The notes beneath the pieces were generated by a model, which saw only the letters and a list, made by a program, of their open reading frames with translations, made no database searches and was not told the DNA's origin. From assembly GCF_000246855.1 (NCBI RefSeq), contig NC_016609.1:8010744-8074743 (forward strand): a stretch of DNA of 64,000 nucleotides, read 5' to 3'. Shown piece after piece: positions 1 through 64,000 of this stretch. How positions within the stretch are numbered: the first letter of the stretch is position 1; each line of letters starts with the position of its first letter. The stretch is from Niastella koreensis GR20-10. Its GTDB lineage: Bacteria > Bacteroidota > Bacteroidia > Chitinophagales > Chitinophagaceae. Position numbers and translations under genes: made by a program.

Positions 1-933
1 CAATACGCCAATACGCGCGAGCAGTTTAAAACGCCTATCGCCTCATTTGGCGCTATCAAAAATAAACTGGCCGAAATGGCCATTGCCATGTGGGTAGCCG
101 AAAGTGCTTTGTACCGCACGGCCAAATGGATCGATGATAAAGAGCATGAACTGCTGGCTGCCGGTAAATCGTTCAGCGAAGCAGTACTGGGTGGCGCGGA
201 AGAATACGCCATCGAGTGCGCCATCTTAAAAGTATTCGGCAGTGAAACGCTTGACCTGGTAGTGGATGAAGGCGTACAGATCCACGGTGGTAATGGGTAT
301 AGCGATGAATATGTTATTTCAAAAGCGTATCGCGATAGCCGCATCAACCGCATTTACGAAGGCACCAACGAGATCAATCGCCTGTTAACGGTTGATATGG
401 TGTTGAAGCGTGCCATGAAGGGCCGCTTAGACCTGATGACGGGGGCCATGAACGTACAGAAAGAATTGATGAGCATTCCCGACTTTGGCAGCGGCGATGA
501 AGAAGCATTTGCCAAAGAGAAAAAGCTGATCGCCAATTTTAAAAAGGCCATCCTGTTAACTGCCGGTGCAGCAGTACAAAAACTGATGATGAAGATTGAG
601 CAGGAGCAGGAAATACTTATGCACATCGCCGATATGGCCATAGCCACCTTTGCCGCAGAAAGCGCCCTGTTACGGGCTATGAAACTGGCCGACCGCAAAG
701 GCGAAGCCGCAGCTGCCTTTGAACTGGATATTACAAGAACTTATTTATACGATGCCGCCGACCTCATTCACAAACATGGCAAAGACGCTATTAATGCGTT
801 TGCCGATGGTGATGAACAACGGATGATGTTATTGGGAATAAAACGTTTTACAAAAACGGAACCTTTCAATAGCAAGGAAGCTAAACGCCGCATTGCTGCG
901 AAGCTCATTGCCGATAACCGGTATCCATTGTAA
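1..933 (+). CDS. Acyl-CoA dehydrogenase, C-terminal part (5' end outside window)
   Basis: The reading frame is open from base 1, so the gene begins upstream of the window; the ATG at 76 is internal. The visible part carries the acyl-CoA dehydrogenase C-terminal helical domain: YANTREQF near the start, VQIHGGNGY, and the IYEGTNEI segment whose Glu is the catalytic base position in this family. About 170 further residues follow, as in the long ACAD9/VLCAD-like bacterial enzymes, and probably form the extra C-terminal helical domain. The predicted role is FAD-dependent alpha,beta-dehydrogenation of fatty acyl-CoA in beta-oxidation, in the cytoplasm or at the inner membrane face. The chain-length specificity is not visible. 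No terminator is obvious; a word-like repeat tract follows. Confidence 0.93.
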   Translation, partial: QYANTREQFKTPIASFGAIKNKLAEMAIAMWVAESALYRTAKWIDDKEHELLAAGKSFSEAVLGGAEEYAIECAILKVFGSETLDLVVDEGVQIHGGNGYSDEYVISKAYRDSRINRIYEGTNEINRLLTVDMVLKRAMKGRLDLMTGAMNVQKELMSIPDFGSGDEEAFAKEKKLIANFKKAILLTAGAAVQKLMMKIEQEQEILMHIADMAIATFAAESALLRAMKLADRKGEAAAAFELDITRTYLYDAADLIHKHGKDAINAFADGDEQRMMLLGIKRFTKTEPFNSKEAKRRIAAKLIADNRYPL

Positions 934-1121
934 ACTTATGGTGAGTGGTCAGTTGTGAGTGGTGAGTGGGTTTCCGATCTTTCAGCCATCTGCAAGTTCG
1001 CGAACTTACTCACAACTCACTTGCCTTTCCTTTATCAACTCTATCAACCTGTCAACTTTATCAACTTGCCTTCCCTGATCAACCCGTCAACTTGTTAACA
1101 GGTCAACCCGTCAGCTCTATC
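934..1121. repeat. Word-like degenerate intergenic repeat tract
   Basis: The gap between the acyl-CoA dehydrogenase and the next small gene is built of short repeated words. The first part has GTGAGT/ACTCAC words able to pair (about 946-967 with 1009-1022). The second part (about 1034-1120) is a run of TCAAC-type units of 8 to 9 bases. It resembles the tracts at 6598, 30102, 57541 and 62566 in style though not in exact sequence. A short open frame across it (966-1157) has no coding features. Confidence 0.6.
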
Positions 1122-1328
1122 TTACTGCATTTGCTCGCCTTCTTCTCCTTCGTCTGATTTAAATGCGGCCCGGGCCAGTAACAGAAAACCGGCAGTGGCA
1201 TGAAGTATAAAACAGGAATGTGAAACTTTATCGTTGTAACCTGTACTGGTGAGCATAATGGCCATGGAGGCAATTACAGACAGGAAACAAACTATCAATA
1301 AGCTGTTTACAAAGGGTACTATACGCAT
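1122..1328 (-). CDS. Small hypothetical membrane protein (68 aa)
   Basis: This is a short open frame that I do not recognise. From the ATG at 1328 it encodes about 68 residues with two predicted membrane segments (roughly residues 6-27 and 38-54) separated by a short polar loop, and an acidic Glu/Asp-rich tail ending EGEEGEQMQ. The longer frame to 1382 would need a TTG start, so the ATG is preferred. The hydrophobic pattern and charged tail look protein-like rather than random, but there is no family match and no strong ribosome site. It is divergent from dgt. It could be a minor inner-membrane protein or a spurious frame. Confidence 0.45.
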   Translation of the reverse strand: MRIVPFVNSLLIVCFLSVIASMAIMLTSTGYNDKVSHSCFILHATAGFLLLARAAFKSDEGEEGEQMQ

Positions 1329-1495
1329 ACGGTTAGGTTTTGTAGCACGAAATTCAGTTTGAATATAATATCTGCCTTGCAATTATTCTAACTTTTGGCA
1401 AAAATCAATTGGGATTTGTAGGAAATATAGGGGTTTGCCCTTGAGCTTTCAGGGTTTAGTAACCTAAATACCCGCTCAACCACAAGGTTTTGCGT

Positions 1496-1503
1496 TATTT
1501 TTG
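1496..1503 (+). promoter_or_regulatory. Possible -7 element TATTTTTG just before dgt
   Basis: TATTTTTG matches the Bacteroidota -7 consensus TAnnTTTG and lies only 5 bases before the dgt ATG. If it is used, transcription would start at or next to the start codon, giving a leaderless or nearly leaderless mRNA. No good TTTG -33 element lies 19-21 bases upstream, so support is partial. Confidence 0.35.
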
Positions 1504-1508
1504 TCGCC

Positions 1509-2894
1509 ATGAACTGGCAACAACTTACTAGTAGCAAACGGAGCGGGTCTGAAAACAGAACAGGATTTACCGATGCGGTACGTACTTCTTTTGTGCGGGA
1601 TTACGATCGCCTGATCTTTTCAAGCGCCTTCAGGCGGCTGCAGAATAAAACCCAGGTATTTCCGTTACCCGGTCCCGGGGTGTTTGTGCATAACCGCTTA
1701 ACGCATAGCCTGGAGGTGGCCTCGGTTGGGCGCTCGCTGGGTAAAGCAGTAGGCGATGCCCTGGCGCAGAAATATCCGCAGGAAAACGATTACTTCCGCG
1801 AGTTCTATAAATACGAATTGCCCTCGGTCATTGCTGCCGGTTGCCTGGCGCACGATATCGGTAATCCGCCGTTCGGGCATTCGGGTGAGGATGCAATCCG
1901 CACTTTTTTCACGGAGCTCACCGGTGCGGAAAAGACGCAATTTTCGGAATTGCTCAGTGAGAACCAGCAACGTGATTTTCTGTATTTCGAGGGGAATGCC
2001 AATGCTTTTCGCACCTTAACGCATAGTTTTAATGAAAAAGCAGCCGGTGGTTTCCGGTTAACCTACGCTACGCTGGCTTCCATAGTAAAATATCCCTCCG
2101 ATTCACTCAGCGGGTTTAATAAACAACAGCTGGTTACCAAAAAATCGGGGTTCTTCGATTCGGAGGTTGAAACCTATAAACACATTGCCAAAGAACTGGG
2201 CATTCCCCGGCTCCATGAATCGAAAAACATATTCGCCCGTCACCCCTTTGTGTACCTGGTAGAGGCGGCCGATGATATCTGTTACCGCATTATTGATTTT
2301 GAAGATGCGCACCGCCTGAACATCATTTCCATCGATACTATTAAAGAATTGTTCCTGCAGTTTTTTAATAATGAAACAGGGTACGATGCCAGAGAGAAGG
2401 TGGAAGATACTTTTAACGGCATAAACGATAATAATCAGCGGGTGCAATATTTACGCGCCAAACTCATAAACCTGCTCATTAACCGCGTAACCAATGTGTT
2501 TATGGAGAAAGAGGAGGAGTTATTGCAGGGCACCTTGCAAAAATCACTCATCGATTATTTACCTGAATCGGAACAGCAACTGATAAAAACCATCGACGAA
2601 TTTTCCATCGAGCACATCTATAACCACCGGTCGGTAGTGGAAATTGAAATTGCAGGTTACAATGTGATTGGCGGATTGCTGAAAGAGTTTTTTGCTGCGG
2701 TAACCAATCCAAAATCGGCCAAATCGAAGAAGCTGCTGCAACTGATCTCCCGGCAATTTATCATTACCGGCGAGCGCAACAGATTGTATAACGATATTCA
2801 GTCGGTTGTTGATTTTATTGCCGGCATGACCGACCTGTTTGCGGTAGACGTTTTCCGCAAGATCACCGGGATTGAATTTCCGCAAATACGATAA
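1509..2894 (+). CDS. dgt: dGTPase / deoxyguanosinetriphosphate triphosphohydrolase
   Basis: This is an HD-superfamily triphosphohydrolase that cleaves dGTP (and often other dNTPs) to the deoxynucleoside and tripolyphosphate, controlling dNTP pools. The metal-binding residues are visible: His66 in RLTHSLEV, His115-Asp116 in CLAHDIGNPPFGHSGEDA, and a later Asp in the EAADDICYRIIDFEDAH helix. The length of 461 residues is normal for the bacterial Dgt family. The start is an ATG 5 bases after a TATTTTTG element. It is followed by a 17-base gap and then a Dabb protein and a DUF2251-like gene on the same strand, so a three-gene operon is likely. Nothing is truncated. Confidence 0.95.
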   Translation: MNWQQLTSSKRSGSENRTGFTDAVRTSFVRDYDRLIFSSAFRRLQNKTQVFPLPGPGVFVHNRLTHSLEVASVGRSLGKAVGDALAQKYPQENDYFREFYKYELPSVIAAGCLAHDIGNPPFGHSGEDAIRTFFTELTGAEKTQFSELLSENQQRDFLYFEGNANAFRTLTHSFNEKAAGGFRLTYATLASIVKYPSDSLSGFNKQQLVTKKSGFFDSEVETYKHIAKELGIPRLHESKNIFARHPFVYLVEAADDICYRIIDFEDAHRLNIISIDTIKELFLQFFNNETGYDAREKVEDTFNGINDNNQRVQYLRAKLINLLINRVTNVFMEKEEELLQGTLQKSLIDYLPESEQQLIKTIDEFSIEHIYNHRSVVEIEIAGYNVIGGLLKEFFAAVTNPKSAKSKKLLQLISRQFIITGERNRLYNDIQSVVDFIAGMTDLFAVDVFRKITGIEFPQIR

Positions 2895-2911
2895 ATTTAA
2901 ACCTTAAAAAC

Positions 2912-3319
2912 ATGACTACACGCCGCGAATTTATTGGTAACACCGGAAAAGCAATGATTGCCGGTGGATTAGTTACCTTAGCTGAAAATGAAGATCCCGT
3001 TATGTTAGAAAACAAGTTCATTCACCACGTTTATTTCTGGTTAAAGAATACCGATAGCAAAGAAGACCGCGCCAAACTGCTGGAAGGGCTGCATAAGCTC
3101 TCGAAAGTAAAGACCATCAAAACCTTTCATATTGGTCAGCCGGCCGATACCAACCGCGATGTAATTGAACGGGGATACGTGTTTTCGTGGTTTTGTTTGT
3201 TCGATAATGGCGCCGACCAGGCCAGCTACCAGGTAGATCCTATTCACCTGAAATTTGTTGAAGACTATTCACACTTATGGAGCAAGGTGATCGTGTACGA
3301 TTCTGTAGATGCTAAATAA
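2912..3319 (+). CDS. Dabb (stress-responsive alpha/beta barrel) protein with Tat-like leader
   Basis: The protein has 135 residues. The N-terminus TTRREFIGN followed by a short Gly/Ala-rich stretch resembles a twin-arginine leader, although the hydrophobic core is short. From about residue 33 it shows the Dabb pattern: IHHVYFWLKN, a helix, then FHIGQPADTNRDVIERGYVFSWFCLFDN and a final HLKFVEDYSHLWSKVIVYD. Dabb proteins are small dimeric alpha/beta barrels, some enzymatic in plants and many of unknown role in bacteria. It sits between dgt and a DUF2251-like gene, with a 9-base gap to the latter. The substrate is unknown. Confidence 0.85.
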   Translation: MTTRREFIGNTGKAMIAGGLVTLAENEDPVMLENKFIHHVYFWLKNTDSKEDRAKLLEGLHKLSKVKTIKTFHIGQPADTNRDVIERGYVFSWFCLFDNGADQASYQVDPIHLKFVEDYSHLWSKVIVYDSVDAK

Positions 3320-3328
3320 CGGGCGCCC

Positions 3329-3736
3329 ATGAACGGATACTTATTGCGGGAGCAGGCTTATACTGCCGGTGAAGCAACTTTTATTGATTGTATCAACGAG
3401 ATAAACAAATACGCGGTTGCTTTTGAAGACGATACCGATACCGGGTATTTTTATGCGTTTGTACTGGATGCCGAAGGAAAGCAACTGGTACTGGATGCGT
3501 TGCATATTTACAATATCGAGGAGGTGCCGGAGGAAAAGCGAAAAGGTATTATCAGGATGGTGTGGTCGAAAGACTGGCAGCGGTGCGCCCTGGTGATCAA
3601 TAATTATTGCCACGCCATTTTTGATTTTGAAAATCATGGTGGCTATTGCCGCAATGAGTTTCCACCCCCCAATGAATTCTGGACGAAAGGGGAAAGAACG
3701 CTCACCAATGAAATGGTAGCGGCCCTGTTCCAATAA
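3329..3736 (+). CDS. DUF2251-like conserved protein (135 aa)
   Basis: This is a soluble 135-residue protein with no signal peptide. The central and C-terminal segments, including WQRCALVINNYCHAIFDF and GGYCRNEFPPPNEFW, resemble the small uncharacterised DUF2251 family, a recall-based match. No catalytic motif can be assigned. It starts 9 bases after the Dabb gene, so co-transcription with dgt is likely. Its stop is only 16 bases from the convergent deacetylase gene, with no clear terminator between them. Confidence 0.75.
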   Translation: MNGYLLREQAYTAGEATFIDCINEINKYAVAFEDDTDTGYFYAFVLDAEGKQLVLDALHIYNIEEVPEEKRKGIIRMVWSKDWQRCALVINNYCHAIFDFENHGGYCRNEFPPPNEFWTKGERTLTNEMVAALFQ

Positions 3737-3752
3737 AAATGTCTGATTCCCC

Positions 3753-4604
3753 TTATTCCGCCAATGGCGCCTTTCTGGCGGTTTTCAAAGCCTCAACCGC
3801 GGGTTGATTCAATTGCCTTGGTTGCAACGACCTGGTGGTTGAAAGCATGTTCCACATGGTGGTGAAATCGCCTTCCAGTTTCAGGTCTTTAATCAGGCGG
3901 TATAAGCGTTGTTGCAGCTTTTCGCCCGACCATCTTTTTGCATAACCCGGTAATTCAAACTCCCAGATGTCGGTAAACTCCCAGGGATGGAAGTATAAGC
4001 ACAGGTAACCGTCTTTATGAAGGGCTTTTATGGCCAGGTTTTTAAATGCGCTGTAAGGCATGTTTTTAAAGGCCAGCCAAAACAGCGGTATCCGCAGGCG
4101 CGGACTTACAGATGCCGGTACGCGCAGCATATTCTGATCGGTGTATATGGTGCGGGGCAGGTGAAGATCGTTATAGCGGCCTGGTATTAAAGTAGGGTTG
4201 ATAGAAGAATCGTAACTATACCCCGCGTCAATCACATCACTCATGGGTACCTTTTTCAGCCGGGGCATTCTTAAGCCATATACGGGCTGATTGGTAATAT
4301 CCTCCAGTTCGAGCCGGCTTTGTAACAGGTCTTCTGTTTTATACCGGGAATGGAAGAAGGTATGTGAAGCAATTTCGTGTTTGCGTGAGATCTGGCGAAT
4401 GCTCTCGGGGTGCCAGCTGGCAAAGTTAGCGGTAGTAAAAAAGGTACAGGCAGCATTGGCCCCGTTAACGATAGCCATAGTAGATTGCAGGCCCTTGAAA
4501 CCGATTTCCATTTGTTCTTCAATGGAAAGGTTTTGATTATACTCCAATGGCATATCAAACTCTTCTACATCAAAACTCATCAATATGTATCGCTGAAGGC
4601 TCAT
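3753..4604 (-). CDS. Polysaccharide deacetylase (NodB-type)
   Basis: This carbohydrate esterase 4 / NodB-type deacetylase has 283 residues. The metal and catalytic residues are visible: Asp12 in SFDVEEFD and the His81/His85 pair in ASHTFFHSRY. The strand-helix pattern of the NodB barrel continues through GLRMPRLKKV and the late LCLYFHPWEF motif with the C-terminal catalytic His. The usual role is removal of N-acetyl groups from surface or cell-wall polysaccharide; no signal peptide is evident. The start ATG at 4604 lies inside the upstream glycosyltransferase gene (35-base overlap); a second ATG at 4580 would cut the first strand. The pair is probably translationally coupled. Confidence 0.9.
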   Translation of the reverse strand: MSLQRYILMSFDVEEFDMPLEYNQNLSIEEQMEIGFKGLQSTMAIVNGANAACTFFTTANFASWHPESIRQISRKHEIASHTFFHSRYKTEDLLQSRLELEDITNQPVYGLRMPRLKKVPMSDVIDAGYSYDSSINPTLIPGRYNDLHLPRTIYTDQNMLRVPASVSPRLRIPLFWLAFKNMPYSAFKNLAIKALHKDGYLCLYFHPWEFTDIWEFELPGYAKRWSGEKLQQRLYRLIKDLKLEGDFTTMWNMLSTTRSLQPRQLNQPAVEALKTARKAPLAE

Positions 4605-5526
4605 GAATATTTGATTCTTTTACTATGTAAACAGGTCGGTGTTTGTTTTGCATAAATAGCTTGCCCAGGTAAATGCCGATAATACCAAGTATCATCAGCT
4701 GCAGGCCGCCAAAAAATACAACGGTTACTATTAACGAGCTCCAACCTGAGATCGTATACCCGAAATAGTAACTGTACAAGGCATAAGGTATATAAAGGGT
4801 CGATAAGGCTGCAAATGTAAAGCCAATATAGGTTGCTGCGTACAATGGCCTGATACTAAATGAGGTTATACCCTGTAAGGCAAACTTAATCATCTTCTTC
4901 GACGTATATTTTGAAGCGCCGGATCTGCGCTCATTGGGCTCATATTCAACAGGTTCCTGTTTAAATCCAGCCCATTTTACCAGGCCTCTGAAAAAGGGTT
5001 CAAACTCGGCCAGGCCGCGCAGCACATCCACCACATTACGGTTCATTAACCGGAAATCTGCGGTGCCTTTTTCAATTTTGATGTCGCTCAGCCAGTTCAG
5101 GATCGTGTAAAAAAGATTGGAGGTGGCTCTTTTTAAAAAGGGCAGTTTTTTATCTTCTTTACGAACGGTGTACACCACGTCGTAGCCTTCTTCCCATTTT
5201 TCAAGCAGGGTGGGTATCAGGGAAGGCGGGTGTTGCATATCTCCATCCATGGTAATTACACAATCTCCATCGGCTTTGTCCAAACCGGCCTTGATGGCCG
5301 CCTGGTGGCCAAAATTGCGGGAGAAGGAAATGTAGCGGACGTGATCGTCCTGGAGGGCTAGTTTCTTTACTTCGTGCAAGGTCAGGTCGCTGCTGCCGTC
5401 GTCAACAAACAGCAGGTTGTAGCGGTATGGCAGGTCGGCAAACGTACGTTTGATGGCCTTTGCCATTACGGTTACATTTTCCCTTTCATTATGTACCGGA
5501 ACAATGATGGATACGAGTTTGGTCAT
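4570..5526 (-). CDS. Glycosyltransferase family 2, DPM1/GtrB-like with membrane tail
   Basis: This is a GT-A fold transferase of 318 residues. The N-terminus has IIVPVHNERENV, VDDGSSD (about 42-47), NFGHQAAIKAG and the metal-binding DGDMQHPP (Asp94-x-Asp96). Two membrane helices lie near residues 230-260 and 270-300, as in polyprenyl-phosphate sugar transferases (DPM1/GtrB/ArnC group). It probably transfers a sugar from a nucleotide donor to undecaprenyl phosphate at the inner membrane. Its 3' end overlaps the polysaccharide deacetylase, like ArnC/ArnD-style pairs in which a lipid-linked sugar is made and then deacylated; the exact sugar is unknown. Confidence 0.92.
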   Translation of the reverse strand: MTKLVSIIVPVHNERENVTVMAKAIKRTFADLPYRYNLLFVDDGSSDLTLHEVKKLALQDDHVRYISFSRNFGHQAAIKAGLDKADGDCVITMDGDMQHPPSLIPTLLEKWEEGYDVVYTVRKEDKKLPFLKRATSNLFYTILNWLSDIKIEKGTADFRLMNRNVVDVLRGLAEFEPFFRGLVKWAGFKQEPVEYEPNERRSGASKYTSKKMIKFALQGITSFSIRPLYAATYIGFTFAALSTLYIPYALYSYYFGYTISGWSSLIVTVVFFGGLQLMILGIIGIYLGKLFMQNKHRPVYIVKESNIHEPSAIHIDEF

Positions 5527-5841
5527 GCCTCCATTGTTTTTAGGTAAATAATCAGGTTAGAGTTTAAACGCCAAGGTGTTGGAATAATAGAGAGGTGGTT
5601 GCAAATCAGGCCTCGCATTACATATGCAGGATCGGCTTGCGAGGAAATGTATCCCGGCAAGTTTTCGTTTAGGCAAATGAATGGTGCTTTTCGATTGGGT
5701 GTTAACATCTCAATAACTAGGGATAAAACGGCAAATTTGCCATCTCCCCTACGTTGAAAAACAAAAACTTATCCAAAATTGAGAAAAAAAATCCTAATTC
5801 CCGGAGATGTTGAAAATCAGTAAGATATTATTTGCTGAATG
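5527..5841. other. Gene-free stretch upstream of the glycosyltransferase
   Basis: No convincing gene is seen in these 315 bases; a 61-residue minus frame (5523-5708) has no family features. The region is AT-rich near 5750-5830 and holds a perfect 12-base palindrome GGCAAATTTGCC at 5730-5741. It must contain the promoter of the glycosyltransferase/deacetylase pair and the 3' end of the pgl operon, but no clear promoter or terminator stands out. Confidence 0.5.
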
Positions 5842-6564
5842 TTAGCCTTTTACTTTGCTGGCGGCGGCCTCATCCACAAACCAGTGCAACTGGCCACTGG
5901 CCGGCTGAATGATCTGGGAAGGATATTGCTCAATGGCAGGCTCCCCTTTAAGCACTTCAAATAAGGCGTTGGCTTTACCGGCGCCAAAGGTGAGAAAGGC
6001 CACTTTGCGGGCCCGGTTTACGATGGGCGCCGTTAAGGTGATGCGGTACATCTGCTGGGCATCCAGGTAAAAAGAGGTTACCCAGGCCTTTTGTTCATGT
6101 ATAACAGGGGTATGTGGGAATAGTGAAAGGGTGTGGCCATCGTCGCCCATCCCATTCAGTACCAGGTCGAAGGAAGGGCCTTCGTTGCCAAAATATTGGT
6201 GAAGGATAGCCTCGTAGGCTTTGGCTGATTCCTCGGCCGATAAGGTGGTATCCATAACATGCACCTGGCTGGCTACAACGGGCACTTTGTTCAGCAGGTG
6301 CTCGTAGGTCATTTTTGCATTGTTGCGGCTGTCGTCAAAAGGTACAGCACGCTCATCGCCCCAGAAAATATGCATTTTGCTCCAGTCAATACGGTCCCGG
6401 TAAGGCGCAGCAGCCAGCAGATCGTACAGCAGTTTGGGCGAATTACCACCTGTTACCACCCAGGTAAACCGATCCTGTTTTTGCAGGGTAGTTTCAATAT
6501 TGGTAGTGATCCATTCTGCCAAAGCGTGGCTTACTTCTTCGGGAGTTTTGTATATGTGAAGCAT
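5842..6564 (-). CDS. pgl: 6-phosphogluconolactonase
   Basis: This enzyme hydrolyses 6-phospho-gluconolactone to 6-phosphogluconate, step two of the oxidative pentose phosphate pathway, in the cytoplasm. At 240 residues it matches the DevB/Pgl family with VVTGGNSPKLLYDLL, IFWGDERAVPFDDSRNN, LNGMGDDGHTLSLFPHT and LTAPIVNRARKV, which line the active site. It is the last gene of a gnd-zwf-pgl operon on the minus strand, separated from zwf by about 100 bases of inverted-repeat sequence. That spacer might attenuate or process the transcript. All three pathway enzymes are complete. Confidence 0.96.
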   Translation of the reverse strand: MLHIYKTPEEVSHALAEWITTNIETTLQKQDRFTWVVTGGNSPKLLYDLLAAAPYRDRIDWSKMHIFWGDERAVPFDDSRNNAKMTYEHLLNKVPVVASQVHVMDTTLSAEESAKAYEAILHQYFGNEGPSFDLVLNGMGDDGHTLSLFPHTPVIHEQKAWVTSFYLDAQQMYRITLTAPIVNRARKVAFLTFGAGKANALFEVLKGEPAIEQYPSQIIQPASGQLHWFVDEAAASKVKG

Positions 6565-6597
6565 GGTAGATTAAATGCTGTTTATTCTTTTATTGCA

Positions 6598-6660
6598 TCA
6601 GGTTACCGGTCGCCGGTTACCAGTTACCCGGTAACCGGCCAACTGGCAACCGGTAACTGT
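6598..6660. repeat. GGTTACC/GGTAACC inverted-repeat tract between zwf and pgl
   Basis: The tract is made of the words GGTTACC, GGTAACC, CCGG and CCAACTGG. It can fold as CAGTTACC...GGTAACTG (outer) and CCGGTTACC...GGTAACCGG (overlapping alternative). There is no T-run, so it is unlikely to be an intrinsic terminator. It may be an mRNA processing or stability element in the operon. Similar words recur near 30180-30216. Confidence 0.65.
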
Positions 6661-6662
6661 AT

Positions 6663-8192
6663 TTAAACTCCAGCCTGCACACCCTGGTGGGCCTGGGGCA
6701 AAGTGATCCAGTTGCGGCCATCGCGGGCAATGAGCGCTTCTGCATCTTCGGGTCCCCAGCTATCGGGTGCATAGTTTGGAAAATCAACCGGTGGTCTGCT
6801 TTCCCATGCTTCCTGGATGGGCATTACTACTTTCCATGCAGCTTCAACCTGGTCGCTGCGCATGAACAGGGTAGCATTGCCTTCCATTACATCCAGCAAC
6901 AGGGTTTCATATGCTTCAGGATCATTATCGCCGTAAGCTTCCTTATAATTAAAGGTCATGTCAACCGGGTTCAGCGCCAGGGCCTGGCCGGGACGTTTTG
7001 CCTGAAAGCGCAGGCGAATATCCATTTGCGGCTGAATGCTGATGGTAAGCCTGTTGGGTCTCCAGGTTAATGCCGCTTCTGGTGGGAAGGCGAAACTGGG
7101 CGCCTGTTTAAATTGAATGGTGATAACAGTTGACTTTTCATGTAACCGTTTGCCGGTGCGTACATAAAAAGGCACATCCTGCCAGCGCCAGTTGTCGATA
7201 TAGAATTTTACCGCAGCAAAAGTATCGGTAGGCGAGGCAGGATTTATTTTGTCCTCATTGCGATAGCCGGGTACTTTTTTACCCTGCATCCAGCCATCGG
7301 AATACTGACCTCTTACGGCAAACTTATGCACTTCTTCCTTGCTGTATTTGCGCAGGGCGTTCAGCACATCTACCTTTTTATTGCGGATCTCATTAGCGTC
7401 GAATGATACGGGGGCTTCCATGGCCACCATGGCCAACAGTTGCAGAATGTGGTTCTGCACCATGTCGCGCAGTGCACCGGAGCGTTCGTAATAATCGCCA
7501 CGATTTTCCAGACCAACGGTTTCGGCCGCGGTGATCTGGATATGATCGATGTAGTTCCGGTTCCATATAGGTTCAAACAGGGCATTGGCAAAACGCAGCG
7601 CCAGGATGTTTTGAACGGTTTCTTTACCCAGGTAGTGATCTATGCGATAGATCTGGGTTTCGTCGAACATCGACTTCAACAGGTCATTCAGTTCATGCGC
7701 GCTTTTCAGGTCATGACCAAATGGTTTTTCTACCACAATGCGGGTGCATTTGGTATCGTGACAAATATTCAAAGGGCCCAGTTTGCTGGCAATTTGTGGT
7801 ACCAGGTGCGGGGCTACCGACATGTAGAAAATAACATTGGGATGCTCGCCATACTCCTGCTCTTTTTGCTTTACGATCTCGGCAATTTTCTGGTAGTCGG
7901 CATCATTGCCGGCATCCATTTGCAGGTAGCCGATATGTTTTGAGAACGTTTCCCATTTGCCGTTCTTATCATCTTTACGGCGGGAGAATTGTTGAATGCC
8001 ATCGTACAGGTGTTTCCTGAACTTTTCATCGGTATAGGCGGTTCTGCCAATACCAATAATGTCGAACTTTTCAGGCATCCAATCATCGAGGAACAGGTTA
8101 TATAATGCGGGAGAAAGCTTCCGTTGGTTTAAGTCGCCACTGCCACCGAAAATAAACAACAAAGTAGCTGGCGGAACTTTATGGTCTGTCAT
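6663..8192 (-). CDS. zwf: Glucose-6-phosphate 1-dehydrogenase
   Basis: This enzyme oxidises glucose 6-phosphate to 6-phosphogluconolactone with NADP+ (or NAD+), the entry step of the oxidative pentose phosphate pathway. At 509 residues it has the normal length. The nucleotide-binding FGGSGDLNQRKL lies at about 15-26, EKPFG at 155-159, and the substrate/catalytic motif RIDHYLGK at 183-190 with the catalytic His in the standard DHYLGKE context. It lies between gnd (25-base gap) and pgl on the minus strand. A long antisense frame (7440-7943 plus) is only a shadow. Confidence 0.98.
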   Translation of the reverse strand: MTDHKVPPATLLFIFGGSGDLNQRKLSPALYNLFLDDWMPEKFDIIGIGRTAYTDEKFRKHLYDGIQQFSRRKDDKNGKWETFSKHIGYLQMDAGNDADYQKIAEIVKQKEQEYGEHPNVIFYMSVAPHLVPQIASKLGPLNICHDTKCTRIVVEKPFGHDLKSAHELNDLLKSMFDETQIYRIDHYLGKETVQNILALRFANALFEPIWNRNYIDHIQITAAETVGLENRGDYYERSGALRDMVQNHILQLLAMVAMEAPVSFDANEIRNKKVDVLNALRKYSKEEVHKFAVRGQYSDGWMQGKKVPGYRNEDKINPASPTDTFAAVKFYIDNWRWQDVPFYVRTGKRLHEKSTVITIQFKQAPSFAFPPEAALTWRPNRLTISIQPQMDIRLRFQAKRPGQALALNPVDMTFNYKEAYGDNDPEAYETLLLDVMEGNATLFMRSDQVEAAWKVVMPIQEAWESRPPVDFPNYAPDSWGPEDAEALIARDGRNWITLPQAHQGVQAGV

Positions 8193-8217
8193 ATTCTAAA
8201 TTGAAGTTTCAATATAA

Positions 8218-9636
8218 TTATTTCTTTGCCCATTCAGTATGGAAAGTTCCTTCCTGATCGATTCGTTGATAGGTATGCGCGCCAAAATAATCGCGCTGGG
8301 CCTGCAGCAGGTTTATTGGTAACTGTTTGCTGCGATAGGTATCGAAATAGCTCAGGCTGCTCAACAATGCAGCGGCAGGTATGCCATGCTGTATAGCCAT
8401 GGCTGCCACGGCGCGGGTTCCGGCCTGGTTGGCGTTCAGAATTTTGGCTACCTCAGCATCTAATAACAAATTCGACAGCTCAGGGTTCGCTTTAAAGGCG
8501 TTTGCAAATGTTGGCAGTAATACGGAGCGAATGATACAGCCACCGCGCCATACGCTTACCACCTGCGGCATGGGTATTTGCATATCGAGGTCAATACCGG
8601 CGCGGTGCAACTGCGCCAGTCCCTGGGCATAACATATAATGGTAGCAAACAACAGGGCGTCGTGAACCTGTTGAATGAATTGCTCCTTGGGCGTACCAAT
8701 TAAACTGGATTGCTGAGGATATAAGGCAGAAGCCTGAACACGCTCAGCTTTTAATGCCGATAAATTACGCATGGCAACCGCCATATCGATGGTAGGAATG
8801 GGAACACCCAGGTCCATAGCGTCCTGTGAGGTCCATTTACCGGTGCCTTTGGCGCCCGCTTTATCAAGGATCATATCCACGAGGCGGTTAGGCGTTTTAT
8901 CGTCGGGTTGTAAAAAGATGTCGGCGGTAATTTCAATAAGGAAAGAACGCAGATCACCTTTGTTCCAGGTATCAAAAACAGTGTGTAATTCGTCGTTGCT
9001 AAGGCCAGCGCCGCGATGCAGCAGATCGTAGGCCTCGCTTATCAGTTGCATGATTGCATATTCAATACCATTGTGCACCATTTTAACATAGTGACCGGCA
9101 GCGCCTTTACCCAGGTGGGCTACGCAGGGAACGCCGTCCACTTTTGCCGCAACGGCTTCCAGCATGGGACGTACATGAGGGTAGGCTTCCTGATCGCCAC
9201 CAGGCATAATGCTGGGGCCGGTACGGGCGCCTTGTTCGCCACCCGAAACACCCATACCCATAAAATGAATGCCTTTGCCCTGCAGATAGGTAACACGTCT
9301 TAAGGTGTCGGTAAAGTGGCTGTTGCCACCGTCGATGATGATATCGCCTTTTTGCACCAGGGGCAGCAGGCTTTCAATAACATCATCAACCGGTTTACCG
9401 GCGGGAACAAGCATCATGATCTTTCGGGGAACAGCCAGCTGGCTTACCATGTCCTGCAGCGTGCCTACTCCTTTAACAGTAGTACCTGCTGTAGCGGCTG
9501 ATTCCAGCGCGGAAGTTTTCTGATTGTCTTTATCAAACCCGATAACTTTAAAACCGTGATCGGCCATGTTAAGCAGGAAGTTTCTGCCCATTACACCGAG
9601 GCCAATCATACCGAAATCAAATTGTTGTGCACTCAT
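8218..9636 (-). CDS. gnd: 6-phosphogluconate dehydrogenase, decarboxylating
   Basis: This enzyme converts 6-phosphogluconate to ribulose 5-phosphate and CO2 with reduction of NADP+. The ATG at 9636 gives 472 residues, beginning MSAQQFDFGMIGLGVMGRN with the GxGxxG Rossmann motif at about 12-19. The longer frame to 9657 adds residues atypical for the family. GGNSHFTDT, GVSGGEQGARTGPS and the catalytic KMVHNGIEYAIMQ are present, and the C-terminal HTYQRIDQ tail is intact. It is the first gene of gnd-zwf-pgl. A TACTTTTG -7-like element lies just upstream, and a LacI-type palindrome lies 149 bases before the start. Confidence 0.97.
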   Translation of the reverse strand: MSAQQFDFGMIGLGVMGRNFLLNMADHGFKVIGFDKDNQKTSALESAATAGTTVKGVGTLQDMVSQLAVPRKIMMLVPAGKPVDDVIESLLPLVQKGDIIIDGGNSHFTDTLRRVTYLQGKGIHFMGMGVSGGEQGARTGPSIMPGGDQEAYPHVRPMLEAVAAKVDGVPCVAHLGKGAAGHYVKMVHNGIEYAIMQLISEAYDLLHRGAGLSNDELHTVFDTWNKGDLRSFLIEITADIFLQPDDKTPNRLVDMILDKAGAKGTGKWTSQDAMDLGVPIPTIDMAVAMRNLSALKAERVQASALYPQQSSLIGTPKEQFIQQVHDALLFATIICYAQGLAQLHRAGIDLDMQIPMPQVVSVWRGGCIIRSVLLPTFANAFKANPELSNLLLDAEVAKILNANQAGTRAVAAMAIQHGIPAAALLSSLSYFDTYRSKQLPINLLQAQRDYFGAHTYQRIDQEGTFHTEWAKK

Positions 9637-9654
9637 TGCTAATAGATAAGGATG

Positions 9655-9662
9655 CAAAAGTA
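9655..9662 (-). promoter_or_regulatory. Possible -7 element of the gnd-zwf-pgl promoter
   Basis: Read on the minus strand this is TACTTTTG, matching TAnnTTTG, 18 bases upstream of the gnd ATG. No clear TTG lies 19-21 bases further upstream, so the -33 element is missing or divergent. It would place the transcription start about 10 bases before the ATG. Confidence 0.4.
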
Positions 9663-9784
9663 GGCTATTTGCAAATAGGCGGCATGGGAATGCTAAAATT
9701 GAAAATTATCAAATTATTGCTGCATTACTGTATACAGATACATACAGGCAAACCTTTACCCTGAAAATCGTTTGGGGTTATCTA

Positions 9785-9800
9785 ACGGAAACGTTTCCGT
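9785..9800. promoter_or_regulatory. Perfect 16-bp LacI-family-type operator palindrome
   Basis: ACGGAAACGTTTCCGT is a perfect palindrome with the AAACGTTT core and central CpG typical of LacI/GalR/PurR-family operators. It lies 149 bases upstream of gnd in the only non-coding region before the pentose phosphate operon, between gnd and the 3' end of the cytochrome gene. No LacI-family gene is in the window. The natural inference is that a sugar- or nucleotide-responsive LacI-type regulator controls gnd-zwf-pgl from here. Confidence 0.6.
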
Positions 9801-9817
9801 ACAAATAAAAAGCCTGT

Positions 9818-9890
9818 AAAAAGCCAGACCTGTCAGGTGCGCTTTAGCTTGCTGATTTGGCAAGATGTTTAAGCGTACCTGACAGGTCTG
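9818..9890 (-). terminator. Large stem-loop terminator downstream of the cytochrome gene
   Basis: The 20-base arms 9825-9844 and 9871-9890 are inverted copies with one mismatch (CAGACCTGTCAGGT core). The 26-base loop can itself form a CTTGC/GCAAG hairpin. On the minus strand the stem is followed by CTTTTT and a second T-rich stretch, so it should end transcription of the cytochrome gene. The size and near-perfect arms are also compatible with a mobile REP-like repeat. Confidence 0.65.
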
Positions 9891-9932
9891 ATTCTTTATA
9901 GTCTGTATAAATGTGGAATTAAGATCGCTGAA

Positions 9933-10406
9933 TTACTGGGCCGGTGGCGTAGCCGGTTGAGGCTGCTGGGCAGGCGGCGGCGGAGGCGGCATCTTTTTTT
10001 CTTCCTTGGGTGCGTTTGGCTCAGGGTGTGGGTTGCCATGGTGACAGCTGAAACAACCTAATGGCGGAACAGGATGCTCGCCGTCCTTTTTATAATGGAA
10101 GAACTTTTTGTTAATGCGTACTGTCATCTTCATCATTTCACGGGCAGCACCTTTTTCACCCTTTTCATCGCTGGCAAAATCGAGTTTTTTCGGATTGTCC
10201 TTTTGCGCGGCATGGCAAAAACCACATTTTACACCCAATGAACTGTTGAACATATGCATTACACTGTCCAGCTGTTCGTGCGTGGTGTTTTTGGGCAGCA
10301 CCTTTAAATTTTTGAAGATGGGATCGGCCGGAGCGCTGGCAGCAATACCTAATACTACCAAAGCAATCAAAGTACCGGCAACCGTAACTTTCTTTTTAAA
10401 AAACAT
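9933..10406 (-). CDS. Secreted di-haem c-type cytochrome, proline-rich tail
   Basis: The precursor has 157 residues with an N-terminal hydrophobic signal segment (about 8-26). The mature part contains two c-type haem motifs, CGFCH (around residue 61) and CFSCHHG (around residue 118), and the segment FKNLKVLPKNTTHEQLDSVM seen in Bacteroidota cytochromes often annotated as photosynthetic-reaction-centre-cytochrome-like. The C-terminus is a flexible Pro/Gln/Ala-rich tail. The likely role is periplasmic electron transfer; the partner is unknown. It stands alone on the minus strand and is followed by a strong stem-loop. Confidence 0.85.
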   Translation of the reverse strand: MFFKKKVTVAGTLIALVVLGIAASAPADPIFKNLKVLPKNTTHEQLDSVMHMFNSSLGVKCGFCHAAQKDNPKKLDFASDEKGEKGAAREMMKMTVRINKKFFHYKKDGEHPVPPLGCFSCHHGNPHPEPNAPKEEKKMPPPPPPAQQPQPATPPAQ

Positions 10407-10829
10407 AGCAGGCTGTGTTTTAGCTCTTGAAATGGGTTAAAAACTTGTGTTACAAGATACAGGATTCATACCACAAGACAAGAAACTTAGTTTCCCGTTG
10501 TGGGATTATTGTGATGACCGGTGAACTTTTTATCACGGTAATTGTTAATTGCCGTGCGAATGGTCATTTTTAATTTAATGCTTTTTTCTTATAGACGTCA
10601 TTACCTTTAGGTTAACGCGCATTAAAATAAATTAACTTGCCGACAACGAGCGGAATGATTGTTATTCAACGTGAATAAAGTATCTTTGCAGTAGTTTTGA
10701 GTGATAATAGCATTCGGTAAGTGAACGATATATCTCGCTACGCAAATCTGCTAATAGTTGTTAGTCTTCCTTTACTCCCTGCTTTACCTCAGATCCATTA
10801 ATAATTTTTAACCAATTTTAGTTAGTAGT
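10407..10829. other. Intergenic region with promoter and ~140-nt leader of the RRM gene
   Basis: There is no gene in these 423 bases. The left part holds the divergent upstream region of the cytochrome gene. The right part holds a well-formed promoter (10659-10688) and then about 140 bases of transcribed leader before the RNA-binding protein. Long leaders are common on cold-responsive RNA-binding-protein genes, but no specific riboregulator was identified. Confidence 0.55.
10659..10688 (+). promoter_or_regulatory. Bacteroidota-type promoter (TTG-N19-TATCTTTG)
   Basis: A -33 TTG at 10659-10661 is followed after 19 bases by TATCTTTG at 10681-10688. This matches the Bacteroidota housekeeping consensus TTTG/TAnnTTTG in sequence and spacing. 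It is one of the three best promoters in the window, and predicts a 5' leader of about 135 bases. Confidence 0.7.
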
Positions 10830-11168
10830 ATGAACATTTATGTTTCTAATTTAAGTTTCAACGTAACAGATGATGATTTGGAAGGCTTCTTTGCTGAATA
10901 TGGTGAAGTTTCTTCTGCCCGTGTAATCACTGATAAATTCACAGGCAAAAGCCGTGGATTTGGATTTGTTGAAATGCCAAATGATGAAGCTGCCAAAAAG
11001 GCAATCACTGAATTGGATGGTGGTCGCGTAGAAGGCAGAGAGATCAAAGTTGCAGAAGCTCGTCCCCGTGAAGAGCGCAGCAGCAATGGCGGAAATGGTG
11101 GAAATGGCGGCGGTGGAGAAAGACGCTCATTTAGCCGTAACAACAACAGCTATAACAACCGTTATTAA
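10830..11168 (+). CDS. RRM-domain RNA-binding protein with Gly-rich tail
   Basis: The protein has 112 residues: one RNA recognition motif followed by a short disordered tail. RNP2 is IYVSNLSF at residues 3-10 and RNP1 is KSRGFGFVEM at about 40-49. The tail (from about residue 86) is rich in Gly, Asn and Arg, the pattern of cyanobacterial Rbp-like and Bacteroidota RbpB-like proteins. It is expected to bind single-stranded RNA and affect mRNA stability or translation, often in cold response. It has a good promoter, a long leader and a strong terminator, so it is a monocistronic, probably highly expressed gene. Confidence 0.95.
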   Translation: MNIYVSNLSFNVTDDDLEGFFAEYGEVSSARVITDKFTGKSRGFGFVEMPNDEAAKKAITELDGGRVEGREIKVAEARPREERSSNGGNGGNGGGGERRSFSRNNNSYNNRY

Positions 11169-11188
11169 TCCTGTTAGGTTAAAATATT

Positions 11189-11219
11189 AACCCCTGACGG
11201 TACCGTCAGGGGTTTTTTA
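11189..11219 (+). terminator. Intrinsic terminator of the RRM gene
   Basis: A perfect 26-base palindrome (arms AACCCCTGACGGT / ACCGTCAGGGGTT) is followed directly by a T-run. It lies 20 bases after the stop codon. Confidence 0.92.
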
Positions 11220-11274
11220 TTATAACAGTGGTAGCTGCTTGTTTCGTAGGGTGTAGGGGTTACAATATTTTTTA

Positions 11275-11730
11275 TCAGCAAACGGTTTGTACCGGTGACG
11301 CCATTGAAAAAGTAAGCGTGGTACCTTCCTTGTGCTGGTTGTAGATGCTGATATTGCCGCCTAGTTGCCGGGCAGCCTCCACCACGTGCGAAAAACCGTT
11401 TGAAACAGTACTGTAGAAATAAGTGCCGTTATTACGAACACGGATCTGCACCCCTTCCTTATTACAAACTGCTTCAACCCTGATACATACATTTTCAGTA
11501 CCATTGATTGCACCGCTTAACAGGTTGCCCAGCACATAAGCCAGCAAATTTTCATCAGCCTGAAGTTGGAATGTGTGATCAACATCGTTAATCACAAAAC
11601 TCTTTTTACCAGTAACAAGCGGTAAAAGGCCTACCATTATTTGATCAATCAGCCGATGAAGAGGAACCGGTTCAGTTGCTACAGTTTGAGCAGATGGTAC
11701 GGGGTGAGTGTAATGAATCAGGCTTTTCAT
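11275..11730 (-). CDS. Stand-alone histidine-kinase-type ATPase domain protein
   Basis: The protein has 151 residues and resembles only the HATPase_c half of a sensor kinase. There is an N-box-like segment ENLLAYVLGNLLSGAING (about 80-97), a beta hairpin QIRVRNNGTYF in place of the usual D-x-G G1 box, a GFSHVVEAARQLGGNISIYN segment like the G2/ATP-lid region, and a final GTTLTFSMAS. No HisKA/dimerisation domain, sensor domain or membrane helix is present, and the canonical N-box Asn and G1 Asp are altered. It may be an anti-sigma-like or regulatory ATPase fold, or the remnant of a larger kinase. It has no adjacent response regulator. Confidence 0.75.
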   Translation of the reverse strand: MKSLIHYTHPVPSAQTVATEPVPLHRLIDQIMVGLLPLVTGKKSFVINDVDHTFQLQADENLLAYVLGNLLSGAINGTENVCIRVEAVCNKEGVQIRVRNNGTYFYSTVSNGFSHVVEAARQLGGNISIYNQHKEGTTLTFSMASPVQTVC

Positions 11731-12128
11731 ACAAAGGAATTTTAATTAACCTTTAAATTGTTCCACAGGGCACGCACCATTGAATAAGTGATAATGAGTG
11801 TACGGATTAAATATTTCAGAGCCTTAACCAAAGACTTCGTATAAAAAAAGCGCACAAATTAACGAACTAAAAACGTTAAAAAGACAATTGAGGATATCTT
11901 CTTGCGAAATTCTTAGCGTAAATCAAGTTAACACTATACATGTTTTCCTGTAATGCGGCTTTTTACTTGTTTATCGAACATTACATAGCACAAATTATAT
12001 ACACTACAGGCATATTACCGCAATTACTTTAATATGTTTAGCAGGTCTTATAGCAGCTATTTACTCACGTGCAAAATATTTAGCAGCATACTGAAAAAAG
12101 CCTGTTACTTTGCAGCAATTCTTTAAGT
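11731..12128. other. AT-rich gene-free stretch before the MFS gene
   Basis: No gene or repeat is recognised in these 398 bases. It contains the divergent promoters of the HATPase-like gene and the MFS transporter. TTACTTTG at 12105-12112 is one base from the TAnnTTTG -7 consensus and lies 16 bases before the MFS start codon, but no -33 match was found. Confidence 0.45.
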
Positions 12129-13361
12129 ATGAAACCTGTTCGGTCTGCTGCTATACAATTCATTTTTATTACAGTACTTATTGATGTTATTGGTTGGGGA
12201 TTAATAATACCGGTAATGCCGAAATTAATCTCCGGATTAAAACATGTATCTGTAAACGAAGCAAGTAAATATGGCAGTTGGCTGATAGGTGTGTATGCGT
12301 TGATGCAATTTATTTGCGGGCCTATCCTTGGCAGCATCAGTGATAAATACGGTCGCCGGCCTGTGTTGTTGTTTTCATTATTTGGTTTTGGCATCGATTA
12401 TTTATTTATGGCCATGGCGCCCAACTATGGCTGGTTATTCCTGGGCCGGGTAGTGTCCGGCATCACTGGTGCAAGTTTTAGTACCGCCTACGCCTATATA
12501 GCAGACATCAGTACCAACGAAAACCGGGCAAAGAATTTCGGTATGGTAGGCGCAGCCTTTGGACTGGGTTTTATTATTGGCCCCGCCATTGGCGGACCGT
12601 TGAGTAAACTGGGCGTCCGAGCGCCCTTTTATGCCGCAGCTATTTTATGTTTGCTGAACTGGTTATATGGCTATTTTATTTTACCTGAGTCGCTCGATAA
12701 AGAACACCGGCGTGCATTTGACTGGCGCCGCGCCAACCCCTTTGGCTCCCTGATGCAATTGAAAAAATATCCTGCTATCGGTGGATTGGTGATCTCCCTT
12801 ACAACAGTATATTTAGCGGCCCACGCTGTACAAAGTAACTGGAGCTATTTTACTGCGTATCGCTTTCAGTGGAGCGCCACCACAATCGGTTATTCATTAG
12901 CCCTTGTTGGGGTACTGGTAGCATTGGTACAAACGGTTGTAATGCGTAAACTGAATCCGGTATTAGGCAACGAGCGTAGCATTTATATCGGATTATTATT
13001 GTATTCACTGGGCATGTTCCTGTTTGCATTTGCTACCCAAAGCTGGATGATGTTTGCCTTTTTAGTGCCTTATTGTTTAGGTGGAATAGCCGGGCCGGCA
13101 TTGCAATCTACCATTGCCGGTCATGTGCCGGCCAATGCACAGGGCGAGTTACAGGGCATACTGGGCGGCCTGCAAAGTGTTACTTCTTTTTTCGGTCCGT
13201 TAATAATGAACAATCTTTTTAATTATTTTACAGGAGAATCGGCGCCCTTCCATTTTCCGGGGTCATCATTTTTCCTGGGGGCTTTGTTGATGTTAGTAAG
13301 CGCTGTACTTGCCTATCGCTTTTTATATAAAGAAAAACATATAATACCTGCATCCTCATGA
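12129..13361 (+). CDS. MFS transporter, TCR/Tet-like (DHA1) drug:H+ antiporter
   Basis: This is a major facilitator protein of 410 residues with 12 predicted membrane helices. Typical TetA-group signatures are visible: LIDVIGWGLIIPVMP in helix 1, GPILGSISDKYGRRPVLL (motif A loop 2-3), GRVVSGITGASFSTAYAYIAD in helices 4-5 (motif C-like) and GFIIGPAIGGPLSKLG. It is expected to export a small hydrophobic compound in exchange for protons. Similarity to TetA does not prove tetracycline export. The downstream yccF-like gene overlaps by 4 bases, so the two are co-translated. Confidence 0.9.
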   Translation: MKPVRSAAIQFIFITVLIDVIGWGLIIPVMPKLISGLKHVSVNEASKYGSWLIGVYALMQFICGPILGSISDKYGRRPVLLFSLFGFGIDYLFMAMAPNYGWLFLGRVVSGITGASFSTAYAYIADISTNENRAKNFGMVGAAFGLGFIIGPAIGGPLSKLGVRAPFYAAAILCLLNWLYGYFILPESLDKEHRRAFDWRRANPFGSLMQLKKYPAIGGLVISLTTVYLAAHAVQSNWSYFTAYRFQWSATTIGYSLALVGVLVALVQTVVMRKLNPVLGNERSIYIGLLLYSLGMFLFAFATQSWMMFAFLVPYCLGGIAGPALQSTIAGHVPANAQGELQGILGGLQSVTSFFGPLIMNNLFNYFTGESAPFHFPGSSFFLGALLMLVSAVLAYRFLYKEKHIIPASS

Positions 13362-13729
13362 ATTTATTAGGTAACATTATATGGCTGGTTTTTGGCGGAC
13401 TGATCGCTGCATTGGGTTATGTCATAGGCGGTTTTGCATTATGCATTACAGTAATCGGTATTCCCTGGGGCATTCAATGTTTTAAACTGGCTGCTGTGGT
13501 GTTATGGCCCTTTGGGAAACAAATTGTTCCCAAACAGGGCGGCGCAGGTTGTTTATCGCTTTTGTTTAACATTATCTGGTTGTTGTGCGGTGGGTTATAC
13601 ACGGCATTGGTTCACCTGGTTTTTGCTGCCATTTTTGCTATCACTATTATTGGTATTCCTTTTGCGAAACAACATTTGAAATTGATGGAACTTTCCCTGT
13701 TACCATTTAGCCGCGACGTAATTGGTTAG
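13358..13729 (+). CDS. YccF-domain inner membrane protein
   Basis: The protein has 123 residues with two copies of the hydrophobic YccF (DUF307) unit: WLVFGGLIAALGYVIGG...CITVIGIPWGIQCFKLA and a second NIIWLLCGGLYTALVHLV...ITIIGIPFAKQHLKL. Each unit carries the G-IP-W/F motif between membrane segments, giving an internal repeat and about four membrane helices. The function of the family is unknown. The ATG overlaps the stop of the MFS gene by 4 bases, which suggests translational coupling and perhaps a role in assembly or function of the transporter. Confidence 0.92.
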   Translation: MNLLGNIIWLVFGGLIAALGYVIGGFALCITVIGIPWGIQCFKLAAVVLWPFGKQIVPKQGGAGCLSLLFNIIWLLCGGLYTALVHLVFAAIFAITIIGIPFAKQHLKLMELSLLPFSRDVIG

Positions 13730-13973
13730 TTCCTGTGTTAATTCATTTCTAAATCACCATTAATCTCTAATCAAAAGGAACGAAATCCCGTTATTACAAC
13801 CGGGCGTTCAGAATAGAGGACCGTATTTTTACCATCCAGGCATATATCATACTTAATTAGTGTTCATAACTGCCTGACTTTAAGATGAAACAAAAAAGTC
13901 ATACGTTTCATCATGGCCGGGCACTGTTTTTGCGCTAAACATCGCCGCCTGGAAAACCGGCAAATAAACATAT

Positions 13974-15254
13974 ATGTTTACACACAGAGATTGGGGTATT
14001 GCTTTTACTCTTATGGCCGTATTAATTGTGGCGGTAATTGTATTAAGCAGTCTCAACCTTTCTTTACCCGGCGAAAAGGCTCCCCAGGTAGCAAAAAAAG
14101 ATTCAACCGTAATTGTAGTTCCACGCCGCTTTGGCCTGGCCCTCGATTCATTTAATGTTTCTGAAAGCATTATTCAGAAAAACGAATACCTCACTTCCAT
14201 CCTGGAATTGTATAACGTTGATAGCAACACCATCAAAAACCTGCAATCAAAAAGCAAGTACGTATACGATGTACGTAAGATGAAAGCCGGTTCACAATAC
14301 ACGGTGTTTTCAACAAAAGATACTTTACATAAAGTTTGCTATTTTGTTTATCAGCCTAACGCCATCGATTATGTGATGTACGATCTTACTGATTCGGTAA
14401 AAGTAGTAACGGGTAAACGGCAGGTTACTGCCCGGTTGGAAACTGCATCGGGCATCATCAACGGCTCGCTGTATGAAACCTTTCAGAAATCAGGCACCGA
14501 TCCTGCCCTGGCAATGAAACTGGCCGACCTGTACGCCTATACAGTAGATTTTTATTCTATTCACGACGGGGATTATTTTAAAGTATTGTATGAGCAGCGT
14601 TATATAAAAGACGAACCTGTTGAAACCGGCGCTATTCAGTCGGCCGTGTTCTCCCACAATGGCGAAAAGTTTTATGCCTTCTATTATAAACCCGATTCAA
14701 CAGATGCCGGTGATTACTATGACGAGAAAGGAAAAAGCTTGCGTACTTTATTTTTAAAGGCGCCGCTTAAATTCAGTCATATCACTTCTGGTTATTCGTT
14801 AAGGCGTTTTCACCCGGTTCAAAAAAGATGGAAAACGCACCTGGGCACTGATTACGCAGCACCGGAAGGAACACCCATCATCTCCACCGGCGATGGGGTA
14901 GTAATAGAAGCTGAGTACAACAATAACAACGGTAATTTCGTAAAAATAAAACACGACGATACCTATACCACTCAGTATCTGCATATGATAAGGCAGGCAG
15001 TGCGTGCCGGACAAAGTGTGCGTCAGGGCCAGGTTATTGGCTATGTAGGCAGCACCGGTTTGGCAACGGGCCCGCACGTATGTTATCGCTTCTGGAAGAA
15101 CGGAAAGCAGGTAAATCCGTTACAACAAACTTTCCCGCCATCGATCCCATTACCCGATTCTGTAATGACACGTTTTAGTGATTATGTGTTAAAGCAACAG
15201 CAACAACTGAATACAGTTAATATTGGCGCTGTGCAAACGCTTTCCATGAATTAA
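13974..15254 (+). CDS. M23 (LytM) peptidoglycan peptidase, atypical third zinc ligand
   Basis: The protein has 426 residues: one N-terminal membrane anchor (about 9-28), a central OapA/Csd3-like region, and a C-terminal M23 domain (about 265-390). Metal ligands His289 and Asp293 are in HLGTDYAAP and the catalytic His337 is in QYLHM. The HxH motif reads GPHVCYRFWKNGK (His368, Cys370), so the normal third zinc ligand His is Cys; the DNA codon is TGT. It is expected to cut peptidoglycan cross-links in the periplasm during growth or division, or to act as a regulatory pseudo-peptidase if Cys does not bind metal. An outer-membrane barrel gene follows. Confidence 0.92.
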   Translation: MFTHRDWGIAFTLMAVLIVAVIVLSSLNLSLPGEKAPQVAKKDSTVIVVPRRFGLALDSFNVSESIIQKNEYLTSILELYNVDSNTIKNLQSKSKYVYDVRKMKAGSQYTVFSTKDTLHKVCYFVYQPNAIDYVMYDLTDSVKVVTGKRQVTARLETASGIINGSLYETFQKSGTDPALAMKLADLYAYTVDFYSIHDGDYFKVLYEQRYIKDEPVETGAIQSAVFSHNGEKFYAFYYKPDSTDAGDYYDEKGKSLRTLFLKAPLKFSHITSGYSLRRFHPVQKRWKTHLGTDYAAPEGTPIISTGDGVVIEAEYNNNNGNFVKIKHDDTYTTQYLHMIRQAVRAGQSVRQGQVIGYVGSTGLATGPHVCYRFWKNGKQVNPLQQTFPPSIPLPDSVMTRFSDYVLKQQQQLNTVNIGAVQTLSMN

Positions 15255-15309
15255 TTTCTTAAACTGGCACAGGCTTTGGAAATTGAGAGGGCAATAAACA
15301 CCTTCAAAC

Positions 15310-15888
15310 ATGAAAAAGTATGTTTTGCCCCTCGCTTTGTTTTGCCTGCTTGCGTACCATTCTCAGGCACAAAAATGGACGCCGGGGATAAAAGGCGGTC
15401 TTAATATTGCAGACATCAGCGGCTTTAATGGCGATAACCGGTTAAGTGGTCACATAGGTTTGTTTTTACATGGCCGCATTAATCACCAGTGGAGCATACA
15501 ACCAGAGATCATGTATTCAGGCCAGGGTCAGCGATACTTGTTAGTGCCTACGGGCACCACTACACTGGCGCTTAACTATGTTCAGATCCCATTTATGTTC
15601 CAGTTTCATCCGGTAAAACAATTCTACATGGAGTTTGGTCCGCAAATAGGTTTCTTATTGTCGGCAAATGCCAAGAACGATGATAAGCGATCGGAAGTGG
15701 ATCAGTATTTTAGAAAGGTGGATGCGGCTATTGCATTAGGCATGGGTATACAGGTTACAAAAATGTTAGGCTTTTACGCCCGGTACAATGCCGGCATTGC
15801 CGATATCTCGAAAGATAACAACCCGATCACCTATCGTGATAATTATAACCGTGTAGGTGAGATTGGGATTGCGATTAAATTGAAGTAA
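15310..15888 (+). CDS. Outer-membrane beta-barrel protein (porin-like family)
   Basis: The precursor has 192 residues with a clear signal peptide (KKYVLPLALFCLLAYHSQAQ). The mature part has the pattern of the Bacteroidota OMP_b-brl_2-type barrels: KWTPGIKGGLNIADISG at the start, alternating amphipathic strands such as WSIQPEIMYSGQGQRY, VQIPFMFQFHP and FYMEFGPQIGFLLSA, and a terminal IGIAIKLK strand. The family is common and functionally diverse; no specific cargo is known. It lies 55 bases after the M23 peptidase on the same strand. Confidence 0.88.
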   Translation: MKKYVLPLALFCLLAYHSQAQKWTPGIKGGLNIADISGFNGDNRLSGHIGLFLHGRINHQWSIQPEIMYSGQGQRYLLVPTGTTTLALNYVQIPFMFQFHPVKQFYMEFGPQIGFLLSANAKNDDKRSEVDQYFRKVDAAIALGMGIQVTKMLGFYARYNAGIADISKDNNPITYRDNYNRVGEIGIAIKLK

Positions 15889-15910
15889 AAATTGCAGGCC
15901 GCCCTCCTTG

Positions 15911-15930
15911 CCTCCCCCATTAGGGGGAGG
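15911..15930. terminator. Short hairpin between convergent genes
   Basis: CCTCCCCC-ATTA-GGGGGAGG lies between the barrel gene and the convergent S9 peptidase. There is no long T-run directly after it, so termination is plausible but not certain. CCCCCTTTAGGGG-type sequence recurs near 59545. Confidence 0.45.
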
Positions 15931-15946
15931 TTAGAGGAACTTCTTT

Positions 15947-18094
15947 TTAATTAATCCACCGTTCAAAAAATTCCCAGGTGCGTAACATCTGATCGATGCG
16001 TTGCCGGTTATCGCCACTGCGGGTTATTTCATGCGTGGCATTGGGATGCCGCACATATTCAACCGGGCGGCCCAGCACTTTCAGACTCCGGTACAACATT
16101 TCACTTTCAACAAAACCCGTACGCCGGTCATTATCGCCATGAAAGATGATGTATGGCGTAGTTATATTCTGTACATAGGTAATAGGTGATTCACGAACAA
16201 GATTTGCTTTAGCCGAAGCTTCCCAGGGATAACCGCCAAAATAGTTGGGTACCAGCCGCCAGGCATTCCCCTCGCCAAAGAATGTACTGAGGTCATACAC
16301 GCCGCGTTGCGAACAGGCCGCTTTAAAACGATGGTCGTGGCTAATGATCCAGGCTACAAGATAACCGGCATAAGAGCCGCCGGTGACAAGCAGTTTGGAA
16401 GTATCGGCCCAGCCTTCGGCAATGGTTTTATCCAAAGCCGTTAATACATCGCTGCTGGGGCCCTTACCCCAATCGTTGATATTGGCCCGCAAAAAGCTTT
16501 CACCATACCCACCACTGCCACGCGGATTACAATACACTACTCCATAACCTTTGCTACAAAAGAACTGGTATTCGTGCCACATCGTGTTTTCACCTGGTCC
16601 CCACATGGCAGTTGGGCCGCCATGGATCTCCAGCAATAAGGGGTATTTTTTCCCCGGCTCATAATTAACCGGTTTCATTACCCAGTACTCGATGGTCATT
16701 CCCTTATTATTAGTAAAGGTTTTCTTTTCAGGCATAGAGAGTTGTTTGTTCTGCACCCAGGATTCATTGAAATCACCGATGCGTTGTACATGCTCACCAT
16801 TGCCATCTGCCAGGTATAACTCAAAAGGATTGGCCGTTTCGGTTTTTACAAACACCAGCGTGTTATTCACTACATCAAAACTGGTTACGCCGCTGTTGTA
16901 ATCGGTTAGTTGTTCAACCTTTTTGGTGATTACATCTACCTTATACAAAGGAAAGCCGCCATTACTGGGTGCTGTGAAGTACAGGTATTTTTCATCGGCG
17001 CTCCACAACAGGTTTTCCTTTGAGCGATCGAAGGGCAGTAAGATCATATCTTTTGCAGTACCATTAACAGGCATAATGGCGAGCTGTGGTACTGTAACCA
17101 GGTTTATTCCTGAAAACTGAAAGGCCAGCCATTTACCGGAAGGGGAGAGGGCTGGGTTGGTGAACTGTTTACCTGCTTCGCCTAATAATTTATGCAACTG
17201 ACTGCCGTCATTATTTGCCATAAAGATCTCATTCTCCTGCGAGCGGTTGGGGTGTTGCAGCGAATCAACATCGCCCGAAAGAATCAGCTGTTTCCCGTCC
17301 GGCGTAAAATCAACTTTTGAAAACGAATAAAAGCCATGCGTTACTGCAACCGGAACATCGCCCGGTTTTATGCCGGTAACGAAATACTGATTAAAACTCA
17401 GATCGCCGTTGACGTTCCGTTCGTCCTGGAAATTGAGTTTATTCATAACCCGGGCCTTTTTATCGGTAACGTTGTTATCGAGGTATGCCCTTACTTCTTC
17501 CAGGGTGCCATCAGGATCAGGCCTGGCGTGTGTTGCTTTTAATTGTTCATTATGCGTAAAGCCTGGTTTTTCCAACGACCAATAGGGCAGGGCATTACCG
17601 GCGTTCAGGATGGAATCTTTTATAAGCTCTGTAAGGGGAATACTGGCCGTGAAAAGAATTTGCTGGCCATCGGGGCGCCATTTGGGTGTACTGGCGCCGT
17701 ACCGGAATTTTGTTAATTGAATGGCCTCGCCACCGTCGAGGGAAAGCAAAAAGATCTGTGGCTTGTTGTCAACCGTTCTCACAAAGGCCAGCTGTTTACC
17801 ATCGGGGCTCCAGGCAGGTTGGGTAGCGCCTTCTTTGGTTGTTAACTGCCGGGGTATTGCATTGCTGCCGAAGGAAACCATCCACAGCTGGTTGACGTAT
17901 TTATAATCCAGCTTGCTGTCGCTGTCATTTTCAATGGTTGTTACAGTAAAGGCGGCTTTACTGCCATCGGCTGAAAGGGTAACATCGGCAATGGATCGTA
18001 TTTTGAGCATATCTGTAACCTGAACAGGTTGTTTGTTTTGAGCCGGTAACTGGAGGGAAAAGAGCAGCCAAACGCACATCATAAGTCTTTGCAT
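15947..18094 (-). CDS. Secreted S9 family peptidase (acylaminoacyl/dipeptidyl peptidase type)
   Basis: This is a prolyl-oligopeptidase-family serine peptidase. The ATG at 18094 gives 715 residues starting with a signal peptide (MQRLMMCVWLLFSLQLPAQN); the longer frame begins with GTG. The N-terminal two thirds form a beta-propeller with TolB/WD40-like repeats such as ATQPAWSPDGKQLAFVR, GASTPKWRPDGQQILFT and KENLLWSADEKYLYF. The C-terminal alpha/beta-hydrolase domain has LEIHGGPTAMWG, the nucleophile elbow GGSYAGY, the Asp in FHGDNDRRTGF and the His in HPNATHEITR. It is expected to degrade peptides in the periplasm. It stands alone. Confidence 0.95.
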   Translation of the reverse strand: MQRLMMCVWLLFSLQLPAQNKQPVQVTDMLKIRSIADVTLSADGSKAAFTVTTIENDSDSKLDYKYVNQLWMVSFGSNAIPRQLTTKEGATQPAWSPDGKQLAFVRTVDNKPQIFLLSLDGGEAIQLTKFRYGASTPKWRPDGQQILFTASIPLTELIKDSILNAGNALPYWSLEKPGFTHNEQLKATHARPDPDGTLEEVRAYLDNNVTDKKARVMNKLNFQDERNVNGDLSFNQYFVTGIKPGDVPVAVTHGFYSFSKVDFTPDGKQLILSGDVDSLQHPNRSQENEIFMANNDGSQLHKLLGEAGKQFTNPALSPSGKWLAFQFSGINLVTVPQLAIMPVNGTAKDMILLPFDRSKENLLWSADEKYLYFTAPSNGGFPLYKVDVITKKVEQLTDYNSGVTSFDVVNNTLVFVKTETANPFELYLADGNGEHVQRIGDFNESWVQNKQLSMPEKKTFTNNKGMTIEYWVMKPVNYEPGKKYPLLLEIHGGPTAMWGPGENTMWHEYQFFCSKGYGVVYCNPRGSGGYGESFLRANINDWGKGPSSDVLTALDKTIAEGWADTSKLLVTGGSYAGYLVAWIISHDHRFKAACSQRGVYDLSTFFGEGNAWRLVPNYFGGYPWEASAKANLVRESPITYVQNITTPYIIFHGDNDRRTGFVESEMLYRSLKVLGRPVEYVRHPNATHEITRSGDNRQRIDQMLRTWEFFERWIN

Positions 18095-18229
18095 GATAAG
18101 GAGTTTTGTAGCTGAATGTAGCATTTCAGGCACATTTGCCGCTACCGTTTATATATTAACAATTTGAGGAATGAATAAGGCGTGTTCATTGTCACGTAAT
18201 TCCAATAATTTTGTAGTAATTATATATCT

Positions 18230-19255
18230 ATGAGTGAAACTACACTACCCGCTCTAACGCCAAAAGATTTTGCCACCGACCAGGAAGTACGGTGGTGCCC
18301 TGGATGTGGAGACTACTCCATTTTGGCACAAGTGCAGAAGATCATGCCGGGCCTGGGACTTCCAAAAGAAAACATTGTTATTATTTCTGGTATCGGCTGT
18401 AGCAGCCGCTTCCCGTATTATATGAACACCTATGGTATGCACTCAATCCATGGCCGGGCAACCGCCATTGCCAGCGGACTGAAAGCTGCCAGACCTGAAT
18501 TAAGTGTTTGGATTGTTACCGGTGACGGGGATGGCCTGAGTATTGGTGGTAACCACACCATTCACTTGCTGCGCCGTAATTTTGATGTGAATGTGATGCT
18601 GTTCAATAACCAGATCTACGGGTTAACAAAAGGCCAGTATTCACCTACTTCAGAACAGCAGAAGGTAACTAAATCAACGCCCTACGGCAGTATCGATCAT
18701 CCGTTTAACCCGCTTGCGCTGGCTATGGGCGCCGATGCTACGTTTATTGCGCGCTCTATGGACCGTGATCCCAAACACCTGCAGGAGTTGCTGATAAGAA
18801 GCCACAAGCATAAAGGCTCCTCTTTCCTCGAGATCTATCAAAACTGTAACATCTTTAATGATGGGGCTTTTGAGCAGTTCACCGAGAAATCGACCAAACT
18901 CGATAACACGCTGTTCCTGGAACAGGGCAAGCCACTCATTTTTGGCGCTCAATGTAACAAAGGGATTAAGCTGGATGGCTTTAAACCGGTGATCGTTAAC
19001 CTGAACGAAGGCGTTTCTGCCGATGACCTGTGGGTACATGATGAACGGGATTTTTATAAAGCGCAGATCCTGGTTCGCATGTTCGACGATCCACGGATTG
19101 AAGGACACCTGCCTCGTCCGTTTGGCGTGTTTTATGAAACAGACCGCCCCTGTTATGAAGATGTAATGCAAATGCAACTGGAAGAAGTAATGGCCAAAGG
19201 ACCTGCCAACCTCGATAAATTATTACGGGGTAAAGAAATCTGGACTATTGCCTAA
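18230..19255 (+). CDS. korB: 2-oxoacid:ferredoxin oxidoreductase, beta subunit
   Basis: This is the thiamine-diphosphate-binding subunit of a 2-oxoacid (probably 2-oxoglutarate) ferredoxin oxidoreductase, at 341 residues. WCPGCGDYSI (22-31), GIGCSSRFPYYMNTYGMH and the TPP/Mg motif WIVTGDGDGLSIGGNH...NVMLFNNQIYGLTKGQ are clear. The enzyme makes acyl-CoA and reduced ferredoxin from the oxoacid and CoA. In most genomes korA lies next to korB. Here the upstream neighbour is a divergent S9 peptidase and a terminator follows directly, so the alpha subunit must be elsewhere. This separation is unusual. Confidence 0.93.
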   Translation: MSETTLPALTPKDFATDQEVRWCPGCGDYSILAQVQKIMPGLGLPKENIVIISGIGCSSRFPYYMNTYGMHSIHGRATAIASGLKAARPELSVWIVTGDGDGLSIGGNHTIHLLRRNFDVNVMLFNNQIYGLTKGQYSPTSEQQKVTKSTPYGSIDHPFNPLALAMGADATFIARSMDRDPKHLQELLIRSHKHKGSSFLEIYQNCNIFNDGAFEQFTEKSTKLDNTLFLEQGKPLIFGAQCNKGIKLDGFKPVIVNLNEGVSADDLWVHDERDFYKAQILVRMFDDPRIEGHLPRPFGVFYETDRPCYEDVMQMQLEEVMAKGPANLDKLLRGKEIWTIA

Positions 19256-19307
19256 GCGTCAAAAGCGCACATTCCGCAATTATAACAGATACGCATATCT
19301 TTTTAAG

Positions 19308-19334
19308 CCCTCCCGATCCATCGGGAGGGTTTTT
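19308..19334 (+). terminator. Intrinsic terminator of korB
   Basis: The stem CCCTCCCGAT/ATCGGGAGGG with a 2-base loop is followed by a T-run, about 50 bases after the stop. Confidence 0.9.
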
Positions 19335-20009
19335 CATTTCTAACCCCGATCAATGATGGCTGTTAGGTATATAAAAAAAGGAGCCAGCGATGGATATCGC
19401 CGGCCTGTGCTTACCTCTGAAACCACAAAAAGAAAGAAGTTAAGCAATATGTTGTAATACAATAATAATGTTAATGGAGCTGGGGTTCAATGGATGATGG
19501 ACAGAACGGTATATTCAAGAGAAGGCGATACATCGGTACATGCAGGCATACTTGCCAGTTGCATGACAGGGATTAACCCCCTTCTACGGTTTAGTAAATT
19601 AAAGCTGGCTGCCTATACAGGAGTAAGAGCAGTTAGTTTCAGTTACCGGTACAATCTTTTTCTTGCAGTTTCTTGAAACACAAATGGTCAGCAGCACGTG
19701 GTCAGGTAAACAGAGATAATTAAAAAGGGTGGCGGACAATATATGGAACGAATAGGTTAATATCCGTACTTAAAAACACTTTAAAAATAAATGGAAATTG
19801 GAACAGAAATTGGATGGTTGGAAATAGGGAGATTGGATTAGTACGTTGTGTGAGTTGCCGGTGAGAAGATTAGTTCCGCACATAGCCCGGTAAAAATAAA
19901 GACTGTTTTCTATAAAATCAATATTTTTCTTAAAATTTTTTAATGTCTGGTCTGCCAGCTTATTAATCTTAAGTTGGATCAAATTACAATTAAAAAAACA
20001 CGCCCGTTT
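19335..20009. other. Gene-free stretch between korB and the cupin gene
   Basis: There is no gene I can support. Short frames at 19494-19676 (plus) and 19770-19982 (minus) lack family features and consistent codon character. The region turns AT-rich between 19880 and 20000. No repeat array, tRNA or promoter with both elements was found. Confidence 0.5.
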
Positions 20010-20897
20010 TTATCTCACGTCCGAGGCCTCCAATTCCTTTTCGGCGGCCTTTAACAGGCTGGTCTTCTTATACTCATACCACCATTTAGGAGCGGTTCTC
20101 TTCATCAGCGTATCAATATTCCGCATACCTATCAGGTTCCACACGCCTCTGAGCTTGCCACTTACAGAAGCCTGTAAAGCTCTCAAACTCATAGCAAAAC
20201 CACTGTCAAGGTATTCCATATGATGCCAGTAACCGGCAGGCATGAACAGGGTATCGCCATGGTTCAGGATCACCTCGTAACCCCTGGCCAGCTTTAATGC
20301 GGGGAATTGGGTATAGTCGGGATGACCGTTCTCGTAGTAATTTGAGAAGTCGGCCAGGCTCAATACCTCAAAAGGCTTGCGGTATAACTTGTGTTGCTCT
20401 TCAAAAGGGAACAGCAGTACCCGTTTACGACCGGTAAACTGGGTGTGCAGAATGTGCGACATGTCTATGTCGAAGTGCATGTGAGTAATACTGGTGGCCC
20501 CGCCCACGAAAAGCATGGGGTATTTTTTAACGAATCCCTTCATTAAATGGTCCGGCCAGGTAAAGTCTTCCGTTAGTTGGGGCGCATGATCAAAGATATT
20601 AAAGAGAAAGATCCGCCAGGCGGCCGGCCCGGTACTCACCATATCGACGTACTCACCAAAGGTTTTGTAATCGTCTGCTGTGTTAATCGGGGTGAACGCG
20701 TCGCTCTTAATGTTGTTGTACAGCCCAACTCTTTTACTACCTACTACTTCTTTAAAGTAAGCCCAGTTCCATTTGGTCAAGGCAGGCCAGTCTTTGGCAA
20801 GCTTCGTAATAACAACTGGTTTCAATGGCAGATAGTAACGCTGCTGAAAGTCTTCTGCGCTGATGTGGTCAACGCGGTCAACAGGTTGTAATTGCAT
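20010..20897 (-). CDS. Cupin_8 / JmjC-like Fe(II)/2-oxoglutarate oxygenase-type protein
   Basis: The protein has 295 residues and the layout of bacterial cupin_8 (JmjC-like) proteins. It begins VDRVDHISAEDFQQRYYLPLKPVVITKLAKDWPA, which matches the usual N-terminal cap. The metal site is in ITHMHFDIDMSHILHTQFTGRK (HxD facial pair) and the distal His in GDTLFMPAGYWHHMEYL, with an Arg at MSLRAL that could bind 2-oxoglutarate. It is predicted to hydroxylate a protein or small molecule in the cytoplasm; the substrate is unknown. It is divergent from yciO, with 166 bases between. Confidence 0.88.
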   Translation of the reverse strand: MQLQPVDRVDHISAEDFQQRYYLPLKPVVITKLAKDWPALTKWNWAYFKEVVGSKRVGLYNNIKSDAFTPINTADDYKTFGEYVDMVSTGPAAWRIFLFNIFDHAPQLTEDFTWPDHLMKGFVKKYPMLFVGGATSITHMHFDIDMSHILHTQFTGRKRVLLFPFEEQHKLYRKPFEVLSLADFSNYYENGHPDYTQFPALKLARGYEVILNHGDTLFMPAGYWHHMEYLDSGFAMSLRALQASVSGKLRGVWNLIGMRNIDTLMKRTAPKWWYEYKKTSLLKAAEKELEASDVR

Positions 20898-21063
20898 GAA
20901 ATTAGTTTGCTCAAATTTAATATTAAATTCATTTTCGGCGTGCGAAGTAGTACTTAAAACATGAACGGCTTTAACATTTACATAAATAATGACATGTGTA
21001 ACCGGGGCGCATAAATTGCCGTTATTACTATGAGGCTTTCATTAAAAAGTATAATTTGCCGTT

Positions 21064-21684
21064 ATGTTATTACATCTTCATCCGGAAAATCCACAACCGC
21101 GTAACATTTCCACTATCGTGAAAGTTTTATCGGAAGGGGGAATAATTATATATCCAACCGATACGATCTATGGTTTGGGCTGTGATATCTTTCAGCACAA
21201 AGCTATCGATCGTATTTGTCGAATCAAAAATATCGACCCGCAAAAGGCGCAGTTGTCGTTTGTATGTTACGATCTGAGCGATTTGAGCCGGTATACAAAA
21301 AGCATCAGCACCCCCATATATCGCTTATTAAAGCATTACCTGCCGGGTCCGTATACTTTTATTTTACCAGCCAGTAAGGAAGTCCCCAAAATCCTGCAAA
21401 GCAAAAAGAATACCATAGGGTTGCGTATTCCCAATAACCTGATTGCCCGAACCATTGTAAAAGAGCTGGGCCACCCGATTTTGAGTACAACATTACCAGG
21501 AACCATGGTTGAAGAATACACCGATCCCGACCTGATGCATGATAATTTTGAAAAGCTGGTTGATGTAGTGGCCGACGGCGGCATCGGCGGTATGGTACCT
21601 TCCACCGTTATAGATTGCACCGGCGATGAGCCTGTATTGATCCGCCAGGGAGCAGGAGAGTGGGATACTGCCGATGTAGATTGA
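21064..21684 (+). CDS. yciO: YciO-type Sua5/YrdC domain protein
   Basis: The protein has 206 residues of the YrdC/Sua5 fold. IIIYPTDTIYGLGCD (about 27-41) is the nucleotide/RNA-binding start and PGPYTFILPASKEVP and TVIDCTGDEPVLIRQGAG are characteristic. The run RICRIKNIDPQKAQLSFVCYDLSDLSRYTK follows the YciO subgroup (RIK...F/MC..LS.LS.Y) rather than the KGRP pattern of true TsaC. YciO relatives bind RNA and may make threonylcarbamoyl-AMP weakly; the housekeeping TsaC is probably elsewhere. A GNAT gene follows after 43 bases. Confidence 0.85.
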   Translation: MLLHLHPENPQPRNISTIVKVLSEGGIIIYPTDTIYGLGCDIFQHKAIDRICRIKNIDPQKAQLSFVCYDLSDLSRYTKSISTPIYRLLKHYLPGPYTFILPASKEVPKILQSKKNTIGLRIPNNLIARTIVKELGHPILSTTLPGTMVEEYTDPDLMHDNFEKLVDVVADGGIGGMVPSTVIDCTGDEPVLIRQGAGEWDTADVD

Positions 21685-21727
21685 TGCTTTCGTCTTATTA
21701 TTGCCATATAAGCCTTTCTTTAAAAAT

Positions 21728-22330
21728 ATGAGTACCGAATACCAGAAATTCTTCCCCGATCATTTTACCCTGGAAACACCCCGCGTGTTATTGCGGTTAA
21801 TGACGCCTGCCGATTATGAGGCATTTTTGCCCCTTGCCAAAGACAAAGAGATCTGGAAATACTTCCCACAGGATCTCAGCGATGACCAGGAATTGGCTGC
21901 CTGGATACAAAAATTGTTGGGTGAAAGAGATGCGGGTGTTAGAATGCCGTTTACCGTTATTGACAAACATACCAATGAAATTGTAGGCTGCACCAGCTAT
22001 TTAAATATTTCTTTTTACGACAAGCGCCTGGAAATAGGCAGCACCTGGCTGGGGACTTCGTTTATAGGAACGGGTGTGAACCGCGAGGCCAAGTTTGCCC
22101 TGCTGTCTTTTGCTTTTGAAGTAATGAAAATGGAACGGGTGGAAATAAAAACCGATAACCTGAACGAACGCTCCAAAGCTGCCCTGTTAAAAGTGGGCAT
22201 GAAACCCGAAGGCGTTTTGCGCAGTCATATGCTGATGCATGACAACCGGCGCCGCGATACCATTTATTTCTCTATTATAAGAAGCGAGTGGGAAGAAAGA
22301 AAGATGAACTTCTTCCCGGAAATGATCTGA
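21728..22330 (+). CDS. GNAT N-acetyltransferase, RimJ/RimL-like
   Basis: The ATG at 21728 gives 200 residues; the longer frame would start with TTG. The fold is that of the RimJ/RimL group of GNAT enzymes: FTLETPRVLLRLMTPADYEAF at the N-terminus, VIDKHTNEIVGCTSYLNIS and IGSTWLGTSFIGTGVNREAKFALLSFAFE around the acetyl-CoA site, and IKTDNLNERSKAALLKVGMKPEGVLRSHMLMHDNRRRDTIYFSI at the end. It is predicted to acetylate an amine, either a protein N-terminus or a small molecule. A 43-base inverted-repeat region follows the stop. Confidence 0.9.
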   Translation: MSTEYQKFFPDHFTLETPRVLLRLMTPADYEAFLPLAKDKEIWKYFPQDLSDDQELAAWIQKLLGERDAGVRMPFTVIDKHTNEIVGCTSYLNISFYDKRLEIGSTWLGTSFIGTGVNREAKFALLSFAFEVMKMERVEIKTDNLNERSKAALLKVGMKPEGVLRSHMLMHDNRRRDTIYFSIIRSEWEERKMNFFPEMI

Positions 22331-22334
22331 TAGA

Positions 22335-22377
22335 ATTAATCCCGCTTTCCCGGCCAAAGACAGGAGGCGGGATTAAT
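22335..22377. repeat. 11-bp perfect inverted repeat after the GNAT gene
   Basis: ATTAATCCCGC (22335-22345) and GCGGGATTAAT (22367-22377) are separated by 21 bases. There is no T-run after the stem, so it is a weak terminator candidate or a mRNA 3' stabiliser. Confidence 0.6.
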
Positions 22378-22500
22378 ATCATTACAACTTTAAATCACTT
22401 GTTAACTGTACAAAACTGCTATATACAAAAACGTGAAGGTCATAAGCAGAACGGTGCAGGAAGCCATTTTGTTCACAAAACTGATTAAAATCAGTAAAGT

Positions 22501-23100
22501 TTACATATCCAGCTCAAGCTGGTTGTTGGTTAGCGTGAAAGATTTGCGGTGATAGGGCGTAATGCCAAATTCTACAATGGCTTTGCGGTGTTCGGCGGTA
22601 CCATACCCTTTATTGGTGATCCATTTATACTGCGGATAGTCCGTGTGCAGGTTACGCATAAAATCGTCGCGGTAAGTTTTGGCCAGAATGCTGGCTGCGG
22701 CAATGGAAGCGTATTCCGAATCGCCTTTTATAATACACTGGTGGGGAATGCGCTTGTATTTGGTGAACCGGTTCCCGTCGATGATGAGGAATTTCGCCTT
22801 TGTCTTTAATTGCTCAATGGCCAGGTGCATGGCCTTAAAAGAAGCGTTGAGGATATTGATGCGGTCAATTTCTTCATGGTCCACACTGGCTACCTGGTAG
22901 CTGATGGCATGTTTTTCAATATAGGTCCTCAATTCATACCGGTCTTCTTCGGTCACTTGCTTGCTGTCGTTCAGCTTTTCGTGGTAAAAACCTTCCGGTA
23001 ATATAACCGCTGCGGCAAATACCGGTCCTGCCAAACAGCCACGGCCTGCTTCATCGCAGCCGGCTTCAACAAGTTCAGTTTGGTAGCAAATTTTGAGCAA
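22501..23100 (-). CDS. rnhB: Ribonuclease HII
   Basis: This enzyme removes ribonucleotides from DNA and cleaves RNA in RNA/DNA hybrids. At 199 residues it has the catalytic acids in GCDEAGRGCLAGPV (Asp16, Glu17), LIIDGNRF, and SIAAASILAKTYRD. The start is TTG at 23100. An in-frame stop lies 12 codons upstream, no ATG or GTG lies between, and the sequence from TTG aligns naturally with family N-termini, so TTG is the likely initiator. It is divergent from the Crp/Fnr regulator. Confidence 0.94.
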   Translation of the reverse strand: MLKICYQTELVEAGCDEAGRGCLAGPVFAAAVILPEGFYHEKLNDSKQVTEEDRYELRTYIEKHAISYQVASVDHEEIDRINILNASFKAMHLAIEQLKTKAKFLIIDGNRFTKYKRIPHQCIIKGDSEYASIAAASILAKTYRDDFMRNLHTDYPQYKWITNKGYGTAEHRKAIVEFGITPYHRKSFTLTNNQLELDM

Positions 23101-23185
23101 GTGAGTTATTTGTACCCAAAAATAAGGGATGCTTTATTTAAATATTATTTATCAACTTTGTTTTTTTACACATCACATTCCCATT

Positions 23186-23818
23186 ATGGAATTAAGCACA
23201 ATACCCCTCGCGTTCCCCGCATTTGAAAAAGATTTGCAACAGGAAATACAGGAGCAGGGCGAGGTCCGGTTCTTTAAAACCGACGAGCAACTGATGCGCA
23301 CCGGCCAGTATTTCCGTTCAACCATGCTGATCCTGAACGGGCTGGTAAAAATTTACCGGGAAGACGATGACGGCAATGAGTTTTTTATGTACTACCTGCA
23401 ACCGGGTCAGGCATGCGCCTTATCAATGGTGTGTGCGGCAGAACATAAAAAAAGCGCCATTATGGCAAAAGCGGTAAAGGACACGGAAATTATTGCCATT
23501 CCCCTGGAGTATATGGAAGAATGGATGGGAAAATACAAAAGTTGGAGCCAGTTTGTAATTACTACCTATCGTTCCCGTTTTGAAGAACTGCTGAGCACCA
23601 TCGATCATATTGCGTTCCGCGGTATGGACGAGCGCCTGGAATTCTACCTGAAAAAACACCAGGAAACGCTTGGGACAAACCTCATTCCGCTCAATCACCA
23701 GGAAATTGCCAATGAGCTCAATTCATCGCGGGAAGTTATTTCACGCCTGCTTAAAAAAATGGAACAATTCGGCAAGGTAAAGCTCAACCGGAACGCTATT
23801 GAAATTATTCAATTGTAG
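23186..23818 (+). CDS. Crp/Fnr family transcription regulator of the sulfur locus
   Basis: The ATG at 23186 gives 210 residues. The N-terminal cyclic-nucleotide-binding-like jelly roll runs to about residue 120 (MRTGQYFRSTMLILNGLVKIYRED, MYYLQPGQACALSMVC), then the long dimer helix and the C-terminal winged HTH. The recognition helix reads SSREVISRLLKKM, with Arg and Glu followed by Arg four residues after the Glu, as in E. coli Crp (RE...R), suiting a GTGA half-site. Cysteines in CALSMVC could sense redox or sulfur species, but no Fe-S cluster motif is evident. It sits immediately upstream of tauE with a GTGA-N6-TCAC box between, so local control of the sulfur genes is likely. Confidence 0.92.
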   Translation: MELSTIPLAFPAFEKDLQQEIQEQGEVRFFKTDEQLMRTGQYFRSTMLILNGLVKIYREDDDGNEFFMYYLQPGQACALSMVCAAEHKKSAIMAKAVKDTEIIAIPLEYMEEWMGKYKSWSQFVITTYRSRFEELLSTIDHIAFRGMDERLEFYLKKHQETLGTNLIPLNHQEIANELNSSREVISRLLKKMEQFGKVKLNRNAIEIIQL

Positions 23819-23942
23819 TTGAAATATCTTAAAGGGTATTAAACAATTCACTTCATTCATTAGAAAACATTTTCTATAACGCTGTTTTTGTAAGCGTACT
23901 TCTTTATTCAACAAAAACATATTTGACCAGCATCTTCCTTAG

Positions 23943-23958
23943 TGTGATATTCGTCACC
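23943..23958. promoter_or_regulatory. Crp-like operator TGTGA-N6-TCACC upstream of the sulfur genes
   Basis: GTGA (23944-23947), six bases, TCAC (23954-23957): a perfect 4+4 palindrome with Crp spacing, 69 bases before the TauE/SafE start codon and 125 bases after the Crp/Fnr gene. The regulator has the residues that in Crp contact GTGA. This is the best candidate binding site for it. Confidence 0.55.
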
Positions 23959-24026
23959 TATCGGGTTTTTTATTTGCCGCATCTTCACCGCTCTGTAGTT
24001 GTTGTTTTACTGAATTATTTATTTAA

Positions 24027-24821
24027 ATGGAAATAGCCGGTTATTTAGCAGCCGTTTTAATTGGTGTATCATTAGGGTTAATAGGTGGAGGTGGATCGAT
24101 CCTGACCGTACCGGTATTTGTGTACCTGTTGCACGTACACCCGGTACTGGCCACCACGTATTCGTTATTTGTGGTAGGCAGTTGCAGCCTGGTGGGCAGC
24201 GTGCGTTCCTACTATAAAAGACTCATCGATTTTCAGGTAGTATTGTACTTCGGACTGCCCTCGCTGTTATCGGTATTTGTTGTACGGCGGTTTGTGCTGC
24301 CCATGATCCCCGATCATTTATTTACCATTGGTGAACTTGTTGTTGACAAAGGTGTTTTCTTAATGGTGTTGTTTGCCTTATTAATGCTGGCAGCTGCTGC
24401 CTCCATGATACAATCAGGCGCCAAACCACTGGCGCCTGGTGTTCCCAAAGAACGAAAAACCGGCTTGCTGCTCCAGGGGTTACTGGTAGGCGCGGTTACC
24501 GGTTTACTGGGTGCGGGCGGCGGTTTTTTGATTATCCCGTCACTGGTATTGATCAGCAGATTACCGATGAAAATGGCGGTGGGTTCATCCCTCACCATTA
24601 TGGCCATCAGTTCATTCTTTGGGTTTTTCAGCACATTGTCGCACTACACAATAAACTGGTCGCAATTGTTGTTGTTTACCGGCATTGCGGTATCGGGCAT
24701 TTTTGTGGGAACCGCATACTCAGATAAAATACCCGGCCAGGCATTAAAAAAAGGGTTTGGGTGGTTTGTGTTGGCAACCGGCCTGTTTATACTGGTGCGT
24801 GAACTGTTCTTCTTTAGTTAA
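24027..24821 (+). CDS. TauE/SafE family sulfite/organosulfonate-type exporter
   Basis: The protein has 264 residues with eight predicted membrane helices and the two-fold repeat of the TauE/SafE family: GVSLGLIGGGGSILTVPVFVYLLHV near the N-terminus and VGAVTGLLGAGGGFLIIPSLVLIS in the second half, both carrying the conserved G-G-G loop. The family exports sulfite, sulfoacetate or related anions. The next gene is a CstB-like persulfide dioxygenase that would produce sulfite or thiosulfate, so efflux of these products is the natural role. TauE beside cstB also occurs in the staphylococcal cst operon. Confidence 0.92.
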   Translation: MEIAGYLAAVLIGVSLGLIGGGGSILTVPVFVYLLHVHPVLATTYSLFVVGSCSLVGSVRSYYKRLIDFQVVLYFGLPSLLSVFVVRRFVLPMIPDHLFTIGELVVDKGVFLMVLFALLMLAAAASMIQSGAKPLAPGVPKERKTGLLLQGLLVGAVTGLLGAGGGFLIIPSLVLISRLPMKMAVGSSLTIMAISSFFGFFSTLSHYTINWSQLLLFTGIAVSGIFVGTAYSDKIPGQALKKGFGWFVLATGLFILVRELFFFS

Positions 24822-24912
24822 AGAAATGACGCTAAAAACGCTCTGTGATAAAAGTCATATTCTAAGAAAACCAATATTCAGAAATTACGTCGATTATTTA
24901 AACAGTATTGTT

Positions 24913-26331
24913 ATGAAGATAGAACAAATTTATACGGGTTGCCTGGCACAGGGAGCATATTACATCGAAAGCGAGGGTGAAGCAGTGGTGATTGATCCGT
25001 TGCGCGAAATAGATCCATATGTTCAAAAAGCCAATCGCAATGGCGCCACTATAAAGTATGTTTTTGAAACGCATTTTCATGCTGATTTTGTTTCAGGTCA
25101 CGTTGATCTGGCAAAGGAAACCGGTGCTACTATTGTATATGGCCCTACTGCTACGCCTTCGTTTGCTGCCCATATTGCTACCGATGGGGAAGTATTTAAA
25201 ATAGGCAACATTACTATTACTGTATTACATACGCCCGGTCATACTATGGAAAGCAGCTGCTACCTGTTGAAAGATGACCAGGGGAAAGAAGTTGGCTTGT
25301 TCAGCGGCGATACGTTGTTCATTGGTGATGTAGGCCGTCCAGACCTGGCGCAAAAAGCAAACCATATTACCCAGGAAGACCTGGCAGGTTTATTGTACGA
25401 TTCATTACGCAGTAAGATCATGCCGTTGCCTGATACACTGATTGTTTACCCTGCACATGGCGCTGGCAGTGCCTGTGGTAAGAACATGAGTAAAGAAACT
25501 ACTGATACGTTGGGGCATCAGAAACAAACGAACTACGCGCTGCGTGCCGACATGACCAAAGAAGAATTTATAAAAGAAGTGACGGAAGGATTAACAGCCC
25601 CGCCACAATATTTTCCGTTGAATGTGCAATTGAATAAGCAGGGCTATGAAAGCATCAATGAAGTGTTGAAAAAAGGTACGCATCCATTAGGCGTAGAAGC
25701 GTTTGAAGCAGCTGCTAATGAAACCGATGCGATTATTCTCGATACCAGAGACCCGCAAACATTTGGCAAAGGCTTTATTCCCAATTCAATCAACATTGGC
25801 ATCGATGGCAATTTCGCACCTTGGGTGGGCGCGCTTATTCCCGATATTAAACAAACCATATTAATTGTAGCGGAAGAAGGCCGCCAGGAAGAAGTGGTTA
25901 CCCGCCTGGCCCGGGTTGGTTATGATTATGCCATTGGTTTTTTGGAAGGCGGTATCGCTGCCTGGAAAAAAGCAGGGAAAGAAATTGATACCATCACTTC
26001 TATAACAGCAGCCGAGGTAGCAGCTATCCAGGAAGCCGATGCCAATATAAACGTGTTGGATGTACGTAAGCAAAGTGAATACGAAGCGGAGCATGTGAAA
26101 TGCGCCATTAATGCCAGCCTTGATTATATCAACGACAGTATGCAACAGGTTGATAAAAACAAAACGTACTATGTGCATTGTGCAGGCGGCTACCGTAGCA
26201 TGATCTTTATCTCTATCTTAAAAGCGCGCGGGTTCAACAATCTGATTGATATAAAAGGCGGATTTAAAGCCCTTAAAGAATCAGGAAAGTTTGCGATAAC
26301 AGATTATGTTTGCCCAAACACGATGTTGTAA
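24913..26331 (+). CDS. cstB: CstB-like persulfide dioxygenase-pseudorhodanese-rhodanese
   Basis: The ATG at 24913 gives 472 residues; the frame upstream overlaps tauE and is not coding. Three domains are visible. First, a metallo-beta-lactamase fold persulfide dioxygenase (1-240) with THFHADFVSGH and likely iron ligands His54, His110 and Asp133. Second, a rhodanese fold (about 262-355) in which the active-site loop reads VAEEGRQEE and lacks the Cys. Third, a rhodanese domain (about 365-460) with the active loop HCAGGYRS, Cys423. This is exactly the architecture of staphylococcal CstB, which turns low-molecular-weight persulfides into thiosulfate. The symbol is by architecture, not proven orthology. 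Confidence 0.9.
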   Translation: MKIEQIYTGCLAQGAYYIESEGEAVVIDPLREIDPYVQKANRNGATIKYVFETHFHADFVSGHVDLAKETGATIVYGPTATPSFAAHIATDGEVFKIGNITITVLHTPGHTMESSCYLLKDDQGKEVGLFSGDTLFIGDVGRPDLAQKANHITQEDLAGLLYDSLRSKIMPLPDTLIVYPAHGAGSACGKNMSKETTDTLGHQKQTNYALRADMTKEEFIKEVTEGLTAPPQYFPLNVQLNKQGYESINEVLKKGTHPLGVEAFEAAANETDAIILDTRDPQTFGKGFIPNSINIGIDGNFAPWVGALIPDIKQTILIVAEEGRQEEVVTRLARVGYDYAIGFLEGGIAAWKKAGKEIDTITSITAAEVAAIQEADANINVLDVRKQSEYEAEHVKCAINASLDYINDSMQQVDKNKTYYVHCAGGYRSMIFISILKARGFNNLIDIKGGFKALKESGKFAITDYVCPNTML

Positions 26332-26360
26332 CCACACCTCGAAAAAATTCATTAACTTAT

Positions 26361-26392
26361 AGCTGTGTGATTTATGTCGCACAGCTTTTTTT
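26361..26392 (+). terminator. Hairpin plus T-run after the cstB-like gene (also Crp-box-like)
   Basis: The stem AGCTGTG/CACAGCT is followed by seven T. The same bases read TGTGA-N6-TCGCA (26366-26381), one mismatch from a Crp-type box, 45 bases before the next gene. Either function, or both, is possible. Confidence 0.65.
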
Positions 26393-26426
26393 ATGAAACC
26401 ACCATATTTACAAAAAATTAGTCATC

Positions 26427-26996
26427 ATGCAATTTATGGAATGGATTAAACAGCCCTGGCCCTGGTACGTGGCAGGCCCGTTGATAGGGCTGTTGGTGCC
26501 GTTGCTGTTGATCATGGGTAATAAATCATTCGGGGTATCTTCGTCATTACGGCATATTTGTGCTGCGGTTATACCTGGTAATATTCCTTTTTTCAAATAC
26601 AACTGGCGCAAAGAAACCTGGAACCTGTTTTTTGTAACCGGTATTTTGCTGGGCGCCATCATTGCCACGCAATGGTTAAACAACGGTAAACCCATTGTAG
26701 TAAACCCAAAACTGATGAACGAACTGCAGCAATATAATATTCATAATTATGCCTCCATCGTTCCTGTAGATCTGTTTAACTGGCCAGCCTTATTAACGTT
26801 GCGCGGATTTATCTTACTGGTCTTTGGCGGATTCTTGGTAGGCTTTGGTACGCGCTATGCCGGAGGTTGTACTTCGGGGCACGCCATCATGGGCCTTTCC
26901 AATCTGCAATGGCCATCACTGGTAGCAACCTGTTGTTTTATGATCGGTGGTTTTATTACAGCCAATCTTATTTTACCAGCCATCTTAAACCTGTAA
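26427..26996 (+). CDS. YeeE/YedE (PmpA/TsuA-like) half-transporter, first half
   Basis: This integral membrane protein of 189 residues has about five helices. The family signature GTRYAGGCTSGHAIMGLSNLQ is near residue 141, with Cys148 corresponding to the conserved thiosulfate-relay cysteine of TsuA/YeeE. The family moves thiosulfate or sulfane sulfur across the inner membrane. The protein is about half the size of full YeeE and is followed 10 bases later by a second half carrying the other conserved cysteine, so the two probably form one transporter, like the PmpA/PmpB pairs. Confidence 0.9.
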   Translation: MQFMEWIKQPWPWYVAGPLIGLLVPLLLIMGNKSFGVSSSLRHICAAVIPGNIPFFKYNWRKETWNLFFVTGILLGAIIATQWLNNGKPIVVNPKLMNELQQYNIHNYASIVPVDLFNWPALLTLRGFILLVFGGFLVGFGTRYAGGCTSGHAIMGLSNLQWPSLVATCCFMIGGFITANLILPAILNL

Positions 26997-27006
26997 TGTA
27001 TTCACA

Positions 27007-27534
27007 ATGGAAACGAAAAACGTAATAACACAACCAACAATAGTAAAGGAAACCAATACCGATTTTGAAGTACGCTCGCTCGACACCATCTGCATCAACG
27101 AGTCGCGTATGGAACACTCGTGGTGGCACTCGTTAAAATATTTAATTGCCGGGTTGTTTTTTGGTATTCTGCTGGTTAAAGCCGAAGTGATCTCCTGGTT
27201 CCGTATTCAGGAAATGTTCCGCCTGCAAAGCTTTCATATGTACGGCGTAATTGGCAGCGCTGTAGTAACAGGCATCATTTCTGTGTGGTTCATTAAAAAA
27301 TTCAAGGTTAAAACAATATATGGCGAACCTATTGACCTGCATCCCAAGCAATTCAATAAAGGGCAGATCTATGGCGGATTACTATTTGGCGCCGGTTGGG
27401 CCATGACGGGTGCATGCCCCGGACCTTTGTATGCATTGATAGGAACGGGTGCTACCGTAATAATTATCACTTTATTAAGCGCCATTGCCGGCACCTGGAT
27501 TTATGGCTTGCTGCGCCAAAAACTCCCACATTAA
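27007..27534 (+). CDS. YeeE/YedE-like (DUF6691, PmpB-like) half-transporter, second half
   Basis: The protein has 175 residues: a soluble N-terminal segment of about 40 residues and then four or five membrane helices. The C-terminal signature KGQIYGGLLFGAGWAMTGACPGPLYALIGTG contains Cys137, matching the second conserved cysteine of YeeE/TsuA. It follows the first half by 10 bases and complements it. The predicted role is uptake or exchange of thiosulfate or persulfide. The N-terminal cytosolic extension (TICINESRMEHSW) is typical of the Bacteroidota version; its function is unknown. Confidence 0.88.
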   Translation: METKNVITQPTIVKETNTDFEVRSLDTICINESRMEHSWWHSLKYLIAGLFFGILLVKAEVISWFRIQEMFRLQSFHMYGVIGSAVVTGIISVWFIKKFKVKTIYGEPIDLHPKQFNKGQIYGGLLFGAGWAMTGACPGPLYALIGTGATVIIITLLSAIAGTWIYGLLRQKLPH

Positions 27535-27829
27535 TTTGGTGGCTACTTTAATATAAGTACCTTTAATACGGATTTAATCTGACTGATTATACAAACTACT
27601 TGAACAAAGGTCCCTACCTTATACCTGTCTTTATTATAAACCTAATCCTCTCAAACCCCAACCGTCAACATTCCACTGAATAACCACTGACGGGATTGTA
27701 ACACTGCGGATTTATTTGTGCCACTAAGGATGTTGCGATGCATTGTGCCTACTCCATGAACGGGTTGACAGGATAGTCTATTCCAGACTGTTCAGTCGTT
27801 CTATTTCTTTAACTAAATATCGACTGTAT

Positions 27830-28525
27830 ATGCAAACCAACAATTCAAATGCAGCATCCCGTCGCGACTTTTTAGGAAAGCTCGCTGCGGGCGCAGTTGC
27901 AATGGGTACTGTTTCCCTGGCTCCTTTTGCCGCACAGGCCATGCCTGAAGCAGCTGATCACGAATATGCAGATGCTGATGAGTGGTTCAATAAGATAAAA
28001 GGCAAACACCGCATTGTGTTTGATGCTACACAACCGCATGAAATGATGCCCTTTGCCTGGCCAAAGGTTTTTTTATTAACGAATGCCGCCACCGGTACGC
28101 CTGAAAAGGACTGCAGTGCTGTGGTAGTACTTCGCCACGATGCAGTTGGGTATGCCCTGCAAAACGAAATGTGGGAAAAATACAAACTCGGCGAACTGTT
28201 TAAAGCAAATGATCCGCTTACAAAAGCACCTGCTACCCGTAACCCCTTCTGGAAACCAAAAGACGGTGATTTTAAAATACCCGGTATAGGCAATGTGCCA
28301 ATAGGTATTAATCAACTGCAGGATAGTGGGGTTATGTTCTGCGCCTGCGAAATGGCCATAACTGTTTTTAGTGCCGTAGCCGCAGACATGATGAAAATGG
28401 ATGCTGCAGCTGTGAAAAAAGAATGGCTGGGCGCCGTGCTGCCAAACATCCAGGTAGTGCCATCCGGGGTTTGGGCATTAGGCCGCGCCCAGGAACATGG
28501 CTGCACCTATTGCTTTGCCGGTTAG
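27830..28525 (+). CDS. Tat-exported DsrE-like protein with C-terminal cysteine pairs
   Basis: The ATG at 27830 gives 231 residues with a twin-arginine leader (SRRDFLGKLAAGAVAMG, Arg11-Arg12) and an Ala-x-Ala site near 36. The mature part matches the DsrE/DsrF order of elements: RIVFDATQP, a helix, VVVLRHDAVGYAL, GVMFCACEM and a final VVPSGVWALGRAQEHGCTYC. Cysteines come in pairs, 171/173 and 225/228, which may bind metal or form disulfide/persulfide. Export by Tat means folding, perhaps with cofactor, before transport. In this locus it may carry sulfane sulfur in the periplasm; that is inference. Confidence 0.8.
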   Translation: MQTNNSNAASRRDFLGKLAAGAVAMGTVSLAPFAAQAMPEAADHEYADADEWFNKIKGKHRIVFDATQPHEMMPFAWPKVFLLTNAATGTPEKDCSAVVVLRHDAVGYALQNEMWEKYKLGELFKANDPLTKAPATRNPFWKPKDGDFKIPGIGNVPIGINQLQDSGVMFCACEMAITVFSAVAADMMKMDAAAVKKEWLGAVLPNIQVVPSGVWALGRAQEHGCTYCFAG

Positions 28526-28583
28526 GCGAAGCTGTTGAGTGAAAGAATCCCCTTTTCTTAACCCCGTCTATTATACAGGTACC

Positions 28584-28627
28584 ATGTTGCATCCCGATAC
28601 ATCGGGATGCAACATTTACTTTTTTAA
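28584..28627 (+). terminator. Strong intrinsic terminator between the DsrE-like and TsdA-like genes
   Basis: A perfect 15-base stem (28584-28598 with 28601-28615) with a 2-base loop is followed by TTTACTTTTTT. It separates the transporter/DsrE unit from the cytochrome unit. Confidence 0.9.
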
Positions 28628-28645
28628 CGATCTGTTTGTAATATC

Positions 28646-29629
28646 ATGAACCGGAATTTGGTAATTGGATTATTAGCGATAGGAGTGCCTGTTGCCATTT
28701 GGTTGAATGTTAAATACCGCACTACCGATGGCATCCCGAAAAAAGCAACCGCGTTGGCTTCAGCTGCACCCGAAATGCCCTGGCAGGCGCCTGATAGCAA
28801 TAGTATACCTAACACTGCAGCAGGTGAACTGGTACGTTATGGCCGCGATCTCATTGCCCATACTTCCCAATACCTGGGACCCAGGGGAACAGTAGCGCAT
28901 ATCTCCAATGGTATGAACTGCCAGAACTGTCACCTGGCCGCCGGCACCAGGCCCTGGGGTAATAACTACAGCGCCGTAGCCTCCACCTATCCCAAATACC
29001 GCGATCGCAGCGGTACCATAGAATCTATTGAAAAAAGAGTGAACGATTGCCTGGAAAGAAGCCTCAATGGAAAAGCACTGGATAGCAACAGCCACGAAAT
29101 GCAGGCTATAGTAGCCTACATGCATTGGCTGGGAACCGGGGTGGCGAAAGGCAAAAAGCCATTGGGTTCGGGCATTAAAACATTGAAGAACCTCGACCGG
29201 CCGGCAGACCCCGAAAAGGGGAAAATCGTATTCATCGAAAAGTGCAAGGCCTGCCATGGCGCCGGTGGCGAAGGTATGCCCGATCCCGTCAATGGTACAG
29301 GTTATTTATATCCACCATTATGGGGAACCGAAAGTTACAATATCGGGGCCGGGTTGTTCCGCTTATCGCGGATGGCTGGTTATGTAAAAGACAATATGCC
29401 ATTTGGGGCTGCATATGACAAAGCTCAATTAACAGATGAACAGGCATGGGATGTGGCCGCCTTTATTAATTCCCAGCCGCGTCCAAATAAAGACCTGTCG
29501 AAGGACTGGCCACATATAGATGCCAAACCCTTCGATTATCCTTTTGGTCCGTATGCAGATAGTTTCTCCGCCCAACAACATAAGTATGGTCCATACAATC
29601 CTATAGCACAAGCTGCCAGGAAAAAGTAA
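28646..29629 (+). CDS. tsdA: TsdA-like thiosulfate dehydrogenase (di-haem cytochrome c)
   Basis: The protein has 327 residues with an N-terminal uncleaved anchor or signal (about 4-22). Two cytochrome c domains carry CQNCH (92-96) and CKACH (200-204). Between them the segment YPKYRDRSGTIESIEKRVND is followed by Cys135 in a LERSLNGK context, matching the TsdA family, where this Cys is the unusual axial ligand of haem 1. TsdA oxidises two thiosulfates to tetrathionate, or works in reverse, in the periplasm. Electrons could pass to a quinol or terminal oxidase; haem A synthase lies 600 bases downstream. Direction is not decidable from sequence. Confidence 0.82.
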   Translation: MNRNLVIGLLAIGVPVAIWLNVKYRTTDGIPKKATALASAAPEMPWQAPDSNSIPNTAAGELVRYGRDLIAHTSQYLGPRGTVAHISNGMNCQNCHLAAGTRPWGNNYSAVASTYPKYRDRSGTIESIEKRVNDCLERSLNGKALDSNSHEMQAIVAYMHWLGTGVAKGKKPLGSGIKTLKNLDRPADPEKGKIVFIEKCKACHGAGGEGMPDPVNGTGYLYPPLWGTESYNIGAGLFRLSRMAGYVKDNMPFGAAYDKAQLTDEQAWDVAAFINSQPRPNKDLSKDWPHIDAKPFDYPFGPYADSFSAQQHKYGPYNPIAQAARKK

Positions 29630-29652
29630 ACTTCATTATTAAATCAACTTTT

Positions 29653-30069
29653 ATGTACACCAATAAGCTGTTGATCGTTGCGCTGGCAGTAATGCCGGCT
29701 TTTGCCTTTACACAAACTGTCCCCTATAAAGTAGTCTTTGATATTACCAGCAGCGATACCGCTGCCCAAAAAGCCGTGATAAGGCAAATGCGCGGCATCT
29801 CACAGTCCAGGCCAGACGCCCAGTTGGAGGTAGCCATTTATGGCGAAGCACTGCCTATGGTTATGAAAGGCAAATCGATCATTGCCGATGCCATCCAGGA
29901 ATTAAGCAGCAGCAAAAAAGCCAGTTTTAAAGTATGCGCCGCCACCATGAAACGCAACAACATCGATAAGAGCCAGTTGTTGGCCGGGGTAGATGTAGTG
30001 CCCGACGCCATTTTTGAAATTGTGACAAAGCAACATGAGGGGTGGGGTTACATTAAAGTAGCACAGTAA
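29653..30069 (+). CDS. Secreted DsrE family protein
   Basis: The precursor has 138 residues with a signal peptide (about 1-20). The mature protein has the DsrE fold order: YKVVFDITSSDTAAQKAVIRQMRGI, AQLEVAIYGEALPMVMKG, SFKVCAATMKRNNI with conserved Cys95, then VVPDAIFEIVTKQHEGWGYIKV. The Cys is at the position used by DsrE/TusD relatives for sulfane sulfur. It starts 23 bases after the tsdA-like gene, so both are probably co-transcribed. It likely binds or transfers sulfur in the periplasm. Confidence 0.88.
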   Translation: MYTNKLLIVALAVMPAFAFTQTVPYKVVFDITSSDTAAQKAVIRQMRGISQSRPDAQLEVAIYGEALPMVMKGKSIIADAIQELSSSKKASFKVCAATMKRNNIDKSQLLAGVDVVPDAIFEIVTKQHEGWGYIKVAQ

Positions 30070-30101
30070 TTAGGAAGTAGACTATCTGCGGTTAAGTGGC
30101 T

Positions 30102-30216
30102 GTTACAGGTTCCAGGTTACAGGGAAAACTGTACTCCCCTGCAACCTGGAACTTGAAACTGCTCCTTGCGTAGCAAAAAGAGCCCGGTAACAGGAAACTG
30201 GTACCCGGTAACTGGT
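30102..30216. repeat. Word-like inverted-repeat tract between the DsrE gene and ctaA
   Basis: GTTCCAGGTTACAGGG (30109-30124) pairs with 30137-30152 with one mismatch in 16. It is followed by a second tract of GGTAAC/ACTGGTACC words (30182-30216) like that in 6598-6660. It may terminate or process the sulfur-locus transcript, though there is no T-run. Confidence 0.7.
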
Positions 30217-30223
30217 TCTGCCT

Positions 30224-30231
30224 TATTTTTG
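30224..30231 (+). promoter_or_regulatory. Possible -7 element TATTTTTG before ctaA
   Basis: The same TATTTTTG as before dgt, 7 bases from the start codon. No -33 match at the right distance. If used, the mRNA would be almost leaderless. Confidence 0.35.
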
Positions 30232-30238
30232 CGCCGCA

Positions 30239-31324
30239 ATGAATACCATATCTAATGAACAACGGGCCAACCGGGCAGTATCCAACTGGATATTTTTAGG
30301 GGTAATTATGTTATTAGTGCAGGTGGTATTGGGCGGCGTTACCCGCCTAACCGGTTCAGGCTTATCAATTACCGAATGGGATGTAGTTACCGGCTTTCTG
30401 CCGCCGCTGAATGAACACCAGTGGCTGGAGAAGTTTGCCAAATACCAGCAATCGCCGCAATACCGGCTGCTGAACTCTGATTTTACCCTCGCCGATTTCA
30501 AATTCATCTTTTTCTGGGAATGGTTTCACCGCCTGTGGGCCCGGTTGATCGCCGTGGCATTTGTGGTAGGTTTTATGTACCTGCTGGCAAAAAAGTATAT
30601 AAAAAAGGAGATGGTGAAACCCCTGCTCATTCTTTTTGCCTTTGGCGCATTACAGGGAGCCATTGGCTGGATAATGGTAGCCAGCGGCCTCACCGGCGAT
30701 GCGATCTATGTACGCCCCACCAAACTGGCCATGCACTTTATTTTTGCACTAGCTTTAATCAGTTACGCTTTCTGGCAGGGATTACAGCTGAAAGTTCCGG
30801 CCGCCAAACGCACCAATTTGCCCGGCATCCATAAATGGAGCTGGGCGCTGGTAATTATTTTATTTGCGCAGTTGATCTTTGGCGCCTTAATGGCAGGTCA
30901 CAAAGCCGCTACGGCTGCGCCTACCTGGCCTACCATCAATGGCAGCTGGGTGCCCGACGGTCTGTTGAGAGAGGAACCGGTAACATTGAATTTTTTTGAG
31001 AACAAAGTCACCATCCATTTTGTGCACCGGGGGCTGGCATACGCGTTATTAATTTTGATAATAATTTATTCAGTAAAAGTTTTCCGCATACCATCCACCA
31101 GCGAAATTTTCACCAAAGCGCGCCGTCTTCCCCTGATCCTGGTAACGCTACAGGTATTACTGGGCATCCTATCGGTGTTAACCAGTACCGGTATAATACC
31201 CAATCATTGGGGAACGTTTGAGTGGCTGGCGCAGTTACATCAGATTACGGGTATGTTATTACTGCTGAGCCTGGTTGCCATGGTATTTCTCACCCGGCAA
31301 TCATTCTTTAAGCAACCTTCATAA
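30239..31324 (+). CDS. ctaA: Haem A synthase, COX15/CtaA
   Basis: The protein has 361 residues with eight membrane helices. COX15-type motifs include GGVTRLTGSGLSITEWDVVTG in loop 1-2, WEWFHRLWARLIA with a haem-ligand His, GALMAGHKAATAAPTWPTING, HFVHRGLAYALL and the late WLAQLHQITGML. It converts haem O to haem A for aa3-type cytochrome oxidase in the inner membrane. The long form and the loop motifs fit the alphaproteobacterial/mitochondrial COX15 class rather than short Bacillus CtaA. No oxidase genes are adjacent within the window. Confidence 0.94.
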   Translation: MNTISNEQRANRAVSNWIFLGVIMLLVQVVLGGVTRLTGSGLSITEWDVVTGFLPPLNEHQWLEKFAKYQQSPQYRLLNSDFTLADFKFIFFWEWFHRLWARLIAVAFVVGFMYLLAKKYIKKEMVKPLLILFAFGALQGAIGWIMVASGLTGDAIYVRPTKLAMHFIFALALISYAFWQGLQLKVPAAKRTNLPGIHKWSWALVIILFAQLIFGALMAGHKAATAAPTWPTINGSWVPDGLLREEPVTLNFFENKVTIHFVHRGLAYALLILIIIYSVKVFRIPSTSEIFTKARRLPLILVTLQVLLGILSVLTSTGIIPNHWGTFEWLAQLHQITGMLLLLSLVAMVFLTRQSFFKQPS

Positions 31325-31406
31325 TCTTGGCACTGTCTTTTCGTTTAAGTAGTAAATTGGGCATGAACCCGGTTTACGCCGGCAGCTCACGTTTAAGAAT
31401 ATTTTA

Positions 31407-33656
31407 ATGAAACTTTTTTTGAAGGGAATATATTACAGTTTTCCGGTTCAGCTGGTGATGCTGCACTTAAAGAAATTTCAGGTGCTGCTCATCTTCTGGT
31501 TTGTTCTGTTCAGCACGGTGAATGGTACTTTTATGAAATCATTCGGCGCCGATTCGCTGTACCTGGCGCCCGAATACCTGGGCAATGTGAGCATGCTGGC
31601 CGCCCTGTTTGTGGGCCTGGCCATTGGCGTGTTTATTATGAGCTGGAATATTACCACCTTTATTTTGTTCAGCCGGCATTTCCGGTTCCTGGCCACTACC
31701 AGCAATCCTTTTTTAAAATATTGCATCAACAATGTGATCATCCCGCTCGTGTTCCTGATCTTTTATTTTTTCAGGGCGGTGGACTTTGAGCGAAATAAAG
31801 AATTGATGACCTACGGGGAAATTACCCTGCTGGTATTGGGATTTTTGAGCGGCCTCACGCTGATCGTTGTTATTTCCCTCTTCTATTTTTTCCGGGCCGA
31901 TAAAAACATAATCCGGCGGCTTACCCCGGTTATCAGCAACCCCCAGTTATTCAAAGCACAGTTCAAGAAGGATGAAATGAAACTCAACCAAAGCCGGTTG
32001 ATAAAAGTAGAAACCTACCTGAACGCCGTGCTGAGACCCAAAAAAGTGCGCGACGTATCGCACTACAGCCGGGAGTTTATTGAAACCATCTTTAGCCGGC
32101 ACCACTTTGCCGCAGTAGTTTCTATTTTCATTGCTTTTATCGGGCTTATTATAATCGGCTTTTGGTTGGACAGTCCCTTGTTTCAGTTGCCTGCCGCTTC
32201 GGGCATTACACTTTTCTTTGCCATTTTGATCGCCGTATCGGGCGCCTTCTCCTATTTTTTGCAAAGCTGGAGCATTCCCTTCCTGCTGATGTTATTTGTT
32301 GTAACCAACGTTTTATACCGGTATGAAGTAATTGACCCCAGTAATAAAGCCTACGGACTGAATTACAAAAACAAGAACGAACGTCCATTATATACTTCCG
32401 AAAACTTATTGTCGTTGTGCACCCCTGAAAAAATGGAGCACGATAAACAACAGTTTATAGGCGTACTGGAGAACTGGAAAAAGAAACAACCGGAAGCAAA
32501 GCCATTGATGTATGTGATAACTACCAGTGGGGGAGGGAACCGCAGCGCTACCTATACCATGAATGTGCTGCAACACCTGGATAGTATGACCCATGGCGCC
32601 CTGATGGATAAAACCGTGCTTATTACCGGTGCCTCAGGCGGCATGCTGGGCGCTACTTATTTCCGGGAATTAAGCCGGGCAAGGTCTGCAGGCAAGCCTA
32701 TCAACTTGCAGGACAAAATGTATCAGAACGATATTTCAAACGACCTGCTGAACCCGTTGTTCACTTCGTTTGTGGCCCGCGACCTGGCGGCGCCTGCGCA
32801 ACGGTTTAAGGTAGGTCCGTATGAATATATAAAAGACCGTGGCTATGCTTTTGAACAAAAGCTGAATGCCAATACGCGGGGTATGCTGAACAAATCGTTG
32901 AAAGATTGGGCTGACGATGAAAAGAATGCCCGCATCCCATTGATGTTGTTTAACTCGGTGGTTACGCGCGATGGCCGTAAAATGGTTATCAGTACCCAGC
33001 CCATGAGTTTTTTAATGCGCCCTGCGTACGACAGCAGCCATATGGAAGATGCAGATCCCGATGCCGTGGACTACCAGGCGTTATTTGCCAAACAGGACCC
33101 CCTGAACCTGCGCATGCTCACGGCCCTGCGTATGAACGCCACCTTCCCCTATGTGTTGCCCAATGTGTGGCTGCCCAGCGATCCGGTGGTAGATGTAATG
33201 GATGCCGGGTTACGCGATAATTATGGCCAGGAAACGGCCTTACGTTTTATCCAGGTATTTCAGCAATGGATCAGGAATAATACTTCGGGTGTAGTGCTCA
33301 TCCATATCCGTGACCGTCAGACGGGCGGTTGGGAGCATCCGTATGAAGCCACCAATATAACCGAACTGGCCACAAAACCCATGTTGTTGCTCGAATACAA
33401 CTGGTATAAAATGCAGGAGTATAGTCAAAACGACCTGATGGGGCTGGCGCAGTCCATGATGGGCAGTTATTTTAACAATGTGACTTTCGTATATGTGCCT
33501 GAAAAAAATGAGGCAAGGGCCGCTTTAAATTTCCATCTTACCAAAAGCGAAAAGAAAGATATTGCCAGCGCATTAAGCAGTCCTGGCAATCAGCAGGCAT
33601 TTGAGAAGTTTGGACAGTTAATAAAAACCACTCCCCATTCGCTTACGAAACGGTAG
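31407..33656 (+). CDS. Membrane-anchored patatin-like phospholipase
   Basis: The protein has 749 residues. The N-terminal 300 residues hold about seven membrane helices (near 24-45, 60-88, 108-123, 140-162, 236-252, 266-284 and 288-303). The soluble C-terminal part is a patatin-like domain: oxyanion loop SGGGNRS (374-380), nucleophile elbow GASGG with Ser410, and the dyad Asp599 in DAG. It should hydrolyse acyl esters of phospholipids or lipoproteins at the membrane. The fusion of a polytopic membrane region to patatin is much larger than ordinary bacterial patatins. Its 3' end overlaps the convergent lipid kinase gene by 14 bases. Confidence 0.9.
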   Translation: MKLFLKGIYYSFPVQLVMLHLKKFQVLLIFWFVLFSTVNGTFMKSFGADSLYLAPEYLGNVSMLAALFVGLAIGVFIMSWNITTFILFSRHFRFLATTSNPFLKYCINNVIIPLVFLIFYFFRAVDFERNKELMTYGEITLLVLGFLSGLTLIVVISLFYFFRADKNIIRRLTPVISNPQLFKAQFKKDEMKLNQSRLIKVETYLNAVLRPKKVRDVSHYSREFIETIFSRHHFAAVVSIFIAFIGLIIIGFWLDSPLFQLPAASGITLFFAILIAVSGAFSYFLQSWSIPFLLMLFVVTNVLYRYEVIDPSNKAYGLNYKNKNERPLYTSENLLSLCTPEKMEHDKQQFIGVLENWKKKQPEAKPLMYVITTSGGGNRSATYTMNVLQHLDSMTHGALMDKTVLITGASGGMLGATYFRELSRARSAGKPINLQDKMYQNDISNDLLNPLFTSFVARDLAAPAQRFKVGPYEYIKDRGYAFEQKLNANTRGMLNKSLKDWADDEKNARIPLMLFNSVVTRDGRKMVISTQPMSFLMRPAYDSSHMEDADPDAVDYQALFAKQDPLNLRMLTALRMNATFPYVLPNVWLPSDPVVDVMDAGLRDNYGQETALRFIQVFQQWIRNNTSGVVLIHIRDRQTGGWEHPYEATNITELATKPMLLLEYNWYKMQEYSQNDLMGLAQSMMGSYFNNVTFVYVPEKNEARAALNFHLTKSEKKDIASALSSPGNQQAFEKFGQLIKTTPHSLTKR

Positions 33657-34548
33657 CTGCATGAATCAGTTTAAAATAATGCGGTAATACTTTTATATGC
33701 AGGTGCCGCTGGCATTCCCAGGGCTCCCCATCTATGTGAATGGGTGCTTCGGCCGGGTTGCTGATGGTCAATTCATCGGTTTGAAAATAGATCACCGGCG
33801 AGTTCATGGAGTTCTCAATGCGCCTGATACGGCCTGTGAGCACCTGCCGCATAACGGTTAACAGCAGCAGGGGCTTTGCTATTTTCTTTACGATCACCAC
33901 ATCCAGCAAACCATCACTTAAAACAGCCTGTGGGGCAATGGTGAAATTATTGCCAAACTGGTTGCTGTTGGCTATGCTAAGAAAGTAAGCCTCCGTAGAA
34001 AACTCCAGTTTATTGGCATTTATCCTGAACGGGAAAGGTTTGGCGCGTAAAAAATGGCGGGAGGTTAACGCTACATAGGTGCCCAAACCCCGTTTGGGTT
34101 GATCGGCAAACTCGTGCGCTACATGGGCGTCAAAACCCAGTCCGCAAAGCATACAGGCAAAATGTTCATTTACCATAAAACCGTCGGTTAAAATGGCTTT
34201 GCCGGTAAAAACGATCTCCAGGGCCTTTGCACTGGCTTTGGGTATACCGGCGGCCAGCGCCAGCCCGTTGCCCGAACCCATGGGTATAATTCCAAATTGC
34301 ACGCCCGTGTGGGCCAATGCTTTAACCACCTGGTTCACTGTTCCATCGCCGCCGCAGATCACCACATCGGTAACCTGCTCCTTTTCTATTTTTTGTTGTA
34401 CAAAATCATAGTTGGCATCGGCCGTTGTAGGCAGAATTTCAAAGGGGATCTGACGTTTTTGGGTTTCTCGGGCAATCAACTCTTTTAAAGATGATTTCCC
34501 TTTGGTACCGGAAATTGGGTTAATAAGATAAATAATCTTTCGCTGCAT
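33643..34548 (-). CDS. Diacylglycerol/lipid kinase family protein (YegS/BmrU-like)
   Basis: The protein has 301 residues of the DAGK catalytic fold. NPISGTKGKSSLKELI begins the nucleotide site, GGDGTVNQVV (66-75) is the family hallmark, and IPMGSGNGLALAAGIP forms the second phosphate loop; GLLDVVIVKKI and IHIDGEPWECQ follow in the C-terminal domain. It phosphorylates diacylglycerol or another lipid with ATP at the membrane. The convergent neighbour is a patatin phospholipase whose 3' end it overlaps, so both act on lipids but are not in one operon. Confidence 0.93.
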   Translation of the reverse strand: MQRKIIYLINPISGTKGKSSLKELIARETQKRQIPFEILPTTADANYDFVQQKIEKEQVTDVVICGGDGTVNQVVKALAHTGVQFGIIPMGSGNGLALAAGIPKASAKALEIVFTGKAILTDGFMVNEHFACMLCGLGFDAHVAHEFADQPKRGLGTYVALTSRHFLRAKPFPFRINANKLEFSTEAYFLSIANSNQFGNNFTIAPQAVLSDGLLDVVIVKKIAKPLLLLTVMRQVLTGRIRRIENSMNSPVIYFQTDELTISNPAEAPIHIDGEPWECQRHLHIKVLPHYFKLIHAATVS

Positions 34549-34790
34549 GTTATCAAATTACAAAGGGCAAAGATAATAGCCCCGGTGTTTATGATAGGTT
34601 AACTTTCTTCTTTTTGCTCACAAACCTTCTTTTTCGACAAACAGCCATTTTACCAGCCAAACGCCACAATTGCCTTTTTTCTCACGGTTGCCGAAAAGCT
34701 GCCAGGTTCATCTAAATAAAAAAATGCATGGTCAATTAATAAGTTGCTTTGTTGGGGTAAAACGTCAATCTCACCTCAAATAATATAGCC

Positions 34791-35303
34791 ATGAAAAATG
34801 TTATGCTAACTATCATGATTGCAGTAACCCTGGTAACGGGGGCTGCATCCGCCCAACAGGTAAACCGGCCTTTGGCAACGGAAGGTATGCAATCGTTGCA
34901 AATGAACACGCTTAATGTCAGCAGGGTACATACCCGCGCCATGCGCGATTTTCTAAAACGCGATAAAACGGCTTCTAATGTTGATTGGATGATTGTTGAA
35001 ACCGGCTTTGTAGCAAAGTATACCGATGAGAACAACAGCAATTGCAGAACGGTATACAACAACAGGGGAGATTTTGTTTATACCATCAGGCAGTATTACG
35101 AAAATAAAATGCCGCGCGACATCAGGCATATTGTAAAAAGCGTGTATTACGATTATACCATTACCCTGGTAGAAGAGATTGAAGAAACCCGCCGGCCGCT
35201 TGTATATGTGGTGCACATGGAAGATGCCACTACCTTAAAGAATGTGAGCGTATGTGAAAGAGAAATGGAAGTAATGTCGGAGTACATGAAAAGTGAGCCA
35301 TGA
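34791..35303 (+). CDS. Secreted PepSY-like protein, paralog 1
   Basis: The precursor has 170 residues with a signal peptide (1-22). The mature part has NVSRVHTRAMRDFLKRD, VDWMIVETGFVAKYTDENN, RTVYNNRGDFVYTIRQYYENKMPRDIRHIVKSVYYDYTITLVEEIE and VYVVHMEDATTLKNVSVC. This repeated beta-alpha-beta pattern is like the PepSY-like (BLIP-fold) secreted proteins frequent in Chitinophagaceae; the assignment is from pattern, not search. It is clearly homologous to the next gene at 35747. The function is unknown. A terminator follows. Confidence 0.82.
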   Translation: MKNVMLTIMIAVTLVTGAASAQQVNRPLATEGMQSLQMNTLNVSRVHTRAMRDFLKRDKTASNVDWMIVETGFVAKYTDENNSNCRTVYNNRGDFVYTIRQYYENKMPRDIRHIVKSVYYDYTITLVEEIEETRRPLVYVVHMEDATTLKNVSVCEREMEVMSEYMKSEP

Positions 35304-35335
35304 TACATAGTCAGATAGGTGTAGTAGATCAGATG

Positions 35336-35365
35336 ACTGCAAGCCATGGGCTTGCAGTTTTGTTT
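35336..35365 (+). terminator. Intrinsic terminator after PepSY-like paralog 1
   Basis: The perfect 10-base stem ACTGCAAGCC/GGCTTGCAGT with loop ATG is followed by a T-rich stretch. Confidence 0.85.
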
Positions 35366-35746
35366 TGCAGCGTGTAACATAATCAATCGGTGCAGCGTCC
35401 TACTTTCAAAATAAACAATATTACAATCCAATATAATTAATCAATATGCGTTTGGGCAGCGGATAACCCGAATAAGCGTTTTTTATACATATTCTGTTTG
35501 CCCCGATTGTTTTTCCATAATTCCCAATTAACAGAACCTTAACTGCAAATAAGTAACGCGGTGAAACATTCCGCAAATGCTGTACAGGTGCGGCTTAGGT
35601 ACACTAAAATTTGTCGTATTAACAATTAAACTATTCAAGCGCTAAAAATTAGCTTATCGTGAGCGGGTACCCAATACCATTTCAAAATAACCGCTTATGT
35701 AAGCAAATAAATTGCACTGGATTGTTTAACCTAAATAAGTATAGCG
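35366..35746. other. Gene-free stretch between the PepSY-like paralogs
   Basis: There are 381 bases without a supported gene. It is AT-rich and should hold the promoter and leader of the second paralog. No TAnnTTTG element with correct -33 spacing was found by eye, and no repeat stands out. Confidence 0.45.
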
Positions 35747-36250
35747 ATGAAAAAATTAATTATTGCCACCAGCTTAACTGTTGTGGCGCTAACGGGGTGT
35801 GCCTACTCCCAACAAGGCAATACATTAGCAGCAGCCAATGTAAGAACATTAAAAGCAGGCAACCAATACCTGAACGACATTAATGTACGCGCCATGCGCG
35901 ATTTTGTGACCCGGTATGGCGATGTATCAGATGCTGTATGGCACAGAAGCAACGATAATTACGTGGCCGTATTTTATAAAGACAGTATACAGCACCGCGT
36001 TATATACAGCAATCGTGGCGACTTAAGTTATGTAATGAAGTATTATGAAGAGAGCCGCATGCCCCGTAATGTTCGTGCACAGGTAAAAAGCACTTACTAC
36101 GATTATAAGATCTATGTTGTACAGGAAATAGAAACCCCCGACCATCCCACCGTTTACATTGTAAATCTGCAAGGCGATACCGACTGGAAAAAAGTGAAAG
36201 TGTGCCAGGGCGAAATGGACATAATGGAAGAATTCAGAAAAGGAAAATAA
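35747..36250 (+). CDS. Secreted PepSY-like protein, paralog 2
   Basis: The precursor has 167 residues; the N-terminus KKLIIATSLTVVALTGCAYSQQ has a possible lipobox LTGC, so it may be a lipoprotein, unlike paralog 1. The mature part repeats the plan of paralog 1: NDINVRAMRDFVTRYGDVSDAVWH, VIYSNRGDLSYVMKYYEESRMPRNVRAQVKSTYYDYKIYVVQEIE and VYIVNLQGDTDWKKVKVCQGEMDIMEEF. The conserved AMRDF, YNRGD, MPR-R-VKS-YYDY and C-EM positions show a tandem duplication. The function is unknown. Confidence 0.82.
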   Translation: MKKLIIATSLTVVALTGCAYSQQGNTLAAANVRTLKAGNQYLNDINVRAMRDFVTRYGDVSDAVWHRSNDNYVAVFYKDSIQHRVIYSNRGDLSYVMKYYEESRMPRNVRAQVKSTYYDYKIYVVQEIETPDHPTVYIVNLQGDTDWKKVKVCQGEMDIMEEFRKGK

Positions 36251-36369
36251 ACATGGATAGCGACTGCTAAAGCATTGTTAATGCGGCTATAATACAGGAT
36301 TGGGGCTTTAACATACCCTTTGTAAACGACCAAATCTGTTTTCCATCTATTACAGTATAAAAACAAAAT

Positions 36370-36374
36370 GGAGG
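36370..36374 (+). promoter_or_regulatory. Strong Shine-Dalgarno GGAGG
   Basis: GGAGG lies 9 bases before the ATG at 36384. Such sites are rare in this window, but an equal one precedes the paralog at 37601, within conserved upstream sequence. Confidence 0.6.
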
Positions 36375-36383
36375 AAACAGATT

Positions 36384-36887
36384 ATGAAAAAGATTTTTAC
36401 ACTCGCAGCCATCCTGTTTAGCATAACAACCTTTGCAGCTGAATATCCTGGTCCCAATGACAGTAAAGTAGCTATCCGTAGTTTTAGCGACGCGTACATC
36501 CAGGTGTTTATCGATGGTAGACAATACAACATGAATCAAAATGGATTTGCTTTCGATAACATCTGCGCCGGCCGTCACCAGATTGAAGTATATAAGATAG
36601 ACAACTACGGCCGCTTCAGGACACGTCCACAAAGAGTATACTGCAATGTAAGTTTTGTGAAACCCTGGGAATCGCTGAACATTAACATCGACCGTTTTGA
36701 ATGTGTAAATGTTCAAACCCGTTTTGACCGCGATGACCGCAGAGGTGGTTATAATGGCGGTGGATATAATCAAGGTGGATATGACAACCGTGGATATGAC
36801 AACCGTGGATATGATAACCGCGGATATGACAGAGACAATGGCCGTGGCCCGGTTTATAACGACCGTGACGACCACTACAGACACTAA
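36384..36887 (+). CDS. Secreted PEGA-like protein with YDNRG repeat tail
   Basis: The precursor has 167 residues with a signal peptide (KKIFTLAAILFSITTFAA). The core (about 25-100) has a PEGA-like pattern, IQVFIDGRQYNMNQNGFAFDNICAGRHQIEVYKIDNYG, suggesting a small beta-sandwich. The tail from about 118 is Gly/Tyr/Asn/Arg-rich with repeats of GYDNR coded by a 15-base tandem repeat, ending in His/Asp/Arg-rich DDHYRH. It is homologous to the gene at 37601 and shares its upstream sequence. It is probably a cell-surface or periplasmic protein; the function is unknown. Confidence 0.83.
   Translation: MKKIFTLAAILFSITTFAAEYPGPNDSKVAIRSFSDAYIQVFIDGRQYNMNQNGFAFDNICAGRHQIEVYKIDNYGRFRTRPQRVYCNVSFVKPWESLNINIDRFECVNVQTRFDRDDRRGGYNGGGYNQGGYDNRGYDNRGYDNRGYDRDNGRGPVYNDRDDHYRH
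36777..36830 (+). repeat. 15-bp tandem repeat in the PEGA-like gene
   Basis: There are three units of GGATATGACAACCGT (third unit two mismatches) plus a partial fourth, in frame, coding GYDNR. Slippage here would change tail length by five residues per unit. Confidence 0.9.
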
Positions 36888-36906
36888 ACTCTATAATCAG
36901 ATAATA

Positions 36907-36938
36907 AAGTCCTCCCGATTTATCGGGAGGACTTTTTC
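36907..36938. terminator. Bidirectional intrinsic terminator
   Basis: The 13-base stem AAGTCCTCCCGAT/ATCGGGAGGACTT with a 2-base loop and a following T-run lies between the PEGA-like gene and convergent msrA. The A-rich left flank gives a T-run for the other strand. Confidence 0.9.
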
Positions 36939-36950
36939 TTATATGTACTA

Positions 36951-37457
36951 TTATTTCTTGTCTGCTGTTTTCAGCTCCCATTCCGGGCGAATGAAATGAC
37001 AGGTATAACCATCGGGATTTTTTTGCAGATAGTCCTGGTGGTATTCTTCTGCATCCCAGAAATCCGATTCCGGTGTAACCGTTGTTACAATGGGTCTGGA
37101 ATAAATATGGGCCTCCGTTAACTCCTTAATGAGTTCAGCAGCAGTTTGCTTTTGCTCCTCACTGTTATAAAAGATAGCCGAACGATAGGAGGTGCCAATA
37201 TCATTTCCCTGGCGATTGAGCGTGGTAGGGTCATGAATGGTAAAGAAAAATTCAAGCAGCTTGCGGTAAGACAATATGCTGTCGTCAAATGTTACCTTAA
37301 TGGCTTCTGCATGCGTACCATGGTTACGGTAAGTAGCATTGGGAACATCCCCACCGGTATAACCTACTCTTGTTTCCTGTACACCCGGCAGCGCACGAAT
37401 GAGTTCTTCAACACCCCAGAAACAGCCCCCGGCGAGTATCGCATTTTGTATTGACAT
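36951..37457 (-). CDS. msrA: Peptide-methionine (S)-S-oxide reductase
   Basis: This enzyme reduces methionine S-sulfoxide in proteins or free form. At 168 residues it has the catalytic Cys12 in [12 protein letters not shown], and the [23 protein letters not shown] and [21 protein letters not shown] substrate-site motifs. A second Cys in [12 protein letters not shown] near the C-terminus could resolve the sulfenate. There is no signal peptide, so it is cytoplasmic. It lies on the minus strand between two paralogous secreted-protein genes and appears as an insertion between them. Confidence 0.96.
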
Positions 37458-37586
37458 ATGAGATTATTTTTTACTGAAGATTGATTTTACTGTTGCCAAA
37501 GGTAACGGGTTTTACTAATATGGCCTTTAACACTCCTTTAGTAAACAACTGTTCTTCAAAGCCATCTATTATACAAACAAACAATT

Positions 37587-37591
37587 GGAGG
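37587..37591 (+). promoter_or_regulatory. Strong Shine-Dalgarno GGAGG (second paralog)
   Basis: GGAGG lies 9 bases before the ATG at 37601. The flanking bases (CATCTATTA..., GGAAACAG) match those before 36384, so the 5' region was duplicated with the gene. Confidence 0.6.
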
Positions 37592-37600
37592 AAACAGTAT

Positions 37601-38077
37601 ATGAAACAGATTTTTACTCTTATCGCTATAATGTTTAGTATTAGTTCTTTTGCCGCCGCTCCTTTTCCCAGAACTTCTAAGATCTCTATCTCAAACAGTA
37701 ATCGTACTGAAACCCAGGTAAAGATCGACGGTGCTGTGTACAACCTGAATAACACTTTTGTATTGGATAATGTTCGTACCGGTAATCACAGTATCAGTAT
37801 TATCCAGTTAGATAAATTCGGATTTAGAAAAATGCAAAAGACCATCTATAACAGCACCATGTCTGTAGCTCCTGGTCAAATGATTAATATCGACATCAAC
37901 CGTAACGGCCAGGTAGTAGTTAGAACCTCTACCGGTAACATGTTCGACCATAACGATCATTATGACAACAACAAAGCTTACAACGATAACAGGGGTTATA
38001 ACGACAATAAGGGTTATAATGATAACAAAGGTTATAACGACCACGATAACAGGAACAACAATTACGGAAGACATTAA
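37601..38077 (+). CDS. Secreted PEGA-like protein with GYNDNK repeat tail (paralog)
   Basis: The ATG at 37601 after GGAGG gives 158 residues; the longer frame lacks a signal peptide. The leader KQIFTLIAIMFSISSFAA is nearly the same as in the paralog at 36384. The core ISNSNRTETQVKIDGAVYNLNNTFVLDNVRTGNHSISIIQLDKFG keeps the PEGA-like plan (V-IDG...F-LDN...G-H-I). The tail is Asn/Asp/Tyr-rich with GYNDNK units coded by an 18-base repeat. It differs from its paralog in repeat unit, so the tails evolved independently. Function unknown, exported. Confidence 0.82.
   Translation: MKQIFTLIAIMFSISSFAAAPFPRTSKISISNSNRTETQVKIDGAVYNLNNTFVLDNVRTGNHSISIIQLDKFGFRKMQKTIYNSTMSVAPGQMINIDINRNGQVVVRTSTGNMFDHNDHYDNNKAYNDNRGYNDNKGYNDNKGYNDHDNRNNNYGRH
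37994..38041 (+). repeat. 18-bp tandem repeat in the PEGA-like paralog
   Basis: Two full units of GGTTATAACGACAATAAG type and a third partial one, in frame, coding GYNDNK. Confidence 0.85.
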
Positions 38078-38096
38078 TCGGGGTGAATAAAAAGCA

Positions 38097-38134
38097 AAAG
38101 GGTCCGGACTTAGGTCCGGACCCTTTCTTTTTTA
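38097..38134. terminator. Intrinsic terminator after the PEGA-like paralog
   Basis: The perfect 13-base stem AAAGGGTCCGGAC/GTCCGGACCCTTT with a 4-base loop is followed by CTTTTTT. The convergent hydrolase gene ends just downstream, so it may serve both. Confidence 0.92.
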
Positions 38135-38147
38135 TAAGCTCTTATAT

Positions 38148-39143
38148 TTATAACGGCTTTATGCCAAGTATTTCGGTCATAAAACGCTCGGTTTCTCTTT
38201 CAACACCTGGTACGTCGCCCGAGGTGATGGATGAACCAATAACGTGGTCACCGGCATTGGGGATGGCCACTTCGCGTTTTTTATCACTGGGAGTACCCAG
38301 TTCTGCAAACATGGTTTTGGTAGCGCTTACTTTCACCGTGCTGTCCTGGTGAACAGGGTCTTTATAGTAATACAGCGTGAGCGTAGGCTGTTTTACCTTT
38401 TCAAACAGGTCTTTCTTCATGGTTGTTTCCACCAACTCTTCCAGGTTAACTGCAGCCTCTATGCGGTAGTGGGTATTCCAGTATTTGCGAACTGCGTCGC
38501 GGGTGTCTTTTGAGTCGAGGTAATTTGATTTCTTCACCATCCGGGCCACCTGTAAACCCCAGGGATTGTTCAGTATCCAGGCGGTACCATCATTGATCTC
38601 GATATTGGGCGACATTAAAATTAACGCGTATACATCCGGATAATCAGCTGCCAGTTTAAGCGCCAGGGTGCCGCCGGTTGAGGTGCCAACCAAAATGACT
38701 TTATTGCCCAGTTGTTTGCCAATGGCCAGTGCCTGTTTGGCTGTTTCCCACAAATTGTCGGATGTTAAGTTAAGCAGGGGCTCGGTGGTATCGATGCCAT
38801 GTTCGGCCAGGCGTGATAAATACAAATTACAACCGAACTTTTTTGCCAGGTCGCGGTGAACGGGATCACCTTCACCCTGCGAGGCGCTAAACCCATGCAG
38901 GTAAACCAGCGCATATTCAGTTTTGTTCTTTAATGAATCGTTGGCCCATACAATGCGGGCTTCGTTATCAGGTTTAACTTTATGGGCTGCTTCCTGTTGT
39001 TGAACATAGCTAACCAGGGCAGCGGGTTCGGCCGGAACAGCCGGCATGGCAGCAGAATAAATGGGGGTAGAAGGGTGGGGTCCTAACAGGTATACGATAA
39101 CTAAAACCGCTATAACCAGGAGGACCCATTTTATTTTACGCAT
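38148..39143 (-). CDS. Membrane-anchored alpha/beta hydrolase
   Basis: The protein has 331 residues with a single N-terminal hydrophobic segment (about 5-20) that anchors or exports it. The alpha/beta-hydrolase core has ALVYLHGFSASQGEGDP (oxyanion region), the nucleophile elbow VGTSTGGTLAL, LILMSPNIEINDGTAW, an acid in YYYKDPVHQDSTV and the terminal His in IPNAGDHVIGSSI. It is probably a periplasm-facing esterase or lipase-like enzyme; no specific substrate can be named. It is a single gene, ending near the shared terminator. Confidence 0.88.
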   Translation of the reverse strand: MRKIKWVLLVIAVLVIVYLLGPHPSTPIYSAAMPAVPAEPAALVSYVQQQEAAHKVKPDNEARIVWANDSLKNKTEYALVYLHGFSASQGEGDPVHRDLAKKFGCNLYLSRLAEHGIDTTEPLLNLTSDNLWETAKQALAIGKQLGNKVILVGTSTGGTLALKLAADYPDVYALILMSPNIEINDGTAWILNNPWGLQVARMVKKSNYLDSKDTRDAVRKYWNTHYRIEAAVNLEELVETTMKKDLFEKVKQPTLTLYYYKDPVHQDSTVKVSATKTMFAELGTPSDKKREVAIPNAGDHVIGSSITSGDVPGVERETERFMTEILGIKPL

Positions 39144-39220
39144 ATCGTAAATTTGGTGCTGAAATTAACGGCTTTTTATCTACCGTAAAAGCATTGGGGG
39201 TAATTTAAAATGAATTTTTT

Positions 39221-39445
39221 ATGAATTCAGATACCGGTAAGTACATCATGCTCATTGGCGGCGCAGTGGTTATTATTGGCGGGGTGATCTATTTCTTTCA
39301 CGACAAACTGCATTGGATAGGTCATTTGCCCGGCGACATCCGGATAGAAAAAGAGAACTTTCGCTTTTACTTTCCTATCACCACCATGATCCTCGCCAGT
39401 GTTATTGTAACAGTTGTGCTAAGTATAATTCGCAGGTTTTTGTAA
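39221..39445 (+). CDS. DUF2905 family small membrane protein
   Basis: The protein has 74 residues, two membrane helices (about 7-26 and 50-72) and the conserved family loop HWIGHLPGDIRIEKENFRFYFPITT between them. DUF2905 proteins are widespread in bacteria and have no known function. It is divergent from the hydrolase by 77 bases. Confidence 0.93.
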   Translation: MNSDTGKYIMLIGGAVVIIGGVIYFFHDKLHWIGHLPGDIRIEKENFRFYFPITTMILASVIVTVVLSIIRRFL

Positions 39446-39618
39446 TAAAAGCACAGCCTCATCGGTTATTTGCCACCGATATTCGTGTTACCTGATTGTT
39501 AATTGAAAAATAACCACATTAAAATCAGGCCCCACCCATACATAGTTGATAAATTTTTAATTCCTTTGTACTATCCCTCCTGTAGAAAAACCCTGAACAG
39601 ATTCCCCCTTTTTCATTA

Positions 39619-40734
39619 ATGGTTTGTATGATCCCTAATAAACGGTTCATTTCTTTGGATGTATTTCGTGGCCTGATCATTTGTTTGATGATTATCGTAA
39701 ACACACCTGGCAGTCACGATACCAGTTTTGCCCTGCTGCAACATGCAAACTGGAATGGCTTTACCCTTGCCGACCTGGTATTTCCCTCTTTTCTGTTTGC
39801 TGTAGGCAATGCGCTGTTTTTTTCCATGCAAAAATGGAAAACCATGACGCAGGGCCAGGTACTGGCCAAAATAGGCAAACGCACCCTGCTTCTTTTTTTA
39901 TTAGGTTACCTGTTGTATTGGTTCCCGTTTTTTGAAACCAATACACAGGGTCATATAGTTTTTAAATCTTTTGCCGGAACGCGGATAATGGGCGTATTAC
40001 AGCGAATAGCGTTGTGTTATGGCATTGCTTCCCTGTTGATCTATTATCTGAAGCCCAAAGGTGCCCTCATTGTTTCTGCCATCATCCTGGTTGCTTACCC
40101 CGGGTTATTATTCTGGCTGGGCGATCCTGGCAATAAATTGAACATGGTAGGCAATGCGGTCACCAAATTCGACTTGTGGCTGTTGGGCCCCGACCATATG
40201 AACCATGGTGAAGTAGTGCCCTTTGAACCGGAAGGCATCTTAAGCACCCTGCCTGCCATCACCAATGTGGTGGCGGGGTACCTGGTGGGCTGGTATATTC
40301 AAACAGCAGGTAAAACCAAAAGAATGCTGCTGAGGTTAATTGCAACCGGCGCCGGCCTCACGTTTTTGGGGCTTTGCTGGAATTATGTTATACCCATCAA
40401 CAAAAATCTATGGACAAGCTCTTTTGTGGTACACTCAACAGGGTTGGATTGTTTGCTGCTGGCTGCCATCATTTACATAGCTGATTTTTTAAATATTACC
40501 CGCTGGACCTGGTTTTTTGAAGTGTTTGGCAAAAATGCCCTGTTTATTTACCTGTTGTCGGAAGTAGCGGCTATTCTGTTGCGGGCTACTCATTTGTACA
40601 AATGGATATTTAACCATATTTTTACCATGGCCGGCATGTATACCGGTTCCTTCTTGTTTGCCATTTGGTTTATGCTAATGTGCTGGCTTACAGGCTACAT
40701 TTTAGATAAGCGAAAAATTTACATCCGGGTTTAA
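39619..40734 (+). CDS. Heparan-alpha-glucosaminide N-acetyltransferase-like membrane protein (DUF5009)
   Basis: The protein has 371 residues and about ten membrane helices. RFISLDVFRGLIICLMIIVNTPG at the N-terminus and WNGFTLADLVFPSFLFAVGNAL are the hallmark of the HGSNAT/NagX-like (DUF1624/DUF5009) family, which acetylates amino sugars across the membrane in the lysosomal homologue. Later FGKNALFIYLLSEV matches too. In bacteria it may act on glucosamine or muramic-type sugars; not proven. A second ATG 9 bases inside could also serve as start. It is probably a single gene. Confidence 0.9.
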   Translation: MVCMIPNKRFISLDVFRGLIICLMIIVNTPGSHDTSFALLQHANWNGFTLADLVFPSFLFAVGNALFFSMQKWKTMTQGQVLAKIGKRTLLLFLLGYLLYWFPFFETNTQGHIVFKSFAGTRIMGVLQRIALCYGIASLLIYYLKPKGALIVSAIILVAYPGLLFWLGDPGNKLNMVGNAVTKFDLWLLGPDHMNHGEVVPFEPEGILSTLPAITNVVAGYLVGWYIQTAGKTKRMLLRLIATGAGLTFLGLCWNYVIPINKNLWTSSFVVHSTGLDCLLLAAIIYIADFLNITRWTWFFEVFGKNALFIYLLSEVAAILLRATHLYKWIFNHIFTMAGMYTGSFLFAIWFMLMCWLTGYILDKRKIYIRV

Positions 40735-40797
40735 CATTGCCATCCATAAAAACCCGTATTCATGTTAATTAATTATACATAAAGTTTCCGCTTTTGC

Positions 40798-40828
40798 TTG
40801 CCCCGCCCGTTGATTTGGCGTACCTTTG
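40798..40828 (+). promoter_or_regulatory. typA promoter (TTG-N20-TACCTTTG)
   Basis: The -33 TTG at 40798-40800 and TACCTTTG at 40821-40828 are 20 bases apart, matching the Bacteroidota consensus. The predicted leader before typA is about 85 bases. Confidence 0.7.
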
Positions 40829-40919
40829 CGCCTCGTTTGCCTTTGCTGCAAAAAAAGTAATCAAAGGCATTCATTATTAAGAATTTAAAAAACATTTCCC
40901 GTCAAGGAAAAAGGAATTT

Positions 40920-42728
40920 ATGGATATCAGAAATATCGCCATTATTGCCCACGTAGACCACGGTAAAACAACCCTGGTAGACAAGATCTTACACGCTACC
41001 AAAGTGTTTCGTGACAACCAGGAAACTGGTGAATTGATCATGGACAGTAATGATTTGGAAAGAGAGAGAGGAATCACCATTTTTAGTAAAAACGCGGCTG
41101 TAACATATAAAGACGTTAAGATCAATGTAATTGATACCCCTGGCCACGCCGACTTTGGTGGTGAGGTAGAACGCGTACTGAAAATGGCGGATGGTGTGTG
41201 TTTGCTGGTTGACGCCTTTGAAGGCCCCATGCCACAAACCCGCTTCGTATTACAAAAGGCGCTGCAGTTAAACCTGCGTCCGATTGTGATCATCAACAAA
41301 GTTGATAAGCCTAACTGCCGTCCCGATGAAGTGCACGATGCGGTATTTGAATTATTCTTCAACCTCGACGCTACTGAAGAGCAGCTGAACTTCCCTACTT
41401 ATTATGGTAGCGGTAAAAACGGCTGGTTCAACGATTCATTAACTCAATGTGAAGATATTACGCCGCTGCTGGATGGTATCATTAAACACGTGCCACCACC
41501 AGCTGTGAGCGAAGGTACCCTGCAATTGCAGATCACTTCCCTGGATTATTCTTCATTCCTGGGTCGTATCGCAATCGGTAGAGTTGCACGCGGTGTTATA
41601 AAAGAAAACCAGCCTATTTCATTGGTTCAGGCCGATGGTACCATTAAAAAGACCCGCGTAAAAGAATTATATGTGTTTGAAGGCATGGGCAAGAAAAAGG
41701 TAACCGAGGTAGTAGCCGGTGACCTGTGTGCCGTTGTAGGTATCGAAGGTTTCAACATTGGCGATACCATCGCTGATTTTGAAAACCCCGAAGCATTACC
41801 GGTTATCAGTGTTGACGAGCCTACTATGAACATGACGTTCTCCATCAATAACTCGCCATTCTATGGTAAAGATGGAAAATTCGTTACCAGCCGTCACCTG
41901 CGTGATCGCCTGATGAAAGAAACTGAAAAGAACCTGGCATTGAGAGTAGTGGACAGCGAAGGCGGTGATGCGTTCCTGGTATACGGCCGTGGTATCCTGC
42001 ACTTAGGTGTATTGATTGAAACCATGCGTCGTGAAGGATATGAGTTAACCGTTGGTCAACCCCAGGTTATCGTAAAAGAGATCGATGGCAGAAAGAACGA
42101 ACCATATGAGGTGCTGGTAGTAGACGTGCCACAGGAATTTGCTTCAAAAGTAATTGACCTGGTTACCCGTCGTAAAGGTGAAATGCTGGTGATGGAAACC
42201 AAAGGTGATATGCAACACCTGGAGTTTGAAATCCCTTCACGTGGTTTGATCGGTTTGCGTACACAAATGCTCACCAATACTCAAGGTGAAGCTGTAATGG
42301 CTCACCGCTTCAGTGAATATAAACCCTGGAAAGGTCCAATCCCCGGTCGTAACAACGGTGTGTTGCTGGCCAAAGAAAATGGATCTTCAACCGGTTACTC
42401 ACTCGATAAGCTGCAGGATAGAGGTTCATTCTTTATCGACCCAGGTGAAGAGATCTATGCTGGTCAAATCATTGGCGAGCACATTAAACCAGGCGACCTG
42501 GTAGTGCAGATCACGGAGGGTAAGAAACTCACCAACATGCGCGCCAGCGGTAGCGATGCTGCAACCAACATTGCACCTAAAATTCTGCTTACCCTGGAAG
42601 AATGTATGGAGTATATTCAACAGGATGAGTGTATTGAGGTAACGCCTAACTTCATTCGTATGCGTAAAACCATACTCAATGAAGAAGAAAGAAAGAAACA
42701 GGCGAAGTCGATGAAGGCCGAAGCTTAA
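40920..42728 (+). CDS. typA: Ribosome-associated GTPase TypA/BipA
   Basis: This translational GTPase of 602 residues resembles EF-G. G1 is AHVDHGKTTL (about 9-18), the switch I region ends RGITIF, G3 is DTPGHADFGGE and G4 is NKVD. The C-terminal half has the BipA-specific VYGRGILHLGVLIETMRREGYE and GLIGLRTQMLTNTQGEAVM. It helps assemble the 50S subunit and supports growth at low temperature or stress. It has its own promoter and terminator, so is monocistronic. All motifs are intact. Confidence 0.98.
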   Translation: MDIRNIAIIAHVDHGKTTLVDKILHATKVFRDNQETGELIMDSNDLERERGITIFSKNAAVTYKDVKINVIDTPGHADFGGEVERVLKMADGVCLLVDAFEGPMPQTRFVLQKALQLNLRPIVIINKVDKPNCRPDEVHDAVFELFFNLDATEEQLNFPTYYGSGKNGWFNDSLTQCEDITPLLDGIIKHVPPPAVSEGTLQLQITSLDYSSFLGRIAIGRVARGVIKENQPISLVQADGTIKKTRVKELYVFEGMGKKKVTEVVAGDLCAVVGIEGFNIGDTIADFENPEALPVISVDEPTMNMTFSINNSPFYGKDGKFVTSRHLRDRLMKETEKNLALRVVDSEGGDAFLVYGRGILHLGVLIETMRREGYELTVGQPQVIVKEIDGRKNEPYEVLVVDVPQEFASKVIDLVTRRKGEMLVMETKGDMQHLEFEIPSRGLIGLRTQMLTNTQGEAVMAHRFSEYKPWKGPIPGRNNGVLLAKENGSSTGYSLDKLQDRGSFFIDPGEEIYAGQIIGEHIKPGDLVVQITEGKKLTNMRASGSDAATNIAPKILLTLEECMEYIQQDECIEVTPNFIRMRKTILNEEERKKQAKSMKAEA

Positions 42729-42754
42729 TAATACTTATATAAGTTTTTAATATA

Positions 42755-42787
42755 AAGGGAGCTGTCTGCAAAGGCAGCTCCTTTTTT
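42755..42787 (+). terminator. typA intrinsic terminator
   Basis: AAGGGAGCTGTCT pairs with AGGCAGCTCCTT (a few mismatches) followed by a T-run, 27 bases after the stop. Confidence 0.88.
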
Positions 42788-42842
42788 GTTTGAAAGGGAA
42801 AATAAAATGTCTATTTTGTCCATCTTATAACCCCTTTGTTCT

Positions 42843-43739
42843 ATGAAGAAACAAACCACCCTGGTCATTGCGCTTACCCTGCTTTTATTAATTTTTCAGT
42901 ACTTGTTAAGGATCCCCTATCTTAAAAACCTGTTCAGTGGCAGTATTCAATTCCAGGGGAATCCACAATTGATTTTTGATGTTTTCCTTTCCGCTATTTA
43001 CATGATTGTAGATCTTGTTATAATAGTAACAGGCGCCATAGCACTGGCCCAATCAGATGTACAACAAAAGGAAAGAACATATGCCTGGTTCAGGTACATG
43101 TTTGTAATGATGAGCATTTTTTCGTTATTGATAGAGCTGTATTATTTTTATTTATCCGGCAGATATCTCTTCCACGATCTGTTCCATGGCATTGTACGGG
43201 TAATCATGTTCCCATGCCAGGCTGCATTGGTTGTATTTCTTATCAGGATCAAACCGGCAGGGGCAGTACCGCGGGTGAATTTGCAGGACTATGATGTGGT
43301 TGTATATACCAACAGTACCCACCGGTTTGTGCATTACCTGCTTGATTTTATTTTTATAACTCCCATCTGGCTCAACATAATTCAATTGTTCCTTAATGTG
43401 CGTTCGTTTGGGTGGGGAGGTGATTTCGATAAAGCATTTGTGCAGGTGGCTGCACAACTAATGATAGGGGTCGCTTTCTTTTTCTATTACTTTATCTCGG
43501 AGGCCATCTTCTGCCAAACGTTTGGAAAAATGGCTACCAGATCATGCGTGGTTACCAATGGCGTTGAGTTTTCCAATGGACGGATGTTTATCAGAACGCT
43601 GTCGCGGTTAATTCCTTTTGATAAATTCTCCTTTCTGTTTGGCGCCAACTGGCACGACCGGGCCTCCTCAACTGCCGTAGTATATGTAGATACCTGGGAA
43701 AAAACATTTGAAGACAAGGCAAATAGTGACCTGGGCTAG
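42843..43739 (+). CDS. RDD-family-like membrane protein
   Basis: The protein has 298 residues. Three or four helices occupy the first half (about 5-25, 43-68, 85-105, 118-133). The second half starts VVVYTNSTHRFVHYLLDFIFITPI and ends with the RDD-like pattern FGKMATRSCVVTNGVEFSNGRMFIRTLSRLIPFDKFSFLF...WHDRASSTAVVYV, where the Arg and late W-HD-xS-T resemble RDD proteins. RDD proteins have been linked to ion transport in a few cases, but the family function is mostly unknown. It ends in a CCTGGGC-TAG-GCCCAGG hairpin that includes its stop codon. Confidence 0.8.
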   Translation: MKKQTTLVIALTLLLLIFQYLLRIPYLKNLFSGSIQFQGNPQLIFDVFLSAIYMIVDLVIIVTGAIALAQSDVQQKERTYAWFRYMFVMMSIFSLLIELYYFYLSGRYLFHDLFHGIVRVIMFPCQAALVVFLIRIKPAGAVPRVNLQDYDVVVYTNSTHRFVHYLLDFIFITPIWLNIIQLFLNVRSFGWGGDFDKAFVQVAAQLMIGVAFFFYYFISEAIFCQTFGKMATRSCVVTNGVEFSNGRMFIRTLSRLIPFDKFSFLFGANWHDRASSTAVVYVDTWEKTFEDKANSDLG

Positions 43740-43793
43740 GCCCAGGGGGCGAACAAGTCAATTTTCCCTATATTGCAAAACTTTACTATTACC

Positions 43794-44594
43794 ATGGTTA
43801 AAAATTCAATTTCCAGGTACAAAAACCTGCTTCGCCATATAAGCAACTGGACGGGTTACTTTACCCGGAAATTCAAAAAGGAATTCAGTCCAATGGAGTT
43901 CACCACCAGGGGTAATCCGATCCGCTTCCTGGTGCCCTCCACCGGCCTTTACCTCGTCTTCAAAGAGATCTTCATTACCGACTTCTACGATATTGATAAC
44001 CTGGTAAAACAGCTGCCGGCAAGACCGCTTATTATCGATATAGGCGCCAATGCCGGGTATTTTAATATGATGCTGTTTTCAAAGATCAAAGACGCAACCG
44101 TATATGCGTACGAACCTATCCCCGTGAACTATGAATTATTCAAAAAGAATATTTCATTCAACCCCGGTCTCGAAAAACAGATCCATCTGTTCAATAAAGC
44201 TGTAACCGGAACGCCTGTTGAAAGTGTGGAATTGTTTATGGAGCACTCTGCTGAGAACTCTGTCATTGCTTCTATTTATTCTGATTTCGATCAACAGAAC
44301 AAATACAGCCTTAAGGTGCCTGCCATTTCACTGGAAGAAATTATTAAAAGCAATGGCTTCAACCGAATCGATCTGTTGAAGGTTGATTGCGAAGGAAGTG
44401 AATACCCTATCATCTATGAAACTTCTGCCGCCACCTGGTCGAAGGTTGACAGATTGACGATTGAAGTGCACAACCTGGATAATGACAAGAGAAATCATAA
44501 CCACCTCGGTGAATTTTTAAAGCAACAGGGTTTTAATGTAGAGTCGCAATTTGTACATGCCAATTGTTATGTACTGGATGCTGTTCGTAAATAA
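43794..44594 (+). CDS. FkbM family methyltransferase
   Basis: The ATG at 43794 gives 266 residues; the longer frame begins with TTG. The SAM-binding core is PLIIDIGANAGYFNMMLFSK (motif I), VYAYEPIPVNYELFKKNI and the later FNRIDLLKVDCEGSEYPIIYE (the FkbM D-x-E-G-E/S-E signature). Such enzymes O-methylate sugars or other small molecules. It is the first gene of a run with GT4 and GT2 glycosyltransferases, so it probably methylates a surface-glycan sugar. Confidence 0.93.
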   Translation: MVKNSISRYKNLLRHISNWTGYFTRKFKKEFSPMEFTTRGNPIRFLVPSTGLYLVFKEIFITDFYDIDNLVKQLPARPLIIDIGANAGYFNMMLFSKIKDATVYAYEPIPVNYELFKKNISFNPGLEKQIHLFNKAVTGTPVESVELFMEHSAENSVIASIYSDFDQQNKYSLKVPAISLEEIIKSNGFNRIDLLKVDCEGSEYPIIYETSAATWSKVDRLTIEVHNLDNDKRNHNHLGEFLKQQGFNVESQFVHANCYVLDAVRK

Positions 44595-44613
44595 AGCGTT
44601 ATTATTTTAGTAA

Positions 44614-45672
44614 ATGAATCGTATCACTATCGATTGTGTCTCAGCAAGGAATAAGGTTTCGGGATTATACCAGGTTTGTATGAACCTGGGCAACGCTTTA
44701 TTGCAACAGGCCGATCCCGCACGGGAAGCCTTTACATTTTTCGTGCACAAAAAGCTGCCCGACCTTTTTGGACCTAACCAGCGATACATTATTCAAAAAG
44801 AAACGCATCGTTTTTTTCAGGGTGCATTGCAGGATTGTGATGTTTGGCACAGCACCATCCAGGATGCAAAGATAAAACCCCGCAATCGCAGAATAAAAGT
44901 GGTGCTGACCATTCACGATCTTAACTTCCTTATTCAGCGAAAAGACGAACCTTTTAAAATAAAGAAATACCTGGGCCGCGTACAGGCCAACATCAACCGC
45001 GCCGATCATATTGTTTGTATTTCTGAATTTACCCGGCAAACTGTGTTGCAGAACCTGAAGACCTACGGCAAGCCGGTTGATCTTATTTACAACGGTTCTA
45101 CCATTAAAGAATTTCCCGGTTACGATACACCGGTATACCGGCCTTTCCGTCCCTTCATCTTTGGCCTGGGCGCCCTGGTGCCTAAAAAGAACTTCCATGT
45201 ATTGCCCTGCCTGTTACAGCATAATGAGTACGAACTGGTTGTTGCCGGCACCCGCCACGAAGAATATGTTGCCCAGATAATGAAGGAAGCTGCCTTATAT
45301 GGCGTAGCCGACCGGGTTCATTTAACCGGCGAGATCTCCGAAAAAGATAAGTACTGGTATTATAAGAACTGTACGGCCTTTGCTTTTCCATCACTGGCCG
45401 AAGGCTTTGGTTTACCATTGATAGAGGCTATGTATTTCGGCAAACCGGCATTCATTGCCGCCAACACCAGCCTGCCTGAAATTGGCGGTGACCTGGCCTA
45501 TAGCTTTAACCACTTTGATCCACAGTACATGCAGTCTGTATTTGAAAAAGGGATGCTTCATTATGAACAAACAAAACCAATGCAGGTTATCAGGGAACGG
45601 GCATTGAGGTTTAGCTGGGATCAGGCCGCCATTGACTATTTATCTATTTACCGGCATTTAAACAAGCACTAA
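44614..45672 (+). CDS. Glycosyltransferase family 4 (GT1-type)
   Basis: The protein has 352 residues with a GT-B fold. The C-terminal domain shows FIFGLGALVPKKNFHVLPCLLQ (donor-site loop), TGEISEKDKYWYYKNCTAFAFPSLAEGFGLPLIEAMYFGKPAFIA (the conserved E-GFGLP-EAM motif with nucleotide-sugar contacts). The N-terminal domain has TIHDLNFL and ADHIVCISEFTRQ. It probably adds a hexose to a surface glycan from a nucleotide donor. It starts 19 bases after the methyltransferase and overlaps the next glycosyltransferase by one base. Confidence 0.94.
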   Translation: MNRITIDCVSARNKVSGLYQVCMNLGNALLQQADPAREAFTFFVHKKLPDLFGPNQRYIIQKETHRFFQGALQDCDVWHSTIQDAKIKPRNRRIKVVLTIHDLNFLIQRKDEPFKIKKYLGRVQANINRADHIVCISEFTRQTVLQNLKTYGKPVDLIYNGSTIKEFPGYDTPVYRPFRPFIFGLGALVPKKNFHVLPCLLQHNEYELVVAGTRHEEYVAQIMKEAALYGVADRVHLTGEISEKDKYWYYKNCTAFAFPSLAEGFGLPLIEAMYFGKPAFIAANTSLPEIGGDLAYSFNHFDPQYMQSVFEKGMLHYEQTKPMQVIRERALRFSWDQAAIDYLSIYRHLNKH

Positions 45673-46436
45673 TGACACCTTTATCCGTTGTTATCATCAC
45701 CTATAATGAAGAGAAAAATATTGGCCGCTGCCTGGAAAGCGTAAGGGAAGTAGCCGACGAAATAATTGTGGTGGATTCGCTTTCTACCGATAACACTAAA
45801 GCCATTTGTGCCTCTTATAATGTAAAGTTCATCGAACAGCGGTTCCTGGGTTATATTGAACAAAAGAACTTTGCGCTTGACAGTGCTACCCATGAATATG
45901 CCTTATCGCTCGATGCGGATGAATGCCTTACTGATGAATTGAAGAAGAGCATCCTTGCCGAAAAGCAAAAGGGCCTTACGTTCGACTGTTACAGAATGAA
46001 CCGGCTCAGCTCTTTTTGCGGTCAATGGATAAAACATGGTAACTGGTATCCCGACAGAAAGGTCCGCCTCATCAGCCGCAAAAAAGGAAAATGGGGTGGG
46101 GTGAATCCGCACGATAAAATAGAAATGAATGAAGGCGCCACGCTGAAACAATTAAAGGGCGACATGCTGCATTATACTTACGACAGCATTGACCAGATAA
46201 TGGAACAAACCAACAAGTTCACTACCATTCAGTCGAAGGCGATGTATGAAAGTGGAAAAAGAGCCAACCTGATAAAAATTGTCATAAACCCCTTTATCGC
46301 CTTTGTCTCTGGTTATATTTTCAAAGCCGGCTTTCTCGATGGCTACAATGGTTTTATAATTGCCCGTTATGCCTCACATGCTACCCTGGCCAAGTACGCC
46401 AAACTGTTGCACCTGCAGCGAAAAAACAAGGCCTGA
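45672..46436 (+). CDS. Glycosyltransferase family 2, WaaE/KdtX-like
   Basis: The protein has 254 residues: LSVVIITYNEEKNIGRCLESV (nucleotide site), DEIIVVDSLSTDNT, the metal-binding LDADECLTDELK and a C-terminal NPHDKIEM...HYTYDSIDQ segment. The order matches the WaaE/KdtX LPS-core beta-1,4-glucosyltransferase group. A short hydrophobic segment near residues 205-225 may associate with the membrane. The start ATG shares one base with the preceding gene stop (TAATG), so the two are translationally coupled. Confidence 0.93.
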   Translation: MTPLSVVIITYNEEKNIGRCLESVREVADEIIVVDSLSTDNTKAICASYNVKFIEQRFLGYIEQKNFALDSATHEYALSLDADECLTDELKKSILAEKQKGLTFDCYRMNRLSSFCGQWIKHGNWYPDRKVRLISRKKGKWGGVNPHDKIEMNEGATLKQLKGDMLHYTYDSIDQIMEQTNKFTTIQSKAMYESGKRANLIKIVINPFIAFVSGYIFKAGFLDGYNGFIIARYASHATLAKYAKLLHLQRKNKA

Positions 46437-46487
46437 GCCCCGCTGAATGCAGAAATTTAATATATAAAGCAGTAAAATTTTTCGTTG

Positions 46488-46495
46488 TAACTTTG
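46488..46495 (+). promoter_or_regulatory. Possible -7 element TAACTTTG
   Basis: TAACTTTG matches TAnnTTTG, 18 bases before the ATG of the small CxxC protein. No good -33 element is seen. Confidence 0.4.
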
Positions 46496-46513
46496 CGCCG
46501 TAATTTATTTGCT

Positions 46514-46732
46514 ATGGCAAGAGGAAGTTTACTCCCGGTTATATTGCTGCTGCTGATATTTTTTCTGCCTGCCGATTTGTCGGCTCAATGCTCCATTTGC
46601 ACAAAAACGGCCCAACAATTAGGCGAAAGGCCTGCCAAGGCGCTCAATGCCGGGATTATTTACCTGGGGCTTACCCCATTTTTAATCATCGGGTATATTG
46701 GCTATCGCTGGTGGAAAGACAACAACAATTAA
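46514..46732 (+). CDS. Small exported membrane protein with CxxC motif
   Basis: The ATG at 46514 gives 72 residues; the longer frame starts with TTG. A signal-like segment (about 6-26) ends DLSAQ, immediately followed by CSICTKTAQQLGERPAKALNAG and a second membrane helix (about 50-66), then a short basic tail. I recognise the CSICTKTAQQLG-type short protein as recurrent in Bacteroidota but know no function. The CxxC may bind metal or haem or be redox active. It has its own -7-like element and is not clearly part of the glycan operon. Confidence 0.75.
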   Translation: MARGSLLPVILLLLIFFLPADLSAQCSICTKTAQQLGERPAKALNAGIIYLGLTPFLIIGYIGYRWWKDNNN

Positions 46733-46742
46733 GCCGCCAACA

Positions 46743-47639
46743 TTAAATGACGCGGTAATTCTTATAGGTGAACAGTTGTTTACCGGTTAATTTTTGAATA
46801 GCATACAACACCCTTTCCTTTATGGACATGTTGTTCTTAATGGGCTTGTAATCAAATACCCAGTCCTGGCTATTGATCCTGCTCTGCATTACTCCCGGGT
46901 GCGTTCCTTTAAATTGTTCCAGTACATCTATCTCGCTAAAGTCCCAGCCCTTTTTAAAACGTTCAGCCAGCTCATGCAGTTTAGCATCGTCGTGGTAACG
47001 CTTGGCCATTTCAATTACTTTCTTTGCCTGCTTCTCGGGGTTTCTTACAAAACTGTAATGGTAAATGGTTGCGTCGATCTGCTTCACATGCAGCTTCTCG
47101 CCTTTTTCTTCCAAAAAGTTATTGGGCTCATTGTACTTTCTAAAACCCTGCGAATCGCGGTAGGAGCGAATAGAAGGCAGGGGGCGGATAATGCGGATCT
47201 CTTTATTATGAAATCTTCTTGATGGACCGTAGTGTTTGTAATCACCAAAGAAATTGGTGAAATGAAATAAAAGCCCTTCCACACTTGAATCGTTCAGGTA
47301 ATCGGCCATGGCTTTTTTGATGGCAGGGTAATCTTTTTCGTGGATCACCTCATCTGCCTGAATATGAAAGGCCCAGTCGCCTGTGCAATAATCCAGGCCA
47401 ATGTTGGATTGCTGAGCGAAGATCAACCCTTTTTGCCGCGCTGTTTCGTCCCATACCGTATCAATGATCCTGATCTTGGGATTGTTCAGGCCAGCAACCG
47501 CTTCCCGGGTACCGTCGATAGAATCGCCTATTACCATAATAAACTCATCACAAAGCGGTAATACCGATTGTATGGACTCTATAAAAGGATAGTCATAGAT
47601 AAACCCGTTTCTTATAAAGGAGAATGCGGTCACTTTCAT
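46743..47639 (-). CDS. Glycosyltransferase family 2
   Basis: The protein has 298 residues. VTAFSFIRNGFIYDYPFIESIQSVLPLCDEFIMVIGDSIDGTREAV is the GT-A nucleotide-binding start and WAFHIQADEVIHEKDYPAI has the acidic metal-binding cluster (QADE in place of D-x-D). GGT-like details beyond this are not clear; the C-terminal half (HNKEIRIIRPLPSIRSYRDSQGF, HYSFVRNPEKQAKK) resembles glycosyltransferases that act on LPS or glycan repeats. It is convergent with the small CxxC gene (10 bases apart). Confidence 0.9.
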   Translation of the reverse strand: MKVTAFSFIRNGFIYDYPFIESIQSVLPLCDEFIMVIGDSIDGTREAVAGLNNPKIRIIDTVWDETARQKGLIFAQQSNIGLDYCTGDWAFHIQADEVIHEKDYPAIKKAMADYLNDSSVEGLLFHFTNFFGDYKHYGPSRRFHNKEIRIIRPLPSIRSYRDSQGFRKYNEPNNFLEEKGEKLHVKQIDATIYHYSFVRNPEKQAKKVIEMAKRYHDDAKLHELAERFKKGWDFSEIDVLEQFKGTHPGVMQSRINSQDWVFDYKPIKNNMSIKERVLYAIQKLTGKQLFTYKNYRVI

Positions 47640-47707
47640 GAATCAGTGGGATTTGGCCAAAAATACCCTGTTTTAGCACAAGGGCAAAATTTTTGAACCT
47701 TTTAAAA

Positions 47708-48598
47708 TCAGGCGTATTGTGCAACCAGTTGATACAGATTGAACCGGTTTTCGAGATAAGCGTTTTTTATTTCGGTGTACAACGCCAGCCTGTTTATATC
47801 CTGCATGCGTTTATGTTGAATAAGATGCAGGGCGCGTTGTGTAAGCAGCTGAATATTTTTATCAATGTGATGAGGCCGTTGCTGGTGTTCGCCGATAGCC
47901 GTCATTATGGCGGAAATGCCTTTTCTTTCGTGCGCAATTGTTTTCAATACGGGAATATGGCGGTTCCCCATCGATGATATGCCCAGCAGATTTTTTACAA
48001 ACTGGTCGGCGCCGGGACGGTCGGATTTATTTACAATAAACAGATCGGCTATCTCTAAAAGCCCGGCCTTCATGGTTTGAATATCATCACCAGCTTCGGG
48101 AACCAGCACCACCAGTGTCATATCGGCCAAGCCGGCAATTTCCACTTCGCTTTGTCCCACGCCTACTGTTTCAACCACAATAAAATCAAAAGGCGCGGCT
48201 TTCAGCAGTTCAGTGATCTCAATGATCTTTGGATGTAAACCACCCAGCGAACCGCGGGTAGCCAGCGACCGGATAAATACATTCGGATGAATATACCATT
48301 CGCTCATGCGAATACGATCGCCCAGTACAGCGCCCATATTAAATGGAGAAGAAGGATCAACACAAAGCACGGCTACTCTTTTTCCCTGGCTAACCCATTC
48401 CCCGATCATAGCATCGGTAAGGGTACTTTTACCTGCCCCCGGAGGTCCTGTTATTCCAATGATAGGAACGGACCTGGCGGGCAATGCCTCCAGCAATGTT
48501 TCGTATCCTGGCGTTTCATTCTCCACTAAAGAAATACTGCGGGCGATAGCTTTCATATCGCCCTGTTGCAGCTGGGTTAATAGCAATTGCCAGTTCAT
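47708..48598 (-). CDS. meaB: MeaB-type GTPase (methylmalonyl-CoA mutase chaperone)
   Basis: The protein has 296 residues: Walker A GITGPPGAGKSTLTDAM (48-64), switch DPSSPFNMGAVLGDRIRM, Walker B-like FIVVETVGVGQSEVEI and the base-recognition NKSDRPGAD. MeaB/ArgK GTPases load and protect B12 in methylmalonyl-CoA mutase. No mutase gene is in the window, so it acts on a distant partner. Its start codon overlaps the stop of the GT9 gene by 4 bases, an unusual pairing with a glycan gene. Confidence 0.95.
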   Translation of the reverse strand: MNWQLLLTQLQQGDMKAIARSISLVENETPGYETLLEALPARSVPIIGITGPPGAGKSTLTDAMIGEWVSQGKRVAVLCVDPSSPFNMGAVLGDRIRMSEWYIHPNVFIRSLATRGSLGGLHPKIIEITELLKAAPFDFIVVETVGVGQSEVEIAGLADMTLVVLVPEAGDDIQTMKAGLLEIADLFIVNKSDRPGADQFVKNLLGISSMGNRHIPVLKTIAHERKGISAIMTAIGEHQQRPHHIDKNIQLLTQRALHLIQHKRMQDINRLALYTEIKNAYLENRFNLYQLVAQYA

Positions 48599-49677
48599 GC
48601 TTTACCAAATTTATGCTGGTATCTTTTTGTAAGCGCTTCGCTTATCCAGGCAGCGGGCACATCCATAATACATTGGCAGGGGTTCGCATTGCCCTTGCAG
48701 GCAACACATTCTTTATTCAGTACAAAAACCTGCGCGTTAGCCCCCAATGGCGCCCAGCGGCCGGGATGAATAGGGCGCATGGGCGGATAAATGCCCAATG
48801 CATCTTTGCCCAGGGCTGCGGCAATATGAATAGGGCCCGTGCTGTTGGCAACTAACCCGTCACATTGTTGTATAAAGGCAATGAATTCAGGCAGACTCAT
48901 TTTGCCGGTAATATCCGTTACCTGGCCGCCTGCTTTATCAAGCAGCCATTTTATCAATTCTTTTTCTTTAGCAGTACCTGAAATAAATATCGTGAATTTA
49001 TCCTTGTTGAGCGATTCAATCAATTGTAGAAAATTTTCCAATGGCCAGTCTCTTGCACTGCCCTGCGATTTGGGATGAAGGATAACATTGTATTTATCTT
49101 TTTGGATCAGTGAAGTAAGCCCGGCAGGCAGCGGTTGTATTTTTTCAAGTCCAAACAATTGCCCAATCTGTTGCAATGAAAAGCTTTCGGTAATACCGAA
49201 TGCTTCTAACAATTTCAGGTTCAGTTGCGCTTCGTGCAGGTCTGATTTTTTACGGCTTAACTTTACCAGCTTATTACAGGTAAACCAATGGTATAATCGG
49301 TTGGTGGTACCAATTCGTAAAGGAATTTTTAAATGTTTGGCCCGCTTCGCAATTCGTGAAACGGGAAAAACATGTAGTATACAGTCAGGCTTTTCACCTG
49401 CAATAAGAATATTGTTGTTTAAAAAATCCTCCACATCAATAAATACATCTACGTGCTTGCAGGCAGCAATAACAGGCTTTGTATACGATTTGCCCAGGAA
49501 GGCAATGGTGGTATTGGGAAAATGCCGTTTCAGCACAGCTGCTACCGGCAGTGTAAGTATTACATCGCCAATGCTGTCGGTGCGGCTGATAATAATATTA
49601 CGGGGTGTATTTTTCAATGACAGGGTATTTTGAACAAAAATAGCTGAATACTGTTCAATTTTATCAAATAATCGCAA
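48595..49677 (-). CDS. Glycosyltransferase family 9 (heptosyltransferase-like)
   Basis: The protein has 360 residues with a GT-B fold: IIISRTDSIGDVILTLPVAAVLKRHFPN is the GT9 N-terminal signature and YNVILHPKSQGSARDWPLENFLQLIESLN and DGLVANSTGPIHIAAALGKDALGIYPP are C-terminal donor-site motifs. It probably adds heptose or a related sugar to LPS core. The frame starts with TTG at 49677. An alternative TTG at 49617 would start next to the conserved segment, just after a TATTTTTG element at 49642-49635. The exact start is uncertain. Confidence 0.92.
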   Translation of the reverse strand: MRLFDKIEQYSAIFVQNTLSLKNTPRNIIISRTDSIGDVILTLPVAAVLKRHFPNTTIAFLGKSYTKPVIAACKHVDVFIDVEDFLNNNILIAGEKPDCILHVFPVSRIAKRAKHLKIPLRIGTTNRLYHWFTCNKLVKLSRKKSDLHEAQLNLKLLEAFGITESFSLQQIGQLFGLEKIQPLPAGLTSLIQKDKYNVILHPKSQGSARDWPLENFLQLIESLNKDKFTIFISGTAKEKELIKWLLDKAGGQVTDITGKMSLPEFIAFIQQCDGLVANSTGPIHIAAALGKDALGIYPPMRPIHPGRWAPLGANAQVFVLNKECVACKGNANPCQCIMDVPAAWISEALTKRYQHKFGKA

Positions 49678-49718
49678 AGTGGTAGATTGCGGTCATAAGT
49701 GAAAAAAGAGAAAGTGAT

Positions 49719-50360
49719 ATGACAAATTTTATTCCCATATTCCCCCTGAACATTGTAGTTTTTCCCGGTGAAAAAGTACACCTCCATGTTTTTGAGCCCC
49801 GTTATAAGCAATTGATAAACGAATGTTTTGAAGCCAAAAAAACTTTTGGTATTCCTTCTGTAGTGAATAACAGGTTGCAGGAAATGGGCACCCTGGTGCG
49901 GGTGAACGACATTGTGCAAACGTATGAGAACGGCGAAATGGATATTAAAACGGAAGGGTTGCGCATATTCCGGGTGTTGGAGGTAATTAAACAGGTACCC
50001 GATAAATTATACAGTGGCGCCATTGTAAATTATCCGGAGAACGATGATGCCGGTAACCGGGAGCTGATGCAAAAAGTAGTGAAAGGAGTAAAGGAAATGC
50101 ATCGCCTGTTGAATATTTCAAAGGATTTTAAAAAGCCTGATGAGGAATTAAAGTCTTACGATGTGGGGCACCATGCAGGCTTGTCGCTCGAGGAAGAATA
50201 TGAGTTTTTAGGATTGATGAAAGAACTGCAACGCCAGGAATTTATAAAACGGCATTTACAAAAAGTATTGCCCATGCTGATGGAAATGGAACAGTTGAAA
50301 GAAAAAGTAAAACTAAACGGACATTTCAGGAATTTATCGGCATTTGATTTCGATCTGTAA
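49719..50360 (+). CDS. LON peptidase substrate-binding-domain protein
   Basis: The protein has 213 residues, containing only the N-terminal LON (PUA-like) domain: IPIFPLNIVVFPGEKVHLHVFEPRYKQLINECFE, FGIPSVVN, TLVRVNDIVQTYENGEMDIKTEGLRIFRVLE. The AAA+ and protease domains of Lon are absent. It then has a helical C-terminal segment (about 125-205). Such stand-alone proteins are common in Bacteroidota and of unknown role; a substrate or adaptor role is inferred. It is divergent from the GT9 gene and 92 bases before coaX. Confidence 0.92.
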   Translation: MTNFIPIFPLNIVVFPGEKVHLHVFEPRYKQLINECFEAKKTFGIPSVVNNRLQEMGTLVRVNDIVQTYENGEMDIKTEGLRIFRVLEVIKQVPDKLYSGAIVNYPENDDAGNRELMQKVVKGVKEMHRLLNISKDFKKPDEELKSYDVGHHAGLSLEEEYEFLGLMKELQRQEFIKRHLQKVLPMLMEMEQLKEKVKLNGHFRNLSAFDFDL

Positions 50361-50452
50361 GATCTCCCGGAAGGATTTTTTTTGGCGAAAACAAAAAAAT
50401 CACATTTCTTCATCCGGTATTTGATCCAGGAAACCGTTAAAATCTATACAGA

Positions 50453-51187
50453 TTGGTTCAAACAACTACGCTTTGCTTTGACTTTGGCAATACCCGGTTG
50501 AAATGTGCCGTGTTTAATAACAGGGAATTACAGGAGGTGCTGATATTGGAGAATGATAGTATTGATACTATTCAACACCTGATTGCTGCTTACAAACCTT
50601 CCAGGTCAATCCTTTCATCAGTAGTAAATCATAATCCCGAAATGGAACAGCTGCTGGCTGCAGCATCCCGCTTCCATAAACTAAGTCATCAGTCAAAAAT
50701 ACCCATCACCACACCCGTTGGCAAGCCTTCCGATATTGGGGCCGACCGCCTGGCGCTGATGGCTGCTGCCGTTGATCTTTTTCCCACACATAACAATCTG
50801 GTAATAGGGTTGGGGAGCGCCATCACCTATAACTTCGTTAATAAGAACAAAGAGTTCCTGGGCGGTGGTATTTCACCGGGCATGGAAATGCGGTTTAAAT
50901 CGTTGAAGATGTTCACCGCTAAATTGCCTTTGGTTGAAAAAGACTGGAATTTACCCCTCATAGGCTACGATACCCGTACCAATATACTCAGTGGCGTTAT
51001 CCTGGGAATGGCCAAAGAGATAGATGGCATGATAGACGCCTATGCCGCAAGGTACAGGAACTTTAACGTGGTCTTAACCGGGGGGGATGCGCCCTATTTT
51101 GTGTATCATTTGAAAAACAGGATATTTGCAGACCCTGACCTTATTTTCAAGGGACTTTATGCTATCAGCGAACACAATAATGTATAA
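50453..51187 (+). CDS. coaX: Type III pantothenate kinase
   Basis: This enzyme phosphorylates pantothenate, the first step of coenzyme A synthesis. At 244 residues it has the ASKHA-fold phosphate-1 loop CFDFGNTRLKCAVF, GKPSDIGADRLALMAAAV (GADR, active site), LVIGLGSAITYNFVN (phosphate-2, where many have GTA) and GGGISPGMEMRFKSLKMFTAKLP. The start is TTG at 50453: an in-frame stop lies 5 codons upstream and no ATG is available. LptC follows 27 bases downstream, a pairing common in Bacteroidota. Confidence 0.94.
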   Translation: MVQTTTLCFDFGNTRLKCAVFNNRELQEVLILENDSIDTIQHLIAAYKPSRSILSSVVNHNPEMEQLLAAASRFHKLSHQSKIPITTPVGKPSDIGADRLALMAAAVDLFPTHNNLVIGLGSAITYNFVNKNKEFLGGGISPGMEMRFKSLKMFTAKLPLVEKDWNLPLIGYDTRTNILSGVILGMAKEIDGMIDAYAARYRNFNVVLTGGDAPYFVYHLKNRIFADPDLIFKGLYAISEHNNV

Positions 51188-51214
51188 CAGAATGTAGTTG
51201 TTAGCAGGCGAAAT

Positions 51215-51790
51215 ATGCGAAGAACCAGGATTACATATTATTGTTTTGCAGCCCTGTTGATGGGTTGTTTTTTTGTATTCACCTCCTGTGAGAATGACGA
51301 GAAGGTAGTGAACGAGCTTTTTCAAAAGAAGGTAGCTGTTGAAGAAGCCAGAAATATAGAAAGCTATTTAAGCCAGGTAGGCGTTGTAAAAGCCAAACTC
51401 ACTTCGCCGTATATGCTCCGCGTACAGGCCGATTCGCCTTATATGGAATTCCCCAAAACCATGCATGTTGATTTTTATAACGACAGCACGGTTATAGAAA
51501 GTACAGTGGATAGCCGTTACGCCAAATATGTGGAGTTTGACCGTAAAGTACTGTTGCGCGACAGCGTGCTGGTTATAAGCATTAAAAACGGCGATACCCT
51601 GCGTACCCAGGAGCTTTGGTGGGACCAGGATAAAAAAGAGTTCTACACCGATAAACCTGCACACGTATTCCAGCGCGATAAAATAATCTTTGCCAAAAAT
51701 GGCTTGCGCGCCGCCCAGGATCTTACTTCCTACACTTTTTACAGCAGCTCGGGCCCTATGCTGGTACCGCAAAATGGCATACCGCAGTAA
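51215..51790 (+). CDS. lptC: LPS export ABC transporter periplasmic protein LptC
   Basis: The protein has 191 residues with a hydrophobic N-terminus followed by a lipobox-like FTSC (Cys about 25), so it may be a lipoprotein rather than a transmembrane protein. The mature part has the LptC/OstA-like order: VEEARNIESYLSQVGVVKAKLTSPYMLRV, YMEFPKTMHVDFYNDST, ESTVDSRYAKYVEFDRKVLLRDSVLV and LWWDQDKKEFYTDKPAHVFQRDKIIFAKNGL, building the beta-jellyroll that hands LPS to LptA. It lies right after coaX on the same strand. Confidence 0.9.
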   Translation: MRRTRITYYCFAALLMGCFFVFTSCENDEKVVNELFQKKVAVEEARNIESYLSQVGVVKAKLTSPYMLRVQADSPYMEFPKTMHVDFYNDSTVIESTVDSRYAKYVEFDRKVLLRDSVLVISIKNGDTLRTQELWWDQDKKEFYTDKPAHVFQRDKIIFAKNGLRAAQDLTSYTFYSSSGPMLVPQNGIPQ

Positions 51791-51833
51791 GTTATTTGCT
51801 TAAGCCTTACATTTGGTCCCTAAACTCATTTTT

Positions 51834-52820
51834 ATGGAATACAGACGATTGGGCCGGTCGGGCGTACAACTAAGCGTTCTCTCCTTTGGCAGTTGGGTAA
51901 CATTTCACAAACAAATTGATGATAGTATAGCAGATACCTTAATGGGCATGTCCTATGATGCGGGTATTAATTTTTTTGATAATGCAGAAGGGTATGCGCT
52001 GGGCGAAAGTGAAAAAATGATGGGCCGGGTGCTGAAGAAAAAGAACTGGGACCGCACCTCCTATGTGTTATCCTCAAAAGTATTTTTCGGCTGGCGGAAG
52101 GATAGCAAACCGAACCAAACGGGTTTAAGCAGAAAACACATTGTAGAAGCCTGTCACGAAGCGCTGGACCGCCTGCAGCAGAATTACCTCGATCTGTATT
52201 TCTGCCACCGCCCCGACCCCACAGTACCTATTGAGGAAGTGGTATGGACCATGCATAACCTGATACAACAGGGTAAGGTATTGTATTGGGGAACCAGTAT
52301 GTGGAGCGGCGCAGAAATTATGGAAGCCCACCGTGTGGCGCAACAGTATTGCTTAATAGGCCCCGTTATGGAGCAACCGCAATACAATATGTTCGAGCGT
52401 CATAAAATGGAAATGGATTACCTGCCCGTGTTTCAGAATGTGGGGTTGGGAACCACCATCTGGAGCCCCCTGGCAGCCGGCTTTTTAACCGGGAAGTATA
52501 ATGAGGGCATTCCTGAAGATTCACGGCTGGCGATCAAAGGCTTTGGCTGGTTGAAAGACAGGTGGATCCAGGATGAGAAGCTGAAAAAAGTAAAACAGCT
52601 TACTGAGCTGGCTAAACAATTGAATGTTTCTTTGGCAGCTCTTGCCATTGCATGGACTATAAAAAATCCCAATGTAACCACCGCCATCCTGGGCGCTACC
52701 AAAGTGGAACAATTGCAGGAGAACCTGAAAGCATTGGACGCATTGAAGGTATTAACGCCTGAGGTGCTGGAACAAATAGAAAATATTTTACAGAACAAGC
52801 CTCAGATGGACCTTGCATAA
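51834..52820 (+). CDS. Aldo/keto reductase (K+ channel beta subunit-like)
   Basis: The ATG at 51834 gives 328 residues. The AKR fold is clear: MEYRRLGRSGVQLSVLSFGSW, then INFFDNAEGYALGESEKMMG (catalytic Asp and Tyr), SKVFFGW (catalytic Lys), LDLYFCHRPDPTVPIEEVVWTM (catalytic His), and the late NVTTAILGATKVEQLQENL cofactor loop. The GTSMWSGAEIMEAH segment matches the Kv-beta-like AKR group. It is expected to reduce aldehydes or ketones with NADPH. It is followed by a terminator. Confidence 0.94.
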   Translation: MEYRRLGRSGVQLSVLSFGSWVTFHKQIDDSIADTLMGMSYDAGINFFDNAEGYALGESEKMMGRVLKKKNWDRTSYVLSSKVFFGWRKDSKPNQTGLSRKHIVEACHEALDRLQQNYLDLYFCHRPDPTVPIEEVVWTMHNLIQQGKVLYWGTSMWSGAEIMEAHRVAQQYCLIGPVMEQPQYNMFERHKMEMDYLPVFQNVGLGTTIWSPLAAGFLTGKYNEGIPEDSRLAIKGFGWLKDRWIQDEKLKKVKQLTELAKQLNVSLAALAIAWTIKNPNVTTAILGATKVEQLQENLKALDALKVLTPEVLEQIENILQNKPQMDLA

Positions 52821-52865
52821 ACAGTGCAATAAATAATTGTACAACCCACAAGTATGTAGTGAAAA

Positions 52866-52898
52866 AAAATACCCCAGGGTTACCGGGGTATTTTTTTT
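52866..52898 (+). terminator. Intrinsic terminator after the aldo/keto reductase
   Basis: The stem AAATACCCC/GGGGTATTT with a short loop (AGGGTTACC region) and a long T-run lies about 45 bases after the stop. Confidence 0.92.
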
Positions 52899-53059
52899 CA
52901 GCAAAACTAAACAGCCCAACATTAAGCAGTTTTCTTTAATACATCTGCGTGTTTGTACTCGCTGGTAATTTCATCAACTAACGGTTACAAGCACGTAGAA
53001 TGGTCCTAAGTAATACTGCTATTGCAGGAAAAATGGCGATTGAATATCTTTAGAATACT

Positions 53060-53269
53060 ATGAAAGCCGAAACTAACCTGATACTATACCTGTTAACGGG
53101 TACTACCCTCTATGTTCTTTTTGCCTGCTATGTTGGGTATTATTACTATTCCCTTTTTGCAAAAAACAGCATCAGATATCCAGATAAAAAAAATCTGAAA
53201 GAATTACTTAAGATATCTAACCCTTTGGTTGTTTCTTATCATATAGCCACCGAAAAAAAAGAGATTTAA
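53060..53269 (+). CDS. Small hypothetical membrane protein (69 aa)
   Basis: The protein has 69 residues with one clear membrane helix (about 7-32, rich in Leu and Tyr) and a basic cytosolic tail (RYPDKKNLKELLKISNPLVVSYHIATEKKEI). There is no family match that I recognise. The ATG start, hydrophobic-basic layout and a downstream hairpin favour a real gene, but it could be spurious. Confidence 0.5.
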   Translation: MKAETNLILYLLTGTTLYVLFACYVGYYYYSLFAKNSIRYPDKKNLKELLKISNPLVVSYHIATEKKEI

Positions 53270-53318
53270 GTTATTATAAACTTTCTAATAGGGGTTAAAT
53301 AGTGCATAGGGCAAAAAG

Positions 53319-53340
53319 GCCGCCTTTTTTCAAGGGCGGC
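53319..53340 (+). terminator. Possible terminator of the small membrane protein gene
   Basis: GCCGCC and GGCGGC arms with a T-rich loop, followed by ATTATTTTAT. The T-run is interrupted, so it is a weak candidate. Confidence 0.4.
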
Positions 53341-53406
53341 ATTATTTTATCTGCTAAAGATTAGCAATACAAGCCGCCTCAAAGTAATAGAGGGTATAAA
53401 TAAGAA

Positions 53407-53428
53407 AACCGGCTTAGAGAAGCCGGTT
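53407..53428 (-). terminator. Hairpin with minus-strand T-tract
   Basis: AACCGGCTT/AAGCCGGTT with loop AGAG. On the minus strand it is followed by TTTCTTATTTAT, terminator-like, yet no minus-strand gene lies upstream of it. It could end a short unrecognised RNA. Confidence 0.4.
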
Positions 53429-53779
53429 CATACCCTGATATTATTAAATGAGAACTAAGTGACTGTGTTATAACCTACGCTCCGCTTACATCCTTTCTTC
53501 ACTATAGCCTGGAACAGGTTATAGGTAACAGCATGTAATAAATACTGGAACTGGTGTAAAAACACCAATGAAACGATAAAGCGTTTCCATTATTATACTA
53601 CTCCGGTAATTTTTTATCATGACTACATATTTACCCGTAAACAATGTTGGTGCGCCGATGGGGCGCGGGTTTCAGTGAATTTAGTGCTGCAAGAACATTG
53701 ATTGCCTGCAATACAAAATTAGCCAGCCCCGAGGTGTACCATGCCAAAAATGTACAACATCAGGCTGCTGCGTTTCCTG

Positions 53780-54008
53780 GTCACCTGGAGACACCAATTG
53801 CCAACTTTGGCGTCAAAGTTTGAAACTTTCCATCCAATATTGTGAACTTTCCAACCAGTCTTCAGAACTTTCCATGCCATGTTTCGAACAGTTACCCTAA
53901 CCTTTTTAACTTAAGATGAAATTTTTCAAACCTTCTCCATAAGTTGCAACGTTCCGCGAAAAGTTTGCAATATATGAGACAAAGTAAGCAACTTGTGCGC
54001 CGGCGCTT
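53780..54008. repeat. Array of about 11 degenerate 21-bp tandem repeats
   Basis: With a 21-base frame starting at 53780, units share nnAACTTTCCAnCCAnnnTTn. Units at 53801, 53822, 53843, 53864, 53885, 53906 and 53927 all have AAC at positions 3-5; the best three (53822-53884) share ACTTTCCA. After a 2-base phase slip, units at 53946, 53967 and 53988 begin GCAA. There are in-frame stops, so it is not coding. Exactly two helical turns per unit suggests a protein-binding or DNA-bending array. Confidence 0.65.
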
Positions 54009-54400
54009 TCCATAAATAGCCCAAAATCAACTTCTACGCAATTTTTAAATAGAAAGCATTCTATAATCCACTAATAGTATACAAAATTCAAGGAATTGAG
54101 ATGCCTTGCAGGGCCCGGCACCGATAAGATGCCCTTGCGGAAGTCATTACGGCCATTATAGGCTGGTTGACTCAGCTGGGGGCACCAAAGGCCACGGGCG
54201 GGTATTGGCGAGGCCAACGGGCCTTAAATGGCGTGTTGAATATGATCAAATTGTTACCGGGGCTTGTTACCGCCCTATAGCGCTTATTATTAAATAGCCG
54301 GCCCGATCTGCTTTAAAATCAATTCTATAAAAGGTGAATCTGCGCCATCGTACCACCAGCCCTGCCAGGATTTGCAACGATGTGTCCAGAAAAAGTTACT

Positions 54401-54437
54401 TAAACGTTTGTTTAATTTAAACGTTTGTTTAATTTTG
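54401..54437 (+). promoter_or_regulatory. Promoter embedded in tandem TetR-type operators
   Basis: Two 17-base-spaced copies of TAAACGTTTGTTTAATTT (54401 and 54418) contain TTAAAC-N4-GTTTAA inverted repeats. The first TTTG (54407-54410), 19 bases, and TAATTTTG (54430-54437) form a perfect Bacteroidota promoter inside the operators. Regulator binding would block RNA polymerase at tetR-tolC-emrAB, so autoregulation of the operon is strongly suggested. Confidence 0.75.
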
Positions 54438-54462
54438 GGGCTCCAAAAGAAAGAGGTTATAT

Positions 54463-55104
54463 ATGTCACTCACGGAAAAAGTAGATAAAAGAGCACACAT
54501 CCTCACGGTTGCAGAGGGGCTGTTCGCGGAACATGGTTTTGATGGGACTTCTGTGCGGGATATAGCGCAACTCGCTAACGTAAATCTTGCCATGATCTCT
54601 TATTACTTCGGTTCAAAAGAGAAATTACTGGAAGCACTGATCGAAGACCGTGCCGGGTATACGCTGGGGATTCTTGAAGAGTTGAGTAAAAATCAAACTC
54701 TGACTCCCTGGGAAAAAATTGACCGTTTTGTTGATTTTTATGTAGAGAAGATCCTGAACAACTTCAGGTTCCATTGTATCATAACGCAACAATACAATGC
54801 CACCCGTTCACCGGAAATAAAAGAACTACTCATCAATATAAAACTGCGTAACCTGGAACAAATAAAGCAGGTGATCGCAGACGGTCAAAAGAAAAAAGTA
54901 TTCAGAAAGGTAGACGTTGAACTAACGATGGCGAGTGTGTTTGGCACAATGAACCATATTACCAACTCCAAAGCCCTGTATTGCCGCCTGATGAAAATTG
55001 ATGATACCGATGATGCCAGCTACCGGAAAAAAATTGCCCCGCGGTTAAAGACCCATTTAAAACAAATGATGCGGGCGCACCTGGATATAAAAAATGAAGA
55101 ATAA
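54463..55104 (+). CDS. TetR/AcrR family regulator of the efflux operon
   Basis: The protein has 213 residues. The N-terminal HTH is RAHILTVAEGLFAEHGFDGTSVRDIAQLANVNLAMISYYFGSKEKLLEALI (about 10-60), the standard TetR DNA-binding domain. The helical ligand domain follows (FVDFYVEKILNNFRFHCIITQQYNA). It is first in an operon with tolC-, emrA- and emrB-like genes, and tandem inverted-repeat operators overlap its promoter, so it probably represses the operon until a pump substrate binds. Its last codons overlap the long form of the next open frame. Confidence 0.95.
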   Translation: MSLTEKVDKRAHILTVAEGLFAEHGFDGTSVRDIAQLANVNLAMISYYFGSKEKLLEALIEDRAGYTLGILEELSKNQTLTPWEKIDRFVDFYVEKILNNFRFHCIITQQYNATRSPEIKELLINIKLRNLEQIKQVIADGQKKKVFRKVDVELTMASVFGTMNHITNSKALYCRLMKIDDTDDASYRKKIAPRLKTHLKQMMRAHLDIKNEE

Positions 55105-55123
55105 CATTTATAATATAGAACGC

Positions 55124-56455
55124 ATGAACTTCACAAAGCAAATAGTATCGGGATTAGCCTTATTACTAACCATTATCTCTGCACAAGCACAAACAAGAAC
55201 CATCGGTTTGGAAGAAGCCGTTAACATGGGCGTGGCAAACAGCAAACAATTAAAACTGGACCAAAATAAAATTGCACAGGCTGTTTCACAACTGGAGCAG
55301 GCAAAGGATGAAACAATGCCTACCGTAAAAGCGAGCGCGGCTTATAACCATGCCCTGATGTTGCAGCGCAGTTTTGCCCTGCCTTCAGATGGTGGCGGCG
55401 ACCCAAAGAGCATGAAATTCCCTTTTGATAACACCCTGTATCAGGGAACCCTCAGTATTAACGAACCCATTTTTGCACAGGGCCGGTTCCGTTATGCAAA
55501 AGAATCAGCCAACATTCTGATCCAAAGCAGCAAACTGGATTCGGATAAAGACAAAGACGAAATCGTATACAACATCATCGGCGCTTACATCAACTTTTAC
55601 AAAGTTCAACAGAACCTGAAGATCGTAGCGCAGAACATGGAAGACGTTGACCAGAAATTAACCGAGATCAAAAAATTTGAAAGCCAGGGTTTGGCTACCA
55701 AGAATGATGTGTTGCGTTTTCAATTAGAAAAATCGAATATTCAAATACAACAGGTAGAACTGGAACACACCCTTAAGGTGGTGAATTATAACCTGGATAT
55801 CTTGCTGGGCTTGCCTGAAAATACAATGGTACAGGTACAGGACGTGGTTTACAAACTGGATATGACAGAAGGCGCGGATGTTTACATGAAGCAGGCCCTG
55901 CAAGATAGAAAGGAGTTTGGCTCCTTAAATTACCAGGATAAACTGGCTGATATCAACATCAAGAAAATTCGCGACGAAAAGTTACCTACCCTTGGCGTTG
56001 GCGGTAGCTTATACTACATCAACCCTTCCAAAGCGTTGATCCCTAAAGGCGCTACCTACCTGGCTCCCTTTGTAGTAGGTATTAATGCAAGCTGGGACAT
56101 TACCGGTTTCTTCAAAAACAAGAACAAGGCAACGGAAGCCAGTTTACAAAAACAGGAAGTAACCGCTACCCGCGACGTACTGACCGACCAGGTGAAAATG
56201 GATGTGAATAAATCCTATACCCAATACCATCAAACACTGGAAAAGATCAAATTGCTGAACGACGCGGTGGTACAGGCTACGGAGAATGAAAGAATAACCG
56301 AATCTAAATTCAAGAACAACCTGGTTACAACCACCGACCGTATTGAAGCACAAACCCTGTTGTATCAATCGCGTTTAAATCTTGAGCTGGCTAAAGCAGA
56401 TGCTACTGCCGCTTATTATACCCTTTTGAAAACAACCGGACACATTCAACCCTAA
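55124..56455 (+). CDS. TolC family outer-membrane efflux channel
   Basis: The ATG at 55124 gives 443 residues with a signal peptide (NFTKQIVSGLALLLTIISAQAQ). Two long repeated OEP domains follow, with coiled-coil helices such as IAQAVSQLEQAKDETMPTVKASAAYNHA and KNDVLRFQLEKSNIQIQQVELEHTLKVVNYNLDILLGLPE in the first and TTDRIEAQTLLYQSRLNLELAKADATAAYYTLLK in the second. It forms the outer-membrane and periplasmic tunnel of a tripartite pump with the EmrA- and EmrB-like proteins encoded next. Confidence 0.94.
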   Translation: MNFTKQIVSGLALLLTIISAQAQTRTIGLEEAVNMGVANSKQLKLDQNKIAQAVSQLEQAKDETMPTVKASAAYNHALMLQRSFALPSDGGGDPKSMKFPFDNTLYQGTLSINEPIFAQGRFRYAKESANILIQSSKLDSDKDKDEIVYNIIGAYINFYKVQQNLKIVAQNMEDVDQKLTEIKKFESQGLATKNDVLRFQLEKSNIQIQQVELEHTLKVVNYNLDILLGLPENTMVQVQDVVYKLDMTEGADVYMKQALQDRKEFGSLNYQDKLADINIKKIRDEKLPTLGVGGSLYYINPSKALIPKGATYLAPFVVGINASWDITGFFKNKNKATEASLQKQEVTATRDVLTDQVKMDVNKSYTQYHQTLEKIKLLNDAVVQATENERITESKFKNNLVTTTDRIEAQTLLYQSRLNLELAKADATAAYYTLLKTTGHIQP

Positions 56456-56486
56456 CCCATTTAAAAAAGTATTAAAGAGATATTGT

Positions 56487-57539
56487 ATGAACGACGTTAA
56501 AAAGAGCAGTAAAGGAAAAAAGATCATTTTCCCTGTTATCCTGGGTCTTGTATTAGTAGGCGCCCTGGCGTTTACCGCAAAAGAATATTTCTATGGCCAA
56601 AGCCATGAAGAAACCGACAACGCCCAGGTTGATGCCGACATCAGCCCGGTGGTTACAAGAGCAACCGGCTATATTAAAGACATTCGTTTTGTTGATAACC
56701 AGTTTGTGCATGCTGGTGATACCCTGGTGGTATTGGATGACCGCGATTTCCAGATCAAACTGCAACAGGCTGAAGCTGCCCTGGCAGTTGCCAAACAGTC
56801 TGTGAACGTATCGCAGTTTGCCGTGAACGAGGCCAGAACCGGTATTGCCACTGCACAGGCAAATATCGAAACCGCCAAAGTGCGCGTGTGGAAAGCAAAC
56901 GAAGACTTCAAGCGTTACGAAGCTTTGTACGAAGACCACGCCATTACCAAGGCGCAATATGATGCAGCAAAAGCTGAAAAAGATGCAGCCGAAGCCGCTC
57001 AGCGTGTAGCTGAAACCCAGGTGCCTGTAATAAACGAAAAAGTAAGCACCAACAAACAGCAGGTGAACGCTACCGCTTCCAACATAGGTTTGCGTCAGGC
57101 AGATATTGATTATGCCAAATTGCAATTAAGCTATACTGTTATTACAGCTCCTACCGATGGGGTAATTTCAAAGAAAACCATTCAGCCAGGTCAGCTGGTG
57201 CAAGCCGGTCAGTCATTGTTCTCTATTGTAAATGACAACGGCCTGTACTTAACAGCCAACTTTAAAGAAACCCAGATTGAGAATATCAAGATCGGTCAGC
57301 CGGTGCATGTTAATGTAGATGCTTTCGGTGATCATCCGATCAACGGAACGGTTGAATCATTTTCGGGTGCAACCGGCGCCAAGTTCTCATTACTGCCTCC
57401 AGATAACGCTACCGGTAACTTTGTAAAAGTTGTTCAACGGGTACCTGTGCGTATCAAGCTGGATAAATCAGATAAGGAATTCATTAGCCGCTTACGTCCT
57501 GGTTTAAGTGCTAAAGTGGTAGTTGATACCAAGAAATAA
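56487..57539 (+). CDS. emrA: HlyD/EmrA family membrane-fusion protein
   Basis: The protein has 350 residues. One N-terminal membrane anchor (about 10-30) is followed by the biotinyl-lipoyl half DNAQVDADISPVVTRATGYIKDIRFVDNQFVHAGDTLVVLD, a long alpha-helical hairpin (about 85-195), and the second half LQLSYTVITAPTDGVISKKTIQPGQLVQAGQSLFSIV with beta-barrel end. This is EmrA layout. It bridges the EmrB-like inner-membrane pump and TolC. It starts 31 bases after tolC. Symbol by family. Confidence 0.93.
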   Translation: MNDVKKSSKGKKIIFPVILGLVLVGALAFTAKEYFYGQSHEETDNAQVDADISPVVTRATGYIKDIRFVDNQFVHAGDTLVVLDDRDFQIKLQQAEAALAVAKQSVNVSQFAVNEARTGIATAQANIETAKVRVWKANEDFKRYEALYEDHAITKAQYDAAKAEKDAAEAAQRVAETQVPVINEKVSTNKQQVNATASNIGLRQADIDYAKLQLSYTVITAPTDGVISKKTIQPGQLVQAGQSLFSIVNDNGLYLTANFKETQIENIKIGQPVHVNVDAFGDHPINGTVESFSGATGAKFSLLPPDNATGNFVKVVQRVPVRIKLDKSDKEFISRLRPGLSAKVVVDTKK

Positions 57540-57540
57540 T

Positions 57541-57632
57541 ACAAACTCAAGCCACAAGCTCCAAGCTGTAAGGAATACAGCTTATGTCTTGACTTGTAGC
57601 TTGCGGCCTGAAGCTTGTAGCTGATAGATTTT
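57541..57632. repeat. Word-like AAGCT/AGCTT inverted-repeat tract in the efflux operon
   Basis: Words CAAGC, AAGCTC, AGCTTG, TAGCTTG repeat and can fold (CAAGCTCCAAGCTG with CAGCTACAAGCTTC on the other strand). It lies between emrA and emrB in a 138-base gap that is long for the operon; a mRNA processing or differential-expression element is possible. Confidence 0.6.
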
Positions 57633-57677
57633 GAGATGAGCAATAAGCGCGAGGACAAAAAATTAAATCATTGAATT

Positions 57678-59225
57678 ATGGCAGAACATGGATTTAGGAA
57701 GTGGATCATCACCATTACGGTGATCATGGCTTCGCTGCTGGAATTGATCGATACTACGATCGTGAACGTGGCCCTGCCCGATATCATGGGTAACCTGGGC
57801 GCCACCCTCGAAGATGCGGGTTGGCTGGTGACAGGATATGCAGTAGCGAATGTGATCGTATTGCCAATGTCGGGCTGGTTAGGAGAGCGTTTTGGAAGAA
57901 AGAATTATTTTCTGGCCTCCATTCTGGTTTTTACAGCCGCCTCTTATTTATGTGGACAGTCACACTCGCTCACAGAGCTGATCCTGTTCAGGTTATTACA
58001 GGGCCTGGCTGGCGGTGGTTTGTTATCAACCGCACAGGCTATTTTGATGGAGACCTGGCCACGCGAAGAGATCGGTATGGCAACCGCCCTGTTTGGTTTG
58101 GGTGCGGTAGTAGGTCCAACACTTGGTCCCACCATCGGTGGGTATATCATTGATCACAAGGCCTGGCAATATATCTTCTATGTAAATATTCCTGTAGGCG
58201 CTATTGCCGCCTTCCTGGTGTCGATGTTTGTGCGGGAGACGTCGATGTCTGCAAAAGGAAAGCCGATAGACTGGTGGGGAATTCTATTACTGGCAATAGG
58301 TGTGGGAAGTTTACAGGTGGTGCTGGAAAAAGGGGAAACTGAAGACTGGTTTCAAACGCCTTACATTGCCGGATTGACAATAGCTACCATTCTTTCTGGT
58401 ATTGGTTTCGTATGGCGGGAATTGAGCACCGATCACCCGGTAGTTGATTTCCGGATTTTGAAAGACCGGAGTTTTGCAATAGGTATTATTACCTCCTTTG
58501 CACTTGGCTTCGCTTTATATGGTTCGGTATTTATATTCCCGGTATTTTGTCAGAACCTGTTAGGCTTTACGGCGTTGCAAACCGGTAAGATCCTGTTGCC
58601 CGGTGGGCTGGCTACCATTGTGTGTATGCCATTTGTAGGCGCCATGTTGAAGAAAGGTATACCGGCACAGTTTATGGCAACCGGTGGATTCTTCCTGTTC
58701 TTTATATTCTGTTGGTTGCTTTCTAACAGCAACCTGGAATCAGGAACGGGTGATTTCTTCTGGCCGTTGATTGTTCGTGGTATCGGTATGGCCATCCTGT
58801 TTGTGCCATTGACCACATTGGCGGTACAGGGCCTGCAGGGTAAACAAATTGGGCAGGGTACAGGTTTGAACAATATGATGCGTCAGTTGGGTGGTTCATT
58901 TGGTGTGGCTATTCTTACCACGCTCATTCACCTGAAATCGGGCCAGGTGCGTAATGCGCTTATTCAAAATATTAACCCGTATAACCCGGCATATTTACAA
59001 CGCAGAGATGGGCAGGTGGCCGCCTTTATGAGTAAAGGAGCTACCGCATTTCAGGCCCAGCAAATGAGCGACAGGGCAATGGAGGGGAATATTATAAAGC
59101 AAACCATGCTGGTTACCTATGATAATATGTATATGGTAATTGGCGTGTTTGTACTGGCGGCGATCCCGGTAATTTACCTGCAAAAATTCAAGAAGAAGCC
59201 GGTGATAGTAACAGATGCACACTAA
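57678..59225 (+). CDS. emrB: DHA2 family MFS drug efflux transporter (EmrB-like)
   Basis: The protein has 515 residues with 14 predicted membrane helices. DHA2 features include LLELIDTTIVNVALPDIMGNLGATLEDAGWLVTGYAVANVIVLPMSGWLGERFGRK (helices 1-3 and motif A), RLLQGLAGGGLLSTAQAILMETWP (motif B region) and GLGAVVGPTLGPTIGGYIIDHKAWQYIFYVNIPVG (motif C, antiporter). It is expected to pump hydrophobic drugs or uncouplers with H+ exchange, through EmrA and TolC. It is last in the tetR operon. Confidence 0.95.
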   Translation: MAEHGFRKWIITITVIMASLLELIDTTIVNVALPDIMGNLGATLEDAGWLVTGYAVANVIVLPMSGWLGERFGRKNYFLASILVFTAASYLCGQSHSLTELILFRLLQGLAGGGLLSTAQAILMETWPREEIGMATALFGLGAVVGPTLGPTIGGYIIDHKAWQYIFYVNIPVGAIAAFLVSMFVRETSMSAKGKPIDWWGILLLAIGVGSLQVVLEKGETEDWFQTPYIAGLTIATILSGIGFVWRELSTDHPVVDFRILKDRSFAIGIITSFALGFALYGSVFIFPVFCQNLLGFTALQTGKILLPGGLATIVCMPFVGAMLKKGIPAQFMATGGFFLFFIFCWLLSNSNLESGTGDFFWPLIVRGIGMAILFVPLTTLAVQGLQGKQIGQGTGLNNMMRQLGGSFGVAILTTLIHLKSGQVRNALIQNINPYNPAYLQRRDGQVAAFMSKGATAFQAQQMSDRAMEGNIIKQTMLVTYDNMYMVIGVFVLAAIPVIYLQKFKKKPVIVTDAH

Positions 59226-60094
59226 AAGAATTATTGGAAAACCCGAATAAAACTGGAACTACTAAAAGATCGCAGGTAGAGAGATAGATGAGATAAAGGA
59301 CCCAACGACAACAGGAAAAAATAGACAGGTTACAGGTTTAGCAAGTAAGCAATGCAATGGCTGAAATGTTGGAAGGTCCAAAGGATGAAAGTCCGGAAGG
59401 AGTAACCGCGCAAGCGGCCCGCTTCTTTCGGACTTTTGGTTTGAATACCTCCGCCGAAGCGTTAAACCATCCGGGCATTTTATTTTATTCAAAACAGCTT
59501 ATATTTTGGAAACCTGAAGCGCGCAATGCGTGAATGAAACAATCCCCCTTTAGGGGTAGGGGGTAAAAAGAAACAATCCCGGAGGTATTCCGGGACTGTC
59601 AAAAAGTTTGTACTAAACCTTACCAAGAAGGAACAGGGTTCATCAGGAGGTACAAATTTTAAATTGTTTTCAAAGGATTCATTGGATTGTTGCGGATCTG
59701 GATTTTGTTTAGTTCTAATTGAAAGATTCAGGAACGTTTGGTTTTTCGAACATTGTTTTTTTCGGTCTTTACTTTGGATCTTGGATTGTCCCGTTTTAGC
59801 GGGATTGGTTTTTCTGGATTGTTAATTGGTTTTTCTCAGGATTTCTGGATCTGGTTTTACCTGGATATTGGTGTTCTTGTGAATCAATCAATCATTAACT
59901 ATAGCAAACATATTGTTAAAAAATCGAGTTTGCAAGCGAATAAACGCTTGATTTAAAAATTACAGAAATTACCTATGCAATAGTAAAACTACGTAATCGT
60001 GCAGGTGCTTATACTTCCAGTGTCAATTTGATGCTGAATTAGAATAAATTGTAGGAGGTTTTACAATTTTGATTCACCGATAAATGAAAATTTC
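59226..60094. other. Gene-free stretch with hairpins and G/T-rich tract
   Basis: There are 869 bases with no supported gene. There is a G+T-rich, strand-skewed stretch (about 59660-59890) with repeated TTGGTTTTTCT/GGATT words, a TCCCG-N6-CGGGA hairpin (59789-59804), a TCCCGGA/TCCGGGA hairpin (59577-59595) and a structured element near 59388-59436. The 72-residue frame at 59738-59956 follows the skew and is probably not coding. Confidence 0.5.
59388..59436. repeat. Inverted repeat with nested GCAA-tetraloop hairpin
   Basis: The outer arms AAAGTCCGGA (59388-59397) and TTCGGACTTT (59427-59436) pair with one mismatch. The inner CCGC-GCAA-GCGG (59406-59417) makes a hairpin with a GNRA tetraloop. 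Could be an RNA structure or a lineage repeat. Confidence 0.5.
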
Positions 60095-60916
60095 ATGCCA
60101 TTTAAAGGAAGAAAAGTATTAATTACAGGTGGTTCGCGCGGAATAGGAAAGGCCATTGCTATGCGTTTAGCAGCCGATGGAGCCGAGATTGCAATTGTAG
60201 GAAAGACAGTTGAACCCAATCCTAAACTGGAAGGCACCATTTACACTGCTGCTGAAGAGATCTCCAAAGCCGGCGCGGGGAAAGTTGTTCCCATTCAGGG
60301 CGATATTCGATTTGAAGACAGTATTGACCAGATTGTAAAAACAACTGTGGAGCAATTAGGCGGCATCGACATCCTCATCAACAACGCCAGCGCCATTAAT
60401 TTATCGCCTACAGAACACCTGGAGCCCAAACGGTGGGACCTGATGCATGATATAAATGTTCGCGGTACCTTTTTTATGAGTAAAGCGTGTATTCCCGCAT
60501 TGAAAAAGAGTACAAATGCGCACATCCTTAATTTATCACCGCCATTGACCCTGAACCCCGAATGGTTTGGCCGTTTTCTGGCTTACAGCATCAGTAAATT
60601 TGGTATGAGTATGTGTGTGCTGGGACTGGCAGAAGAATTAAAACCATACAAGATTGGGGTAAATGCCCTTTGGCCAAAAACTACTATTGCCACGGCGGCC
60701 ATTCAAAACATTGTTGGGGGCGATATGATGGTGCAGCGCAGCCGCAAACCCGAAATAGTCGCTGATGCGGCCTGGTATATTCTGCAACGGCCTGCTGCAG
60801 AGTCTACAGGTAATTTCTTTATTGATGAGGACATCCTGAAGGAGCAGGGCATTACCGATTTCACTCACTATGCGGTGAACCCGGCGCAAAAATTAATGCT
60901 CGATCTTTTCTTATAA
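60095..60916 (+). CDS. HSDL2-like short-chain dehydrogenase
   Basis: The protein has 273 residues. The Rossmann core has VLITGGSRGIGKAIAMRLAADGA (cofactor), ILINNASAINLSPTEHL and the catalytic region ILNLSPPLTLNPEWFGRFLAYSISKFGMSM; the Tyr and Lys of Y-x3-K are present in YSISK. The details KTVEPNPKLEGTIYTAAEEI, RGTFFMSKACIPALKKS, NALWPKTTIATAA and TGNFFIDEDILKEQGI match mitochondrial/peroxisomal HSDL2. It probably acts in lipid or acyl metabolism; substrate unknown. A bidirectional terminator lies at its end. Confidence 0.94.
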   Translation: MPFKGRKVLITGGSRGIGKAIAMRLAADGAEIAIVGKTVEPNPKLEGTIYTAAEEISKAGAGKVVPIQGDIRFEDSIDQIVKTTVEQLGGIDILINNASAINLSPTEHLEPKRWDLMHDINVRGTFFMSKACIPALKKSTNAHILNLSPPLTLNPEWFGRFLAYSISKFGMSMCVLGLAEELKPYKIGVNALWPKTTIATAAIQNIVGGDMMVQRSRKPEIVADAAWYILQRPAAESTGNFFIDEDILKEQGITDFTHYAVNPAQKLMLDLFL

Positions 60917-60940
60917 ATGAACTAAGGCGGGTCAACTGCC

Positions 60941-60981
60941 AAAAGAAAACCCTAACATGTTACATGTCAGGGTTTTCTTTT
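60941..60981. terminator. Bidirectional terminator between the SDR gene and lysS
   Basis: Twenty-base arms (60941-60960 with 60962-60981), one mismatch, flanked by A-run and T-run, so it can end transcription on both strands. Confidence 0.9.
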
Positions 60982-61004
60982 GATATTTTGAAGAATATAT
61001 ATTT

Positions 61005-62531
61005 TTACTCACCTGTTTTTTCAGGCCGCATTTGCGGGAACAGCAGCACATCCTGAATGCTGGGCTGGTTGGTCATCAGCATCACCAATCGGTCAATACC
61101 AATACCAATACCTGAGGTAGGCGGCATCCCATATTCAAGAGCGCGCAGGAAGTCATTGTCTATATACATGGCTTCATCATCACCGCGCTTTAGCAGTTCA
61201 GCCTGTTCTTCAAAACGCTCGCGTTGATCGATGGGGTCGTTCAGCTCGCTGTATGCATTGGCGATCTCTTTACCATTTACCATCAGCTCAAAACGTTCCA
61301 CCAGTCCGGCCTTGCTGCGGTGCTTTTTAGTAAGCGGGCTCATTTCAACCGGGTAGTCGATGATAAAAGTGGGTTGGATGTAATGCATCTCGCATTTATT
61401 CCCAAACAGTTCATCTATCAGTTTGCCTTTACCCATGCTGGCTTCGGTATGAATGTTCAGCTTTTTGCAAACCTCGCGCAACTCGGTTTCATTCATGTTG
61501 CTTACGTCAAAACCGGTGTGCTCTTGAATAGCATCGTAAATGCTGATGCGCTTGAACGGCGCTTTGAAATCGATCTCTTTATCACCTACCTGAACTTTAG
61601 TAGAATTGTGCAGGGTGTTGGCGATCTTCTCAAACAGTTGTTCGGTGATCTCCATCATCCAGAAATAATCTTTATAGGCAGTATACCATTCCAGCACGGT
61701 AAACTCGGGGTTATGCGTACGGTCCATACCCTCGTTGCGGAAGTTGCGGCTGAACTCATAAACCCAGTCGAACCCGCCTACGATCAGGCGTTTCAGGTAC
61801 AGCTCATTGGCAATACGCAAATAGAACGGCACATCCAGCGCATTGTGGTGCGTAATGAACGGGCGGGCGGCTGCACCACCTGGGATGGCCTGCAATACCG
61901 GGGTATCTACCTCCAGGGCGCCCTGGGCATTCAGGAAATCACGGATGGTATTGATGAGCTGACTGCGTTTTAAAAACGTGTCTTTAACTGTTGGATTAAT
62001 GATCAGGTCAACATACCGCTGGCGGTAACGGAACTCGGGGTCACTAACCGCATCAAAGGTTTCACCGTCTTTTTCCTTTACGATCGGTAATGGTTTCAGC
62101 GATTTGGTAAGGAAGGTGAGCTCGGTAACATGCACAGAGGTTTCACCGGTTTTGGTGGTGAACACATAACCCTTCACGCCAAAGATATCGCCGATATCAG
62201 TGAGGTGTTTCCATACTTTATCGTACAGCGTTTTGTCTTCACCGGGGCAGATCTCATCGCGTTTAATGTACAACTGGATACTTCCGGTGCTGTCCTGCAT
62301 TTTGGCAAAAGAAGCCTTACCCATATCGCGAATGCTCATGATACGGCCGGCCAGACATACATCGGCAAAATCAGCTTTATTTTCTTCGCCCTTGTATTCC
62401 TGCTTTATTTTTTCGGCAGTAATATTCACGGGGTAAAGCGGTGCGGGGTATGGATCGATACCCAGCTTTTGTAATTCCTGTAATTTCTCCCGTCTGATGA
62501 TCTCCTGTTCAGACAAATGTTGTGTACTCAT
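61005..62531 (-). CDS. lysS: Lysine--tRNA ligase, class II
   Basis: This enzyme attaches lysine to tRNA-Lys. The ATG at 62531 gives 508 residues beginning MSTQHLSEQEIIRREKLQELQKLGIDPYP; the longer frame adds atypical residues. An OB-fold anticodon domain (about 60-165) has VCLAGRIMSIRDMGKASFAKMQDSTGSIQLYIKRDE. Class II motif 1 is around EVDTPVLQAIPGGAAARPFITHHNALD, motif 2 is FRNEGMDRTHNPEFTVLEWY, and motif 3 is GIGIGIDRLVMLMTN near the end. All are intact. Confidence 0.98.
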   Translation of the reverse strand: MSTQHLSEQEIIRREKLQELQKLGIDPYPAPLYPVNITAEKIKQEYKGEENKADFADVCLAGRIMSIRDMGKASFAKMQDSTGSIQLYIKRDEICPGEDKTLYDKVWKHLTDIGDIFGVKGYVFTTKTGETSVHVTELTFLTKSLKPLPIVKEKDGETFDAVSDPEFRYRQRYVDLIINPTVKDTFLKRSQLINTIRDFLNAQGALEVDTPVLQAIPGGAAARPFITHHNALDVPFYLRIANELYLKRLIVGGFDWVYEFSRNFRNEGMDRTHNPEFTVLEWYTAYKDYFWMMEITEQLFEKIANTLHNSTKVQVGDKEIDFKAPFKRISIYDAIQEHTGFDVSNMNETELREVCKKLNIHTEASMGKGKLIDELFGNKCEMHYIQPTFIIDYPVEMSPLTKKHRSKAGLVERFELMVNGKEIANAYSELNDPIDQRERFEEQAELLKRGDDEAMYIDNDFLRALEYGMPPTSGIGIGIDRLVMLMTNQPSIQDVLLFPQMRPEKTGE

Positions 62532-62565
62532 ATAATTGCAAATGCGGGGCAAAGGTAAATAAATA

Positions 62566-62603
62566 AGGCTCAAGCTCCAAGGCACAAGGTACAAGGCGTA
62601 AAT
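62566..62603. repeat. Short word-like repeat upstream of lysS
   Basis: A run of CAAGCTC, CAAGGCAC, CAAGGTAC, CAAGGCG words between the flavin reductase and lysS. It has the same style as the tracts at 57541 and 30102. Confidence 0.5.
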
Positions 62604-62614
62604 CGTTGAAATTC

Positions 62615-63496
62615 TTAGTTGAGTGCAAGTAAAACCTGCCAGGCTTCCTGCACTTTGCCCTCGTTCAACAGCTTTTTGGCATATGTATGTAATTCGGTTT
62701 CCATTTCGGCGGGATTTAACGAATAATACTGGAAAATACTTTTTAGCTGCGCATCGTCAAAGGATGGGTCAATCACCGGCATTTCGTGCACATTGCCCAA
62801 CTGGCCCAGGTTATTACCGCTAAGGATTTTGCTGTTTTTAATGGGATCGGGCAGGGCATCGATGCCAATACCCAGTTTGGTATTGGGTTTCTCCACCATA
62901 AATAAATTGGTTTCATCGACCTTGCAATACCAGTCGCCGCCAAGCCGGGCCACATGGTGCAGCTTGCGCTGGTCTATCATGCCGTTCTCATTCAGAATTT
63001 CATCGGCAATATGCATGCGCAGTACCTCGCAAAGTACCAGGTTGCCTGCGCCCCCTTCGGTACCCAGCGGTTTTATTTCATGCACCCTGCATTCCATTTT
63101 CACCTTGCTTTCCTTTACCATGGGTGGTTTTACCAGGGTGGCCGGTTCGGCAGTGAAACCCGCTTTGCTGAATTCGTTCACTTCTTTCGGAAATTCACAG
63201 CTGGCCAAACTGGTTTGGTATACCATATCGTAATCAACAATATTGATCACTACTTCGGGTACCTCCAGTACGTTTTGCAAACTGTGTTTGGTGGTATTAT
63301 CGCGCACCCGGCGGGCCGGTGAAAAGATCACCATTGGCGGGTTGCTGCTGAACATATTGAAAAAGCTGAAAGGGCTCAAATTTACATTGCCGGCGTTATC
63401 GATGGTGCTGGCAAAACAAATAGGCCGCGGTGCTATTGCATGTTGCAGGTAATTCTGTTTCAGCACCGGGGTGAGATCTTTTAAATCTATGATCAT
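62615..63496 (-). CDS. Flavin reductase-like domain protein
   Basis: The protein has 293 residues; the first 200 form a split-barrel flavin reductase domain: HAIAPRPICFASTIDNAGNVNLSPFSFFNMFSSNPPMVIFSPARR (FMN-binding) and VINIVDYDMVYQTSLASCEFPKEVNEFSKAGFTAEPATLVKPPMV. The C-terminal extension (about 215-293) is helical. It probably reduces flavin or binds FMN as an oxidoreductase. It lies 5 bases after the fumarylacetoacetate-hydrolase-family gene, as often seen in Bacteroidota aromatic amino acid degradation clusters. Confidence 0.92.
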   Translation of the reverse strand: MIIDLKDLTPVLKQNYLQHAIAPRPICFASTIDNAGNVNLSPFSFFNMFSSNPPMVIFSPARRVRDNTTKHSLQNVLEVPEVVINIVDYDMVYQTSLASCEFPKEVNEFSKAGFTAEPATLVKPPMVKESKVKMECRVHEIKPLGTEGGAGNLVLCEVLRMHIADEILNENGMIDQRKLHHVARLGGDWYCKVDETNLFMVEKPNTKLGIGIDALPDPIKNSKILSGNNLGQLGNVHEMPVIDPSFDDAQLKSIFQYYSLNPAEMETELHTYAKKLLNEGKVQEAWQVLLALN

Positions 63497-63501
63497 AGGG
63501 A

Positions 63502-64000
63502 TTAAACTGATTTCTTTCTGGCAAATAGTGAAAAGTCATCCTCTTCCTGAACGATCGTATTACTGAGAACGCCCAGCCCGTCTACTTCCATTTCAACCAC
63601 ATCGCCGGGTTGCAGCCATTGCTCCACGTAATTGGGATCGTTCAGTTTACCGGTGCCATTCAGTTCTAAAAAGCAACCGGTTCCTACTGTGCCGCTGCCG
63701 ATCACATCACCGGGATTCAGATTAACGCCATAGGAGGCTCGTTCAATGATCTCGGCAAAGGTCCAGTCCATATCCTTCATATTGCCATCGCTTACCTGTT
63801 TGCCATTTACGCGGCATTGCATGCGCAGGTTAAAGCTTTTACCTGTATGCCCCTCTTTTGTAGGTACTTCGTATTGTTGCAATTCGTCCAGCGTAACCAG
63901 CCAGGGTCCGATAACCGTAGAGAAATCTTTTCCTTTTGCGGGGCCCAGGTTCAACAGCATTTCTTCCATTTGCAGGCGGCGGGCGCTCATATCGTTCATG
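63502..64000 (-). CDS. Fumarylacetoacetate hydrolase family protein, 3' part (start beyond window)
   Basis: The visible 165 residues are the C-terminal part of an FAH-family enzyme and the frame stays open to the window end, so the start lies outside; the ATG at 63999 is probably internal. NDMSARRLQMEEM, AKGKDFSTVIGPWLVTLDELQ, GNMKDMDWTFAEIIERASYGVNLNPGDVIGSGTVGTGCFLELNG and GDVVEMEVDGLGVLSNTI are FAH signatures (metal-site and substrate-site regions). It may cleave fumarylacetoacetate or a related C-C bond in Tyr/Phe breakdown. A flavin reductase is next in the operon. Confidence 0.92.
   Translation of the reverse strand, partial: MNDMSARRLQMEEMLLNLGPAKGKDFSTVIGPWLVTLDELQQYEVPTKEGHTGKSFNLRMQCRVNGKQVSDGNMKDMDWTFAEIIERASYGVNLNPGDVIGSGTVGTGCFLELNGTGKLNDPNYVEQWLQPGDVVEMEVDGLGVLSNTIVQEEDDFSLFARKKSV

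Follow-up and report, generated by a model that had tools for sequence, protein, structure and literature searches.

The locus described here lies in a stretch of 64,000 nucleotides from Niastella koreensis GR20-10 (NC_016609.1, positions 8,010,744 to 8,074,743), which is referred to as the window and to which all coordinates below apply. Between positions 23186 and 30069, eight genuine open reading frames follow one another on the + strand. An earlier note had described eight consecutive same-strand genes with a common sulfur theme; positions and strand agree, the theme holds, and most of the gene names are supported by Pfam, NCBIfam or PDB matches. The genes form two separable, adjoining modules. 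Module 1 (23186–27534) contains the genes for a Crp/Fnr regulator, TauE, a CstB-type persulfide dioxygenase-rhodanese and the half-transporters PmpA and PmpB; module 2 (27830–30069) contains those for the Tat-exported protein TatP, a TsdA-type dihaem cytochrome and a secreted DsrE.

Within module 1, tauE (24027–24821) encodes a TauE/SafE-family permease (PF01925, 2.2e-35), a putative exporter of sulfite or another sulfo-anion. The product of cstB (24913–26331; PF00753, PF00581) is composed of a metallo-beta-lactamase (MBL) domain, a middle rhodanese region without cysteine (residues 189–396) and a C-terminal rhodanese. It was matched over nearly the full length by PDB entries 3tp9 (1.1e-65) and 3r2u (8.5e-64), and Cys188 and Cys423 align with cysteines of 3r2u, so that an MBL–pseudo-rhodanese–rhodanese protein of CstB type with both functional cysteines kept is predicted. 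The two half YeeE/YedE transporters named in the earlier note were confirmed: PmpA (26427–26996; PF04143) corresponds to the C-terminal half (positions 273–326 of 330 in NF052577) and PmpB (27007–27534; PF20398, DUF6691) to the N-terminal half (positions 4–109). Opposite TsuA halves and a retained cysteine, the features by which such proteins are recognised in PMC11582611, are both present (Cys148 in PmpA and Cys137 in PmpB, their equivalence being judged by motif and not by alignment). Both cstB (214 of 395 genomes) and pmpB (179 of 395) are common in the Bacteroidota sample.

The regulator (210 aa, 23186–23818; PF00027, 4.8e-10, and PF13545; recognition helix SREVISR) carries Cys77 and Cys83. 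A Gly-Glu motif marks the nucleotide pocket of cAMP-type CRP. It is absent here, the pocket region reading QACALSMVC, and the score against the E. coli CRP equivalog was 46.2 bits versus a cut-off of 266, which places the protein outside the cAMP type. Among 16 aligned CRPs from sulfur clusters, five of them from Niastella, Cys77 is found in all and Cys83 in 12; the invariant cysteine sits at the usual cyclic-nucleotide pocket. Four other homologues were detected in this genome, three of which lack both cysteines, and one paralogue (L113) has both. The regulator is accordingly described as a putative thiol sensor of sulfane sulfur. Regulators of this kind, detected by similarity to that of the window, were found in only 15 of 36 CstB/TauE-type loci, a non-random sample made up of 20 loci among the best-scoring CstB matches and 16 from earlier steps.

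Putative regulator sites were located upstream of tauE (GTGATATTCGTCAC, 23944–23957, an exact GTGA-N6-TCAC and one of two exact occurrences in the window) and upstream of cstB (24845–24858, one mismatch). A third, also with one mismatch, precedes pmpA at 26367 and overlaps the hairpin at 26361–26386. All three are conserved in five of five Niastella genomes. Scanning of the window for GTGA-N6-TCAC-like sites gave none before tatP or tsdA. Because the sites are confined to module 1, the earlier description of a single run governed by a Crp/Fnr protein finds no support at tatP-tsdA-dsrE, and a single contiguous Crp/Fnr regulon covering all genes was rejected. The two internal terminators proposed for the locus fared differently. 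The hairpin at 26361–26386 (+ strand) resembles an intrinsic terminator, and its T-run is kept in five of five Niastella genomes, whereas the conserved intercistronic hairpin at 28584–28615 (+ strand) is followed by a T-run in this genome only, by which its reading as a terminator is weakened. Of its 20 predicted pairs, 4 show changes on both sides and 6 show breaks or gaps. These data therefore do not establish a split into three or more transcripts.

In module 2, tsdA (28646–29629) encodes a putative thiosulfate dehydrogenase/tetrathionate reductase similar to PDB 4wqc (1.2e-46), which we take to be Allochromatium vinosum TsdA. Shared with 4wqc and other entries are the dihaem architecture (Cys92–His96 and Cys200–His204), the cysteine ligand position of haem 1 (Cys135) and the methionine position (Met251); all 19 aligned TsdAs keep the haem motifs and Cys135. 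These features argue for assignment to the TsdA type. Met251 is preceded by Asn, as in 4wqc (Lys in 4wq7); a similar residue presumably stands before this position in C. jejuni TsdA, and we take the difference between the two entries to be that of a named variant. Unlike its A. vinosum counterpart, the Niastella gene is adjoined by tatP and dsrE and by no TsdB-like cytochrome. The last gene (29653–30069) encodes a single-domain DsrE, judged by eye to carry a secretion signal; its Cys95 is shared by all 16 sequences that were aligned. Its membership of the DsrE family is supported by PF02635 (7.2e-7; 29.8 bits, cut-off 22.7), of which it is the sole match in this genome, and by PDB 1l1s (1e-11).

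TatP (27830–28525) possesses a Tat signal (TIGR01409, 3.4e-5), invariant Cys173 and Cys225 and a near-invariant Cys228, the last two forming a C-terminal CxxC. The earlier name Tat-DsrE protein stands with regard to the signal, but TatP gave no Pfam match above threshold, PF02635 included, and the DsrE likeness appears in profile–profile comparison only (hhalign, Prob 93.5, E 2.3e-7, 57 columns) and is limited to the C-terminal third; the protein is therefore classed as DsrE-like. Nothing significant was found in the PDB by sequence, and the TatP profile gave two DsrE chains, weakly, at E~2. Two queries for TatP on plasmids gave no match. A remote relation to the thiosulfate dehydrogenase equivalog NF052225 extends across the C-terminal half of proteins of similar size. 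The score of TatP (25.3 bits) is far below the cut-off of 300 bits and does not admit it to that family, and none of 101 Gemmatimonadota genomes exceeds this cut-off. The C-terminal CxxC of TatP is absent from the best 12 of more than 60 Gemmatimonadota matches to NF052225; in 7 of these 12 loci the NF052225-like gene adjoins tsdA, the matched regions being non-overlapping. The TatP–NF052225 relation goes beyond the earlier reading of this DNA, as do the SoxB-like gene in related clusters and the cysteine in the regulator pocket.

Among 25 named tatP loci, 19 (Bacteroidota, Ignavibacteriae and one Rubricoccaceae) have tsdA within 1 kb in either orientation, and one more has a fragment at a contig end. 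Among the five without tsdA nearby are the only three loci labelled Gemmatimonadetes, namely L025, L026 and L023, the last on a contig of 3.3 kb. TsdA was counted at E<1e-80, giving 46 loci in 44 of the 395 sampled genomes (matches at E≤0.001 occur in 229, many of them short and weak). All eight TatP genomes fall among these 44 (P 1.3e-8), with the two genes apart in two of the eight; one further genome (G107) was excluded from the TatP count, its match (E 1.2e-4) covering positions 4–68 only. As 36 of the 44 lack TatP, the protein is dispensable for TsdA. TatP is the novel element of the cluster and is predicted to act as a periplasmic sulfur-carrier partner of TsdA. Among the literature matches listed, the available portions of the sources contained no description of a DsrE-type TsdA partner or of this Bacteroidota gene cluster.

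Around the 45 other Bacteroidota tsdA loci, genes for DsrE (18 loci), PmpA (14), PmpB (14), CstB (13), rhodanese (12), TauE (12), SoxB-like protein (9) and TatP (5) were found. PmpB lies within 8 kb of TsdA in its 14 loci, from several families, versus about 0.09 expected by a rough estimate; this clustering is beyond chance. When neighbour conservation was checked, gene subsets recurred (PmpA/B–TsdA, TsdA–DsrE, TatP–TsdA, and CRP with TauE, CstB or PmpAB), but the complete eight-gene system of the earlier note did not prove general, being present only in five Niastella loci (the window and L002–L005). The Niastella SoxB-like gene is an orphan outside the cluster (C1:5745574), matching the L085 protein at E 2.5e-181; the latter scored 258.5 bits against TIGR04486 (cut-off 550). 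SoxB is strongly matched (E≤1e-179) in 14 of the 44 TsdA genomes and in 25 at 1e-10. SoxY (PF13501) gave no match in any of the 44, nor in the control genomes. The flanks retrieved for the phylum-sample tatP genes lacked a SoxB-like gene, but a replacement of SoxB by TatP is unproven: this genome has both genes, and Fisher's test across the genomes gave p=0.40.

Operons of bigR/cst type serve sulfane-sulfur detoxification under an ArsR or CsoR repressor. Like the Niastella locus, they combine an MBL-rhodanese persulfide dioxygenase and a TauE-type exporter, with two half YeeE transporters where PmpA/PmpB (PMC11582611) are included. Niastella differs in its Crp/Fnr regulator with CX5C and in the adjoining TsdA module. 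PMC11582611 identifies PmpA/PmpB as YeeE halves and states for Hyphomicrobium that pmpAB is not regulated by thiosulfate; its authors saw no sign that these genes take part in sulfur oxidation. The TsdA-SoxB-SdoA/B thiosulfate pathway of Erythrobacter flavus 21-3 and the occurrence of tsdA with soxB in Bacteroidetes are both set out in PMC7608252. Niastella shares with that strain TsdA and an MBL sulfur/persulfide dioxygenase, and relatives add the SoxB-like gene; it differs in the orphan position of its own SoxB-like gene and in the additional PmpA/B, TatP and DsrE. The recurrence of DsrE, PmpA/B, CstB, TauE and SoxB-like genes near TsdA suggests a route like that of E. flavus. A model for TatP and DsrE by analogy may be found in Metallosphaera cuprina DsrE3A, which forms a Cys-S-thiosulfonate with tetrathionate; unlike them, it is assigned to the cytoplasm and has TusA as its partner (PMC4175335). 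A search of this genome for TusA found none, whereas 11 of 14 controls were positive.

The analysis shows which genes are present, how their products are built from domains, and which catalytic residues, neighbourhoods and operator-like sites are conserved; from this we infer the reactions, the direction of TsdA, the carrier role of TatP and DsrE, the transport substrate and the signal sensed by the regulator. It is judged slightly better than an even chance that the two modules cooperate, periplasmic TsdA/TatP/DsrE chemistry handing sulfane sulfur to the import and oxidation functions of module 1. TsdA would form tetrathionate from two thiosulfates, or run in the opposite direction, exchanging electrons with the respiratory chain. 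The cysteines of TatP and DsrE would be loaded by tetrathionate or TsdA with a thiosulfonate or sulfane group and would hand sulfane sulfur on; this sulfur, or thiosulfate, may then be imported by PmpA/PmpB. CstB would oxidise the persulfide so formed, TauE would export the sulfite or thiosulfate produced, and the cysteine-based regulator would turn on module 1 upon build-up of sulfane sulfur. In favour of this reading are the conserved residues of TsdA and CstB, the genes that recur around tsdA in other Bacteroidota, the association of TatP and of NF052225-like proteins with TsdA, the precedents in E. flavus, PmpA/PmpB and DsrE3A, and the cysteines and operator-like sites of the regulator. 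Weighing against it are the many TsdA genomes without TatP, the tatP loci distant from tsdA, the missing TusA, the Hyphomicrobium finding, the lack of operator-like sites before tatP and tsdA, the short extent of the DsrE likeness in TatP and the detection of CRP in fewer than half of the CstB/TauE-type loci.

Two unrelated functions might instead lie side by side, with a bigR/cst-like housekeeping operon for persulfide detoxification and an independent tetrathionate/thiosulfate respiratory unit having no common flux; we consider this possible but somewhat unlikely. It would fit the restriction of the complete combination to Niastella and of operator-like sites to module 1. It would also fit related genomes with parts of the cluster at the same chromosomal site: beside RNase HII, G253 (L116) and G300 (L117) carry CRP-CstB-PmpAB and no tsdA (that of G300 lies elsewhere, L072), and G033 (L074) carries tsdA-tatP-dsrE without module 1. 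The recurrence of PmpA/B near TsdA in several families argues against it, as do five Ignavibacteriae loci in which PmpA/B adjoins TatP together with a tsdA gene or fragment. TatP might also oxidise thiosulfate in its own right, as A. ferrooxidans TSD does, with TsdA as electron acceptor; this seems quite unlikely. Matches to NF052225 at E≤0.001 in 12 of 26 TatP members and a Gemmatimonadota intermediate matching both families speak for it; the best relative seen, however, reached 62.9 bits, far under 300, and NF052225 is probably TSD (AFE_0042) by name and length only. Shared function is moreover uncertain because NF052225-like proteins occur as several paralogues in many genomes. A reductive cluster, in which TsdA would act as tetrathionate reductase and the other genes would handle the thiosulfate and persulfide released, is likewise held to be improbable. 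The Asn before Met251 agrees with it, Campylobacter reportedly possesses a bifunctional TsdA, and such bifunctionality is noted in PMC7608252. Against this, the SoxB-like and DsrE genes that accompany tsdA in relatives are in keeping with oxidation. CstB-type enzymes, moreover, are generally known to need oxygen.

An extension of the cooperating-modules reading is speculative and regarded as unlikely. TatP would represent a hitherto overlooked class of DsrE-type thiosulfate/sulfane carriers, exported by the Tat route and equipped with Cys173 and the C-terminal CxxC, that work with TsdA in several phyla and deliver sulfur to PmpA/PmpB. The haem-free Acidithiobacillus thiosulfate dehydrogenase would belong to the wider family as a member that acts alone. 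Module 1 would be controlled by a sulfane-sulfur sensor of a new class, a Crp/Fnr protein in which a CX5C thiol switch occupies what was once the cAMP pocket. If the assignment of the regulator is true, Crp/Fnr proteins would join the sulfane-sulfur sensors. Bacteroidota are common heterotrophs of soil and sediment and, to our knowledge, are seldom credited with thiosulfate metabolism; the recurrent TsdA-PmpAB-CstB-SoxB/DsrE neighbourhood would offer a concrete, testable thiosulfate route for this phylum.

The window (bases 8010744–8074743) lies on a single contig of 9,033,684 bases. The coordinates of its eight plus-strand ORFs (23186–30069) were borne out by an ORF check, and the sulfur-family names given to them in the earlier note were confirmed by family matches. 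Comparison with PDB sequences aligned CstB nearly end to end with 3tp9 and 3r2u; Cys188 follows the MBL domain and Cys423 lies in the last rhodanese domain, the middle one having no cysteine, and this layout, as judged from the sequence, is the CstB arrangement. The two haem motifs of TsdA (28646–29629), its Cys135 ligand position, and Met251 were invariant in an alignment (n=19). One of the two YeeE proteins matched the C-terminal half and the other the N-terminal half of the TsuA model; they carry Cys148 and Cys137, and fit PmpA and PmpB, respectively, as described in PMC11582611.

TatP (27830–28525; 231 residues, twin-arginine signal) was assigned to no family in a Pfam search. Among 26 aligned members, Cys173 and Cys225 were invariant and Cys228 nearly so, with a C-terminal CxxC. 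Profile comparison with hhalign matched the C-terminal region of TatP to the DsrE profile (Prob 93.5, E 2.3e-7), and Cys173 was aligned onto the invariant Cys95 of DsrE. TsdA was found ≤1 kb from TatP, in the same orientation or reversed, in 19 of 25 named loci, and additionally as a fragment at the contig end in L018. The five loci without a nearby TsdA (L008, L013, L023, L025, L026) include all three labelled Gemmatimonadetes (L023, L025, L026), and in the genome of L008 another TatP gene adjoins TsdA and DsrE. The closest named relatives of the window's TatP locus belong to Niastella species; loci with TsdA come from Chitinophagaceae and other Bacteroidota, five Ignavibacteriae (L018 counted), where PmpA/B adjoin too, and one Rubricoccaceae. 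Across 395 evenly sampled Bacteroidota genomes, TatP was detected in eight (one match confined to the signal region left out), all of which carry TsdA (P 1.3e-8), with adjoining genes in six; the converse fails, 36 of 44 TsdA genomes being without TatP. Five Niastella share a hairpin between tatP and tsdA (28584–28615), and some of the changes in it are compensatory, but its T-run is confined to this genome; the hairpin may act in the processing or stability of the mRNA.

TatP also matched the NCBIfam thiosulfate dehydrogenase model NF052225 (25.3 bits, E 8.2e-6; cut-off 300 bits), as did 12 of the 26 members at E≤0.001, all far under the cut-off. A Gemmatimonadota protein (L122:907–1614), whose gene adjoins a TsdA gene, is matched by NF052225 at 2.9e-16 and, at 136.8 bits, by the TatP profile as well. 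NF052225-like proteins were present in 41 of 101 Gemmatimonadota genomes, sometimes several each, none reaching the cut-off; up to 4–5 such TatP-related matches per genome were seen, for example, in G442, G441, and G488. TsdA matches, in regions not overlapping the TatP-like match, occurred in the flanks of seven of the 12 best-scoring loci. The model presumably represents the A. ferrooxidans thiosulfate dehydrogenase treated in PMC6335251. By sequence, the link is at superfamily level and is no proof of thiosulfate oxidation by TatP.

At E<1e-80, the sample gave 46 TsdA loci in 44 genomes; CstB (E≤1e-60) was found in 214 of the 395 genomes and DUF6691/PmpB in 179, 165 above cut-off. Within flanks of up to 8 kb on either side of TsdA (45 loci, the window's own left out) were DsrE (18), PmpA, PmpB, and an OprD-like porin (14 each), CstB (13), rhodanese and TauE (12 each), SoxB-like (9), TatP (5), and CRP (3); for PmpB, roughly 0.09 would be expected by chance. 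The most frequent direct neighbour was DsrE (12 loci, ≤300 bases, same strand). A periplasmic binding protein gene recurred near TsdA in L076, L081, L083, L084, L086, and L088; the L086 protein, the one checked, belongs to PF13531 and gave weak thiosulfate- and molybdate-binding matches. The context of divergent TsdA in L104–L110 (seven genomes) is different: an arylsulfotransferase-like gene recurs there (PF05935, checked in one locus, L107), as do two large conserved genes resembling, by eye, a SusC/SusD pair.

The SoxB-like protein of L085 scored 258.5 bits against TIGR04486 (cut-off 550 bits) and 2.1e-29 against SoxB of PDB 2wdc. Strong matches occurred in 14 of the 44 genomes with TsdA. 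One of them is an orphan gene in the window's own genome (C1:5745574–5747283; L119:8806–10716) with a Tat-like signal by eye; the surrounding 20 kb gave no other sulfur-query match except a weak TlpA-like one. This gene could complete a tetrathionate route. SoxY was matched in none of the 44 genomes, nor in the control genomes. The Bacteroidota neighbour set recalls the Erythrobacter flavus TsdA–SoxB–Sdo pathway (PMC7608252), whose authors already remarked on tsdA plus soxB in Bacteroidetes.

Parts of the eight-gene neighbourhood recur elsewhere, but among the loci examined the complete set was confined to the window and L002–L005, likewise Niastella or a Niastella MAG. Between RNase HII and haem A synthase, other genomes held only parts: CRP–CstB–thioredoxin–PmpAB in G253 (L116), tsdA–tatP–dsrE in G033 (L074), and TauE–TatP–TsdA in Paraflavitalea (L006). 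A window-like CRP accompanied CstB or TauE/PmpAB genes in 15 of 36 loci, as CRP–TauE–PmpAB–CstB in L086 and L088 and with TauE absent in L116 and L117. The window's genome has a second CRP–TauE–CstB–rhodanese locus (L113), without PmpAB, and a third CstB paralogue (L114:7597–9455, 49% identity) that follows the gene of a small regulator, ArsR type by eye, in what looks like a BigR-like arrangement.

Cys77 was conserved in 16 and Cys83 in 12 of 16 aligned regulators, the independent number being smaller since five are Niastella and some others near-identical. Both residues stand at the place of the pocket motif of cyclic-nucleotide receptors, and the recognition helix (SREVISR) is similar to the one in E. 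coli CRP. The search of this genome turned up four further CRP homologues; the one in L113 carries both cysteines, and the remaining three carry neither. The eight genes had been regarded as one run under the Crp/Fnr protein; putative GTGA-N6-TCAC sites were found only ahead of tauE (an exact site at 23944) and, with one mismatch each, ahead of cstB (24845) and pmpA (26367), all kept in 5/5 Niastella, and conservation of the last, within a terminator stem, may be owed to the terminator. The 394 bases upstream of these genes hold these three sites versus 0.23 expected from the window's own density of one-mismatch sites, a count that is not a blind test because the tauE site had been spotted beforehand; the 415 bases ahead of tatP and tsdA hold none. 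Exact sites precede tauE and cstB in L113, one-mismatch versions lie between CRP and TauE in L086 and L088, and none was found there in L085. The regulator is predicted to be a thiol-based sulfane-sulfur sensor; a narrow term search found no literature on such a sensor.

The individual enzymes and the pathway outline are already known. The literature search, in sources available in part, gave no report of a Bacteroidota TsdA neighbourhood with PmpA/B and DsrE, of a TatP–TsdA association across phyla, or of a cysteine-bearing Crp/Fnr regulator. The two modules (23186–27534 and 27830–30069) may be mere neighbours, and their modularity itself, together with their separate putative regulation, is the strongest evidence against one joint flow. 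In the most likely flow, TsdA would first convert thiosulfate into tetrathionate; it could also run in reverse. Cysteines of TatP and DsrE (29653–30069) would then capture thiosulfonate or sulfane, a step for which DsrE3A offers a precedent (PMC4175335), and PmpA/PmpB would bring sulfane sulfur into the cell. The usual cytoplasmic acceptor is TusA, which was not found in this genome (11 of 14 control genomes matched), so a rhodanese domain would need to replace it. CstB would oxidise the imported sulfane sulfur, and export by TauE would be the last step.
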